Shown piece after piece: positions 1 to 48,902 of a stretch of DNA of 48,902 nucleotides (position 1 is the stretch's first letter; the number at the start of each line of letters is the position of its first letter). The translations under genes and the position numbers were made by a program. The notes beneath the pieces were generated by a model. It was given only the letters and a program-made list of their open reading frames with translations, made no database searches and was not told where the DNA came from. Source of the stretch: an uncultured bacterium (GTDB lineage: Bacteria; Bacillota_I; Bacilli_A; RFN20; CAG-826); the NCBI GenBank assembly GCA_949299195.1, contig CASFZN010000020.1, forward strand, positions 1-48,902, written 5' to 3'.

Positions 1-791
1 AATAGATTAACTACAAAGTTATTAATTAGAATAATATTTTTATTACTAGATAAAATAATTAATCCTTCTTCAATATTATTAATGATATATTCAATCTTTT
101 CTTTTTCTTTATTTAGTTCGTTGATGTTTTCTTTAATTAAAGAAGAAGTAGTATCGATTAAAGATGATAATACTTTTAGTTCATCTATTTTATAATTTAA
201 TAGATGAGGAGAATTGGTTAATAAACTTAGTTTATTAACCTCTTTTTCTACTATCTTAAAGTTCTTTTTATATACTTTATATAAATAGATGTAATATAGG
301 GAAAGTAAGATAAATACGATGATAGAACCAAAAATAAGCACAAGTAAGGAATTATAGATAATAGAAGATCTAACTAATCCAACTCTAATTAAGTAATTAG
401 AGTTATTATTTAATGTTACATAATATAAAACATCTTCATTTAAAGTAAGAGAAGACTTATAGTAAAACTTATCAATATTAGATTTAAATTCTTTTAATCT
501 ATCTTCACTATATGGGAGTTTATCAATATTATTTATTTCTAAAACTACTTCATTAGAGTCAAGCGGAAGAATGGTTACTCTAAACCCAATAATCTTTTCA
601 AAGTTTTGAGTAATTAGTTCGTTTTCTTCAATTCCTTCATATCTTAAAGCAATATCATTAGCATAAAATTTAAGATTATTTTTAGCTTCATTTTCACTAC
701 TTAAATAAGTAACCCCAAAACAGGTTAAAAGAAGGATAATAGAAAGTAAGAATGTAATAATATATTGGATAATAAGTTGCTTTTTATTCAT
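1..791 (-). CDS. phoR: PhoR-like sensor histidine kinase, N-terminal part (cut by window edge)
   Basis: The frame stays open from an ATG at 791 down to base 3 with no stop, so the gene continues outside the window. The visible part has an N-terminal membrane segment (about residues 6-24), an extracytoplasmic sensor region of roughly 110 residues, a second membrane segment, a charged coiled linker rich in Lys/Glu/Asn, and the start of a PAS-like segment (IEEGLIILSSNKKIILINN). That order is typical of PhoR kinases; the DHp and ATPase domains would lie off the edge. Its start overlaps the last codons of the response regulator gene (stop at 784-786), so the two are translationally coupled. It should phosphorylate the neighbouring regulator in response to phosphate status through the Pst-PhoU complex. 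The kinase domain itself is not visible, so the call rests on layout and context. Confidence 0.85.
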   Translation of the reverse strand, partial: MNKKQLIIQYIITFLLSIILLLTCFGVTYLSSENEAKNNLKFYANDIALRYEGIEENELITQNFEKIIGFRVTILPLDSNEVVLEINNIDKLPYSEDRLKEFKSNIDKFYYKSSLTLNEDVLYYVTLNNNSNYLIRVGLVRSSIIYNSLLVLIFGSIIVFILLSLYYIYLYKVYKKNFKIVEKEVNKLSLLTNSPHLLNYKIDELKVLSSLIDTTSSLIKENINELNKEKEKIEYIINNIEEGLIILSSNKNIILINNFVVNL

Positions 792-1467
792 TTTTTATGC
801 GATATCCTTCTCCATAGACGCTTACAATATATTCATCTTTATTATTCGAAAGTTTATTTCTAATTGAATTGATATGAACATCAATTACACGTGATTCATA
901 TGCTAAAACTTGAGGTTCATTCCAGTAGGTTGAAAATATTTCGTCTCTAGAAATAACTCTATCCTTATTTTTAATTAAATGTAAAAGGATTTTAAACTCA
1001 TTAGTAGTTAAATCTATTTTCTTTTCATTTTTATATAAATCAAATCTTTGAGGATATAAAGTTAAGTCTTTATAAATAATTGTTTCTTCTAAATGTCTTC
1101 TTTTTTTGGCATTTACTCTTGAAATAAGCTCTAAAACTTCAAAAGGTTTTGCCAAATAATCATCAGCTCCTAAATCAAGAGTATCTACCTTATTAATAAT
1201 AGAATTTTTAGCACTAATTACGATTATTTCAATATCTTTATTAGCTTTATCTTCTCTAATTTTTTTAATGACTTCTTCGCCACTTATATCTGGAAGCATT
1301 AAATCAAGTAATACCATATTTGGTTTGATATTATTAAATGCTTTAAAAAAAGAAGTAGCGTCATAAAAAGAAACAACTTCATTATCATTTTTAGAAAGTA
1401 TTAAATTGATGACTCTAGAGATTTCTTTATCATCTTCAAGTGAATAAATTAAATAACTCATACCCAT
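784..1467 (-). CDS. phoP: OmpR/PhoB-family response regulator (PhoP/PhoB type)
   Basis: A 227-residue two-domain regulator. The receiver domain (about 3-118) shows the acidic pair E11-D12-D13, the phospho-acceptor D55 in LLDLMLPD, and the conserved Lys in LAKPF. The C-terminal winged helix (about 130-226) has the family pattern LTTNEFKILLHLIKN and a VYGEGYRI ending. It sits between phoU and phoR and is the likely partner for the Pho-box-like repeats upstream of pstS. An ATG at 1467 and one at 1461 (Met3) are both possible starts. A TATAAT box lies only 9 bases upstream of the first ATG and no Shine-Dalgarno sequence is visible, so the message may be nearly leaderless. Confidence 0.93.
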   Translation of the reverse strand: MGMSYLIYSLEDDKEISRVINLILSKNDNEVVSFYDATSFFKAFNNIKPNMVLLDLMLPDISGEEVIKKIREDKANKDIEIIVISAKNSIINKVDTLDLGADDYLAKPFEVLELISRVNAKKRRHLEETIIYKDLTLYPQRFDLYKNEKKIDLTTNEFKILLHLIKNKDRVISRDEIFSTYWNEPQVLAYESRVIDVHINSIRNKLSNNKDEYIVSVYGEGYRIKNE

Positions 1468-1476
1468 AACTATTTT

Positions 1477-1482
1477 ATTATA
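1477..1482 (-). promoter_or_regulatory. -10 box directly upstream of phoP
   Basis: A perfect TATAAT on the minus strand ends 9 bases before the phoP ATG. No convincing -35 hexamer is seen at the expected distance. It would start transcription only a few bases before the start codon, giving phoPR its own output independent of the pst promoter. Confidence 0.5.
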
Positions 1483-1500
1483 TCTTTGAATCCTTTTTAA

Positions 1501-1528
1501 ATATCTATAAATTAAAATTTATAGATAT
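1501..1528 (-). terminator. AT-only hairpin between phoU and phoP
   Basis: A perfect 13-bp inverted repeat (ATATCTATAAATT and its complement) with a 2-base centre lies just downstream of the phoU stop. It has no GC pairs and no clear T-run, so it is at most a partial terminator or processing site setting phoPR expression below the pst genes. Confidence 0.4.
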
Positions 1529-1545
1529 ATATCTTTTAACTCTTA

Positions 1546-2184
1546 TTAAATGATATTGCGGTCTTTATAGTAACCACTTTTAATATAGATTGCCCATTCG
1601 GCAATGTTAGAAGAGTGATCTGCAATTCTTTCTACATATTTTGCTATTAAGGTATAATAAATTAAAAACTTATCATCAGTTTCATTATATTTAGACTTAT
1701 AAAAAGGAAGAGTAGAAAGAAATTCTAAATATAATTTATCGATTTCATCATCACTTTCAATTACTTTTTTAGCAAGTTCTTCATCTTCATTTAATAAAGA
1801 AGAAATTGAATCATTCATCATAATTAAAGCTTTATTAACCATTTTATCTAAGACTTTAAGATGGTGTTCTTCATTAATTGTTTCTAAAATTTTATTACAC
1901 CATTCAATATCTTCAGCATGATCTCCAAGTCGTTCTAAATCTTCACTCACTTTAAAGTAACCAGTGATTTTTCTTAAATCGGTTGCAAAAGGTCTTTCTT
2001 TTAAAATGTTAGTTAAACAGATTTCTTCAATTTCTCTTTCAAGTTCATCTACCTTGGAATCATCAATAATAGATATATCTCTAGTAGTATTATTTTTTAA
2101 ATAGAATGAAAAAGCGTATTCAAGTGATTCTTTAACTTTTTTACACATTTCAATAATTTTTAAATCTAAAGTTTGAATATTCAT
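1546..2184 (-). CDS. phoU: Phosphate transport regulator PhoU
   Basis: A 212-residue helical protein with the two PhoU repeats: the first carries E/D-rich motif VDELEREIEEICL (about residues 45-57), the second DDEIDKLYLEFL, each followed by an ERxxDH-type segment (LERLGDHAEDI and VERIADHSSNIAEW). PhoU links the Pst transporter to the PhoR kinase and represses the Pho response when phosphate is plentiful. It follows pstB by about 58 bases in the same direction, the usual pst operon order. A purine-rich GTGGGGAAAAA precedes the ATG as ribosome binding site. Confidence 0.95.
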   Translation of the reverse strand: MNIQTLDLKIIEMCKKVKESLEYAFSFYLKNNTTRDISIIDDSKVDELEREIEEICLTNILKERPFATDLRKITGYFKVSEDLERLGDHAEDIEWCNKILETINEEHHLKVLDKMVNKALIMMNDSISSLLNEDEELAKKVIESDDEIDKLYLEFLSTLPFYKSKYNETDDKFLIYYTLIAKYVERIADHSSNIAEWAIYIKSGYYKDRNII

Positions 2185-2242
2185 ATATTTTTCCCCACTT
2201 TTTAATTATTTTATATATAAGTAAATATTATTTTTTATTTTA

Positions 2243-3097
2243 TTAACCGAATTTACCAGTGATATAGTCTTCACTCCTTTTATCTTTAGGGCGAGCGAAG
2301 AAATCTTCAGTTTTAGAAAATTCTACTAATTCACCTAACATAAAGAAGGCAGTATAATCGCTAATTCTTGCGGCTTGTTGCATGTTGTGAGTAACGATTA
2401 CAATCGTATATTTTTCTTTTAATTTTTTAATTAATTCTTCGATTTTTAAAGTAGCTAGAGGGTCAAGCGCTGAGGTTGGTTCATCCATTAAGATAACATC
2501 AGGAGACATTGCAATACATCTAGCAATACAAAGTCTTTGTTGTTGTCCGCCACTTAAAGAAGTACCACTTAAAGTAATTCTATCTTTTACCTCTTCATAT
2601 AATCCAACATCTTTTAAAGAATTTAATACTATTTTATTAAGTTCACCCTTATCTTTCATGCCTTGACATCTTAATCCATATGCAACGTTATTATAAATAG
2701 ACATTGGGAATGGGTTAGGTTGTTGGAAAACCATACCTACTTTACTTCTAAGTTGAATGGTATTTAAAGCATCAATATCAAATCCTTTATAGGTGATATT
2801 TCCTTCTTTACTACAGCCATCAATTAAATCATTCATGCGGTTAAAACATCTTAAAAGGGTAGATTTTCCACATCCACTAGGACCAATAAAAGCGATAACC
2901 TTATTTTTAAATATCTCTAAATTGATATTTTTTAAAGCCATCTTTTCTTTTTTATCATAATAGAAGTTATAGTCATTAACTTTAAAAATAACTTCTTCAT
3001 TAGGAAATTCACTTGAATGTTCTAACTTTAAATCTGGATTAAGTAAATCAAGATTAAGTTGTTCTTTTTTATGTTTTTTACTTAAATTTAATGACAT
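2243..3097 (-). CDS. pstB: Phosphate ABC transporter ATP-binding protein PstB
   Basis: A 284-residue ABC ATPase. Walker A is GPSGCGKST (about 73-81), the Q-loop is [18 protein letters not shown] as in PstB, the signature is [14 protein letters not shown], Walker B is [12 protein letters not shown], and the switch His is in VTHNMQQ. The ATG is preceded by AAGGAGAGATAAGAAT and lies 4 bases from the pstA stop. The N-terminal 35 residues are a Lys/Leu-rich extension beyond the usual PstB start. It drives phosphate import through the PstC-PstA channel. Confidence 0.97.
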
Positions 3098-3101
3098 ATT
3101 C

Positions 3102-4412
3102 TTATCTCTCCTTTTTCTTTTTAAATAAATAACTAATTAATTTTGATGAAAGTGATAAAAGTAAAACTACGATTAAAATAATGATTGAAATTGCACATGC
3201 TTGCCCATATTGTGGAGTTTCTCCAGCTAAAATGTACCAAATATGAACTGCTAAAGTGGTATTTGCACTAGTTAAAGAAGGAGTAGCGGCAATTAAAGTG
3301 CCCATTGCAAAAACAAGGGCTGCACTTTCTCCAATAGTTCTTCCAATTGAAAGAATAGTAGCATTTAAAATACCTTCAATTGAGTTAGGTAAAATAATTT
3401 TAAATATAGTTTCTGAATGTGATGCTCCAAGAGCTAAAGAAGCACTAATCATGCTTTTAGGGATAGTTTTTATTGATTCTTCAACAGTTTTAACAATAGT
3501 AGGAAGTAAAATAAGAGTTAAAGTTAAGGCTCCAGTAAAGACGTTCCCGCCATTTGATCCACTAATACTTCCTATAATAGGAATAAATATTGCAGCACCT
3601 ACTAGACCAAAAATAATTGATGGAATTCCACTACTCATATCTACTAAAGACCTAATTATTCGAGTAACTTTATTATCTTTTGCGTAATATGCTAGATAAA
3701 TTGCGCCCCCAATTCCTAAAGGAAGAGAAAAAATAAGAGTAAAGAGGATTAATAGACAAGTAGAAATAATTGAACTACGGATTCCTCCTCCTTTAGTTAA
3801 AAATTGAGAATCGTATATGAAATCTCCTTGATTGAGTGTTTCAACCATGTTTTCAATTCCTCTATTTCCATTAGCAGTTAAATACATGCCATCATTAGTT
3901 TTAACAGTAATATAAGAAATATAGAATTCATTAGTAATAACAAAATGAGTTTGATCATCAGCTCTAATAAGGGTATTAAATGGTGAGTTTTCACTTATTT
4001 GAACGACATAAATTACATCGTTTTGGTTATTATCTTTGCCAAGTTCTAATCCGATTCCCCATTTTTCACTATAAGTAATATTTTCAAATCTTTCTAAATC
4101 TGAATAATCATAATTACCTTCAAAAGTGAAGTTATCTTCACTTTTTAAGGTGACTGAACTTCTTGAATAGTTACTGGTTATAAAATCCCATGATAAATAA
4201 CTTGATCCTTCAAAAAAGACGAATCCAATAACTAAACATAAAACAATTAAACATAAAAAAGAGAAGAAGTAAGTAGCACTATTAGGAAGAATATCTTTAA
4301 ATTTTCTACTTTTTATATTCTTTTCTACGACTGCTTCAATAGTTTGGGAATTACTTACTTTTTCCATACTATTTTCAATTAACTCTGCGTCTTTTTTCTT
4401 ATTTATCTTCAT
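3102..4412 (-). CDS. pstA: Phosphate ABC transporter permease PstA with large extracellular insert
   Basis: At 436 residues this is much longer than a usual PstA (about 280-300). A charged cytoplasmic N-terminus of about 40 residues leads to the first membrane segment (about 48-72). A hydrophilic stretch of about 130 residues follows ([20 protein letters not shown] onward) before the second membrane segment. The permease core then follows, with the EAA-type loop [20 protein letters not shown]. The gene overlaps the 3' end of pstC by 14 bases, with GAGGT as ribosome binding site. It pairs with PstC to form the phosphate channel. The insert faces outside, where PstS docks. Confidence 0.93.
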
Positions 4413-5433
4413 AGGCTTTTACCTCTTTTTTCTTAAATAAAGATAAAATACGCTTAACTAAGCCGTTTTTAGTTTTATCTTTGTTATAGTTTTTAATTGA
4501 TGTAAGAACAACATTGGTAATAATAATGATGAACATTAAAACAATTCCTAAAGAAAATCTAACATCATATCCAATACCACTAGCTTCTCCAATTCCGGTT
4601 AACATACTTGAAGCAATAGTACTTCCAGCATTAAAAAGATTATAAAATTCAAGTCCATTACTATTATTTCCAATAACCATTTGAACTGCAGTAGCTTCAC
4701 CTAAGCTTCTTCCAACTCCTAAAATAATCCCAGCAACAATCCCACTTTTTGCATCTTTTAAAACTATTTTCATATTGGTTTGGGTTTTACTAGCTCCTAA
4801 AGCAAGAGATCCATTAATTAAATCTTGTTGAACCGCTCCAATTGCACTAACACTTAAAGTGGTGATTGTAGGAATAGACATAATTGCTATAACTAAGGCA
4901 GCACTTAGAATTGATTTACCTCCAAATGTTTGCATTCCCATTGCCATAGCAATGTTATTAACCATTGGACAAATTATTCCCATACCAAAAAGACCATAGA
5001 TAACACTAGGTATGGAACTAAGTAAATCAACAGCACTACGAATTATAAGTTTTAATGGTTTTGGGGCGATTTTTGCAATAAATAATGCAGTAAAAATAGA
5101 AGTAGGAATTGAAACAATTAAAGATAATAAAACTACATATAAAGTAGTTAAAATTAAAAATATTACTCCACCATTCCCATCATACGTCCATCTAGAATTA
5201 GTAAAAAAAGATACGATAGATTGATGGATATATTCTCCTTCACTTCCATAATTAGTTAAGAAAGGTTGAATGCCTTTAATTAAAATAAAAATAACCGAAA
5301 CGATGATGATAGAAGAACATATTAAAATAAGAAAAAATAATAATAGATGTAAAATCTTATCTATTATTATTTTTCTTTTATTTCGATTATTTAGGCTTTT
5401 TTCACTTATCGTTAGCTCTATATTATTTTCCAT
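4399..5433 (-). CDS. pstC: Phosphate ABC transporter permease PstC
   Basis: A 344-residue integral membrane protein with six predicted segments. The first is a long hydrophobic stretch at about 27-55. The EAA loop reads GSLALGASKTQTNMKIVLKDA, followed by GIILGVGRSLGEATAVQMVIG, typical of PstC. It has a cytoplasmic Lys-rich tail. It is the partner of PstA and lies directly after pstS (27-base gap) with AAAAGGA as ribosome binding site; its end overlaps pstA. Confidence 0.95.
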   Translation of the reverse strand: MENNIELTISEKSLNNRNKRKIIIDKILHLLLFFLILICSSIIIVSVIFILIKGIQPFLTNYGSEGEYIHQSIVSFFTNSRWTYDGNGGVIFLILTTLYVVLLSLIVSIPTSIFTALFIAKIAPKPLKLIIRSAVDLLSSIPSVIYGLFGMGIICPMVNNIAMAMGMQTFGGKSILSAALVIAIMSIPTITTLSVSAIGAVQQDLINGSLALGASKTQTNMKIVLKDAKSGIVAGIILGVGRSLGEATAVQMVIGNNSNGLEFYNLFNAGSTIASSMLTGIGEASGIGYDVRFSLGIVLMFIIIITNVVLTSIKNYNKDKTKNGLVKRILSLFKKKEVKAYEDK

Positions 5434-5460
5434 AAATAATCCTTTTCATAACTAAATTAT

Positions 5461-6435
5461 TTATTTAACTAACTCACTCCAAGTAGTAATCTCACCTTTA
5501 TAGATTGCAGTTAATTCCTCTGCAGTGGTGTTAGTATAGACAGTGTTTTTAGCATTTACGATACAAACAACAGCATCTTTACATAAGACATCTCTAAGGT
5601 TGTTATCGTTTAATGCACTTAGTTCATTGCTTTTAATTTCTCTAGATAAGAAACCAATATCACTTAAGACGCCATTTTTACCTTCAGTGACTCCAATAAC
5701 TGCATCTCCACTTCCGGTTTGATTCATTAAGATTTCGATATTTTTATTTGGAATATCTCCAACAAACTTATCAATTAAAGCTTGAACAACCTTTTGTACG
5801 GAGGTAGAACCACAAGTTTTAATTTCAATTGTTTCACTACCTGATAAAACTGGATATTTTGCGATAATATCAACTAAGGTAGTGTTTGCTCCACTACTTG
5901 TTAAAATACCTCCATTTGCTCCAATTACGGCTACACCTTCAACACTTGTAAAATATTCAATAAATGCGTGAACAACATCGCTTTTTGATTGGGCTTGTGC
6001 ATCGGTTGAAGAGGTGTAATCTCTAATGACGTAATTGAAGTTACGATTTAATTTATATTGGCCATTAACAACAGTTTCATTACTAGCTTCGACACCATCA
6101 AATGTTAATGCTTTAACACTTGTATTACCTTCTAAGCCGTCTAATGAACAATAGCCAATTCCAAATTCATCATTAGCAACATCACTCATAATTTGTGAGT
6201 TAGATGCGGATGATGCAACTTGAACTCCACTTTCCCAGTTATCTTCTTTAGCAACATCACTATATCCAATTGCTTCGAAGAAACATTCTCTAGTTCCACT
6301 ACCAGCTTCACGTGTATATTTTGAAATATTTCTTGTTGTATCAAAACCAGTAGTAGTTGTGTTTCCACAGGCAGCTAATAAACTTACGCTACCTAATAAA
6401 CATAAACTTGTAATAATTAATTTGTTTTTCTTCAT
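5461..6435 (-). CDS. pstS: Phosphate-binding lipoprotein PstS, circularly permuted
   Basis: A 324-residue lipoprotein: signal peptide with lipobox LAAC (Cys23). The mature part begins with what is normally the second half of PstS: REAGSGTR (42-49), IGYCSL (93-98), KALTFDGVEAS (108-118), then AFIEYFTSVEG (157-167). Only after this come the elements that normally start the protein: CGSTSVQ (208-214), the NQTGSGDAV loop (238-246), DIGFLSRE (259-266) and the closing GEITTWSEL. All phosphate-contact motifs (GSTS, TGSG, D259, SGTR) are present, so it should still bind phosphate. It is the first gene of the pst operon, preceded by AGAAGG and a Pho-box-like region. Confidence 0.93.
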   Translation of the reverse strand: MKKNKLIITSLCLLGSVSLLAACGNTTTTGFDTTRNISKYTREAGSGTRECFFEAIGYSDVAKEDNWESGVQVASSASNSQIMSDVANDEFGIGYCSLDGLEGNTSVKALTFDGVEASNETVVNGQYKLNRNFNYVIRDYTSSTDAQAQSKSDVVHAFIEYFTSVEGVAVIGANGGILTSSGANTTLVDIIAKYPVLSGSETIEIKTCGSTSVQKVVQALIDKFVGDIPNKNIEILMNQTGSGDAVIGVTEGKNGVLSDIGFLSREIKSNELSALNDNNLRDVLCKDAVVCIVNAKNTVYTNTTAEELTAIYKGEITTWSELVK

Positions 6436-6487
6436 ATAATTTCCTTCTTTTTTCCCTTAAACCTTCTTCATTAATTTTTACGGCTAA

Positions 6488-6554
6488 ATTATAAAAAGTT
6501 TATTTAAGTGCAATAAAGCAAACAAAAGTAAAGAATTGTAAAGGAAATGTAAAG
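6488..6554 (-). promoter_or_regulatory. pst operon promoter with three Pho-box-like direct repeats
   Basis: On the minus strand three heptamers CTTTACA, CTTTACA and CTTTACT occur at 6554-6548, 6543-6537 and 6533-6527, spaced 11 and 10 bases. About 33 bases nearer pstS is a TATAAT box (6493-6488). PhoP/PhoB-type regulators bind direct repeats with an 11-bp period next to weak -35 regions, and no good -35 hexamer is seen here. The encoded PhoP is the likely activator. The assignment is from pattern and context only. Confidence 0.75.
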
Positions 6555-6667
6555 AAGGATTTAATTATTAAAAAATCCATAAATTTTAATGTTTTAATTT
6601 ATCGATATATGAGGCATTTTAATAGCGATTAATAATGAGTTAGAACTTCTTAAAAAAGAAAACCGAT

Positions 6668-6837
6668 CCACTATGAACTAAATTGGGTTCAGTTCATGTT
6701 GCTTGGGTTTTAAACCAATCTAGTGTAAAACTTTTACTTATACCGTAAGCCTAATAGAATATAGAAAAGTTTGTACGAGTATAAAAAAATGCCACCATTT
6801 TGAACTAGTGTGAACTATTCTAGTCTATAATAGTGGC
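6668..6837. repeat. Imperfect inverted-repeat element, possibly a decayed MITE
   Basis: The segment is bounded by CCACTAT (6668-6674) and its complement ATAGTGG (6830-6836). It contains further nested inverted repeats: TGAACT/AGTTCA around 6674-6702 and ACTAG/CTAGT at 6805-6824, with an imperfect outer stem GCCACCATT/AATAGTGGC at 6791-6837. No protein is encoded. The layout resembles a short non-autonomous element or a structured RNA remnant; no clear target duplication was found. The rest of the 6555-6900 gap shows nothing I can assign. Confidence 0.35.
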
Positions 6838-6900
6838 TCTCCATCAATGTTTTTAAATATATTTGACACCCCTAGTATATATAGAGGTAATTAATAAAGA

Positions 6901-6974
6901 TGGTGCCTCAACGCAGAATCGAACTACGAATAGATCCTTACCATGGATCTGTTATACCGCTTAACTATTGAGGC
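6901..6974 (-). tRNA. tRNA-Thr (anticodon GGU)
   Basis: Read on the minus strand it folds as a cloverleaf: acceptor GCCTCAA/TTGAGGC, short D arm GTT/AAC, anticodon stem GATCC/GGATC with loop ATGGTAA (anticodon GGT after U33), 4-base variable loop, T arm CGTAG/CTGCG with loop TTCGATT, discriminator A and an encoded CCA. It decodes ACC/ACU. The discriminator plus CCA (ACCA) complements the UGGU bulge of the thrS T-box in this window, which fits a Thr identity. The D arm and variable loop are at the short end for bacteria. Confidence 0.88.
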
Positions 6975-7095
6975 ATAGCACCAACGTGCTTAAATGTAAT
7001 AACATAATCTTTATGAAGCTTAAATATTTTTTAACTTAATCAACCTTAAAGATTGAAGATTTAGAAAAAACACTATTAAATTAATTTTAATAATA

Positions 7096-7125
7096 TATAA
7101 TCAATAGGGTATTTTTATTAAGGTG
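7096..7125 (+). promoter_or_regulatory. -10 box and ribosome binding site of the P-type ATPase operon
   Basis: A TATAAT at 7096-7101 is followed by AAGGTGAT 5-6 bases before the ATG at 7131. No strong -35 is seen. These place the operon start just upstream of the pump gene. Confidence 0.55.
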
Positions 7126-7130
7126 ATTCT

Positions 7131-10037
7131 ATGGATGAGCGTTTAACAAAAATTTTTAATGGTACTTCTAGACAAATATATGAAGAACTCAAAACAAGTG
7201 CACATGGTTTAAGTGACGATGAAGCAAAAAATAGACTCGCACAATATGGAAAAAATGAAATAGAGAAGAAAAAGAAACAATCTAATGTAAAACTCTTTTT
7301 TAAGAATTTTATTTCCACTATGGCAATTCTTCTTTGGATTGCTGGAACTATTTCAATTATTTCATGTTTTATTGCTAGTGAAAGTCCAAGTAGTATTGGG
7401 ATTTTAAAAGACCCTGGGATGCTTTATTTAGGTATAGCGATTTTTTTAGTAAACATCATTAATGGTGTTTTTTCTTTTATTCAACAATTTAAAGCAAATA
7501 AATCGACTGAAGCTTTATCTAAAATGCTACCAACTTATGCTAGAGTTATTAGAAATGGTGAAGAAAAGCAAATTGAAGCTTGGGAACTTGTTCCTGGTGA
7601 TTTAGTTATTCTTCAAGAAGGCGATAAAATCTCAGCTGATGCTCGAATTATTAACTGTAATGATTTAACTTGTAATCAAAGTGCTTTAGATGGAGAGGCT
7701 ACTCCAAGTCGTAAACAATTTGAAGGTTTAAAGGAATTACCAGAAAATTCAGTTCGCGCTAAAAATATTGTTTATGCAGGTACTAGTGTTTCAACAGGTA
7801 CTGCTAGATGTATTGTTATTTCTACAGGAATGAATACTGAATTTGGTAAAATTGCATCTTTAACTCAAGAAATCGAAAATAAACAATCTCCTTTAGAAAA
7901 AGAGATTGAAAAAATGACTAAAACGATTGCTTTAATTGCTTTATCAATAGGTGCAGTTATTTTAGTCTTAGGATTAATTGTTACTGGTGTAACTAATCCA
8001 GATAAATTTAGTAATCCTACAATGTATTTAAATCAATTCGTTACTGCTTTAGGAATGGTTGTTGCTTTTATTCCTGAAGGTTTAAGTCCAACAGTTAGTT
8101 TATCTTTAGCTAAAGCTGTACAGCGTTTAGCTAAAGAAGGTGCTTTAATTAAAAACTTATCAAGTGCCGAAACTTTAGGTTCAACTACTGTTATATGTAG
8201 CGATAAGACTGGAACATTAACTAAAAATGAAATGACTGTTAAACATCTTTATTTAATTAATAAAGAATTTGATGTAACTGGTGATGGCTATAGTTTTAAA
8301 GGTGAAATATTAGATAAAAATAAAGTAAAACAAACTGCATTAAATAATTCTGATTTAAAGAAGTTATTATTGTGCGGTGCATTATGTTCTAATGCTAAAA
8401 TTACTACAAATGAACATAATCAATTTGTAGTTTTAGGTGATCCAACCGAAGCTTGTTTAGGTGTTGTTAGTGAAAAAGGATTACTAAATCCTGAAAATCA
8501 ATTAAGAATTACTCCTCGAATTAGAGAATTACCTTTTGATAGCACTCGTAAAATGATGACTACAATTCATCAACTTGAAAAAGAATATAATGGTGCTCAA
8601 AGATTAGCTCTAACGAAAGGTTCGCCAAATGATTTAATTACTAAATGCAAATATATTGTTGATAATGGTAAAGTTAGAGAAATTACTAAAGAAGATATCG
8701 ATAAAATTAATAAACAAAATGATAAGTATGCTAAAGATGGTTTAAGAGTTTTAGCGATGGCTTATCGCTTAATTAGTAAAGAAGATAAAACAATTCCAAT
8801 TGCTTTAAGTGCTTATACTCCTGAATTAATCGAAAAGAATTTAACTTTTATTGGTTTAGAAGCAATGCAAGATCCACCTAGAGAAGGTATTAAAGAAGCA
8901 ATAAATGTTTGTCATCGTGCTGGTATAAAAATTATTATGATTACCGGTGACTATTCTCTTACTGCTTTAGCCATTGCTAAAAAAATAGGTATTGTTACTA
9001 AAGAAGATCCAAAAATTATTTCTGGAAGTGAACTTGGTGAGCTCGATGATAATACACTTAAAGAATATTTAAAAGGTGAAGTAATTTTTGCAAGAATGGC
9101 ACCTGAACAAAAATATCGTGTAGTAAATGCTTTACAAGAATTAGGTGAGATTGTTGCAGTTACTGGAGATGGTGTTAATGATGCTCCTGCTTTAAAGAAA
9201 GCAGATATTGGTATTGCAATGGGAATTACAGGAACTGATGTTGCTAAAGAAGCAGCTGATATGATATTAACTGATGATAATTTTGTCTCAATTGTTAAAG
9301 CAATTGAGGAAGGTCGAGCAATTTTTGCTAATATTAGAAAATTTGCTACATACATCTTTAACTCAAATATTCCAGAAGCTGTTCCATTCTTAATTCCAAT
9401 TTTAACATTAAATACTATTCCACCAATGCTTACTATTCTTGAAATTTTATTAATTGATATTGGAACTGATATGTTACCTGCTTTAGGTTTAGGAAGTGAA
9501 AAACCTCAAGCTGGTGTAATGGATAGACCTCCTAGAAAACTTAATGAACATCTTATTAACAAAAAACTTTATGCAAATGCCCTCTTCTATGGCATTCAAA
9601 CTTCAGTTCTATGTTGTTTAGCTTTCTTCTTATTTAATTATTTCCAAACATTAAATCTTGGTATTCCATTCGATTTTAGTAATTTATTCAGTCAAACGAA
9701 TAATCCTGAAATTTGGATGAGTGCTACTAGTGTAACCTTTATATCAATTGTCTTTTGTCAGATAGGTATCGTCTTTAATTGTCGTACTACTAAAGAAAGT
9801 GTCTTTAAAATTGGTATCTTTTCAAATAAAGAGATTAACTATGGGGTCATTTTTGAGATATTATTATTAGTAGTAGTAATATTTGTTCCATTCTTAAATA
9901 CCGAAGTATTAGAAACAAATATGGTTACAGATTATCGAATTTGGTTAATTATCTTAACATTCCCATTTATCTTAATTTGTACTGATGAACTTCGAAAATA
10001 TATTTACCGCAAAAAGGACTTAAAGGAGGCCCAATAA
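7131..10037 (+). CDS. P-type ATPase of the Na+/K+-ATPase-like (P2C) type
   Basis: A 968-residue type II pump. It has the cation-ATPase N-terminal domain (1-60), an actuator motif reading DGEA at 187-190 where TGES is usual, PEGL at 315-318 in TM4, the phosphorylated DKTGT (D358), the KGSP nucleotide motif and GDGVNDAP. TM5 NSNIPE (S745, E749) and TM6 IDIGTDM (D776, D780) match the cation ligands of animal Na,K-ATPase rather than SERCA. The C-terminal TM9-10 region (CRTTKESVF, then TDELRK) also resembles Na,K-ATPase (CKTRRNSVF, YDEVRK). The site III Asp of Na,K-ATPase (QWAD) is replaced (QIGI). Likely exports Na+ and/or imports K+ using ATP. Two RCK proteins follow in the same operon. Confidence 0.9.
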   Translation: MDERLTKIFNGTSRQIYEELKTSAHGLSDDEAKNRLAQYGKNEIEKKKKQSNVKLFFKNFISTMAILLWIAGTISIISCFIASESPSSIGILKDPGMLYLGIAIFLVNIINGVFSFIQQFKANKSTEALSKMLPTYARVIRNGEEKQIEAWELVPGDLVILQEGDKISADARIINCNDLTCNQSALDGEATPSRKQFEGLKELPENSVRAKNIVYAGTSVSTGTARCIVISTGMNTEFGKIASLTQEIENKQSPLEKEIEKMTKTIALIALSIGAVILVLGLIVTGVTNPDKFSNPTMYLNQFVTALGMVVAFIPEGLSPTVSLSLAKAVQRLAKEGALIKNLSSAETLGSTTVICSDKTGTLTKNEMTVKHLYLINKEFDVTGDGYSFKGEILDKNKVKQTALNNSDLKKLLLCGALCSNAKITTNEHNQFVVLGDPTEACLGVVSEKGLLNPENQLRITPRIRELPFDSTRKMMTTIHQLEKEYNGAQRLALTKGSPNDLITKCKYIVDNGKVREITKEDIDKINKQNDKYAKDGLRVLAMAYRLISKEDKTIPIALSAYTPELIEKNLTFIGLEAMQDPPREGIKEAINVCHRAGIKIIMITGDYSLTALAIAKKIGIVTKEDPKIISGSELGELDDNTLKEYLKGEVIFARMAPEQKYRVVNALQELGEIVAVTGDGVNDAPALKKADIGIAMGITGTDVAKEAADMILTDDNFVSIVKAIEEGRAIFANIRKFATYIFNSNIPEAVPFLIPILTLNTIPPMLTILEILLIDIGTDMLPALGLGSEKPQAGVMDRPPRKLNEHLINKKLYANALFYGIQTSVLCCLAFFLFNYFQTLNLGIPFDFSNLFSQTNNPEIWMSATSVTFISIVFCQIGIVFNCRTTKESVFKIGIFSNKEINYGVIFEILLLVVVIFVPFLNTEVLETNMVTDYRIWLIILTFPFILICTDELRKYIYRKKDLKEAQ

Positions 10038-10038
10038 T

Positions 10039-10686
10039 ATGAAAATTCTTATTGTCGGATGTGGAAAATTAGGTGCAGGTTTAGCTCTTGAACTTTATAA
10101 AAAGGGGCACACCATTTCTATAATTGATAAAGATGAAGATAGCTTTTATCGATTAGGTGCTGATTTTAATGGCACACTCGTTGTTGGAAATGGCTATGAT
10201 CAAAAAGTTCTTGAAGAAGCTGAAATCGAATATGCCGATGCTATGGTTTGTGCAACAGGAAATGATGAAATTAACGCTGTTGCTGCTAAAATCGGAAAAG
10301 ACAAATATTATGTAAAATATGTTATTGCTAGATTATACAATCCACGTAAGGCTAAAGTATATGAAGCATTAGGAATTAAAGCTATTTCTACTACAGGTTT
10401 TAGTATTAATAGAGCTATCGAACTTCTTTCTTACAATATGATGGATAGTTTAGCTTTACTTGGAAATGATGCTAGTAGTGAAATTGTCCGTATTAGAGCT
10501 ACTCCTAATATTGATGGAATGCTTGTTAAAGAAATTAATGATGAAAAATTTAAGTTATTCTCAATAGTTCGTGGAGAATCTTCATTTTTACCAAAAGATG
10601 ATGATGTAATTGAAACAAATGATATCCTCTATTTTATTATTAAAACAGAGGCTAAAAGAAAACTTAAAATTTTATTGGGAATCTAA
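10039..10686 (+). CDS. TrkA/KtrA-type RCK protein 1
   Basis: A 215-residue cytoplasmic protein: an N-terminal Rossmann TrkA_N domain (about 1-120) with nucleotide motif GCGKLGAGLA and acidic IIDKDED ending strand 2, then a TrkA_C (RCK_C) domain (about 135-215) ending in a DILYFIIK strand. These gate K+ transporters by binding NAD(H)/ATP and often c-di-AMP. It starts one base after the pump stop, with AAAGGAGG just inside the pump gene, so it is in the same transcript. No channel subunit gene is adjacent; a KtrB/TrkH gene starts at 48380. Confidence 0.92.
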   Translation: MKILIVGCGKLGAGLALELYKKGHTISIIDKDEDSFYRLGADFNGTLVVGNGYDQKVLEEAEIEYADAMVCATGNDEINAVAAKIGKDKYYVKYVIARLYNPRKAKVYEALGIKAISTTGFSINRAIELLSYNMMDSLALLGNDASSEIVRIRATPNIDGMLVKEINDEKFKLFSIVRGESSFLPKDDDVIETNDILYFIIKTEAKRKLKILLGI

Positions 10687-10699
10687 CGGAGGAATAAAT

Positions 10700-11359
10700 A
10701 TGTACGTTGTAATTATAGGTGGCGGACAAATTGGTTCATATATGGCCGATTTACTCCGTAAAAATAAATGCGATTTTGTAATTATTGATAGCAATCGTTC
10801 TACTGTTTCTAAGTTAGTAAAGGATTTTGGTGATGAACATATTTGTTTTGGAGATGCTACTGATCCTAATATTTTAGCTGCAAATAAAGTTGAAACTGCT
10901 GATGTTGTTGCTTGTGTTACTGGTAGAGATGAAGTTAACCTAGTTTGTTCTACCATTGCTAAATTTGAATTTCAATCTCCTCGTGTCGTTGCTAAAGTTA
11001 ACAATCCAAAAAATTCTTGGTTGTTTAATATAAGTAATGGAGTTGATGCTGCAATTAACCAAGCTGATATTATTGGCCATATTGTCGTAGAAGAAATGTC
11101 AATGAAGAATTTTATGACTCTTATGAAATTATCAAAAGGAGATCACTCTATTATTCAATTTTTAGTTAGTGATACTTCTATTTCAGCTGGTAAGAAATTA
11201 AAAGATTTAACTTTACCTAAAGATACATTATTAATTGCTATATATCATGGTAATAACTTAATTGTTCCTAATGGTGAAACAACTATTTTCCCTGGAGATA
11301 GAATTACATTGTTTTCTAGTGAAAAGGTTTATTCTGAATTAGAAAAATTCTTTAATTAA
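10700..11359 (+). CDS. TrkA/KtrA-type RCK protein 2
   Basis: A 219-residue paralogue of the preceding gene with the same TrkA_N plus TrkA_C layout: motif GGGQIGSYMA, acidic IIDSNRS, and a C-terminal domain ending DRITLFSS. The reading frame could extend upstream, but the ATG at 10700 has an ideal GGAGG 7 bases before it and gives the family's normal N-terminus (MYVVIIGGGQIG). Two different RCK proteins in tandem suggest a hetero-oligomeric ring or two separate partners. The operon ends at the terminator at 11393. Confidence 0.92.
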   Translation: MYVVIIGGGQIGSYMADLLRKNKCDFVIIDSNRSTVSKLVKDFGDEHICFGDATDPNILAANKVETADVVACVTGRDEVNLVCSTIAKFEFQSPRVVAKVNNPKNSWLFNISNGVDAAINQADIIGHIVVEEMSMKNFMTLMKLSKGDHSIIQFLVSDTSISAGKKLKDLTLPKDTLLIAIYHGNNLIVPNGETTIFPGDRITLFSSEKVYSELEKFFN

Positions 11360-11392
11360 TTTTTATTTTTTTTAAAAAAATAATTAAGTTTT

Positions 11393-11423
11393 AAGATGTT
11401 TTTGAAAGAAAACATCTTTTTTA
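11393..11423 (+). terminator. Terminator of the ATPase-trkA operon
   Basis: AAGATGTTTT and AAAACATCTT form a 10-bp stem with a 6-base loop followed by a T-run, 34 bases after the last trkA stop. Confidence 0.85.
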
Positions 11424-11428
11424 TTGTT

Positions 11429-11463
11429 ATAAAAAAGTATCTCTCCAACTTGAAGAGATACTT
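11429..11463 (-). terminator. Terminator of the minus-strand decayed surface gene
   Basis: AAGTATCTCT and AGAGATACTT form a 10-bp stem with a 9-base loop. The T-run follows on the minus strand, so it ends the leftward unit starting near 12428 and faces the trkA terminator. Confidence 0.8.
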
Positions 11464-11492
11464 AAGAACTCAATTATTACATTAATTATAAC

Positions 11493-12428
11493 TTACGCAT
11501 TAGGAGCAACTAATGACCATTCTTTAGTATTAGGATCTCTAACTAAAGTATAGTTATAATAATCACTACTTGAATTATAGATTTTGCTAGTTCCAGAATT
11601 TGTGGCAGCTATAGTAATTGAAAATAATCTTCCATTTACATATACATAAAATGAGTAACTACCTAATTTATAACAATTTTTATCAGCGTCATAACTTAAA
11701 GTTCCGTTATTTTCATTAAGTATATCAAAGCATCCATTAGCTACATAAGCTGATGTATCAATAAATCCACCGATTAATTCATAAGTATTATCTCCACTAA
11801 CATATGTGCAATTATAAAATCCGTCATATTGAGAACTCTTCTTAACTAATACGTATCATTTAAGAGCTCTATATGAACCGCTAACAGAAATACTTTTATT
11901 TACAAAAGCGTATTGGTTTCCATCACTTCCTGTATATAATCCATTATTTTTACTTACTAATGTAGTTTTTTGATTATTATAAATAATTACATTTTCTTCA
12001 ATAACACTATGTGTATTAATTGTTATACCAAGTTCTTCAATTGTGATAGTTTCACTATTTTTCTTACATACAGTATAAACTCCACTATCATTTAAGTTAT
12101 AAATATTGATGTTATCTCCATCAGTAACAAAATCAAAATATTTGGTTTTTGTATAAAGATTATATTTATCGCCAGTTAAATAAATTCTAGCTTGATAAGT
12201 ATAAGTACTACTAGCATTAGGTTGAGTGTAATAAACTATTTCATTATTCATGAACCAACGATTATCACTATCTCCTCTAATTGCAAAATTTGAAACATGG
12301 GCTCCATCAGTAGTTTCCTTACTAAACTTAAATAAGGTTATATCGTTTAAACTTGTACATTCTTATCCTTTAACTAAACCTAATTCACCAACTGCAATAG
12401 GTGTTAATAACGGATATAAAATGTACAT
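11493..12428 (-). pseudogene. Decayed extracellular protein gene fragment
   Basis: One minus-strand frame runs from an ATG at 12428 to a TAA at 11493 and is interrupted by a TAA at 12363-12365 and a TGA at 11856-11858. Across both stops the translation keeps the same character: Asn/Tyr/Thr/Ser-rich, beta-type, with short repeats such as NNGLYTGSDGNQYAF and ENNGTLSYDADKNCY, as in secreted or wall-attached proteins. The largest piece between stops is 131 residues (12251-11856). There is no signal peptide in what remains, so the 5' part is probably lost. I do not recognise a family. If TGA were read as Trp the second break would vanish, but the TAA remains. Confidence 0.65.
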
Positions 12429-12489
12429 AAACTAGGGTTAATTTCGATATTTTCGTAGAAATTTGACGAGATTTTTTCTCAAAAAGGAT

Positions 12490-12546
12490 AAAAAGTTTTT
12501 TGTGCGACAAAAAATTTATTGTGCTATAAAAAGTTTTTAGTGCAAA
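12490..12546. repeat. Three tandem 19-bp repeats
   Basis: Units begin at 12490, 12509 and 12528 with an exact 19-base period; each has an A-run, a T-rich centre and GTGC near the end (AAAAAGTTTTTTGTGC, AAAAAATTTATTGTGC, AAAAAGTTTTTAGTGC). The block lies in the 265-base gap between the decayed surface gene and tRNA-Gly. Function unknown. The rest of 12429-12693 shows no gene. Confidence 0.75.
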
Positions 12547-12642
12547 ATCACAAGCTAAAACTTCACTGGTAGAGGTCAGGATGTTTAGTCAGTTATACTC
12601 AATTTATGTTAAATATACTTTAAATTTTGTTGATTTTGGTAC

Positions 12643-12660
12643 AAAAAAAGCTTGATAAGC
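12643..12660 (-). terminator. Possible weak terminator after tRNA-Gly
   Basis: On the minus strand GCTT-ATC-AAGC is followed by seven Ts, 34 bases past the tRNA 3' end. The stem is only 4 bp. Confidence 0.35.
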
Positions 12661-12693
12661 AATATTTACTGTATCAAACCTATGCTTCTAATG

Positions 12694-12767
12694 TGGAGCA
12701 CCATACGAGAATCGAACTCGCGTAGCTTGCTTGGGAAGCAAGTGTTCTACCATTGAACTAATGGTGC
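12694..12767 (-). tRNA. tRNA-Gly (anticodon CCC)
   Basis: Minus-strand cloverleaf: acceptor GCACCAT/ATGGTGC, D arm GTTC/GAAC, anticodon stem CTTGC/GCAAG with loop TTCCCAA (anticodon CCC), T arm GCGAG/CTCGT with loop TTCGATT, discriminator U as expected for glycine, and encoded CCA. A CCC anticodon reads only GGG, a rare codon in this AT-rich DNA. Confidence 0.9.
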
Positions 12768-12823
12768 GTTTATATATCCTTATTTATATTTAAATATAAA
12801 TTGGGATAGATAGATATTTTATA

Positions 12824-13600
12824 TTAATAAATAGGAATAATAAACTTTATTATTGAAGAGTTTCTTAAATATATAAACATGATATCTTTTTTAGTTTTAA
12901 CTGAATTAACAATAGATTCAGTTAAAACTTTATTAAGATTATCTATTTCTTTAAAGAAGTTTGAGTTACTGGCTTCATATATTAAAGAGTTAGTCTTTTT
13001 AATAGTAGCAGTATTTTTTTCTTTATAATCCTTTATTAAAGGAATCCCTATTTTTACTTTAAAAGGATAGGGAGTAGAAGAAGTGATTTTTTCTAATTCA
13101 TCTTTAGAAATAGCGATAAATACGTCATTATTTGTGTCTAAAATATATGATTTTTGGACTACATGGACGAATATTTCGTTTATTAAAGAAGGAAGTGAAT
13201 TAATATCAAAGATATTTCTTTCTTCATAATAAAAGTAGATATTATCGCTTATTAACTTTTTATACATATTGCGGACATTGTCTTTTTTAAAATATAAAGA
13301 AGCTATTTTTAGATCGTTTTCTTTTTTGGTTAATTTATTATTAATATCTTCTTTATTAATAGTATCGGAATAATATTGCTTAATTTCTTCATAAGATAGA
13401 CCTGCATTTTTTAAGGTCATTATCTCTTTAATTTTAGTAAGAGAAGAAGGTTCATAATAGCGATATAAAGTATCTTCATCTTTATAAGAAGGATATAGTA
13501 AACCTAATTCTTCTAGCATTAAAAGATCCTTTCTTTTAATAGAAAGAGTCGAGGTTACTTCGTTTAAGGAAAAATACTTTTTATCAATAAAAATCTTCAT
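12824..13600 (-). CDS. MerR-like transcriptional regulator
   Basis: 258 residues. The N-terminal 75 residues fit a MerR winged helix: FSLNEVTSTLSIKRKDLLML, then LGLLYPS, the RYYEPSSLTKIKEIMTLKNA wing region and GLSYEEIKQYY. A Lys-rich helix follows and then an effector-like domain of about 150 residues that I do not recognise (motifs HVVQKSYIL, PYPFKVKIGIPLI). The start codon directly abuts a five-unit 11-bp TAGTA repeat array (13603-13657) and no clear ribosome binding site is seen. The array may be this protein's own operator. DNA binding is well supported; target and ligand are unknown. Confidence 0.75.
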   Translation of the reverse strand: MKIFIDKKYFSLNEVTSTLSIKRKDLLMLEELGLLYPSYKDEDTLYRYYEPSSLTKIKEIMTLKNAGLSYEEIKQYYSDTINKEDINNKLTKKENDLKIASLYFKKDNVRNMYKKLISDNIYFYYEERNIFDINSLPSLINEIFVHVVQKSYILDTNNDVFIAISKDELEKITSSTPYPFKVKIGIPLIKDYKEKNTATIKKTNSLIYEASNSNFFKEIDNLNKVLTESIVNSVKTKKDIMFIYLRNSSIIKFIIPIY

Positions 13601-13602
13601 AT

Positions 13603-13657
13603 TAGTAGTTATCTAGTAGTTTTCTAGTATTTTATAAGTACTTATCTAGTAGTAAAT
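13603..13657. repeat. 11-bp phased TAGTA array, locus A (5 units)
   Basis: Units start at 13603, 13614, 13625, 13636 and 13647, exactly 11 bases apart: TAGTAGTTATC, TAGTAGTTTTC, TAGTATTTTAT, AAGTACTTATC, TAGTAGTAAAT. The array fills the space just upstream of the MerR-like start codon. The same consensus occurs at 40012 and 48254. Confidence 0.85.
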
Positions 13658-13665
13658 TTACCACA

Positions 13666-14391
13666 TTATTTTAACATAATTTGTTTGTTAAATTCATATA
13701 ATCCTATGGTAAGAGCGTTTGTTACATTAAGTGAATCAATATCATGGGAATGAGCAATGATAATTGAATTTTCATCTAAATAAGAGGCAGGTAAACCTCT
13801 AGCTTCATTACCAAAAGCAAGGGTAGAAAGAGTGTTTTTAAATTCAAAATTTTGAAGACTATTTTTAGCGTTTAACATAAATGAATAGATAGTATGTCCT
13901 TTATATTTAGCCTTATATTCTTCTAAAGAAGTAAAAGTTTCGATATTTACACTAAAAATAGAACCCATACTAGCTCTAATTGTTTTAGGATCAAAAATAT
14001 CAGCACTTGGTAAAATTATCGCAATATTTTTAAAACCAAACCCTAATGCGCTACGAATATTTGTTCCTAAATTTCCCATGTTTGATGGATTATCTAATAA
14101 AACATGATGAGAAGAAGGATTTAGCTCCATTTTATATTTATCAAAAACGCCGATAACAAAGACATTTTCTTTATCACTTAATCTTGTAAAAACTTTATCA
14201 TCATAAACGATTTTATTACTACTATTTTTAAGGATTTCACGTACATTTTTTAGATATTCTTCATTATTAAAAGAAGAATGAATATAAATATTGATTAAAA
14301 ATTCACTCTTATTTTTTAATAATTCTAAGGTAGGAAATGCCCCCAAAGTATAGGAATAATCGAAATCTTTTTTATATTTAATAACTTTCAT
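13666..14391 (-). CDS. SpoU/TrmH-family RNA 2'-O-methyltransferase
   Basis: 241 residues. The SPOUT motifs are clear in the C-terminal half: motif 1 NPSNMGNLGTNIRSALGFG, then RASMGSIFSVN, motif 2 LAFGNEARGLP, and motif 3 SLNVTNALTIGLYEF, which form the knotted SAM site. The N-terminal 85 residues are a poorly conserved substrate-binding region. It should methylate a ribose in tRNA or rRNA; which nucleotide cannot be told. It sits upstream of the MerR-like gene on the same strand. Confidence 0.9.
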   Translation of the reverse strand: MKVIKYKKDFDYSYTLGAFPTLELLKNKSEFLINIYIHSSFNNEEYLKNVREILKNSSNKIVYDDKVFTRLSDKENVFVIGVFDKYKMELNPSSHHVLLDNPSNMGNLGTNIRSALGFGFKNIAIILPSADIFDPKTIRASMGSIFSVNIETFTSLEEYKAKYKGHTIYSFMLNAKNSLQNFEFKNTLSTLAFGNEARGLPASYLDENSIIIAHSHDIDSLNVTNALTIGLYEFNKQIMLK

Positions 14392-14513
14392 AAATCAACT
14401 CTAATATTGTAAAAAAAGAATCAGTAAATTGCTATATAAATAATAAATTAATAAGGGAATAAAAATTAATGAAATCTTAATGCAAAAAGCCTTAAATATT
14501 TCATAATTTAATA

Positions 14514-14519
14514 TATAAT
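14514..14519 (+). promoter_or_regulatory. -10 box 10 bases before the oxidoreductase ATG
   Basis: TATAAT lies so close to the ATG at 14530 that the transcript would have a leader of only a few bases, and no Shine-Dalgarno sequence is present. The -35 region is weak. Confidence 0.5.
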
Positions 14520-14529
14520 TTTAAATAGT

Positions 14530-15954
14530 ATGAACACATTTGACGTAATTATTGTAGGCGCAGGCCCATGCGGAATTTATTCTGCATATGAGATTAACAA
14601 ACTTAACCCATCATTAAAGGTATTATTAATTGATAAAGGTAACGATATCTATAATCGTTCTTGTCCGATATTAAAGGGAAAAATTAAACAATGTCCTTCT
14701 AATATTTATGGTGAATCAGGCTGCTATCCAGCTTGTTCAATGACCCATGGATTTGGAGGATGTGGAGCTTATAGTGATGGAAAATTTAACATCACCTCCG
14801 AATTTGGAGGTTGGATGGATGAATATATCTCTAAAGAAGAACTCCTAGATTTAATCAACTATGTTGATGGTATTAATCTTGCTCATGGTGCTCCTGAAAC
14901 TATAACCGATCCTAATACAAAAGAAGTTTTAGATTTAGAAAGAAAAGGCTTAGCAGTAGGACTTAAACTTTTAAGAAGCAGAGTTAGACATTTAGGAACT
15001 GAAGTTAACTTAAAAGTTTTAGCATCCATCTATGAAGAGTTAAAAGATAAAATCGAAATGAAATTTAAAAGTGATGTTAAGGATTTAATTATCGAAGACG
15101 ATAAAATCCAAGGTATCATCGATAAAAGTGGTCAAGCATACTTAGCTAAAAACGTCATTTTATGTGTTGGAAGACCTGGAAGCGAATGGTTATCCCATAC
15201 TGCGCAAAAACATGGATTAAAAGTTTCTAATAATAGAGTTGATATCGGTGTTAGAGTTGAAACTAACGACGCCATTATGACCGATGTTAATAAATATTTA
15301 TATGAAGGTAAGTTCATTTATTCAACTAGTGTCGGGACAACTTGCAGAACCTTCTGTTCTAATCCTAGTGGACATGTAGTTGTTGAAAATAATAATGGTA
15401 TTATCGTTGCTAATGGACATGCATATAATGATGATTCTTTAAAATCTGAAAATACTAACTTTGCAATTTTAGTATCTCATAAATTCACTGAACCATTTAA
15501 AGATGCTAATGAGTATGCCTTAGATATTTCAAAATTAGCTAATAAATTATCAAATGGTACTGTAATTGTTCAAAGATTTGGAGATATCTTAAAGGGTAGA
15601 AGATCTACCTATAAACGAATTGGTGATGGATTTGTTAAACCTACCTTAAAAGAAGCAGTTCCAGGCGATTTAGCCTTAGTTTTACCTTATAGAACTATGC
15701 AATCCATTATCGAAATGTTAAAAGCTTTAGATTATGTAACTCCAGGTATTGCTTCTAAGCACACCCTTTTATATGGTGTTGAAGCAAAATTCTATAGCGA
15801 TAGAATCGAGTGCGATAATAAATTTGAAACCAAAATTAAAGGATTATTTGTTGGTGGAGACGGAGCTGGAATCACAAGAGGTTTAGCTCAAGCTGGTGCT
15901 AATGGAGTCCATATCGCTAGAACAATAGTTTCTAGATACGAAGAAAATAAGTAA
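14530..15954 (+). CDS. FAD-dependent dehydrogenase (NAD(P)/FAD oxidoreductase)
   Basis: 474 residues. An N-terminal dinucleotide-binding fold has GAGPCG at 10-15 and acidic LLIDKG at the end of strand 2. A Cys-rich segment follows (NRSCPILKGKIKQCPS, GCYPACS) with GFGGCGAYSDGKFN, typical of the uncharacterised FAD-dependent dehydrogenases (COG2509-like) found in many anaerobes. A second nucleotide region VILCVGRPGSEW and C-terminal GLFVGGDGAGITRGLAQA complete the FAD site. Substrate unknown. It is transcribed alone and followed by a hairpin at 15969. Confidence 0.85.
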   Translation: MNTFDVIIVGAGPCGIYSAYEINKLNPSLKVLLIDKGNDIYNRSCPILKGKIKQCPSNIYGESGCYPACSMTHGFGGCGAYSDGKFNITSEFGGWMDEYISKEELLDLINYVDGINLAHGAPETITDPNTKEVLDLERKGLAVGLKLLRSRVRHLGTEVNLKVLASIYEELKDKIEMKFKSDVKDLIIEDDKIQGIIDKSGQAYLAKNVILCVGRPGSEWLSHTAQKHGLKVSNNRVDIGVRVETNDAIMTDVNKYLYEGKFIYSTSVGTTCRTFCSNPSGHVVVENNNGIIVANGHAYNDDSLKSENTNFAILVSHKFTEPFKDANEYALDISKLANKLSNGTVIVQRFGDILKGRRSTYKRIGDGFVKPTLKEAVPGDLALVLPYRTMQSIIEMLKALDYVTPGIASKHTLLYGVEAKFYSDRIECDNKFETKIKGLFVGGDGAGITRGLAQAGANGVHIARTIVSRYEENK

Positions 15955-15968
15955 AATATGCGATTATA

Positions 15969-15995
15969 ATCTTAATTTTTAATTAAAATTAAGAT
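15969..15995 (+). terminator. AT-rich hairpin after the oxidoreductase
   Basis: A perfect 11-bp stem (ATCTTAATTTT/AAAATTAAGAT) with a 5-base loop lies 15 bases after the stop. It lacks a T-run, so terminator function is uncertain. Confidence 0.45.
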
Positions 15996-16068
15996 AGAAT
16001 ATATTAAGAAATAAAAGTTTTAAATTAATTTTTAAAATTGGGAAAAAATAAACGATTAGGGAAAAGAT

Positions 16069-16899
16069 ATGTTTTACACAGAAATTATAAACGAAACCTC
16101 TCCATTTAACTGGATCTTTAGTGAATTTAATGTCAATAAAATTATTGATTTCATTTTTGTTGTTATTTGTTTAGCTTTTGTTAATGTTGTTTTAGATTAT
16201 TTTGTTAAAAGAAAAGCAATGAGAATAACTTTAGGAGTAAGTAGTGGTGTCTTCTTACTTTCTTATATGTTTTATTTAACTGGATTAGAGATTATTTCTC
16301 TTACAGTTATCTTAATTGTTGCTTTTATTGGACTATTTATTAATTTAGCAGAACTTAGAACATATTTTTCTAATGGTGTTAAAAAGTATGATGCATCTTT
16401 AAAAGACAAGAAAAAAGAAAAGATTGAAAAAATATTCGACCATAATCAACTTTATAAAACCATCGCTGATGCCGTTGCTTATTTTAGTAAACATAAAATC
16501 GGTGCTTTAATGACTTTTGAAAGAAAGGATGATTTAACTGAATTAATTGAAAATGGTAGTGAACTTGATTGCCCTGTTACCTATGATTTAATTCTTACTA
16601 TTTTTTATCCTGGAACTAGACTCCATGACGGAGCTGTAATAATTAGAGGTAATAGAATTATTGCGGCATCTGTATTATATACTTTAACCACTAAACCAAT
16701 GGCTGGTAAATTTGGTTCTAGACATAGAGCAGCTATTGGAATTAGCGAGATTTCAGATAGTGTTACTGTTGTAGTTAGTGAAGAAACTGGAAGAATTTCA
16801 TTAGTATATAATGGAGAAATTCAATCATATTCAATTGATAACTTCTTTACTGCATTTGAAAATTTAATGTCTTCTACTCAATCGAGAACTGAGGAGTAG
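16069..16899 (+). CDS. cdaA: Diadenylate cyclase CdaA (DacA)
   Basis: 276 residues: three N-terminal membrane segments (about 25-45, 54-75, 77-95), a charged coiled linker, then the DAC domain with DGA at 187-189 and RHR at 218-220, the residues that bind ATP and metal. It makes cyclic di-AMP, which controls K+ transport and osmotic balance in Gram-positives. This matters here because two RCK proteins and a KtrB-like subunit, typical c-di-AMP targets, are encoded in the same window. cdaA usually sits upstream of cdaR and glmM; here neither follows. Confidence 0.95.
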   Translation: MFYTEIINETSPFNWIFSEFNVNKIIDFIFVVICLAFVNVVLDYFVKRKAMRITLGVSSGVFLLSYMFYLTGLEIISLTVILIVAFIGLFINLAELRTYFSNGVKKYDASLKDKKKEKIEKIFDHNQLYKTIADAVAYFSKHKIGALMTFERKDDLTELIENGSELDCPVTYDLILTIFYPGTRLHDGAVIIRGNRIIAASVLYTLTTKPMAGKFGSRHRAAIGISEISDSVTVVVSEETGRISLVYNGEIQSYSIDNFFTAFENLMSSTQSRTEE

Positions 16900-16912
16900 T
16901 TTTATTTTAAAA

Positions 16913-17575
16913 ATGAAAAAAGAAGTACATTATCTAACTTACTATAATTCATTAATTAAAGTTTTATCGCTTACTAGACTTTATTATATGTTTAATAAAT
17001 GTGATGTAGTTGAAAAAGATAATATTATTAATGAAATTGAAAAAGTAATGATGGAAACTTTAAATCATTTTGAAAATGTTAATTTCAATCGACCAAATTA
17101 TTTCTATAAAGAATCGAAATTAACTCCAATTCCTCATCTTCTTTTTCTTTTGAAAAGTAGTGAAACTGATAACTATTTATTCATTAAAAATGATAAGGGA
17201 GAGTTAGATACATTAAATTATTATCCTAATTTATTTAATGATTTAAATGAAGAAAAAGAAGAAATAGTGGTACATAAACTTAAAATTGATAAAGAATATT
17301 TACCATTAATAAGATTAAAAACTATCTCATTTATTAAACCGATCGAAGATGATAATCTTAATATTCCACTTCCTGAATATTTATTAATATTTAAGGGCGA
17401 ATTACCTCAAAAAGATATTCAAGAAATATTATCTAATAATAGTGAATTAGTATTAGTTGATATAAATGATGAAAAGTTAAAATCATTAGATAAAAAGCCA
17501 ATTAATCTTAATTCATTTAAAAAAGTTATAGATGAAGTTAATTCTTCTAATAGTGAAGAAATAGCGATAAATTAA
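16913..17575 (+). CDS. Hypothetical protein downstream of cdaA
   Basis: 220 residues, no family recognised. No signal peptide or membrane segment; acidic and Lys/Asn-rich, with N-terminal helices (YYNSLIKVLSLTRLYYMFNK) and a mixed alpha/beta remainder. It starts 13 bases after cdaA and reuses the GAGGAG at the end of that gene, so the two are co-transcribed. It takes the position of the CdaR regulator but lacks its YbbR repeats and membrane anchor, so it is not CdaR. A role linked to c-di-AMP is inference from position only. Confidence 0.7.
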   Translation: MKKEVHYLTYYNSLIKVLSLTRLYYMFNKCDVVEKDNIINEIEKVMMETLNHFENVNFNRPNYFYKESKLTPIPHLLFLLKSSETDNYLFIKNDKGELDTLNYYPNLFNDLNEEKEEIVVHKLKIDKEYLPLIRLKTISFIKPIEDDNLNIPLPEYLLIFKGELPQKDIQEILSNNSELVLVDINDEKLKSLDKKPINLNSFKKVIDEVNSSNSEEIAIN

Positions 17576-17672
17576 TTAAAATAGTGATATTTAAAAAATA
17601 TCGATTAATTAAATAAAATAGTAAGAAATAAAAACATATTTATATATTAAAAAATTGGAGGAAATAAAAAAT

Positions 17673-18377
17673 ATGTCAACACACATTAAAAATGGAGCGC
17701 ATTTTGCAAAAACAGTATTAATGCCAGGAGATCCATTAAGAGCTAAATTTATAGCTGAAAACTACTTAGTAGAATATGAAGAAGTAAGCTCTGTTCGTGG
17801 TATTTTAGCTTTTACTGGAAAAACTAAAACCGGACAAGAAATCTCAATTATGGCTTCAGGAATGGGAGTTCCTTCAATTGGAATCTATTCTTATGAATTA
17901 TATAAAGAATATGGAGTTGAAAATATTATCCGTATTGGTACTTGTGGAGCTTATCAACCAGAATGTAAGGTTGGAGATGTTATTTTAGTTACATCTGCTT
18001 CATCTAATTCATCATTTGGTTCTCAATTTGATATTCGTGGTGGAAGTATTTCTCCATGTAGTGATTTCCATCTTTTACTTAAAGCTTATGAACATGCTAA
18101 AAAATTAGATATTCCAGTTCATGTTGGTCCTATTTATAGTAGTGATATCTTCTATGATCAAGATCCTAATTTCTATAAAAAATGGGCAGATTTAGGTGTT
18201 TTAGGTGTTGAAATGGAATCTTATGGCTTATTTTTAAATGCTATGAGACTTAAGAAAAAAGCTTTATGTATTTTAACTGTTAGTGATTCTTTTGTTTCTA
18301 AAGAAGAATTAACTCAAGAAGAAAGACAAACAAAATTAAATAAAATGTTTGAACTTGCACTTACTATGGTAGATTAA
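17673..18377 (+). CDS. deoD: Purine-nucleoside phosphorylase DeoD
   Basis: 234 residues of the trimer/hexamer PNP family: MPGDPLRAKFIAE near the N-terminus (phosphate/ribose site), ASGMGVPSIGIYSYEL, RIGTCGAYQ, GVEMESYGLF (base and ribose contacts) and VSDSFVSKEEL. It cleaves purine (deoxy)nucleosides with phosphate for salvage. The ATG at 17673 is preferred over one 18 bases upstream because GGAGGAAATAAAAAAT precedes it and the family N-terminus begins there. Confidence 0.96.
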   Translation: MSTHIKNGAHFAKTVLMPGDPLRAKFIAENYLVEYEEVSSVRGILAFTGKTKTGQEISIMASGMGVPSIGIYSYELYKEYGVENIIRIGTCGAYQPECKVGDVILVTSASSNSSFGSQFDIRGGSISPCSDFHLLLKAYEHAKKLDIPVHVGPIYSSDIFYDQDPNFYKKWADLGVLGVEMESYGLFLNAMRLKKKALCILTVSDSFVSKEELTQEERQTKLNKMFELALTMVD

Positions 18378-18455
18378 TTTTAAAATTTGTTTATAATTTT
18401 ATATTGTTATAAATAAATATTTATTATTCTATATATATAAATTAAAGGAAAAGAT

Positions 18456-19151
18456 ATGATTTTTGATGTAGTGCCAGAACCACAAGTTAATAACGAACTT
18501 GCGATAAATGTAGTTATTGGAATAGGAATAACTCTTTTATTTTTACTTATTTTATTTTTAATCCTTTATCCAATCTTTAAACGTAAATACATGTATCGTA
18601 ATTTTAAAGTAGTTTATTATAAAAAGATTAAAAATATCGCTGAAAAGAATGATTATTTATTATTAAATAATCTAATTATTAAGGATAAAGATATTTCTTT
18701 ATGTCAAATCGATCATATTCTTTTTGCTAAAAAATATATCTATGTTATTAAAGATAGATTTTATCGTGGCGCAATAAGTGGTCAAAAAGGTGATAACATC
18801 TGGTTATTTTTCTCTAATAAAGATGAAAAAACTGAGATTCATAATCCCCTTTTAGTCAATAAAAAAAGAATTGAAACTTTAGCTAATAAAACTGGTATTT
18901 CAATGGATTTTTTTGTTTCGATAGTCGTTGTTAATAATGACTGTGTTTTAAAAAATCCAAAAGAATTAAATAGTAAACGTAATTTTATTGTTGCTAGTAA
19001 AAATTTAGATAAATTAATTAAAGATATTGAAAAACGTGATATTAAAGAATTAGATCAAGAGATGTTAGATCTATGTGTTAAAGACATCTATAGATTATAT
19101 GGTGCTGGAAGAATTGAAGAGGAAGAAGTAGTCGAAGAAGATGAATTATAA
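18456..19151 (+). CDS. Membrane-anchored NERD-domain-like protein
   Basis: 231 residues: one N-terminal membrane segment (about 20-43), then a cytoplasmic domain with NERD features: QIDHILFAKKYIYVIKDRFY, GAISG...WLFF, IHNPLLVNKKRIETLA and a core strand FVSIVVVNND. NERD domains share the restriction-endonuclease-like fold; here the ID..V.K pattern keeps an Asp and Lys in the expected order. The C-terminus is acidic (RIEEEEVVEEDEL). The next gene starts inside its last codons (11-base overlap), so the pair is coupled. Nuclease activity is not established; many NERD proteins have unknown roles. Confidence 0.7.
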   Translation: MIFDVVPEPQVNNELAINVVIGIGITLLFLLILFLILYPIFKRKYMYRNFKVVYYKKIKNIAEKNDYLLLNNLIIKDKDISLCQIDHILFAKKYIYVIKDRFYRGAISGQKGDNIWLFFSNKDEKTEIHNPLLVNKKRIETLANKTGISMDFFVSIVVVNNDCVLKNPKELNSKRNFIVASKNLDKLIKDIEKRDIKELDQEMLDLCVKDIYRLYGAGRIEEEEVVEEDEL

Positions 19152-20517
19152 GATATTAAGAAGTGTTGTCTTTAAAGATTTTAAAGACAACTTTTATATG
19201 ACAATTAAATTTTCTGGGATATTATCCTTATTTTTATTGATAGCTTATTTTATATTAAGTTTAGTTTTATTATTTGTTCCTCCACTTTATGCAGGAATAT
19301 TAGGTCAAATATTCTTACTTTTAGTTATTTGGTTACTCATTTATTGGATTGCACCTTATTTTTATAGTTATTACATTACTAATGAAGTTCTTTTAACTAT
19401 CATAAATGGAAAAGATGGAGGATTATCCTATTTTTTAGCTAATAGAAGAAGTGGAAAAAGAAGTGAAATTAGAAACGCTTTAAGAATCTGGAGACATTTA
19501 GGATTTGCGATTCTTATTTATTTTATTAGTTCAATAGTCGTTAGTATTACTTATTTCTTTATCTCTCAAGCTATTAATTCTCCAACTGGCTTATATAGTT
19601 TAATCACTCAAATTAATGAAATTAGTTATAATATTGGCTTAACTAATGAAGATAAAGTTCAAATGATTAACGAACTCATCAATTTAAATTATTCTATTTT
19701 ACATCGATATGGTTCGACTGTTAGTTTTGTTTCTCTATCAATTGCTTTTTATTACTTTTTACATAATATTGCGAAATCATTTATCAATTATCACTGTATT
19801 TTTAAGGCTAATAGAAGAGAAAGTAATGCTTATAGGATTTTAAATTACGTTTTAAAACATAATAACGTTAATTATTATAAGGATTATTATAAAATCTTTT
19901 ATCCTTTCTATATTATTACTTTTATCGTATTTACAGGTGTTTATCTATTAATGTATTTTTTATTACCAAATACGATTACAACTATTATTTCATCTACCTC
20001 AATCATAATAACTTTATTAATTTTATTACCATTTTTACCATTACTTTTAAATTATAATCACTATAAAAAGATTGATGTTTTGGCTGAATATTATTCTTTT
20101 TTAAACCGCGATATTAATCACTTTTTAAATGCAAATAAAGAATTATTTGAAGAAAAAGAAGAAATAGTAGGTAATAATGAAGAAAATAAAAATGAAGACG
20201 AAGATGAATTTAATCCATTAATGCCTAATAAAATTAAACTTTCTAAAGAGCAAAAAGACTTTGTTTATAATGAAGCAAATACTCTTAAAGCTTTAGAAAT
20301 CATTTATAAATATCATAAAACTACCTTAGAAAATAAAGTAAAAGAAGATAATAACTATTTAAAAATAAGAAGAAAATGCGCCGATATTAATGATTATTTA
20401 AAGACTAATTTAAAAGAAAAAAGCAATGAAATTGAAGCCATTTCAAAACTTATTGAAAATAATTTTGATGAAAGTGTTTTAAAAGAAGTATACGGAGATG
20501 ATGAATTCATCTACTAA
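19141..20517 (+). CDS. Polytopic membrane protein with acidic cytoplasmic tail (unknown)
   Basis: 458 residues, family not recognised. About six to seven hydrophobic segments (near 22-50, 54-78, 117-140, 190-210, 247-270, 280-303), with a hydrophilic loop KDGGLSYFLANRRSGKRSE between early segments. The last about 145 residues are a charged, coiled-coil-like tail (NNEENKNEDEDEFNPLMPNK, then KALEIIYKYHKTTLENKVKE). Translation is coupled to the NERD-like gene by an 11-base overlap, so the two products probably act together at the membrane. I assign no function. Confidence 0.75.
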   Translation: MNYKILRSVVFKDFKDNFYMTIKFSGILSLFLLIAYFILSLVLLFVPPLYAGILGQIFLLLVIWLLIYWIAPYFYSYYITNEVLLTIINGKDGGLSYFLANRRSGKRSEIRNALRIWRHLGFAILIYFISSIVVSITYFFISQAINSPTGLYSLITQINEISYNIGLTNEDKVQMINELINLNYSILHRYGSTVSFVSLSIAFYYFLHNIAKSFINYHCIFKANRRESNAYRILNYVLKHNNVNYYKDYYKIFYPFYIITFIVFTGVYLLMYFLLPNTITTIISSTSIIITLLILLPFLPLLLNYNHYKKIDVLAEYYSFLNRDINHFLNANKELFEEKEEIVGNNEENKNEDEDEFNPLMPNKIKLSKEQKDFVYNEANTLKALEIIYKYHKTTLENKVKEDNNYLKIRRKCADINDYLKTNLKEKSNEIEAISKLIENNFDESVLKEVYGDDEFIY

Positions 20518-20552
20518 TATTAATTTTTAAATACCACTATTCTATTTAATTT

Positions 20553-20978
20553 ATGAAAAGATTTATTGGACTTATATCAATATTAATCGGAAGTATTGGA
20601 TTAATTATCACTTCATTTATAGGTATTGGATCAATTATATATCTACTTATTAATCATGAGTTATCAGTATTAATTGAAACTGACAATATTGAAGGATGGG
20701 TATCTTTAATTTTATTAATTGTTAATAGCGTATTTGTGATCCTTTATAGCTCTTATGCTTTAAGAATTATTACTTTAGGAAGAGTATCTAAAAGAAGTCT
20801 ATATATATCTTTAATTTATATTGTGATTGAGATATTTAGAATCATCTATTCTTTCTATAATCTAGGCACTAACTTTAGTTTATCTAATGTCTTTATAGTA
20901 ATCGCTATTTTGAATGTTGTATTTTATGTTATTCAAGCTAGTGGATTTATCTTAAATTATAAGAAAACTTTATCTTAA
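20553..20978 (+). CDS. Small four-helix membrane protein (unknown)
   Basis: 141 residues with four predicted membrane segments (about 5-33, 47-70, 83-103, 112-135) and short polar loops. No conserved motif recognised. It follows the NERD/membrane-protein pair by 35 bases in the same direction and is closed by a terminator, so it is probably the last gene of that unit. No Shine-Dalgarno sequence is visible. Confidence 0.65.
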   Translation: MKRFIGLISILIGSIGLIITSFIGIGSIIYLLINHELSVLIETDNIEGWVSLILLIVNSVFVILYSSYALRIITLGRVSKRSLYISLIYIVIEIFRIIYSFYNLGTNFSLSNVFIVIAILNVVFYVIQASGFILNYKKTLS

Positions 20979-20985
20979 ATAGAGC

Positions 20986-21014
20986 AAAATAGCGATTACT
21001 ATCCCTATTTTTAT
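20986..21014 (+). terminator. Terminator after the small membrane-protein gene
   Basis: AAAATAG-GAT pairs with ATC-CTATTTT (one C-C mismatch, 4-base loop), followed by a T-rich stretch, just after the stop at 20978. Confidence 0.65.
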
Positions 21015-21040
21015 TTATTTTAAAAAGTTTTATTAAATTG

Positions 21041-21095
21041 TTGTTTTATCTAAATTATTGTTATATAATAGAATTCGGTAAAAAAATACCGAATT
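21041..21095 (+). promoter_or_regulatory. rex-adhE promoter with palindromic operator
   Basis: TTGTTT (21041-21046), 17 bases, TATAAT (21064-21069) form a good promoter. Overlapping the expected start point is a perfect 9-bp inverted repeat, AATTCGGTA (21072-21080) and TACCGAATT (21087-21095), separated by six As. Centred on the same axis it matches the clostridial Rex site TTGTTAAN4TTAACAA at several positions with substitutions in each arm. Rex encoded directly downstream is the likely binder, giving NADH-responsive autoregulation and control of adhE. Confidence 0.75.
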
Positions 21096-21104
21096 AAAAA
21101 ACAC

Positions 21105-21767
21105 ATGACTAGAGAATTAAACAAGAACCAAGTAAGAAGACTTCCACTTTATCTTAACTACTTACTCTCTAAAGAAAAAGAAGGAGTAGAGTTTATTTCG
21201 ATGCAAACAATGTCATCGGATTTAAAGATAAATGTCGAATTACTTAAAAAAGATATGCAACTTGTTTCTACTAGTAGTGGGATTCCTAATAAGGGCAGAG
21301 AAGTAACTCCTTTAATTAAAGATATTAAAAGAATCCTCGGTTCCAAAGAAAATCATAATGCAATATTAGTAGGTTGCGGCTCCTTAGGAAAAGCAATTTT
21401 AAATTATGAAGGATTTAAAGATTATAATTTAAAAATTGTTGGCGCTTTTGATAAGAATAAAGAGATTATTGGAACCTATATTAATAATATAAGGATATAT
21501 GATATCGATGATTTAAAAGAAGTTAAAAGAAATCTTAATGCTTCAATAGGAATTATTTGTGTTCCTAGCACCGAAGCCCAAGGAATCGCAATAAGAATGG
21601 TGGCAAGCGGGATTGAAGCAATCTGGAATTTTGCCCCAATAGAGTTGGATGTAAACGATGATGTTATTGTTTCAAATATGAATATGGCTACTTCATTAGC
21701 CTCATTAGCACATCGATTATATATAAAAAAGAATTATAAAGGAGAAAAAGAATGGGAAGAGAATTAG
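21105..21767 (+). CDS. rex: Redox-sensing transcriptional repressor Rex
   Basis: 220 residues: an N-terminal winged helix (about 1-80; VRRLPLYLNYLLSKEKEGVE, a Rex hallmark), then a Rossmann domain with AILVGCGSLGKAIL and an acidic strand-2 end (VGAFDKN) for NADH, and a C-terminal domain-swap helix (MATSLASLAHRLY). Rex leaves DNA when NADH/NAD+ rises, inducing fermentation genes. The stop lies 16 bases inside adhE. No Shine-Dalgarno sequence precedes the ATG; the start is set by the conserved N-terminus. Confidence 0.95.
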   Translation: MTRELNKNQVRRLPLYLNYLLSKEKEGVEFISMQTMSSDLKINVELLKKDMQLVSTSSGIPNKGREVTPLIKDIKRILGSKENHNAILVGCGSLGKAILNYEGFKDYNLKIVGAFDKNKEIIGTYINNIRIYDIDDLKEVKRNLNASIGIICVPSTEAQGIAIRMVASGIEAIWNFAPIELDVNDDVIVSNMNMATSLASLAHRLYIKKNYKGEKEWEEN

Positions 21768-24370
21768 ATCCAAAAGCTGTTAGTGAAGTTAATGGTTTAG
21801 TTGAAAAAGGTTTAGTTGCCTTAGAAGAATTTAGAAAACTTGACCAAGCACAAGTAGACTACATCGTCGCAAAAGTTTCAACTAAAGTATTAGACCATCA
21901 CGAATATTTAGCACGTTTAGCTGTCGAAGAAACAAAAAGGGGTGTTTTCGAAGACAAATGTACTAAAAACTTATTTGCATGTGAATACGTTGTTAATGCA
22001 ATGAGACATTTAAAAACTTGTGGAATTATTAGTGACGATCCAGTTACCGGAATTACTGAAGTTGCTGATCCACTCGGTGTTATTGCTGGAGTTACTCCTG
22101 TTACTAACCCAACCTCAACAACAATTTTTAAATGTTTAATTTCATTAAAAACTAGAAACCCAATCATCTTTGGTTTCCATCCAAATGCACAAAATTGTAG
22201 TGTCGAAACTGCAAAAATTATTCTTAAAGCAGCAGTAGAAGCTGGTGCTCCAGAAAACTGTGTTCAATGGATTGAACATCCATCACTCGATGCAACAACT
22301 GCATTAATGCAACATGAAGGAGTTGCTTGTATTTTAGCTACCGGTGGTAACGCAATGGTTAAAGCTGCATATTCATGCGGTAAACCTGCTTTAGGTGTCG
22401 GCGCTGGTAACGTTCCTGCATATGTTGAAAAAACTTGTAATGTTGCTCAAGCTGCTAATGATATTTTAATGTCAAAAGCATTCGATAATGGTATGGTTTG
22501 TGCTTCTGAACAAGCTGCAATCGTTGATAAAGAAATTTACGACGAATTCGTTAAAGATATTAAACGTTATGGCGCATATATGTGTAATAAAGAAGAAAAA
22601 GCTTTATTAGAAAAATATATGTTTAGACCTACAAAAGATGGCTCAGGAACTGCACTTTATGCAGGACTTGTTGGACATCCAGCATGGGAAATTGCTCATG
22701 AAGCTGGTTTTGAAGTACCTAAAGAAACTCCAATTCTTTTAGTTGAATGTTCCAAAGTTGGCTATGAAGAACCATTAACAAGAGAAAAATTATCGCCAGT
22801 TTTAGCATTAATTAAAGCTAAAGATACCAAACAAGGCTTAGATTTAAGTGAAGCTATGGTCGAACTCAATGGTTTAGGACATAGTGCATGTATCCATACC
22901 TCTGATAAAGCTTTAGTTGATGAATTTGGTACTAGATTAAAAGCATGTAGAATTATTTGGAATTCCCCAACATCTTTCGGTGGAATCGGTAATATTTATA
23001 ACTCCTATTTACCATCTATGACTTTAGGTTGTGGTTCTTATGGACATAACTCAGTTAGTGGTAACGTTAGTGCAATTAACTTAATTAACATTAAAAGAAT
23101 TGGTAAAAGGAGAAATAATATGCAATGGTTTAAGATTCCAAGCAAAATCTATATCGAAAGAAATAGTGTTCAATATTTAAAAGATGCTAAAAACTTAAAT
23201 AAAGCCTTTATTGTTACCGATGAATCAATGGTTAAATTAGGTTTCTTACAAAAAGTTTTAGATCAATTACAACAAAGAAGAAACGACGTTCAAATTCAAT
23301 TATTCACCTCAGTTGAACCAGATCCAGATATTACAACTGTTAAAAAAGGTGCTGAATTAATGAGAGATTTCCAACCAGATACAATTATTGCCTTAGGTGG
23401 TGGTAGTGCTATGGATGCTGCTAAAGGTATGTGGTTATATTATGAAAATCCAGAAGTTAATTTCGATGATTTAAAACAAAAATTTATGGATATTAGAAAA
23501 AGAGCATTCAGATATCCAGAATTAGGTAAAAAATCAAAATTAATCTGTATCCCAACAACTAGTGGTACTGGTAGTGAAGTTACTCCATTCGCAGTTATTT
23601 CTGATAGAGCAAATTCTAAAAAATATCCATTAACTGACTATACCTTAACCCCAACAATCGCTATTGTTGACCCAGAATTTACAACTAACTTACCAGCAAA
23701 AGTTACTGCTGATACTGGTTTAGACGTTTTAACTCATGCTCTTGAAGCTTATGTTTCAATGTTAGCTAGTGATTATACTGATGCACTTGCTTTACAAGCT
23801 ATTCAAATGGTTTTTGAATATCTCCCTAGAGCAGTTAAAAATGGTAAAAACGACCTCGAAGCTAGAGAAAAAATGCACAATGCTTCCACAATGGCAGGTA
23901 TGGCATTCGCTAACGCTTTCTTAGGTATGTGTCACTCAATGGCTCATAAGATTGGTGGTAAATTCCATGTTGTCCATGGTAGAACTAATGCAGTCTTATT
24001 ACCATTCGTTGTTAGATATAATGGTGAGGTTCCTCAAAAACTCAATACTTGGCCAAAATATAATGTCTATGATGCAGATAAACGTTATGCTAAAGTCGCT
24101 AGATTATTAGGTTTAAAAGCAAAAACTGATGCTGAAGGTGTTAAATCTTTAGCAGATGCTATCTATAAATTAGGTATTGAATGTGGCGAAGCAATGAACT
24201 TCAAGAGTGAAGGAATCGATAAGAAAGAATGGGAAGATTCTTTAGAAGAATTAGCATATCTTGCTTTCGAAGATCAATGTACTCCATGTAACCCAAGAAT
24301 CCCTATGATTGCCGATATGATTGAAATCTTAAGACAAGCATATGATGGATATAAGGTAGAAGAAAAATAA
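21752..24370 (+). CDS. adhE: Bifunctional acetaldehyde-CoA/alcohol dehydrogenase AdhE
   Basis: 872 residues, full length for AdhE. The aldehyde dehydrogenase half (about 1-445) has the catalytic Cys in GMVCASEQAA and NAD-site residues TPVTNPTSTTIFK. The iron-dependent alcohol dehydrogenase half (about 457-872) has GGGSAMDAAKGM, HALEAYVS and GMCHSMAHKIGGKFHVVHG with the metal-binding His residues. It reduces acetyl-CoA to ethanol and regenerates NAD+. AAAGGAG precedes the ATG within rex, so rex and adhE are one operon. The linker contains GGAG followed 7 bases later by an in-frame ATG (23120), a possible internal start. Confidence 0.97.
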   Translation: MGRELDPKAVSEVNGLVEKGLVALEEFRKLDQAQVDYIVAKVSTKVLDHHEYLARLAVEETKRGVFEDKCTKNLFACEYVVNAMRHLKTCGIISDDPVTGITEVADPLGVIAGVTPVTNPTSTTIFKCLISLKTRNPIIFGFHPNAQNCSVETAKIILKAAVEAGAPENCVQWIEHPSLDATTALMQHEGVACILATGGNAMVKAAYSCGKPALGVGAGNVPAYVEKTCNVAQAANDILMSKAFDNGMVCASEQAAIVDKEIYDEFVKDIKRYGAYMCNKEEKALLEKYMFRPTKDGSGTALYAGLVGHPAWEIAHEAGFEVPKETPILLVECSKVGYEEPLTREKLSPVLALIKAKDTKQGLDLSEAMVELNGLGHSACIHTSDKALVDEFGTRLKACRIIWNSPTSFGGIGNIYNSYLPSMTLGCGSYGHNSVSGNVSAINLINIKRIGKRRNNMQWFKIPSKIYIERNSVQYLKDAKNLNKAFIVTDESMVKLGFLQKVLDQLQQRRNDVQIQLFTSVEPDPDITTVKKGAELMRDFQPDTIIALGGGSAMDAAKGMWLYYENPEVNFDDLKQKFMDIRKRAFRYPELGKKSKLICIPTTSGTGSEVTPFAVISDRANSKKYPLTDYTLTPTIAIVDPEFTTNLPAKVTADTGLDVLTHALEAYVSMLASDYTDALALQAIQMVFEYLPRAVKNGKNDLEAREKMHNASTMAGMAFANAFLGMCHSMAHKIGGKFHVVHGRTNAVLLPFVVRYNGEVPQKLNTWPKYNVYDADKRYAKVARLLGLKAKTDAEGVKSLADAIYKLGIECGEAMNFKSEGIDKKEWEDSLEELAYLAFEDQCTPCNPRIPMIADMIEILRQAYDGYKVEEK

Positions 24371-24401
24371 GATAATCTTCAATTAATAGTAGACTTAATA
24401 A

Positions 24402-24432
24402 AAAACGAGAAGAACTAGTGTCTTCTCGTTTT
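24402..24432. terminator. Bidirectional terminator between adhE and the PHP gene
   Basis: AAAACGAGAAGA/TCTTCTCGTTTT, a 12-bp stem with 7-base loop and T-rich flanks on both strands, between convergent genes. Confidence 0.88.
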
Positions 24433-24484
24433 AATATAAATAGATAAATTTCTATAAATAGTAGTAAATAAAAAATGAAACGTA

Positions 24485-25318
24485 TTATCTTCGTTTCATT
24501 TCAAGTTCACTTAAGATAACTTCTTTTTGAATTTTAGTTTCTTTAAAGAAAGTCTCTAAATATTCATAAGGAATCTTATCAAAAGTATTAGGTCCATGAG
24601 CATCGATTCCAAAGATATATTTATTACATCCTAATTCTTTTGCTTTTTTAAAGAAATAGATTGAAGGATAGAATAAACATCCTCTTTTTTGAGCCGGTTC
24701 TCGATTATAGATATAACCATTTAAATTTATTTCTAAAGGTAAATCATATTTAATTGCAGTTAAAACTATTTCTTCAATAATTTTATCTATTTTTTCATTA
24801 GTTCCACTAATATAGTTAAAGAAAAGATCTGGATGACATACATATAAAAAATAACCTGATTTTATTCCATCGCAAAGATCATTTTTATATTTAGTAATGC
24901 CTTCAATATCATCTTTAAATCTGAAATATTGTTGTAAAGAAGAAGGGGTAGGATAATAATAACAATGTTGTCCTAAAATTAAATAATCCATTTTCTTATC
25001 TTCTAGCAAATGACGATAATAATCATCATTTTCTTTATAATATTCAATTTCAAAACCACAATAGATTTTAATTTTATCCTTATATTTTTCTTTTAAAGAG
25101 TTTATTGAAGCTATATATTCTTCAATATCTTCATATTTCATTCTCATCCCTTCATGGATACAGTCTTTTAAAGCTCCATGATCACTAAATCCTAAGATTT
25201 TATAGTTATGTTTTAAGGCTCTTAAAACATATTCTTCATCAGCTACTTTTTCAGCATGTCCACATCTTTCGGTATGAGTATGATAGTTAGTTTCAATCTT
25301 AATAAAATCTTTTTCCAT
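24485..25318 (-). CDS. PHP-domain phosphatase, histinol-phosphatase-like (HisJ/HisK type)
   Basis: 277 residues with the PHP metal-site motifs: NYHTHTERCGHA, GFSDHGAL, CGFEIEYY, LGQHCYYY, VCHPDLF and FGIDAHGP near the C-terminus. The layout matches histidinol-phosphatases of the PHP class, which use a trinuclear metal site to remove phosphate. No other histidine genes are in the window, so the true substrate may be another small phosphate ester. Transcribed alone on the minus strand, divergent from the hydrogenase. Confidence 0.82.
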   Translation of the reverse strand: MEKDFIKIETNYHTHTERCGHAEKVADEEYVLRALKHNYKILGFSDHGALKDCIHEGMRMKYEDIEEYIASINSLKEKYKDKIKIYCGFEIEYYKENDDYYRHLLEDKKMDYLILGQHCYYYPTPSSLQQYFRFKDDIEGITKYKNDLCDGIKSGYFLYVCHPDLFFNYISGTNEKIDKIIEEIVLTAIKYDLPLEINLNGYIYNREPAQKRGCLFYPSIYFFKKAKELGCNKYIFGIDAHGPNTFDKIPYEYLETFFKETKIQKEVILSELEMKRR

Positions 25319-25420
25319 AAAAATTATTATAACTACATTTTAATTTTGTATCTATATATAAATAATAGATTATTATCTATTATTTTGATAAAATATTTAA
25401 CCGTAAGAGGGGATAAAAAT

Positions 25421-26863
25421 ATGGCTAAATTTGAAACGAGAGTCCAAGAATTAAAATACAATGTTTTAAAAGAAACAATTAAATACTTAGATAGTAATAA
25501 AGAAGTTGATTATAATACTGTTTCTACAATTTCTCATACCATTATTCCAGGTAATAAACCTTCATTTAGATGTTGTGTTTACAAAGAAAGAGCAATTGTT
25601 GAAGAAAGAGTAAAACTTACCTTAGGAGCAAGCTCAAAAGTAGATACTAACGTAATTAAGGTTATTCCTATTGCTTGTGATGAATGTCCACTTGGAGGAT
25701 ATACCATTAGTGATGCTTGTAGAGGTTGTATCGCTCATAAATGTTATGAAGCTTGTCCTAAAAAATGCATTACTTTTAATGAAGAATTAAGAGCAAGTAT
25801 TGATAAGAGTAAATGTGTTAACTGTGGAATGTGTGCTAAAGCTTGTCCTTATAGCGCAATTGAAAATAGAGTTAGACCTTGTGAAAAGGCTTGTAAACAA
25901 AAGGCGATTAGTGCAAGTAATGATCCTAGTGGTACCAATGAAGCAGTTATTAACGATGAAAAATGTATTCACTGTGGACAATGTGTTTACACCTGTCCTT
26001 TTGGAGCAATAGTCGATGTTTCTTATATTAAAGAAATCTTAGAATTATTAAAGAATGCTCCTAAAAATGGCGAACACATTTATGCAGTTGTTGCACCTTC
26101 AATTGGTGGTAATTTTACTAACTTTAAAAATGGTCAAATTGTTAATGCTATTAAAAAGTTAGGATTCTATGAAGTTGTTGAAGCAGCTTTAGGGGCAGAT
26201 ATGGTAGCACTTGATGAATCTCATGAATTAGAAGAAAGAGGAATGTTAACTTCTTCATGTTGTCCAGCATTTGCTTTATATATCCGTAAATTCTTCCCAG
26301 AATTATCACAATATATTTCAACAAGCCTTTCTCCAATGGCTCAAATTGGTAAATATATTAAAGAAAACGATGATAAAGCAAAAGTAGTCTTTATTGGTCC
26401 ATGTACCGCTAAAAAGAGTGAAATTAAACATCCAAATGTTAGAAATTATGTCGATAGTGCCATGACTTTTGAAGAATTACAAGCATTTATTGATGCTAGA
26501 AATATTGATGTTGCTTCTTTAGAAGAAGTAGACTTTAAAAAAGGTTCATCATTTGGTAGAGGATTTGCTAAATGTGGTGGATTATCAAAAGCTGTTGAAC
26601 AAGCTTTACAAGAAACTAATAGTAGTTTTAAAGTAAATGGAGTTAATGTCGATGGAATCGATAATATTAAGAAAGTTTTATTAGAACTTAAAAAAGGAAA
26701 TGCTCCATTTAACTTTATTGAAGGTATGGCTTGTGAAGGTGGATGTATTGGGGGACCATGTAATTTAGAACATACTATTCGTAATAAATTAGCAGTTGAT
26801 AAATATAGTGGCGCTGCTGAACATCAAATTAAGGAAAATATTTCTAAAGAAGGAAAGATTTAA
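25421..26863 (+). CDS. [FeFe] hydrogenase, group B-like monomer
   Basis: 480 residues from the ATG at 25421, which has AGAGGGG before it; longer in-frame starts lack a site. The N-terminal half carries iron-sulfur cluster motifs: CDECPLGG...CRGC..HKCYEACP, CVNCGMCAKACP and CIHCGQCVYTCP. The H-cluster domain has L1 TSCCPAF, L2 GPCTAKKSE and L3 EGMACEGGCIGG, the pattern of group B [FeFe] hydrogenases. It couples ferredoxin oxidation to H2 formation in fermentation. The HydE/F/G maturases are not in the window. A ureohydrolase gene follows after 3 bases. Confidence 0.93.
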   Translation: MAKFETRVQELKYNVLKETIKYLDSNKEVDYNTVSTISHTIIPGNKPSFRCCVYKERAIVEERVKLTLGASSKVDTNVIKVIPIACDECPLGGYTISDACRGCIAHKCYEACPKKCITFNEELRASIDKSKCVNCGMCAKACPYSAIENRVRPCEKACKQKAISASNDPSGTNEAVINDEKCIHCGQCVYTCPFGAIVDVSYIKEILELLKNAPKNGEHIYAVVAPSIGGNFTNFKNGQIVNAIKKLGFYEVVEAALGADMVALDESHELEERGMLTSSCCPAFALYIRKFFPELSQYISTSLSPMAQIGKYIKENDDKAKVVFIGPCTAKKSEIKHPNVRNYVDSAMTFEELQAFIDARNIDVASLEEVDFKKGSSFGRGFAKCGGLSKAVEQALQETNSSFKVNGVNVDGIDNIKKVLLELKKGNAPFNFIEGMACEGGCIGGPCNLEHTIRNKLAVDKYSGAAEHQIKENISKEGKI

Positions 26864-26866
26864 AAA

Positions 26867-27763
26867 ATGAAAAAAGAATTTAGAGGTTTAATGACTGATA
26901 ATTTAACTGAAGCCAATATTTTAGTTTGTGGAATTCCTTTCGATAAGAATGCTTCAGTAGGAAAAGGTGCTTCTTTAGCCCCAAAAGTTTTAAGAGAATT
27001 ATCTTATGATTTACCTCCTGCAAATATGCTTGGAAATCCTATTTCAAAGACTAAAATCTATGATTTAGGAGATTATGATTTAAATGATTTTAATGATTTA
27101 ACCTATAAATTGTATGTAGATTTAGAATCAAAGACTGATAAATTTCATATTGTTTTAGGAGGAGATCATTCAGTTGCTATTGCAAGTGAAGCAGCATTTT
27201 ATAAAAAAGCAATTGAAGAAAATAAAGAACCAGTTATCATTCATATTGATGCTCATCCTGATATTTGTGATTCTTATAAAGGAAATAAATATTCTCATGC
27301 ATGTCCTATTAAAAGAGCACTTGATTTAGGATATAAAGATGAAAATATTACTCTTATTGGAATTAGAGGATTTGAACTTGAAGAGATTGAAACCTTTAAA
27401 AAACATCCAAAAATCGATGTTTATAAAGCTCAAGACGTTAAAACATTAGGAATTGAACCATTATTATTAATTCTTTATTCAAAATATCGAGACTCTAAAT
27501 ATAAGATTTATATTTCTTATGATATTGACGCTAATGATCCTAGTTTCGCTCCAGGAACTGGAACTCCTGAAGCGTTTGGATTAAGTAGTGAAGACATTTT
27601 AAAATTATTAACTGGCTTAATATCACATTTAAATGTCAAAACTATGGATTTTGTTGAAATTGCTCCACCACTAGATGTAAATAACATCACTAGTTGGTTA
27701 GCGCTTAAAACAATGTATGAAATATTTTATATTCTTGAAAGAAAAAGTGAATATAAAGAATAA
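26867..27763 (+). CDS. Ureohydrolase (agmatinase/arginase family)
   Basis: 298 residues with the complete dinuclear Mn site: GGDHSVA, HIDAHPD and YDIDANDPSFAPGTGTPE. The N-terminus (GIPFDKNASVGKGASLAPKVL) fits agmatinase-type enzymes. The substrate (agmatine, arginine, guanidinobutyrate or formiminoglutamate) cannot be decided. It starts 3 bases after the hydrogenase stop with AAGGAAAG upstream, so the two are co-transcribed, an unusual pairing. It would release urea and an amine. Confidence 0.9.
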   Translation: MKKEFRGLMTDNLTEANILVCGIPFDKNASVGKGASLAPKVLRELSYDLPPANMLGNPISKTKIYDLGDYDLNDFNDLTYKLYVDLESKTDKFHIVLGGDHSVAIASEAAFYKKAIEENKEPVIIHIDAHPDICDSYKGNKYSHACPIKRALDLGYKDENITLIGIRGFELEEIETFKKHPKIDVYKAQDVKTLGIEPLLLILYSKYRDSKYKIYISYDIDANDPSFAPGTGTPEAFGLSSEDILKLLTGLISHLNVKTMDFVEIAPPLDVNNITSWLALKTMYEIFYILERKSEYKE

Positions 27764-27813
27764 ATATTATAAAATATTTAAGGTAATTTAATTAATTGAT
27801 CATAGGAGGAAAT

Positions 27814-28566
27814 ATGGGAAAATATCAATTAGTATTAGTAAGACACGGTGAAAGTGAATGGAATAAATTAAATCTTTTCACAGGTTGGACCGATGTTGAA
27901 TTATCAGAAAAAGGTGTTGAAGAAGCTAAAAATGGCGGAAGATTATTAAAAGAAGAAGGCTTCCACTTCGATGTTGCTTATACTTCTTACCTTAAAAGAG
28001 CAATTCATACTTTAAACTTTGTTTTAGGAGAAATGGAAGAAGAATATATTCCAGTTTATAAATCCTGGAGATTAAACGAAAGACATTATGGCGCTTTACA
28101 AGGTTTAAATAAGAGTGAAACTGCTGAAAAATATGGTGAAGAACAAGTTAAAATCTGGAGAAGAAGTTATGATGTTTGTCCTCCAGCATTAGAAGAAACT
28201 GATCCAAGAAATCCAGCTTTACAAAAAGCATATGCAGGAGTTGGAGTTCAAGATTGCCCATTAACTGAATGTTTAAAAGATACCGTTGCAAGAGTTTTAC
28301 CTTATTGGGAGTGTGAAATTAAACCTGCTATTGTTAGTGGTAAAAGAGTAATTATCGCTGCTCATGGTAATTCACTTAGAGCATTAGTTAAATATTTAGA
28401 AAATATCAGCGATGAAGATATCATCAACTTAAATATTCCTACAGGTGTCCCACTTGTTTATGATTTTGATGAACACTTCAATGTTGTTGGAAAAAGATAT
28501 TTAGGTGATCAAGCTGCTATTGAAGCTGCTATGAATGCTGTTAAAAATCAAGGTAAAGCAAAATAA
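27814..28566 (+). CDS. gpmA: 2,3-bisphosphoglycerate-dependent phosphoglycerate mutase
   Basis: 250 residues: [19 protein letters not shown] at the N-terminus (phospho-His in RHGE), [16 protein letters not shown], the long insert typical of the dPGM class, and the second catalytic His in [10 protein letters not shown]. It interconverts 3- and 2-phosphoglycerate in glycolysis. The ATG at 27814 has a perfect AGGAGG 5 bases upstream, so the longer in-frame start is not used. Confidence 0.97.
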
Positions 28567-28602
28567 TTAATTTATTCGATAATATTCGTATAATTTAACT
28601 AT

Positions 28603-28629
28603 AAAAGGGTAGAATCTTCTACCCTTTTT
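28603..28629 (+). terminator. Terminator of gpmA
   Basis: AAAAGGGTAGAA/TTCTACCCTTTT hairpin with tight loop followed by a T. Confidence 0.88.
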
Positions 28630-28721
28630 ATAAAGAAATTTATTTTATTATTATTAATTTAAATCTATAATTTTATTTATAGTATTAACTTATAAAAAAA
28701 GAATAAGGAGATAAGAATTTT

Positions 28722-29297
28722 ATGTTTATGGAATTTCTTTTTATAGATATTGATATCTTAGCAGTTTTACTTATAGGAATATCTTTAATTGGTGGCTTAA
28801 TAACTGGGGTTATGAATAGAATGATTAAGCTAGTAGCCGTAATTGGAGGAATTGCTATTTCTTACTTTTTTGGCAATATAATTTCTAAAGCAATATGTAA
28901 TATTGAAATCGTACAAGCGTGGATTAATAATGATTTTAAGTATGGAGGAATTGTTATTTTAGTTTGTACTTATATCTTATTATTCTTAATTAGTGAACTT
29001 TTAATATTCTTATTATTAAAACCTTTAGAAAAGTTATTAACTTCAACAGGAGTAGGAAGATTTTTTAATCATCTTTTAGGTGGAGTTATTGGAGTTTTTA
29101 GTGGTTTCTTATTAACATCTATCATTTATTTAATCATGTATTGGATAGGTACATATAACAAAGATGTATATAACTGGATTTATGCTGAATTTGGATATAG
29201 CGAAAATAAAATGACTATTTCTAGATGGATCTTAGATTTTGCGCTTGATGCTGCAAATCATGATTTTTATCTTTCTAATATCGGAATTAATGTTTAA
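28722..29297 (+). CDS. CvpA-family membrane protein
   Basis: 191 residues with four membrane segments (about 10-30, 34-52, 75-97, 113-135). The GLITGVMNRMIKLVAVIGGI and LLGGVIGVFSGFLL segments resemble the CvpA (colicin V production) family, small inner-membrane proteins of uncertain role in envelope homeostasis. AAGGAGATAAG precedes the ATG. Transcribed alone. A second ATG two codons later could be the start. Confidence 0.72.
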   Translation: MFMEFLFIDIDILAVLLIGISLIGGLITGVMNRMIKLVAVIGGIAISYFFGNIISKAICNIEIVQAWINNDFKYGGIVILVCTYILLFLISELLIFLLLKPLEKLLTSTGVGRFFNHLLGGVIGVFSGFLLTSIIYLIMYWIGTYNKDVYNWIYAEFGYSENKMTISRWILDFALDAANHDFYLSNIGINV

Positions 29298-29356
29298 ATA
29301 AATAATTAAATAATTAATTTAAAAGTAATAAAAAAAGAAGAAGTAATGAATAATAA

Positions 29357-29392
29357 AATAAGACACAAGGTCGATTGAGCTTGTGTCTTATT
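29357..29392. terminator. Hairpin terminator between cvpA-like and ybaK genes
   Basis: AATAAGACACAAG/CTTGTGTCTTATT, a 13-bp stem with 10-base loop; the T-rich tail is better on the minus strand. It overlaps the ybaK stop codon. Confidence 0.8.
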
Positions 29393-29861
29393 CTTTAGTT
29401 ATGTTAGTTACTTTATAATCTATAATTCTTTTTATATCTAAGGGATTAATTTTAATTTGTTTACCTATTTCTCCAGCACTTATATAAATAAATGGATAAG
29501 TAATAAAGCTAGAATCTACGGTAATATCGATATTTTTTATTAATCCAATCATTGAACAGCCTCCATGAATGTATCCTGTTATTGGTTTCATTTCTTTTTC
29601 ATGAGCCATTTCAACACTTTTTTCATTAATGAATTTTGCACACTTTTTTAAATCTAATTCCTTATTAACCGGAATAACAAAAATATGAAATTTATTTTTG
29701 TTATCCTTAGTTAATAAGGTTTTAAATACTAATTTTGGGTCTTCTTTTAAGATAGTGGCAATTTCAATTCCACTTAATCTTTCTTCGCTATAAGTGAATA
29801 ATTCATAATCAATATGATTAAAATCTAAGATTTTTGTAACTTTTGTTGAGATTTTTTTCAT
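29388..29861 (-). CDS. YbaK/EbsC-family aminoacyl-tRNA deacylase
   Basis: 157 residues covering the YbaK fold: N-terminal helix KISTKVTKILDFNHIDYEL, the conserved Lys-containing strand LVFKTLLTK, and the GYIHGGCSMIGL loop lining the active site. These proteins hydrolyse mischarged tRNA in trans (Cys- or Ala-tRNA-Pro in known cases). It starts 7 bases after the thrS stop on the same strand, so it is expressed under the threonine T-box. Confidence 0.9.
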   Translation of the reverse strand: MKKISTKVTKILDFNHIDYELFTYSEERLSGIEIATILKEDPKLVFKTLLTKDNKNKFHIFVIPVNKELDLKKCAKFINEKSVEMAHEKEMKPITGYIHGGCSMIGLIKNIDITVDSSFITYPFIYISAGEIGKQIKINPLDIKRIIDYKVTNITKE

Positions 29862-29868
29862 TTATATA

Positions 29869-31800
29869 TTAAATATTTTTAGGATCAACTAAGAAGTCTT
29901 TGTTATCGATTTCTTGATGCATTTTTTCAACGAATTCATCTAAAGTAACAGTGATTTGTTTTTCTTCACCATATTTTCTATATGTAACGAGATTATTTTC
30001 TTTTTCTTTATCTCCTATAACAAGAGTATAAGGAGTTTTCTTAATAATAGAATTTCTCATTCTATATCCTAATTTTTCTTCACTATCATCGAGATTTACT
30101 CTAAATCCTTCATTAAATAATCTATTTTTAACGTAATTAGCATGTTCTAAATGATAATTATTATTAACTGGTAAAATATTTACTTGTAGAGGAGACATCC
30201 AAAGTGGGAATGCACCACCAAAATGTTCAATAATAATACCAATAAATCTTTCAAAACTACCTAAGATTGCTCTATGAAGCATAATTGGTCTTTCTTTTTC
30301 ACCCTTATCATTAATATAGGTACAATCGAATCTTTCTGGTAAATTCATATCAAGTTGAATGGTACCACATTGCCAGATTCTACCCATACAATCTTTAAGT
30401 TTGAAATCGAGTTTTGGTCCATAGAAAGCACCGTCTCCTGGATTGATTTTGAATTCTTTATTTGAAGCTTTACAGGCATCAGCTAAGATTTTTTCGCTTA
30501 ATTCCCAAACCTCATCATCTCCAATATAATCACTTTCAGGTTTTGTTGATAAAACGATTGAGTAATCAAGACCGAAAGTTGAATAAACTTCATCATAAAG
30601 TTTTAATAAAGCTTCGATTTCTTCTTGAAGTTGAGCTTTTGTACAGAAAACGTGAGCATCATCTTGAGTAAAGCATCTAACTCTAAATAAGCCATTTAAT
30701 GCGCCACTTGCTTCATGTCTATGGACAAGACCAAGTTCTGCAATTTTTAAAGGTAAATCCTTATAAGAATGGAGTTCGCTATTATAGTAAACTAAAGCGC
30801 CAGGACAATTCATTGGTTTAATAGCAAATTCTCTTTCATCAATTTTAGTGGTATACATATTATCTTTATAGTGATCCCAGTGCCCGCTAGTTAACCATAA
30901 TTCTTTAGATAAAATGATAGGAGTAGTGATGACTTTATAACCATGTTTATCTAAGATTTTATGATACCAATATTCGATTTGTCTTCTTAACATTTGTCCA
31001 TTTGGTAAAAAGAATGGGAAGCCTGGTCCATATTCTGAAATCATGAATAAACCTAATTCTTTACCTAATTTTCTATGATCTCTTTTTTTAGCTTCTTCTT
31101 TGATATGTTCTAAATGTTCTAATTCTTCTTTACTAAAACAAGAAACGCCATAGATTCTTGTTAATTGTTTATTTTTTGAGTCTCCTCTCCAATAAGCTCC
31201 AGCGATAGTTTCAAGTTTAAAGTGTTTGATAAATCCGGTTGATGGGAGATGTGGACCTTTACAAAGGTCAATGAATTTTCCTTGTTTATAGCAAGAAATT
31301 TCTTCATCTTCTGGGAGTTCGTTAATTAATTCAACTTTATATGGATTATCTTTAAAGATTCCTAAAGCATCTTTTTTAGAAAGGTTTTCTCTAATGATAT
31401 ATTCATTTTTCTTAGAAAATTCCTTCATTTTTGCTTCGATTTTAATTAAGTCTTCTTCCTTTAAAACATAATCTCCAAAATCTACATCATAATAAAAGCC
31501 ATCTTCAATAGAAGGACCAATTCCTAATTTTGCATTAGGGAAAAGATCTAAGATTGCTTCAGCCATTAAGTGAGCGGTTGAATGTTTTAAGATTTCATAA
31601 GCTTCTTCGCTTTTGCTAGTTAAGATTTTAAATTCACCACTTTCATTAATTTCGTGGAATAAGTCATAGATTTTTCCATTTAATGAATAAGCGATAGCAT
31701 CTTTTGCTAAAGAAGTAGAGATTAAAGAAGCCATATCTTTACCATTTTTATGTTCTTCAACATTTAAAGTTTTTCCATCTAATAATTTTAACTCTAACAT
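29869..31800 (-). CDS. thrS: Threonyl-tRNA synthetase
   Basis: 643 residues. TGS domain (1-60), N2 editing domain with HSTAHLMAEA and CKGPH (editing His/Cys residues intact), then the class II core: motif 2 VHRHEASGALNGLFRVRCFTQDDAHVFC and motif 3 LHRAILGSFERF, with the zinc ligand in MNCPGALVYY, and a C-terminal anticodon domain (VNILPVNN onward). The ATG at 31800 is chosen because AAAGGAG precedes it and the family start MLELKLLDG begins there; the longer frame runs through the T-box RNA. Expression is controlled by the T-box leader. Confidence 0.97.
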   Translation of the reverse strand: MLELKLLDGKTLNVEEHKNGKDMASLISTSLAKDAIAYSLNGKIYDLFHEINESGEFKILTSKSEEAYEILKHSTAHLMAEAILDLFPNAKLGIGPSIEDGFYYDVDFGDYVLKEEDLIKIEAKMKEFSKKNEYIIRENLSKKDALGIFKDNPYKVELINELPEDEEISCYKQGKFIDLCKGPHLPSTGFIKHFKLETIAGAYWRGDSKNKQLTRIYGVSCFSKEELEHLEHIKEEAKKRDHRKLGKELGLFMISEYGPGFPFFLPNGQMLRRQIEYWYHKILDKHGYKVITTPIILSKELWLTSGHWDHYKDNMYTTKIDEREFAIKPMNCPGALVYYNSELHSYKDLPLKIAELGLVHRHEASGALNGLFRVRCFTQDDAHVFCTKAQLQEEIEALLKLYDEVYSTFGLDYSIVLSTKPESDYIGDDEVWELSEKILADACKASNKEFKINPGDGAFYGPKLDFKLKDCMGRIWQCGTIQLDMNLPERFDCTYINDKGEKERPIMLHRAILGSFERFIGIIIEHFGGAFPLWMSPLQVNILPVNNNYHLEHANYVKNRLFNEGFRVNLDDSEEKLGYRMRNSIIKKTPYTLVIGDKEKENNLVTYRKYGEEKQITVTLDEFVEKMHQEIDNKDFLVDPKNI

Positions 31801-31823
31801 ATATTCCTTTTCTCCTTTAATAA

Positions 31824-32115
31824 ATAAAAAGTCCTTAGAAAATAAAAGACTATTTTCTAAGGACGTAATAATTGATTTGTTATTCCGTGGTACCACCTTA
31901 GTTATAATTAATTTTTCTATATATTATATATAAGGATATATAGATAAATTAGTTATCACTCATATTCTTTATATCGATAAAGAAGGATAAGAAAACGTTA
32001 AGTTACCTTAATTGCTCCAAAGTGGTATTTATTGATTTCTTTAATAAGAACTTTCAGCCTATGGTTCTTAATCTCTAAATAAAGACTTAGTCAATAAACG
32101 TGTCTTTTTCACAGC
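31824..32115 (-). promoter_or_regulatory. Threonine T-box riboswitch leader of thrS
   Basis: The minus strand carries the T-box core AAGGTGGTACCACGGAA (31899-31883), whose UGGU bulge pairs with tRNA ending ACCA. A 14-bp terminator stem (GTCCTTAGAAAATA/TATTTTCTAAGGAC, 31864-31831) and T-run follow. A stem I region lies upstream with a candidate specifier ACC at 32027-32025, matching the tRNA-Thr(GGU) in this window. Uncharged tRNA-Thr would stabilise the antiterminator and raise thrS-ybaK expression. Confidence 0.93.
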
Positions 32116-32121
32116 AATATT

Positions 32122-32151
32122 ATTCTATATCAATTATTTTGTTTTTGCCAA
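32122..32151 (-). promoter_or_regulatory. Promoter of the T-box-thrS unit
   Basis: TTGGCA (32151-32146) and TAGAAT (32127-32122) with an 18-base spacer on the minus strand, placing the start near 32115, directly before stem I of the T-box. Confidence 0.6.
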
Positions 32152-32317
32152 GAAAATGTAGATATTTTTGATATTTTTTAAAAATGGTAACACCATAGTA
32201 AACTTTAAAATAAAACTTAGTGTAACAATAGTAGGAATTAAATATAACTTAGTAAACTTTAAAACGATGGAGTTTTAGAAACTTTATGTTTTATTTTAAA
32301 AAAGGAGATTAATTGCA

Positions 32318-32398
32318 ATGAGAATATCCGACATTTTTAACATTATCTTTTTAATCATTTTCGTTTTAGGAATAGTTTTACTGTTTATATATATTTAA
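32318..32398 (+). CDS. 26-residue single-membrane-span peptide ORF
   Basis: A short ORF with AAAGGAG 10 bases upstream of ATG. The product is MRISDIF followed by one hydrophobic span ending IYI. It lies just upstream of the frameshifted pseudogene, whose own membrane segment starts right after the stop. It may be a real small membrane peptide or the decayed first part of that gene. No family recognised. Confidence 0.4.
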   Translation: MRISDIFNIIFLIIFVLGIVLLFIYI

Positions 32399-33371
32399 AT
32401 TTAAAAAGAAGAAGTTAATAGTTTCTTCGTTAGTTTTAATGCTGGTAGGAATTATAGGGATAACGATTGCAACAACTATTGGAATTAATATTAAACTCGA
32501 AACTAACGACGTTTATTTAAAAGAAAATTACTTAAATGGTAATGATAATATCGTAAAACTGATGATTATTTTTGGATAAATAATCAATTTGCTGGAGAAT
32601 TTTCCTGTTTTCAAGAATCTGATATCAAAAATTTTACCTAAAGAAATGTTTTTTAATGAAGGAATAAAATATTTTATTACTAATGAACACGCTTATTTTA
32701 TTGATACCCAAAAATATGCTTCCTCATATTATAGCGAGGTATTTATTATCAAAATTGATACAGAGTTATATTTTGATTCAGAAGGAATAACTCAATATAA
32801 AGTTGATATTTATCCTTGTTTTGGTGCTAGTTATATTACTAGTTTTGATAGTGTTAATTTTATAACTTCATTAGATAAATTCTATTTAAATAGTTTCGAA
32901 TTTTATATGGTTTATAAAGAAGAAAAAAACTAGATAATATTAAAATTAGTGAAGGTTTTGATAAAGCTGATACTATTAATGCTAGTTTTTTTATTTTTAA
33001 AAACTTCATTATCACCTAGTATCTCTTCTAACTAATAAAAACTAAACAATTTAATAGAAGAAGAAGAAGTTATTAATTCTCAAAATATTGATTTTATCGA
33101 TAAAACATATAAACAAGTTGCTTTTGATTTAACTTTTAATAAAGAAGATTCTAGTTTTAATGATAAAATTTCTATTACTTTTAGTTTTTCTTCTTTAAAT
33201 GAAGAACCAACACATAGTTCATTAAAGTTAGGATTAGGATTTAAAATAACTAATAGTAATGGCGATAACTATTTATTTAATTTAGTAAATATTGAAAATG
33301 AATATACTTTTAAATTTAATAGAATCTTTGATTATTTAATTGGAAATGTTGGCTCTTCCGATCCTTTATAA
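32399..33371 (+). pseudogene. Frameshifted membrane-anchored protein gene
   Basis: Plus-strand coding continues across at least three frame changes: FKKKKLIVSSLVLMLVGIIG (a membrane anchor) to DNIVK; then TDDYFWINNQFAGEF; then the longest open piece (32589-32933, containing MFFNEGIKYFITNEHAYF); then KLDNIKISEGFDKADTINAS; and finally NSQNIDFIDKTYKQVAFDL to a TAA at 33371. Several breaks fall at A- or T-runs. The composition is that of a one-span protein with a large outer domain. No start codon with a ribosome site precedes the anchor. Family not recognised. Sequencing error at homopolymers is an alternative for single breaks but not for all. Confidence 0.65.
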
Positions 33372-33447
33372 AAAATATAATACTATTTTTAAATGACGAT
33401 TTTACTATATCATATTTAATGATAAACTTATCAATGAGGTAAAAATT

Positions 33448-33537
33448 ATGTCACAAGACGAAGTTGTAAGATTTTTATATGGATTATTTATAATTTTTAT
33501 GTATATATTCGTACTTATATTTTCATTTCTATCATAA
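33448..33537 (+). CDS. 29-residue single-membrane-span peptide ORF
   Basis: ATG with GAGGT 7-8 bases upstream; product begins MSQDEVVRFLYG and continues as one hydrophobic span ending LIFSFLS. It is followed by a strong terminator at 33562. Size and layout resemble small membrane peptides such as type I toxins, but no antisense RNA or family match can be shown. Confidence 0.45.
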   Translation: MSQDEVVRFLYGLFIIFMYIFVLIFSFLS

Positions 33538-33561
33538 ATATTAAAAATAATTGTTAATTAT

Positions 33562-33589
33562 AAAAAGGCTTCAATATTGAAGCCTTTTT
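33562..33589. terminator. Bidirectional terminator between the small ORF and pyk
   Basis: AAAGGCTTCA/TGAAGCCTTT hairpin with A- and T-runs on both sides, serving the plus-strand small ORF and minus-strand pfkA-pyk. Confidence 0.9.
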
Positions 33590-33621
33590 ATCAACTTTAA
33601 TTGACTATTTAAGTAATTATG

Positions 33622-35082
33622 TTATAAGACATCTCTATCTTCTGGAATTTGAACAATTCTCATAAAGTTTGTTCTTCCAGCACCAGTAGGAGTACCACCA
33701 GAAATAAGGATATAATCACCGGGTTTTAAACCTAATTGTTTTGCTTTAACTAAGCCAATAACTTCCATTTCTTCGATAAAATCTGGCATTTTTTTAGATT
33801 TAATGAGGGTTGAATAAATTCCCCAATATAATGCGTTTTGTCTAACGGTCGTTTTATTATTAGAGATTGAAAGAATTGGACAGCATGGTCTAGCTTTTGA
33901 AATTCTTCTAGAAGATCTTCCAGTTTCAGTGAAAGAAACGATTAATTTTGCGTCAATTAATTTAGCAGTATTAGCAATAGCATTAGCAATAGCATCGTTA
34001 TTATCTTTATTAGATGTGTTATAAGCTTGTTTTGCTAATTCTTCATAATCTAATTCTTTTTCCATGGTTCTAGAAATCTTAGTTTGCATCATAACTGCTT
34101 CAGCAGGATATTCACCATTTGCAGATTCTCCTGAAAGCATAACGCAGTCAGTTGATTCTAATACAGCAGTAGAAACATCACCTACTTCAGCACGAGTAGG
34201 AATAGGAGAATGAGTCATTGAATCAAGCATTTGAGTAGCAGTAATGACTGGTTTTCCTTTTTCTCTACATTTTTTGATTAAATCTCTTTGAATAATTGGG
34301 ACTTGTTCTTCAGGAATTTCAACACCTAAATCACCTCTAGCAACCATGATTGCATCAGAAGCATCAATAATTTCATCTAAACAAGATAAAGCTTCACAGT
34401 TTTCAATCTTAGAAATAATTTTGATTTCTGGATGATGATGAGCAGCTAATAATCTTCTAATTTCAAGGACATCGTTAGCATTTCTAACAAAAGAAGCACT
34501 AATAAAATCGACTTCATTTTCACATCCCCAAATAAGATCCGCTTCATCTTTTTCGCTAATAAATTTCATTGAAACTCTAGCGCCTATACAGTTAACACCT
34601 TTATGGTTAGAAATGAAGTGGTCATTTAAAGCTTCACAGATTATTTCTTCATTATCTTCGTCTTTATCTTTAACGATATAATCAAGTTTTCCATCATCAA
34701 TTTTAATATGAGCTCCAACCTTAACATCTTTAAAAAGATCAGGATAATTAACAGAAATTTTTTCAGGAGTACCTAAAACTTCTTTCATAGAAATACGAGT
34801 AACTTGGCCTTTTTTGATTTCAATTTTGCCATCTTTCATGTCGTGAGTTCTAATTTCAGGTCCTTTAGTATCAAGCATGACTGGGATATAGATATTTTCT
34901 TTTTCTAAATCACGAGTTCTTTCAAGTTTTACACGATGTTCTTCAAAATCACCATGAGAGAAGTTAAGCCTTACGACATTCATTCCGTTTTCAAGTAATT
35001 TTCTTAGCATTTTTGGATCTTGGCTTGAAGGACCAATGGTACAAACAATTTTGGTTTTTTTAGTAATATTTTCTCTTAACAT
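33622..35082 (-). CDS. pyk: Pyruvate kinase
   Basis: 486 residues: KIVCTIGPSSQ at the N-terminus, RLNFSHGDFEEH, DTKGPEIRTH, catalytic Lys in IISKIENCEAL, the signature IMVARGDLGVEIP, the TATQMLDSM segment, and a C-terminal domain with SFTETGRSSRRISKARP. It lacks the extra C-terminal PEP-utiliser domain found in Bacillus Pyk. It makes pyruvate and ATP from PEP and ADP. AAGGGGAATAAATAGATT precedes the start; the gene follows pfkA by 42 bases in one operon. Confidence 0.97.
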   Translation of the reverse strand: MLRENITKKTKIVCTIGPSSQDPKMLRKLLENGMNVVRLNFSHGDFEEHRVKLERTRDLEKENIYIPVMLDTKGPEIRTHDMKDGKIEIKKGQVTRISMKEVLGTPEKISVNYPDLFKDVKVGAHIKIDDGKLDYIVKDKDEDNEEIICEALNDHFISNHKGVNCIGARVSMKFISEKDEADLIWGCENEVDFISASFVRNANDVLEIRRLLAAHHHPEIKIISKIENCEALSCLDEIIDASDAIMVARGDLGVEIPEEQVPIIQRDLIKKCREKGKPVITATQMLDSMTHSPIPTRAEVGDVSTAVLESTDCVMLSGESANGEYPAEAVMMQTKISRTMEKELDYEELAKQAYNTSNKDNNDAIANAIANTAKLIDAKLIVSFTETGRSSRRISKARPCCPILSISNNKTTVRQNALYWGIYSTLIKSKKMPDFIEEMEVIGLVKAKQLGLKPGDYILISGGTPTGAGRTNFMRIVQIPEDRDVL

Positions 35083-35124
35083 AATCTATTTATTCCCCTT
35101 ATTTACCTTAAATATATATAATAA

Positions 35125-36093
35125 TTATTTTCTATTAACTAAATCATGTAACTCATAAAGTTCCATGTGTTTATTTCTTGGTAACTCTAAAGCTTCATAA
35201 ATATCAATATGTCTTAATTCGTTATTTTCAAATCCTACACAGACTCCGCCAATGCCTTTTTCTAAAAGTTCAACTGCATAAGCTCCCATTCTAATAGCAT
35301 TGACTCTTTCCATAGCAGTAGGTTTTCCACCTCTTTGGATATGTCCTAAAATGGTATGACGTGCTTCCCATAAAGTAGAAGAAGAGATTTCTTTTGCTAA
35401 AGCTTCAACATCAAGTAATTTTTCAGCAACCATGATGATATAAGCTTCTTGGCCACTCTTTTTCTTTTCATCCATCTTCTTAAATAAAGCTTCTTTATCA
35501 GTTAATGGGTGATCGATTGTAAAGACTTCATCAGCATCACAGGCAATAGCACCATAAATTGCTAAATCTGGGCAATTATTACCCATAATTTCAATAACCG
35601 CACATCTATTATGAGAAGTCATAGTATCTCTAATTCGATCAACAGCTTCAACAACAGTATTTAAAGCAGTATCAAATCCAATTGTAATATCACTACTTGC
35701 AATATCATTATCAATAGTTCCTGGAAGACCAACACAGTTAATGCCCATTTCGCTTAACTTTTTAGCTCCCATATAAGAGCCATCTCCTCCAATGACAATT
35801 AAGGCTTCAATACCTTCTTTTTTAAGGTTTTCTACTGCAACTTTTCTAACACTTTCTTCTTTAAATTCAGGTAATCTTGCAGTTTTAATGACGGTTCCAC
35901 CACTTGAAAGTTTATCTTCGATAAAAGAAGCGTTAACTTTCTTAAAATTATTTTCGATTAATCCTTTATAACCATCATAAACTACATACATTTCTTTATC
36001 TAATGCAATACCTGCCTTAATAGCACCAATTACAGCTCCATTCATTCCTGGAGCGTCACCGCCACTAGTTAAGATACCAATTTTTTTAACCAT
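35125..36093 (-). CDS. pfkA: 6-phosphofructokinase (ATP)
   Basis: 322 residues, the normal bacterial PfkA length: GILTSGGDAPGMNGAV, the ATP site GGDGSYMGAKKL, the catalytic GTIDNDI, MGNNCPDLAIYGA and LGHIQRGGKPTAMER. It is the committing step of glycolysis. The ATG at 36093 is chosen because AGGAG precedes it and the family start (MVKKIGILTSGG) lies there; an in-frame ATG at 36120 would add 9 residues upstream of that site. First gene of pfkA-pyk. A TATAAT box lies at 36128-36123. Confidence 0.97.
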   Translation of the reverse strand: MVKKIGILTSGGDAPGMNGAVIGAIKAGIALDKEMYVVYDGYKGLIENNFKKVNASFIEDKLSSGGTVIKTARLPEFKEESVRKVAVENLKKEGIEALIVIGGDGSYMGAKKLSEMGINCVGLPGTIDNDIASSDITIGFDTALNTVVEAVDRIRDTMTSHNRCAVIEIMGNNCPDLAIYGAIACDADEVFTIDHPLTDKEALFKKMDEKKKSGQEAYIIMVAEKLLDVEALAKEISSSTLWEARHTILGHIQRGGKPTAMERVNAIRMGAYAVELLEKGIGGVCVGFENNELRHIDIYEALELPRNKHMELYELHDLVNRK

Positions 36094-36122
36094 AGATATT
36101 TTTACTCCTAATAAACACACAT

Positions 36123-36128
36123 ATTATA
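36123..36128 (-). promoter_or_regulatory. -10 box of the pfkA-pyk operon
   Basis: TATAAT on the minus strand, with TGC three bases upstream, 30 bases before the pfkA start. The -35 region is weak. Confidence 0.5.
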
Positions 36129-36228
36129 AAGCATTTTTCTTTGCAAAACATTAAGAATTATATTTATTAATAAATATAAAAATCTATTCTTGAAGTAATC
36201 TCTTAATGAGGTTATTATTTTTATTACC

Positions 36229-37623
36229 ATGAACAAAAAAGAAATCTTAATTTATAAGGACGAATATATTTTAAGAAGTTATTCTTCCTATTTAACTGAC
36301 CTTTATCTTCCGATTATTGGAATAAAAGCTCATATGCTCTATCTTTTTTTACTTGATTATAAGGAAGAAAGAATAAAAGAAAGAAACTTACTTAAAAAAT
36401 TAGATTTAAATAGTGAAGACTATTTAAATGCTTTAAAAATATTAGAAGGTATCGATTTAATCGAATATTTTGTATCTAAAGTAGATGAAAATGATGTAAT
36501 TATTTATCTTAATCCAGTCTTACCACCTTCAATATTTTTAGAAAGAAAATATATGTCAGAATTACTTCGTTCTTCAATTAATGATGATGAAGAATATAAT
36601 AATATTCTTAAAAAATATCAAAAAAATATCGACTTTTCTTCTTATAAAAATGAATCTATTAATTTTATGGAAGTATTTAAAGTAGATGTAAAAATTGATG
36701 AAACTCTTTCTTTAAAAGAAGAATATATTTATTCTTTTAAAAATAAACTTAAAGAAAATAGAGAAAAAGATAATGATGATGTCTTTAACTTTTCTTTTGC
36801 AATATTTTTAAAAGAAGTAAAAAAAAGAGCCTCTTTTAATATCAAACTTATAACTCAAAAAGATGAAGAAAAGATCGAGCGACTTGCTAAAATTTATAAC
36901 GTTAAAGAAGATGTTATGGCGGATTTAGTAGTAAGATTCATATCTTTAGATAAACTTAATCAAGAAAATAAAAAAACCCGTATAAATTACGATAAGATCG
37001 AAGAATCTTTAATTAAAAGAAGTGCTATAAATGAATATTCATATTTAAATAATGAAAACCCTAATCTTTTAACGAATACTTATCGCTCTTTAACAAGCGA
37101 TAAGAATGTAAGAAGAAGCGATTTAATAAATTATTATATTAGTGTTTCCCCTATTGAATTATTAAAAGATTCAATGAATGGAAAAGAACCTTCACAAATG
37201 GATAAAAAAATTGTAGGCAGACTCGCTAATGAATATAACTTAAATAAAGAGATGATTAACTGTATTATCCACTATGCTTTAAAAAGAGATAATAATCATC
37301 TTTATATAAATAATATTATTAATTATTTAACTCCAATGATAAGAAATAACATTAAAGATGTTTATGAAATGATGGATTATTTATATAAAGATAAAGATGT
37401 TAAAGATTTAGAAAATGATATTAAAAAGTATGCATCTAATAATTTAAGACTTAATTCTTTATCCACTAAAAGTGATAAAGAATTAGATAAAGTAACTAAA
37501 AATAGTAATAGTAATACTCCTTATGATATTGAAAAAGAATTAACTAATAATATTAAAAATAATAAAGAATATGATGATATCGATTTTAATCTTGGATTAA
37601 ATGATAATGATTTTGATTTTTAA
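36229..37623 (+). CDS. dnaB: Replication initiation/membrane attachment protein DnaB (helicase loader)
   Basis: 464 residues. The N-terminal winged-helix part (about 1-110; YLPIIGIKAHMLYLFLLDY) and the C-terminal DnaD-like segment (about 305-385; SPIELLKDSMNGKEPS, MINCIIHYALKRDNNHLYIN, NIINYLTP) match Gram-positive DnaB (DnaB_2/DDBH2), not the DnaB helicase. The tail is Asn/Asp-rich and low complexity. With DnaD and DnaI it loads the replicative helicase. dnaI follows after 77 bases, the standard pair. Confidence 0.9.
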   Translation: MNKKEILIYKDEYILRSYSSYLTDLYLPIIGIKAHMLYLFLLDYKEERIKERNLLKKLDLNSEDYLNALKILEGIDLIEYFVSKVDENDVIIYLNPVLPPSIFLERKYMSELLRSSINDDEEYNNILKKYQKNIDFSSYKNESINFMEVFKVDVKIDETLSLKEEYIYSFKNKLKENREKDNDDVFNFSFAIFLKEVKKRASFNIKLITQKDEEKIERLAKIYNVKEDVMADLVVRFISLDKLNQENKKTRINYDKIEESLIKRSAINEYSYLNNENPNLLTNTYRSLTSDKNVRRSDLINYYISVSPIELLKDSMNGKEPSQMDKKIVGRLANEYNLNKEMINCIIHYALKRDNNHLYINNIINYLTPMIRNNIKDVYEMMDYLYKDKDVKDLENDIKKYASNNLRLNSLSTKSDKELDKVTKNSNSNTPYDIEKELTNNIKNNKEYDDIDFNLGLNDNDFDF

Positions 37624-37700
37624 TATATTAGACTTTACTATAAAATAATATTATCTACTTTATTAACTTACTTATTTTATTTATTAAAAAATATAAATAT

Positions 37701-38603
37701 ATGGAAAAAATTCACCTCACAAAAAGAGAAATAGCGGAAAAAGAATTAGAAGAATACCGCATTCAAGTATTAAATAAAATCACTAGTGATAGTGAATTTT
37801 TTGCAATTTTATTAAAACTTGGATTTAATGAAAATGATATTAGATCTTTTCCTGCAAGATTTGAAAGATTCTATGAAGGACATTTAAAGAATAAAGAATA
37901 TAAAAGTATCGATGATTGTCGTAAAAATAATGATTTTTATCGCTTTATTTTATATAAGGATGAATATAATCAACTCTCCGAAACCCGTATTGAATACGAT
38001 TGTTTTAGACGTTTTAATGAATATGCTAATAAATTTGATATTAATGACACTGATATTTTTGATATTTGTAAAAAAACTTTAAAATCTTTTAAAAATCCAA
38101 ATATTGCTAAAAAGATGTCTTATCAATATCAAAAAGAAAAGGCTAGAGTCTTTTATATTTATGGGGGAAGTGGGAGTGGTAAAACCTATTTAGCACAAGG
38201 TTTTTTAAATGCTTTAGCTAAAAGTAAAAGTGTTGAATCAGTATCTTATTTTGATTTAGTTAAAAGAAGTGAGCATTATTCCACCAAAATATTTTCTACT
38301 GATAAAAGCGATATTTTTAATGATTTAAAATTATTGAGTGAAACTCAAGTATTAGTAATTGATGGGTTTGGAGAAGAGATTAAGTTAGAACAACTTAAAG
38401 AATCTTTTATTATTCCTCTTTTAAAAGAAAGAGTTACTAAAAAGAATAAAGTAACTATCATTGTTTCTAAATATAGTTTAGATGAAATTCAAAAACTTTA
38501 TACTCTTAAACAAGAAGGATCTATTATTAGGGCTAAAGATATTGTTTCCTATATTGGAAACAATATCATAGAACCTATCTATTTAGGGAAGTTAGCAATT
38601 TAA
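37701..38603 (+). CDS. dnaI: Primosomal protein DnaI (helicase loader ATPase)
   Basis: 300 residues: an N-terminal helicase-interaction domain (1-130) and a C-terminal AAA+ ATPase with Walker A GGSGSGKT (155-162), Walker B VLVIDGFGEE and a sensor segment VTIIVSKYS. The Cys/His cluster that binds zinc in the N-domain of Bacillus DnaI is not evident; only isolated Cys residues are present. The stop codon directly abuts the stop of the convergent mutM::coaE gene. No Shine-Dalgarno sequence before the ATG. Confidence 0.9.
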   Translation: MEKIHLTKREIAEKELEEYRIQVLNKITSDSEFFAILLKLGFNENDIRSFPARFERFYEGHLKNKEYKSIDDCRKNNDFYRFILYKDEYNQLSETRIEYDCFRRFNEYANKFDINDTDIFDICKKTLKSFKNPNIAKKMSYQYQKEKARVFYIYGGSGSGKTYLAQGFLNALAKSKSVESVSYFDLVKRSEHYSTKIFSTDKSDIFNDLKLLSETQVLVIDGFGEEIKLEQLKESFIIPLLKERVTKKNKVTIIVSKYSLDEIQKLYTLKQEGSIIRAKDIVSYIGNNIIEPIYLGKLAI

Positions 38604-40004
38604 TTATTTAATTATTTCATCTATTTGATTATATAAATCTTTAAGGGTATTATCGTTATTAATGACGATTATATCCTTATTTTTATTATCTATAAAATAA
38701 TCTTTATTTAATTTTAATGAAACTTCAATATTTTCATTTCTTTTAGTTAAATTTTTAATTTGAGTATCTTTACTAACTTCAATAACTAAGATTTTATCGA
38801 ATAAATATTCATAATGAGCCTTAAAAAGAAGTGGGACTTCAACTGCAATCTTATTTTTATATTTATCTTTATTAGTAGTAATTATATTAATAAGTTTTTC
38901 TTCAAGTGCTTTATATAATATTTTTTCAGCTTCTTTTTTAATATTTGGATTATTAATTAATATTTCTCTTACTTTTTCTCGATGAGCTTTATTATTAATA
39001 TCGAATCCTTTAAAGTAGATTTTTGAGAATTTATACGATAAATATGGGTCTTTATAGAGATCACGAATAAGTTCGTCACTTGATAAGACTAAATATCCTT
39101 TTGTTTTTAAATACTTTAAAACTTCGCTTTTTCCTGATCCAATTGGTCCAGTTATTCCAATAGAAGTTTTTAATTCATGATTAATTTGACAGTTAGGACA
39201 AAAAGTAGTGCCTCTTCCTTTTAAGAATATTTTGTGGAAAATAGTGCCGCATCGAGGACAAATTTCACCCTCTTTACCATAACAAAGTAGTTCGTTTTGG
39301 AATTTTCCATCGATTCCGTTACTTGAAAAAGAGTGGATTGTAGAGCCACCAAGTTTAATAGCTTTTTCTAAAACAATTTTTGAGTTATCAAAAATTTCGA
39401 TATATTTTTCATCACTTATATCTTTTCCTTTGGTTAAAGGGTTAACCTTAGAAAAATATAAGATTTCATCGGCATAAATATTACCGATTCCTGAGATATT
39501 AGATTGTTCTAAAAGTAAAGATTTTATCGGAATATTTCGTTTAAATTTTTTGGTTAATTCACCATATTCTTCTCGATTTAATTTATTAGCTTCAGGACCT
39601 AGTTTTTTAATGAATTTAAGCTCACTAACTTCATCGTTTTTTGCTAAATACATAAGTCCAAATTTACGGGTATCATTAAAAGAAAGGACCGTATCATCAC
39701 TAAAATAGAAGATTAAAGTAGTAGAAGAGATACGAATATTATTGTTTTTATTATTATGGTATTGGAATTTTCCTTCCATTCTTAAATGGATAATAAGGGT
39801 ATAATCTTCACTTAATCTAAAGAAAATAAATTTTCCATATCGATCAACATCAATGATAGTTTTATTTAAAATTTCTTTTTTAAAATTATTGATATCAGAT
39901 TGAATGAGTCTATCAAAAAAGATATCTACTTTAGAGATGGTTTTTCCTTTTATTAAAGGGATAAGAGTATTTTTTACAGTTTCTACTTCAGGCAATTCAG
40001 GCAT
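38604..40004 (-). CDS. mutM-coaE: Fused formamidopyrimidine-DNA glycosylase (MutM) and dephospho-CoA kinase (CoaE)
   Basis: 466 residues as one frame. The first about 278 residues are a full MutM/Fpg: catalytic N-terminal PELPEVETVKNTL (Pro2, Glu3), the helix-two-turn-helix region SNISGIGNIYADEIL, and the zinc finger starting at Cys249 (CPRCG...CPNC). After a short NHELKTS linker a complete CoaE follows: P-loop GPIGSGKS (286-293), LSSDELIRDLY, EVPLLFKA, and a VSKDTQIKNLTKRN lid. There is no Met or ribosome site at the junction, so the fusion is obligatory. It removes oxidised bases from DNA and phosphorylates dephospho-CoA. In Bacillales and lactobacilli the two genes are neighbours. Confidence 0.95.
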   Translation of the reverse strand: MPELPEVETVKNTLIPLIKGKTISKVDIFFDRLIQSDINNFKKEILNKTIIDVDRYGKFIFFRLSEDYTLIIHLRMEGKFQYHNNKNNNIRISSTTLIFYFSDDTVLSFNDTRKFGLMYLAKNDEVSELKFIKKLGPEANKLNREEYGELTKKFKRNIPIKSLLLEQSNISGIGNIYADEILYFSKVNPLTKGKDISDEKYIEIFDNSKIVLEKAIKLGGSTIHSFSSNGIDGKFQNELLCYGKEGEICPRCGTIFHKIFLKGRGTTFCPNCQINHELKTSIGITGPIGSGKSEVLKYLKTKGYLVLSSDELIRDLYKDPYLSYKFSKIYFKGFDINNKAHREKVREILINNPNIKKEAEKILYKALEEKLINIITTNKDKYKNKIAVEVPLLFKAHYEYLFDKILVIEVSKDTQIKNLTKRNENIEVSLKLNKDYFIDNKNKDIIVINNDNTLKDLYNQIDEIIK

Positions 40005-40011
40005 AATTTAA

Positions 40012-40049
40012 TACTAGAATACTACTGGAAAACTACTAGAAAACTACTA
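40012..40049. repeat. 11-bp phased TAGTA array, locus B (4 units)
   Basis: On the minus strand four units, TAGTAGTTTTC, TAGTAGTTTTC, CAGTAGTATTC and TAGTATTAAAT, repeat with an exact 11-base period; their cores are at 40049-40045, 40038-40034, 40027-40023 and 40016-40012. It fills the 52-base gap between polA and mutM::coaE. A nearby AACTACT/AGTAGTT inverted repeat (40042-40058) overlaps the end of polA. Confidence 0.85.
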
Positions 40050-40056
40050 AAAGTAG

Positions 40057-42657
40057 TTATTTAACGTCATACCAGGTTCTTGCATAGCCTCCATCAACTT
40101 TTAATTTAACTTTTAACGAAACACATGTTTCCATGATTTCTTTAACAAGATTATAGACCTTTTCTTTTTCTTCGCTAGGGACTTTTAACATAATTTCGTC
40201 ATGAATTTGATTAATAATTCTAGCTTTAAAGCCATTATATTTTAAGGCTTTATCCACTTTAATCATGGCGATTTTAATTAAGTCAGCAGCACTACCTTGA
40301 ATAGGTGCATTCATGCAAATTCGCTTTTCAGCTTCTCTTTCCATAAAAACAGAAGAATTGATGTTTTCTAAATATCTTCTACGGTTAAAAATAGTAGTAG
40401 TATACTTATTTTCTTCAGCATTTTTAATGACATCATTAAAATAATTTTTAATTTCAGGGAATTCATCGTTAAATGATTTAATTATATCTTTAGCTTCTTT
40501 GACACTTATTTGAAGCTCATCAGCTAAACCCCAATCACTCATTCCATAAATTATTCCAAAATTAACAGTTTTAGCATGTCTTCTTTCTAAAGAAGTAGGT
40601 TCCCTATCAAGATGGAATATCTTTTTAGCAGTTTCTCTATGGATATCAAGATCTTTATTAAAAACGTCGATCATTGTCGAAGAATTAGATAGATGTGCTA
40701 AAACTCTTAACTCAATTTGAGAATAATCAAGCGATAAAATATAGGTATTAGGATCTTCATAATAGAAGCACTTTCTAATTGCTTTGCCTTCTTCATCTTT
40801 AATAGAGATATTTTGTAAATTTGGTTCGCTTGAAGATAATCTACCAGTTCTAGTAACTGATTGATTAAATGTTGTATGAATAAGTCCATTATTATCGATA
40901 AAAGGAATAAATCCGTCAATAGTAGTAGAGATGAGTTTTGAATATTTTCGATATTCAATAATTAATGGAATTATTGGGTGTTCATGGATAATTTTTATTA
41001 AGGCATCAATATTAGTAGATCTATTTTTAGGACCATTAAGTTTTAATTTATCATATAAAACATCACCTAATTGTTTAGGAGAATTTAAATTAAATGTCTC
41101 ATCGTCATTTAATTTAAATATAGCTTCTTCAATTAGATTACGTTTAGTTTCATATTCTTTTCTAAATTCTAATAATTTTTCTTTATTTAATGGGAAACCT
41201 TCACTTTCCATATTACTTAAAACGAGTGTTAAAGGTTGTTCAATATTAAGTAATAATTCATATTGATTCTTTTCTTTTAATTTTTCTATTGTTTCATTTT
41301 TTAAATTATAAGAATAATATGCGATAAAAGAAGTTAAGGCAGGTTTTCCAGTATCAAAAAGAGATAATTCTTCATCATTAAATTCTGGTAAATAAACATT
41401 AAAATAGGTTAAAACTGAATTATAATCATCATTTAGATTAGGATTTAATAAATATGCTGCTAAAAGAAGATCAAATTCAAGGCCATTAATTTCGATATTA
41501 TGATAATTTAAATTAACCTTTACTTTTTTAAAGTTAAAAGAATATTTTTTTATTTTTTCTGATCTTAAGATATCTAACAATTCTTTATCCTTAATTAAAT
41601 TATCATAACTAATATAATAAACACTTCCATTTATATATAAGGATAATCCATATAAGGTAGCGCTATGATAATTATCGTTACTTATATCAATATAAAGTCC
41701 AATTTCATCATTAATTACAATATTTTTAATAGTAGAAATAACTTCATATTCAATCTTTTCATTCTTAGTTTTAATTCTTAAAGATGGAGGGAGTTTGGTG
41801 GTTAGATTTTTAAAGTTATATTTAGTTGCAAAATCAACAACATTATCAAAATCATATCCTTTATAGATTAAATCATCCTTTTTAATAGGTAAAATATCAT
41901 CAGTTTTAATAGTAGCAAGCGCTAAACACATTCTTCCATCATCTTGGAATTTGATTAATTTTTTTCCTATTCCGGTATTAGGATTAGCATTTTTAATAAT
42001 ATTTTCAAAATCTCCATATTGGAGGATTAAATTAGTAGCAGTAGTTTCTCCAATTCCTGGAATTCCTTTTAAATTATCACTAGAATCTCCTCTTAAAGCT
42101 TTATAATCAATAATTTTTATTGGTTCAAACTTATATTCTTCAATAAAAGATTCAGGGGTCATGACTTTAATGTTTTTAACGCCCTTAATTATTAAGTCTA
42201 CTGTGATATTTTTATTAATTAATTGAAGATAATCTCTATCGCTAGTATAAATCTCTACTTTATACTTTTCTTTTTCCATCATTTTAGCAACGTTTCCAGC
42301 AATATCATCAGCTTCTAAATTTTCATTTTCATAATATTTAATATTTAAAGTATCTAATAGTTCTCTTAAAATTGGGAATTGTTCTTTTAATTCATTTGGA
42401 AGAGGTTTTCTATTAGCTTTATATTCTTTATATTGTTGATGTCTAAAGGTGGTTTTACTTGAATCTAGGGCTACAAAAATAGCATCATCTTTTTTTAGAT
42501 TCTTCATTAATGGTAAAAGCATGTTGATGAAGGTATAGATGGCGTTAGTATAAACGCCATCTTTAGATTTCATCATTTTTTCTTTATCTTCATTATAAGT
42601 AGCATAAAATGATCTAAATAGTAATGAATATCCATCAATAATAATTATCTTATTCAT
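40057..42657 (-). CDS. polA: DNA polymerase I
   Basis: 866 residues. N-terminal 5'-nuclease (about 1-290) with DGYSLLFRSF, EADDIAG, TSDRDYLQL and GDSSDNLKGIPGIGETTA. The central 3'-5' exonuclease-like domain has lost the DxE motif (YIDIS instead of DTE), so proofreading is probably absent. The polymerase domain has DYSQIELRVLAH (D about 644), RRHAKTVNFGIIYG and IHDEIMLKVP. It overlaps the dnaE end by 8 bases (ATG inside dnaE), so the two are coupled. Role in Okazaki fragment processing and repair. Confidence 0.97.
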   Translation of the reverse strand: MNKIIIIDGYSLLFRSFYATYNEDKEKMMKSKDGVYTNAIYTFINMLLPLMKNLKKDDAIFVALDSSKTTFRHQQYKEYKANRKPLPNELKEQFPILRELLDTLNIKYYENENLEADDIAGNVAKMMEKEKYKVEIYTSDRDYLQLINKNITVDLIIKGVKNIKVMTPESFIEEYKFEPIKIIDYKALRGDSSDNLKGIPGIGETTATNLILQYGDFENIIKNANPNTGIGKKLIKFQDDGRMCLALATIKTDDILPIKKDDLIYKGYDFDNVVDFATKYNFKNLTTKLPPSLRIKTKNEKIEYEVISTIKNIVINDEIGLYIDISNDNYHSATLYGLSLYINGSVYYISYDNLIKDKELLDILRSEKIKKYSFNFKKVKVNLNYHNIEINGLEFDLLLAAYLLNPNLNDDYNSVLTYFNVYLPEFNDEELSLFDTGKPALTSFIAYYSYNLKNETIEKLKEKNQYELLLNIEQPLTLVLSNMESEGFPLNKEKLLEFRKEYETKRNLIEEAIFKLNDDETFNLNSPKQLGDVLYDKLKLNGPKNRSTNIDALIKIIHEHPIIPLIIEYRKYSKLISTTIDGFIPFIDNNGLIHTTFNQSVTRTGRLSSSEPNLQNISIKDEEGKAIRKCFYYEDPNTYILSLDYSQIELRVLAHLSNSSTMIDVFNKDLDIHRETAKKIFHLDREPTSLERRHAKTVNFGIIYGMSDWGLADELQISVKEAKDIIKSFNDEFPEIKNYFNDVIKNAEENKYTTTIFNRRRYLENINSSVFMEREAEKRICMNAPIQGSAADLIKIAMIKVDKALKYNGFKARIINQIHDEIMLKVPSEEKEKVYNLVKEIMETCVSLKVKLKVDGGYARTWYDVK

Positions 42658-45600
42658 TTAAAGTGACCTCCTTTAATTCTTTTAAGTCAAAAGAAGAAGT
42701 TCGTTTATTTAGAGATTCTCCTTCAACACTTAATCTTCCTTTAATAATATAAAATCTATTTATATCTAAGATTTTTCGATATTCTTGATATTCCTTATTA
42801 AATATTGTGACTCTTAGAGTTTGATTATTATTTTCTAATAAGATTACCGCCATCTCTTTTCCTTTATTTTTTCCCGATTTAATCGTGAATTTTTTGATAT
42901 CAATACATAATCCAATAACCGAAGAATAGGTATTTTCTTTTAATTTATTAAATGGGGTTAAAGTTTTTAAGATAGATTCATCTAGTTTTAAGTGGTTATA
43001 GTAATTATCGGAGATTGATAATCCTAAAACATTTATTTCATTAGTGATTTTTTGAATGATATTTTGTTTTATATTAGTATTGATTGAAAAGTAGGTAAAA
43101 TCATCAATATGATCGTTATATTTATATGTTAGATTTACTCCTACATCTTTCTCGTTTTCATAATTATCTAAGAATCTATAGATAGAATTTTTTAAGGCTT
43201 GACGGTTATTTGTAACAAAATCAAAACATCCAGCATCATATAAAGAAGAGAGGATTTTATCGTTAATTTTGGAAGTAAATGTAATCGAACGGATCATAAA
43301 ATCATAAAGTGATTTATATTCTCCATTTTTTTCTCTTTCATAAATTATTTCATAAGCAAGTTTTGAAGGAACTCCATTTACTTTAGAAAGAGGATAAACC
43401 AAACTATTATTAGATGTTGGATAAAAATATAGATGAGTTTTATTAATTTCAGGTAGTCCAAGTTTAATATTTAAAGAATAGATTTCATCTAAAAATTTAG
43501 AGAATTTGGAATCACTTGAATTAGTAGATAAAGTAGCACTATAAAATTCTAAAGGATAACAACTCTTTAAATATGCCATTTTAGCGGTAATCATCGCATA
43601 AGCTACCGCATGAGATTGGTTAAATCCATAGTTAGCAAATCTTAAAATTTGATTAAAAATTATTTCAGCAATTTCTTTTTTATGATTATTTTTAATAGCA
43701 CCACTTACAAATTTATTCTTCATTTTTAAGATTTCATCGCTATGTTTTTTAGAGATTGCTCTTCTAAAAATATCAGCTTCTCCGAATGTAAATGAAGCAT
43801 ATTGTTGAGCTATTCTCATGATTTGTTCTTGATAGATTATAATTCCATAAGTAGGAGCTAAAATATTTTTTAAAGATTCATCTAAATAGCTTACTTTTTC
43901 TAAATTATTCTTCCTATTTATATAATTAGGAATAAAACGAGAAGGTCCTGGACGTGCTAAAGAAATAGTATCGACTATTTCTTTAAAGTTATTAGGTTTA
44001 ATTTGCATAATTGCCTTACTTCCAGCATCAGCATCAATTTGAAATAATCCCATTAAATAGCCGTTTTTGATGGTTTCAAATATTTTATGATTTTCAATTG
44101 GAATCTTATCAAAATCAATATCTATATTCTTTGTATGTTTGATTAACTTAATTGTGTTAGAAATAGTAGTTAAATTAGTTAAAGATAAAACGTCAAACTT
44201 TAAGAATCCTTGTTCTTCTAAAAAATCTTTTTCGTATTGTGTCGAAACTTCGTTATTTACGTAATTTATCGGCATTATTTCTTTGATATTATCATCACAA
44301 ATTACAATTCCGGCGGCATGAAGTCCTTTTTGACGAGGAAGATTTTCAATCATTTTTGCTCTTTTAAAAAGCTCTCTTGTTTCAAAACTAGAATCGATTT
44401 CTTCTTTGAATTCTTTTATATTTTGATAGGCATAAGAAAGAGTAACTTCTGCGTTTCCTTCACTCGTTTTTAAAATATCTGGAATGAGTTTAGAAATTCT
44501 ATCAACTAAAACATTAGGTATTTGATAGATTCTTCCAATATCCCTAATAGCATTTTTTGCCTTAATCGTTTGGAAAGTAATAACTTTTGCAACATGATCG
44601 GTAGTATATTTATTTTCTAAATAATTGATAACATCATCTCTTTTATCGTCTTCAAAATCTAAATCAATATCAGGCATTGATTTACGTTCTTTATTTAAAA
44701 ATCTTTCAAAAAGTAAGTTATATTTTATTGGATCTACATCAGTGATATTAAGCAGATATGATACCAAACTTCCGGCAGCACTCCCTCTTCCTGGACCAAC
44801 TAAAATATGATTATTTTTAGCGTATTTTACGTAATCTTGAACGAGTAAGAAGTAGTCTTCATAACCCATGTTAGTAATTGTTAGATATTCTTCATTTAAT
44901 CTATTTCTATAGACAGGATTAGCTTTAATATTGATATTTTTTTCTTTTAAACCTTCTAAGATTTTTGAATGTAATAATTTTTTACTATCAACTTCATAAT
45001 TATTAAATTTTGAATAGTTAAGTAAGTGGGCTCTTTTTTTCTTAAATTCAAAATCTACCTCATTAATAATTTTTTCAATATTATTAATTTCGTTTTCCTT
45101 ATATAAATTTAAAATTTCTTCATTTGATAAAAAGTGGAAAGAATTATTTTTTTTATTATCTTCCATTTTTTCATCTTCTAAAGATAATTTTTCTTCATTT
45201 TCAATAGCGTGAAGTATTTTTAAAGTGAATGCTTCATCACTATTTAAATGTTTAATTGAAGGAAAACACACAATATCTAGTTCGTATTTTTTAATTAATT
45301 CACGATATTTATCGATTTTTTCTTGGTTTTCAAAGGAATGATTGTCTAATCCTACGTAAAACTCTTTGATATTGAGTTTATTGATTAATCCTAATTTTAT
45401 CTTCTCTAAAAAGAGTTCTTCATTTTTTAATGAATTAAAGTAGGTTTCATCATCTAATTCGATTTCATTAAAAATAGGGGAAAGAGAAGATAAAATTACG
45501 ATTAAATTATCGTAATTTATGTTTAATGAGTTTATTTCTTCAATATTAAAGAAGGAGAAGTTAATAGAAGTAGTTTTGATGATTGAATTTCCTACTTCTA

Positions 45601-45892
45601 ACTTATTATAAAAGTTAGTAAGTTTAATTATTTCTTTATACCCTTCTTCATTTTTAATTAAAAAAGATAGATTATATTTAGTATCTATATTATTAATAGT
45701 TAATGAAAATATTGGTTTAATATCATTTTTTAAACATAAGGAATTAAAAAGAGGGTAGGAATAAATGTTATTAATTTCATTTATTCCTAGATACTTTATT
45801 CCTTCTTTTTTGCATTTTAAAATTAAGTCTTCAATACGGATTGAAGACTTAAAAAATGAATAGGAAGTAGTAATGTTTAATGGGTAATACAT
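42650..45892 (-). CDS. dnaE: DNA polymerase III alpha subunit, DnaE type
   Basis: 1080 residues. The catalytic core is clear: GPGRGSAAGSLVSYLL, PDIDLD (about 407-412), and a third acidic residue in the FQIDADAGSKAIMQI region; the fingers have YGIIIYQEQIM. A helix-hairpin-helix segment and OB fold (EMAVILLENNNQTLRV) follow. The N-terminal PHP domain is degenerate: the usual HxHxxYS metal motif reads NITTSYS. This is the low-GC DnaE length class that works with PolC. It follows nrnA by 22 bases with no clear ribosome binding site. Confidence 0.96.
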   Translation of the reverse strand: MYYPLNITTSYSFFKSSIRIEDLILKCKKEGIKYLGINEINNIYSYPLFNSLCLKNDIKPIFSLTINNIDTKYNLSFLIKNEEGYKEIIKLTNFYNKLEVGNSIIKTTSINFSFFNIEEINSLNINYDNLIVILSSLSPIFNEIELDDETYFNSLKNEELFLEKIKLGLINKLNIKEFYVGLDNHSFENQEKIDKYRELIKKYELDIVCFPSIKHLNSDEAFTLKILHAIENEEKLSLEDEKMEDNKKNNSFHFLSNEEILNLYKENEINNIEKIINEVDFEFKKKRAHLLNYSKFNNYEVDSKKLLHSKILEGLKEKNINIKANPVYRNRLNEEYLTITNMGYEDYFLLVQDYVKYAKNNHILVGPGRGSAAGSLVSYLLNITDVDPIKYNLLFERFLNKERKSMPDIDLDFEDDKRDDVINYLENKYTTDHVAKVITFQTIKAKNAIRDIGRIYQIPNVLVDRISKLIPDILKTSEGNAEVTLSYAYQNIKEFKEEIDSSFETRELFKRAKMIENLPRQKGLHAAGIVICDDNIKEIMPINYVNNEVSTQYEKDFLEEQGFLKFDVLSLTNLTTISNTIKLIKHTKNIDIDFDKIPIENHKIFETIKNGYLMGLFQIDADAGSKAIMQIKPNNFKEIVDTISLARPGPSRFIPNYINRKNNLEKVSYLDESLKNILAPTYGIIIYQEQIMRIAQQYASFTFGEADIFRRAISKKHSDEILKMKNKFVSGAIKNNHKKEIAEIIFNQILRFANYGFNQSHAVAYAMITAKMAYLKSCYPLEFYSATLSTNSSDSKFSKFLDEIYSLNIKLGLPEINKTHLYFYPTSNNSLVYPLSKVNGVPSKLAYEIIYEREKNGEYKSLYDFMIRSITFTSKINDKILSSLYDAGCFDFVTNNRQALKNSIYRFLDNYENEKDVGVNLTYKYNDHIDDFTYFSINTNIKQNIIQKITNEINVLGLSISDNYYNHLKLDESILKTLTPFNKLKENTYSSVIGLCIDIKKFTIKSGKNKGKEMAVILLENNNQTLRVTIFNKEYQEYRKILDINRFYIIKGRLSVEGESLNKRTSSFDLKELKEVTLNE

Positions 45893-45914
45893 TATTTTTT
45901 AATTACTTTTTAAT

Positions 45915-46919
45915 TTATTTTTTAATTCCTTCTTTAATTTTATCATCACAAGCTTTAATAAAAGCATCTAATTCACTTAAATCTTTGATTTGTGCTCCAC
46001 TAGCTTGATTATGTCCGCCGCCTTTAAACATCATTGCGACTTCATTGACATTATAATATCTACTTCTTAAAGAAATTCTAAAACATGGTTCAGTAATATC
46101 TTCAGTGATTGAACACCAAATATTAATTCCTTTAATTGAAGAAAAGATATTAACATGTTCTTTTCCTTGTTCAGATGCTAGATTTAAATCATCTAAATCT
46201 TTTTGAGTTAAAACATAATATGCAGTACCAGCTTCACTAATTTTATAGTTATTTAAAACATATTTAGTAAATTCTAAATCTTTAATATCTTTTTCATACA
46301 TTTTTTCATAGATACTAACAATATCAAGTCCGGTTTCTAATAAAATTGAAGCGACTTGGAAGGTGTGAGTAGTAGTAGAACCAAATAAATAGCGACCACT
46401 ATCTCCAACAATTGCGGTATAAAAATAATATGCAGCTTCTTTAGAAATATTATTGTTTTCAAAATGTAATAACATATTAACTACAAGTTCACTTGCAGCA
46501 GCTAAAGAAGTATCAACAATTGAAATATCAAAGATATTATCGGTTTCTGGGTGATGATCGAGTTTAATTTTAAAACTTGCTCTTTCAAAACGTGGATCAG
46601 CGATTCTTTTTTTATCACCAACATCAACAATAATTGCTAAAAAATCTTCATCAAACCAAGTATCAGATTCTTTATCAACATTTGGATAAATCAATCCTTC
46701 GCCTGAAAAAGTAACGTGATTATCACCAAAAACTTTAACTATTTTATTAGGATAGTTTTCTTCGATATATGTTTTAAGACCAAATTGAGTTCCTAAAGCA
46801 TCAAAATCAGGTTTAATATGTCTAAAAATAGCAATTCTATCGAATTCTTTGATTTTTTCTTCGATGAGTTTATATTCTTTTAAAAATTTTTCGCCTTCTA
46901 ATTTAATATATTCGTTCAT
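45915..46919 (-). CDS. nrnA: DHH/DHHA1 phosphoesterase NrnA (oligoribonuclease/pAp phosphatase)
   Basis: 334 residues: FRHIKPDFDALGTQFGLK (DHH motif I, metal Asp residues), VDVGDKKR, KLDHHPE (DHH signature), then a DHHA1 domain ending FKGGGHNQASGAQI. NrnA degrades short RNAs and pAp; related DHH/DHHA1 enzymes cleave pApA from c-di-AMP, linking it to the CdaA in this window by inference. The ATG overlaps the ackA stop (TAATG), so translation is coupled. Confidence 0.93.
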   Translation of the reverse strand: MNEYIKLEGEKFLKEYKLIEEKIKEFDRIAIFRHIKPDFDALGTQFGLKTYIEENYPNKIVKVFGDNHVTFSGEGLIYPNVDKESDTWFDEDFLAIIVDVGDKKRIADPRFERASFKIKLDHHPETDNIFDISIVDTSLAAASELVVNMLLHFENNNISKEAAYYFYTAIVGDSGRYLFGSTTTHTFQVASILLETGLDIVSIYEKMYEKDIKDLEFTKYVLNNYKISEAGTAYYVLTQKDLDDLNLASEQGKEHVNIFSSIKGINIWCSITEDITEPCFRISLRSRYYNVNEVAMMFKGGGHNQASGAQIKDLSELDAFIKACDDKIKEGIKK

Positions 46920-48130
46920 TAATTGTTTCCTTTCATATCAAGGTAAGCTTTATAAGCATCACGAGCTAACATGACTTCTTCATCGGTAGGAATAACCATG
47001 ACTTTAATCTTGGATTCTGGTTTAGTGATAGTGAAAGTAGTGCCTCTTTTTCCGGCATAATCTAAATCTCTATCATAAGCGATTTCTAAAGCTTCCTTAG
47101 TTCTATCCATGATCATTTCACGAGATTCTGGGGAGTTTTCGCCAATTCCGGCAGAGAAAATTATTAAATCACAGCCACCGAGTCTAACAAAATATTGACC
47201 AATGAAATCTGCAATTCTTCTTGCCCATAAATCTAAAGCGAGTTGTGCATCTGGATTTCCTTCTAAAGCTGCTTTTTCAACGTCTCTAGAGTCGTTAGAT
47301 ACGCCACTAACTCCATATAATCCGCTTTCTTTATTAAATTCTTGGAAGATAGTTTCATTATCTTTGCCACTCATCTTTAAAACTTGATAATAAACTGATG
47401 GATCTAAATCACCAGTTCTAGTATTCATCATAATTCCACCGAGTGGGGTAAGACCCATACTAGTTGCAACACATTTACCATTTTTAACAGCGGTAATAGA
47501 AGCGCCACTACCTAAATGACAAACAATAATACGTTTATCTCCGTCTTTTTCGATATATTTTTCACCGATTTCACTTAAATATTTATGAGAAGTACCATGA
47601 GCACCATATCTTCTAATCATATATTTTTCGGTATATTCCTTTTTAATAGGATAGGTGTAATCTTCTTTATCCATTGTTTGGTGGAATGCGGTATCAAATA
47701 CAGCAACTGCAGGAGTATTTGGTAATACTTTTTTAAATGCATCAAAACCAACAAGGTGAGCTTTATTGTGAAGTGGTGCGAGTGGAATTAATGATTCAAT
47801 TTTTGAATAAGTATCTTCATTGAATAATGCGGATTCCTTAAAATATGGACCACCTTGGACAACTCTATGTCCTGTAGCTTTAATTTCATCTAAATGTTCA
47901 ATAATTTTATTTTCAAGTAAAGCATCCATAACGATTTGGACTGCGACACCATGATCTTTTACTGGAACAATAGTCTTTTTGCTTTCTCCGTTTATTTTAA
48001 TTTGGAAGATTGCATCTTCGTGTCCAATTCTTTCAACGATACCAGAAGTAATAACTTTTTCCTCTGGCATCTCATAAAGTTTGAATTTAAAACTGCTTGA
48101 ACCACAGTTTACTGCCATTATTTTTGCCAT
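46919..48130 (-). CDS. ackA: Acetate kinase
   Basis: 403 residues: AVNCGSSSFKFKLYE at the N-terminus, VAVFDTAFHQTMD, RRYGAHGTSHKYL, CHLGSGASI, GLTPLGGIMMNTRTGDLDP and FSAGIGENSPESRE, all standard AckA signatures. It makes ATP and acetate from acetyl phosphate, complementing the AdhE branch. AAGGAG precedes the ATG. First gene of ackA-nrnA-dnaE-polA-mutM::coaE. Confidence 0.98.
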   Translation of the reverse strand: MAKIMAVNCGSSSFKFKLYEMPEEKVITSGIVERIGHEDAIFQIKINGESKKTIVPVKDHGVAVQIVMDALLENKIIEHLDEIKATGHRVVQGGPYFKESALFNEDTYSKIESLIPLAPLHNKAHLVGFDAFKKVLPNTPAVAVFDTAFHQTMDKEDYTYPIKKEYTEKYMIRRYGAHGTSHKYLSEIGEKYIEKDGDKRIIVCHLGSGASITAVKNGKCVATSMGLTPLGGIMMNTRTGDLDPSVYYQVLKMSGKDNETIFQEFNKESGLYGVSGVSNDSRDVEKAALEGNPDAQLALDLWARRIADFIGQYFVRLGGCDLIIFSAGIGENSPESREMIMDRTKEALEIAYDRDLDYAGKRGTTFTITKPESKIKVMVIPTDEEVMLARDAYKAYLDMKGNN

Positions 48131-48162
48131 TTTTATCTGCTCCTTAAAAAACTTACGAATTA

Positions 48163-48193
48163 ATTATAATTGTTTTTGATATATATATCAAAA
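48163..48193 (-). promoter_or_regulatory. ackA operon promoter overlapping a 20-bp palindrome
   Basis: TTGATA (48191-48186), a 17-base spacer and TATAAT (48168-48163) give a near-consensus promoter on the minus strand. The -35 and much of the spacer lie in the perfect palindrome TTTTGATATATATATCAAAA (48174-48193), which a repressor could occupy. The bound protein is not known. Confidence 0.65.
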
Positions 48194-48253
48194 TAAAAAG
48201 CATTTATTTTAAATACTTATTAAAATAGCGAAAGAAGTTAAATATCAAAGTTT

Positions 48254-48319
48254 TAGTAAATATCTAGTAGTTTTCTAGTAGATATTTAGTACTAATTAAA
48301 TACTTGATAAGTACTGATT
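48254..48319. repeat. 11-bp phased TAGTA array, locus C (6 units)
   Basis: Units start at 48254, 48265, 48276, 48287, 48298 and 48309: TAGTAAATATC, TAGTAGTTTTC, TAGTAGATATT, TAGTACTAATT, AAATACTTGAT, AAGTACTGATT. The exact 11-base step holds even where the core is degenerate. It lies in the divergent gap between ackA and the ktrB/trkH-like gene, about 60 bases upstream of the ackA -35. Confidence 0.82.
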
Positions 48320-48379
48320 TAATAAGATTTTATGGAAAAAATATTTATTAATAGTAGAATATCAAGGTAATTTTAAATT

Positions 48380-48902
48380 ATGAATCTGATTTACAAACTA
48401 AAAAAGAATATTAATCCCTTTTTCTTAATTGCATTATCGTTCTTAATTCTTCTTATTATAGGATCATTGATTTTATGGTCACCAATTTCTTTGCAAGAAG
48501 GAGTAAGCATTTCTTATATTGATTCTTTATTTACAACCACAACTAGTTTATGCGTTACGGGTTTAGTATCAATAAAAGAAGGAATTGGCGATACATATAA
48601 CCTTTTTGGTAGAATTTTTATCTGCATTTTAATCCAAATTGGTGGTTTAGGAGTTATGACTTTTGTAACTTTATTCTTTGTTACTTTTAGAAGAAGATTA
48701 AAGATTACTGAACAAACAATGGTTAAAGAAAACTGGAATTTATCGAGTTTAAAACAAATTAGAAAGATATTTTATTATATTCTTGCTGTTGTTTTTACAA
48801 TTGAAACAATCGGAGCAATTTTATCTTTCTTTTCGTTCTATTTTATTCATGATTTTTCACTTCAAGATGCAATAGGAATTTCTATTTTCCATAGCGTTAG
48901 TG
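48380..48902 (+). CDS. K+ transporter channel subunit, KtrB/TrkH family (N-terminal part)
   Basis: The frame is open from the ATG at 48380 to the window end (174 residues). It has a first membrane segment (about 14-33), then a pore loop with the filter-like TTTTSLCVTGLVS and a second membrane segment starting at FGRIFICILIQIGGLGVMTF, the hallmark of the KtrB/TrkH/TrkG superfamily. The next membrane segment is at about 127-150. AAGGT precedes the start. It would import K+ and could use either RCK protein encoded at 10039-11359. KtrB versus TrkH cannot be settled from this part. Confidence 0.9.
   Translation, partial: MNLIYKLKKNINPFFLIALSFLILLIIGSLILWSPISLQEGVSISYIDSLFTTTTSLCVTGLVSIKEGIGDTYNLFGRIFICILIQIGGLGVMTFVTLFFVTFRRRLKITEQTMVKENWNLSSLKQIRKIFYYILAVVFTIETIGAILSFFSFYFIHDFSLQDAIGISIFHSVS

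Follow-up and report, generated by a model that had tools for sequence, protein, structure and literature searches.

The sites that have been described around bacterial replication termini and Xer recombination sites differ in symmetry, density and associated DNA. The matS sites of MatP are palindromic and non-polar. In E. coli, FtsK is directed to dif by KOPS, the spacing of which, according to passages in two papers, is similar to the ~13-20 kb separating the arrays presented here (PMC5357621, PMC3140498), and a passage of the latter paper gives KOPS an even density over the whole genome (PMC3140498). The recombination site cer is described, in a passage of the former, as accompanied by accessory DNA of ~180 bp bound by PepA/ArgR hexamers (PMC5357621). 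A DNA word close to the one analysed here appears in a passage on Rok of B. subtilis, a winged-helix protein preferring TACTA/AACTA (PMC6212790).

The window, i.e. the whole 48,902-bp stretch of DNA that was analysed, corresponds to positions 1-48902 of contig C20 in a 22-contig assembly of 1.17 Mb, and the matches of a window protein among relatives include Candidatus Onthovivens and Bacilli MAGs. It contains three phased arrays with TAGTA cores:

13603-13651, plus strand: phased array of five units with four exact cores and one decayed core, ~114 kb from dif
40012-40049, minus strand: phased array of four units with three exact cores and one decayed core, ~88 kb from dif
48254-48319, plus strand: phased array of six 11-bp units with four exact TAGTA cores and two decayed cores

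The units of the last array are, in order, TAGTAAATATC, TAGTAGTTTTC, TAGTAGATATT, TAGTACTAATT, AAATACTTGAT and AAGTACTGATT. The original prediction had described it as six TAGTA units with an 11-bp step, and both the number of units and the step, which is 11 bp throughout, were recovered, whereas two of the six cores are decayed, namely to AAATA and AAGTA. It had also placed the same repeats at two other sites in the window, and these are the arrays at 13603-13651 and 40012-40049. The six-unit array is flanked by ackA (46919-48130, minus strand) and a plus-strand gene starting at 48380, which the original prediction had named a K+ channel gene, and lies ~79 kb from dif; at the orthologous place, ten relatives have a different sequence upstream of ackA. 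The array at 13603-13651 fills the whole gap separating two minus-strand genes, and the one at 40012-40049 sits in the junction of polA and mutM-coaE. The latter is absent in the same ten relatives, in which polA and mutM abut or overlap, so it represents a lineage-specific insertion. The gene next to it (38604-40004, minus strand) is a fusion in which a single frame of 466 aa codes for MutM (Fapy-DNA glycosylase) and CoaE (dephospho-CoA kinase); the matches in relatives cover the same span.

Shuffled sequences, whole-genome counts of the reversed pattern and the histogram of spacings all rule out chance and agree that the arrays constitute a repeat family and not accidental AT-rich sequence, as had been proposed. 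In the window, three cores at 11-bp steps with at most one mismatch have 7 matches versus 0.02 expected, a number reached in none of 100 shuffles. Over the whole genome there are 25 exact TAGTA triples versus 0 for the reversed control, as well as 65 exact pairs versus 5. Only the spacings of 11, 22 and 33 bp stand out in the histogram (64, 39 and 23 pairs, respectively). The lone 11-mer TAGTAGTTTTC occurs at the expected frequency (33 matches at up to two mismatches versus 36 expected), so the signal is the phased array and not the word. Coding DNA is not as rich in arrays either, since 58% of them are intergenic versus 6.5% of the DNA, with 47 of 112 located in ORFs called by a simple rule. 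The condition that would have refuted the original prediction, an equal frequency in coding DNA or in shuffles, was thus checked and did not hold. There are roughly 15-35 arrays per genome, and exact triples are present in 23 of 25 genomes of the same genus.

Contig C20 holds the replication terminus, with the peak of the cumulative GC skew and the flip of gene strand at ~128 kb, and dnaA is located on a different contig (C18). A dif-like 28-mer is found at C20:127677, and two relatives also have a dif-like site at their own skew flip; the dif pattern has a single match per genome in 25 of 59 relatives and never more than one. In nine genomes the density of arrays at growing distances from dif, up to 130 kb, is 7.4, 7.8, 6.4, 5.2 and 4.7 per 100 kb; near oriC it is at a background value of 0.34 per 100 kb, with 2 arrays in 583 kb (p ~ 7e-13 for the contrast). 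These genomes are metagenome assemblies of related, non-independent species with predicted dif sites. Ten controls, in which the motif or the spacing was varied, gave no comparable contrast between terminus and origin: reversing the motif or changing the spacing to any of four other values yields about 0-1.3 per 100 kb, and the control core TAATA, which is a common word, gives 2.2-3.2 per 100 kb near dif and 1.9 near oriC. The terminus contig carries 14 of the 19 array sites in genome G016 and 12 of the 17 in genome G019 (merged genome-wide matches), and within the terminus there is about one array per 10-20 kb. The idea of a link with the terminus was formed during exploration, and later genomes, families and controls were examined afterwards. 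In the same nine genomes, the 8-mer AATCGATA occurs 261 times in 1547 kb near dif and 51 times in 583 kb near oriC, a ~1.9-fold higher frequency at dif.

The arrays are directional. Among 108 arrays, 82 point toward dif and 26 away from it, with a ratio of 51:11 within 40 kb of dif, and for lone TAGTA words the ratio is 697:610. This polarity is partly confounded with gene direction, and convergent, divergent and against-the-fork contexts alone give 24:13 toward dif. Among the 24% of arrays that point away is the one beside dif in the window's own genome.

In most genomes with a located dif, an array lies ~85-180 bp from the start of dif and points at it; in families f1, f3 and f5 hardly any located dif lacks such a dif-side array. 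In f1 TACTA is found on the dif strand, so that TAGTA points at dif, the exception being the window's own genome, where the array is turned round; the array is on what we presume to be the XerD side, as judged by comparing the two halves of dif with those of known sites. Three f3 genomes (G036, G043 and G057) and the f5 genome G058 possess inward-pointing arrays on both sides of dif, with one additional pair in the opposite sense in G058, and a further f3 genome (G048) possesses an inward-pointing array on one side. Measured from dif, the positions of the first TACTA pair fall into clusters at 120, 132, 143, 153, 164 and 176 bp with a best period of 11.0 (Rayleigh R = 0.65, n = 44 genomes, a value reached by none of 5000 jitter nulls), although the first exact pair is also shifted by 11 when a unit is lost. 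The informative part is therefore the phase, which is held to ~3 bp despite diverged intervening sequence, and the helical phasing between dif and the array could partly reflect array units decaying at a fixed phase. Of the 59 locus rows scanned (with a few genomes represented twice), 29 have a DnaA-box-like TTWTCCACA ~100-132 bp downstream of dif; the array follows 11-41 bp after the box, the orientation of which is that of dif in nearly all the rows (L080-L124). No TTWTCCACA accompanies the dispersed arrays listed for the window's own genome.

A dif with an array 100-130 bp behind it was detected in 21 of 395 Bacilli genomes, versus 3 of 395 for the reversed control. All 21 come from one order, and in this sample from its families f1 and f3, with none among about 340 others. 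In f5 the dif-side array is mostly present, with G045 lacking it, and none was seen at the dif loci examined in families f8, f4 and f6. Family f1 has many triples away from dif and the order's other families only a few, suggesting an earlier origin of the dif-side array and a later spread over the terminus.

Twelve arrays common to two related species, chosen in one species only, were compared position by position: the cores have 1 change in 135 positions, the 6-bp spacers 17 in 90 and the flanks 651 in 4228 (Fisher p = 8e-7 for cores versus spacers). Conserved cores with drifting spacers are the usual pattern of protein-binding sites, and to this extent the original prediction of helically phased sites for proteins is supported. 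Over greater evolutionary distance the positions of the arrays turn over. Beside some arrays on contigs other than the terminus contig (L032, L035, L038 and L040), the palindrome GTTTCCACGTGGAAAC or a close variant recurs, often with a T-run; it is terminator-like, yet it also resembles a parS-type core.

As to the protein that might bind the arrays, the FtsK gamma domain was found in all 24 genomes tried. It is divergent in f1 and f3, scoring 36-53 bits, and intermediate in f5 (67-76 bits); other Bacilli and the array-free families mostly reach 71-100 bits, with 57 bits in the f8 genome G046. At the positions that we take, from general knowledge, to be DNA contacts, and which were placed by alignment, the recognition helix keeps R/K followed by D/E in most array-free families and is mostly changed at one or both places in the array-bearing ones; the gamma domain of f1 also has a different wing, again with positions by alignment. 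The recognition-helix residues vary within the genus while TAGTA stays constant, so a relaxed function is as possible as a new specificity. The altered gamma domain is the leading candidate reader. By inspection, none of the proteins of the window's contig that are also near dif in at least five other genomes stood out as a DNA-binding candidate. A genus-specific gene convergent with dif, seen downstream of it in L085-L103, has no Pfam match in the window's own genome (L025:932-1555), and its counterpart in L104 is PemK/MazF-like. About 4 kb from dif there is a gene for a phage-integrase-type (Xer-like) tyrosine recombinase (L024:16769-17647, C20:122768). The word GAAGAAG was considered as an ordinary KOPS word and rejected: it is strongly polar (915:147) but not over-represented (1.05-fold), so coding bias is inseparable from function.

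The clustering at the terminus, the dif-side copy in most relatives and the lack of a match to known terminus signals make the array look like a segregation element and not a gene switch. The arrays are concentrated around dif and polar toward it, the dif-side array is in register with it, and the cores are conserved while the spacers are not; the reading we prefer, to which we assign a probability of roughly 0.48, is that each array is a polar, helically phased element, putatively bound by a protein, that serves as a mark of the terminus and acts together with dif/XerCD. Subunits of one protein would occupy the TAGTA cores along one face of the helix, and their row would give the array its direction. 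This direction would steer the septal DNA pump FtsK, or a partner, along the terminus DNA to dif, where the dif-side array would bring the complex into contact with the Xer recombinase, the function thus being a KOPS-like system of orientation and loading with a new DNA code. Several observations fit a KOPS-like function poorly: KOPS of E. coli are evenly dense genome-wide in the passage cited above, whereas the arrays fade outside the terminus (PMC3140498); 24% of the arrays are misdirected, with the ratio falling to 24:13 where gene direction cannot explain the polarity; and the variation of gamma within the genus fits a relaxed domain as well as a retargeted one.

Confinement to the terminus, a spacing of ~10-20 kb and a mostly intergenic location would equally be expected of sites for a terminus-domain organiser, i.e. 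a counterpart of MatP/matS whose protein holds the terminus together or anchors it at the division site and does not orient FtsK. The turnover of positions with density retained and the copy beside dif are also in keeping with an organiser; the arrays, however, unlike matS, are directional and mostly point toward dif, MatP itself was detected in none of 41 genomes (with a positive E. coli control), and the genes conserved near dif offered no protein that stood out, so that we regard an organiser as possible but rather unlikely. It is less likely again that the array arose as an Xer accessory site, on which a protein, possibly together with DnaA, would occupy the array and TTWTCCACA, contact XerCD and impose directionality in the way of ArgR/PepA at cer, the copies across the terminus having spread later. 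The fixed side and the helical register in f1 speak for this explanation, as do the TTWTCCACA box between dif and the array in about half of the scanned rows and the finding that other families of the order have few exact triples but do have a dif-side array. It leaves unexplained the 5-8 arrays per 100 kb over ~100 kb on each side of dif, their polarity and their retention between two species, and the accessory DNA of cer, with its ~180 bp and PepA/ArgR hexamers, is unlike the array (PMC5357621).

Polar sites on both sides of the terminus would also suit a replication fork trap, a counterpart of Tus/Ter or RTP, but the quarter of the arrays pointing the wrong way would stall forks inside the replichore, and several units per site together with rapid turnover are unlike Ter sites, which makes a trap very improbable. 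Marginally more doubtful is a selfish or mutational repeat family accumulating in a less constrained terminus: the lineage-specific insertion into the polA-mutM gap is what such a family would produce, whereas the retention of cores while spacers drift disfavours both selfish spread and expansion by slippage, and arrays occupy the same site beside dif in families whose neighbouring genes differ. Like the arrays, the sites bound by OmpR-class proteins are direct repeats of 11 bp, and such proteins had been named in the original prediction as possible binders. The genome of the window codes for only two regulators of the OmpR type, and the arrays follow distance from dif and not promoters or gene function, being almost absent around oriC. 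Of the 59 intergenic arrays that could be classified, 8 (13.6%) are in divergent promoter regions, which account for 19% of intergenic DNA, convergent gaps are favoured (17 of 59, or 29%, versus 12%), and many arrays lie within ORFs; on these grounds of location an OmpR/PhoB-class regulon was rejected and is the least probable of the explanations considered.

Returning to the terminus-marking element, we consider it slightly more probable than its opposite that the arrays constitute a previously undescribed terminus-marking system of an order of uncultured Bacilli, in register with dif and distributed across the terminus, that has a retargeted FtsK gamma domain or another protein as its reader and replaces both the KOPS word and the matS palindrome; a literature search through titles, abstracts and passages of open-access papers returned no description of such arrays. 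How the terminus is marked and the septal pump is oriented where there is neither MatP nor a recognisable KOPS word is an open question in many low-GC Gram-positive lineages. Here a terminus mark can be read from the sequence alone and its evolution can be traced between related species, and the arrays offer a sequence handle for locating the terminus and dif in uncultured genomes.

With KOPS (E. coli FtsK) and SRS (B. subtilis SpoIIIE), the arrays have in common that they are polar, leading-strand biased, pointed to dif and ~12-20 kb apart near it, and the skew toward dif on both replichores is found in the arrays too (82:26), gene direction partly confounding it. KOPS and SRS are, however, single words of 8 (or 7) bp, while the arrays consist of 5-bp cores at exact 11-bp steps, other spacings being at background; KOPS are read by a gamma trimer on consecutive bases, while the arrays are phased and mostly intergenic; and KOPS cover the whole chromosome, while the arrays are restricted to the terminus (0.34 per 100 kb at oriC versus 5-8 near dif). 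Like the matS sites of MatP, the arrays are confined to the terminus domain around dif with a spacing of ~10-20 kb, but matS is a 13-bp palindrome without polarity, whereas the arrays are asymmetric polar direct repeats, one of which is in register with dif. The XerCD plasmid sites cer and psi resemble the dif-side array in having accessory DNA beside the Xer core that keeps to one side (as in f1) and to one helical register, but they are bound by ArgR/ArcA and PepA on plasmids, while the arrays are chromosomal and repeated across the terminus. The TACTA/AACTA preferred by Rok is the complement of TAGTA; Rok is a xenogeneic silencer of AT-rich foreign DNA without a terminus pattern, whereas the arrays are linked to the terminus.
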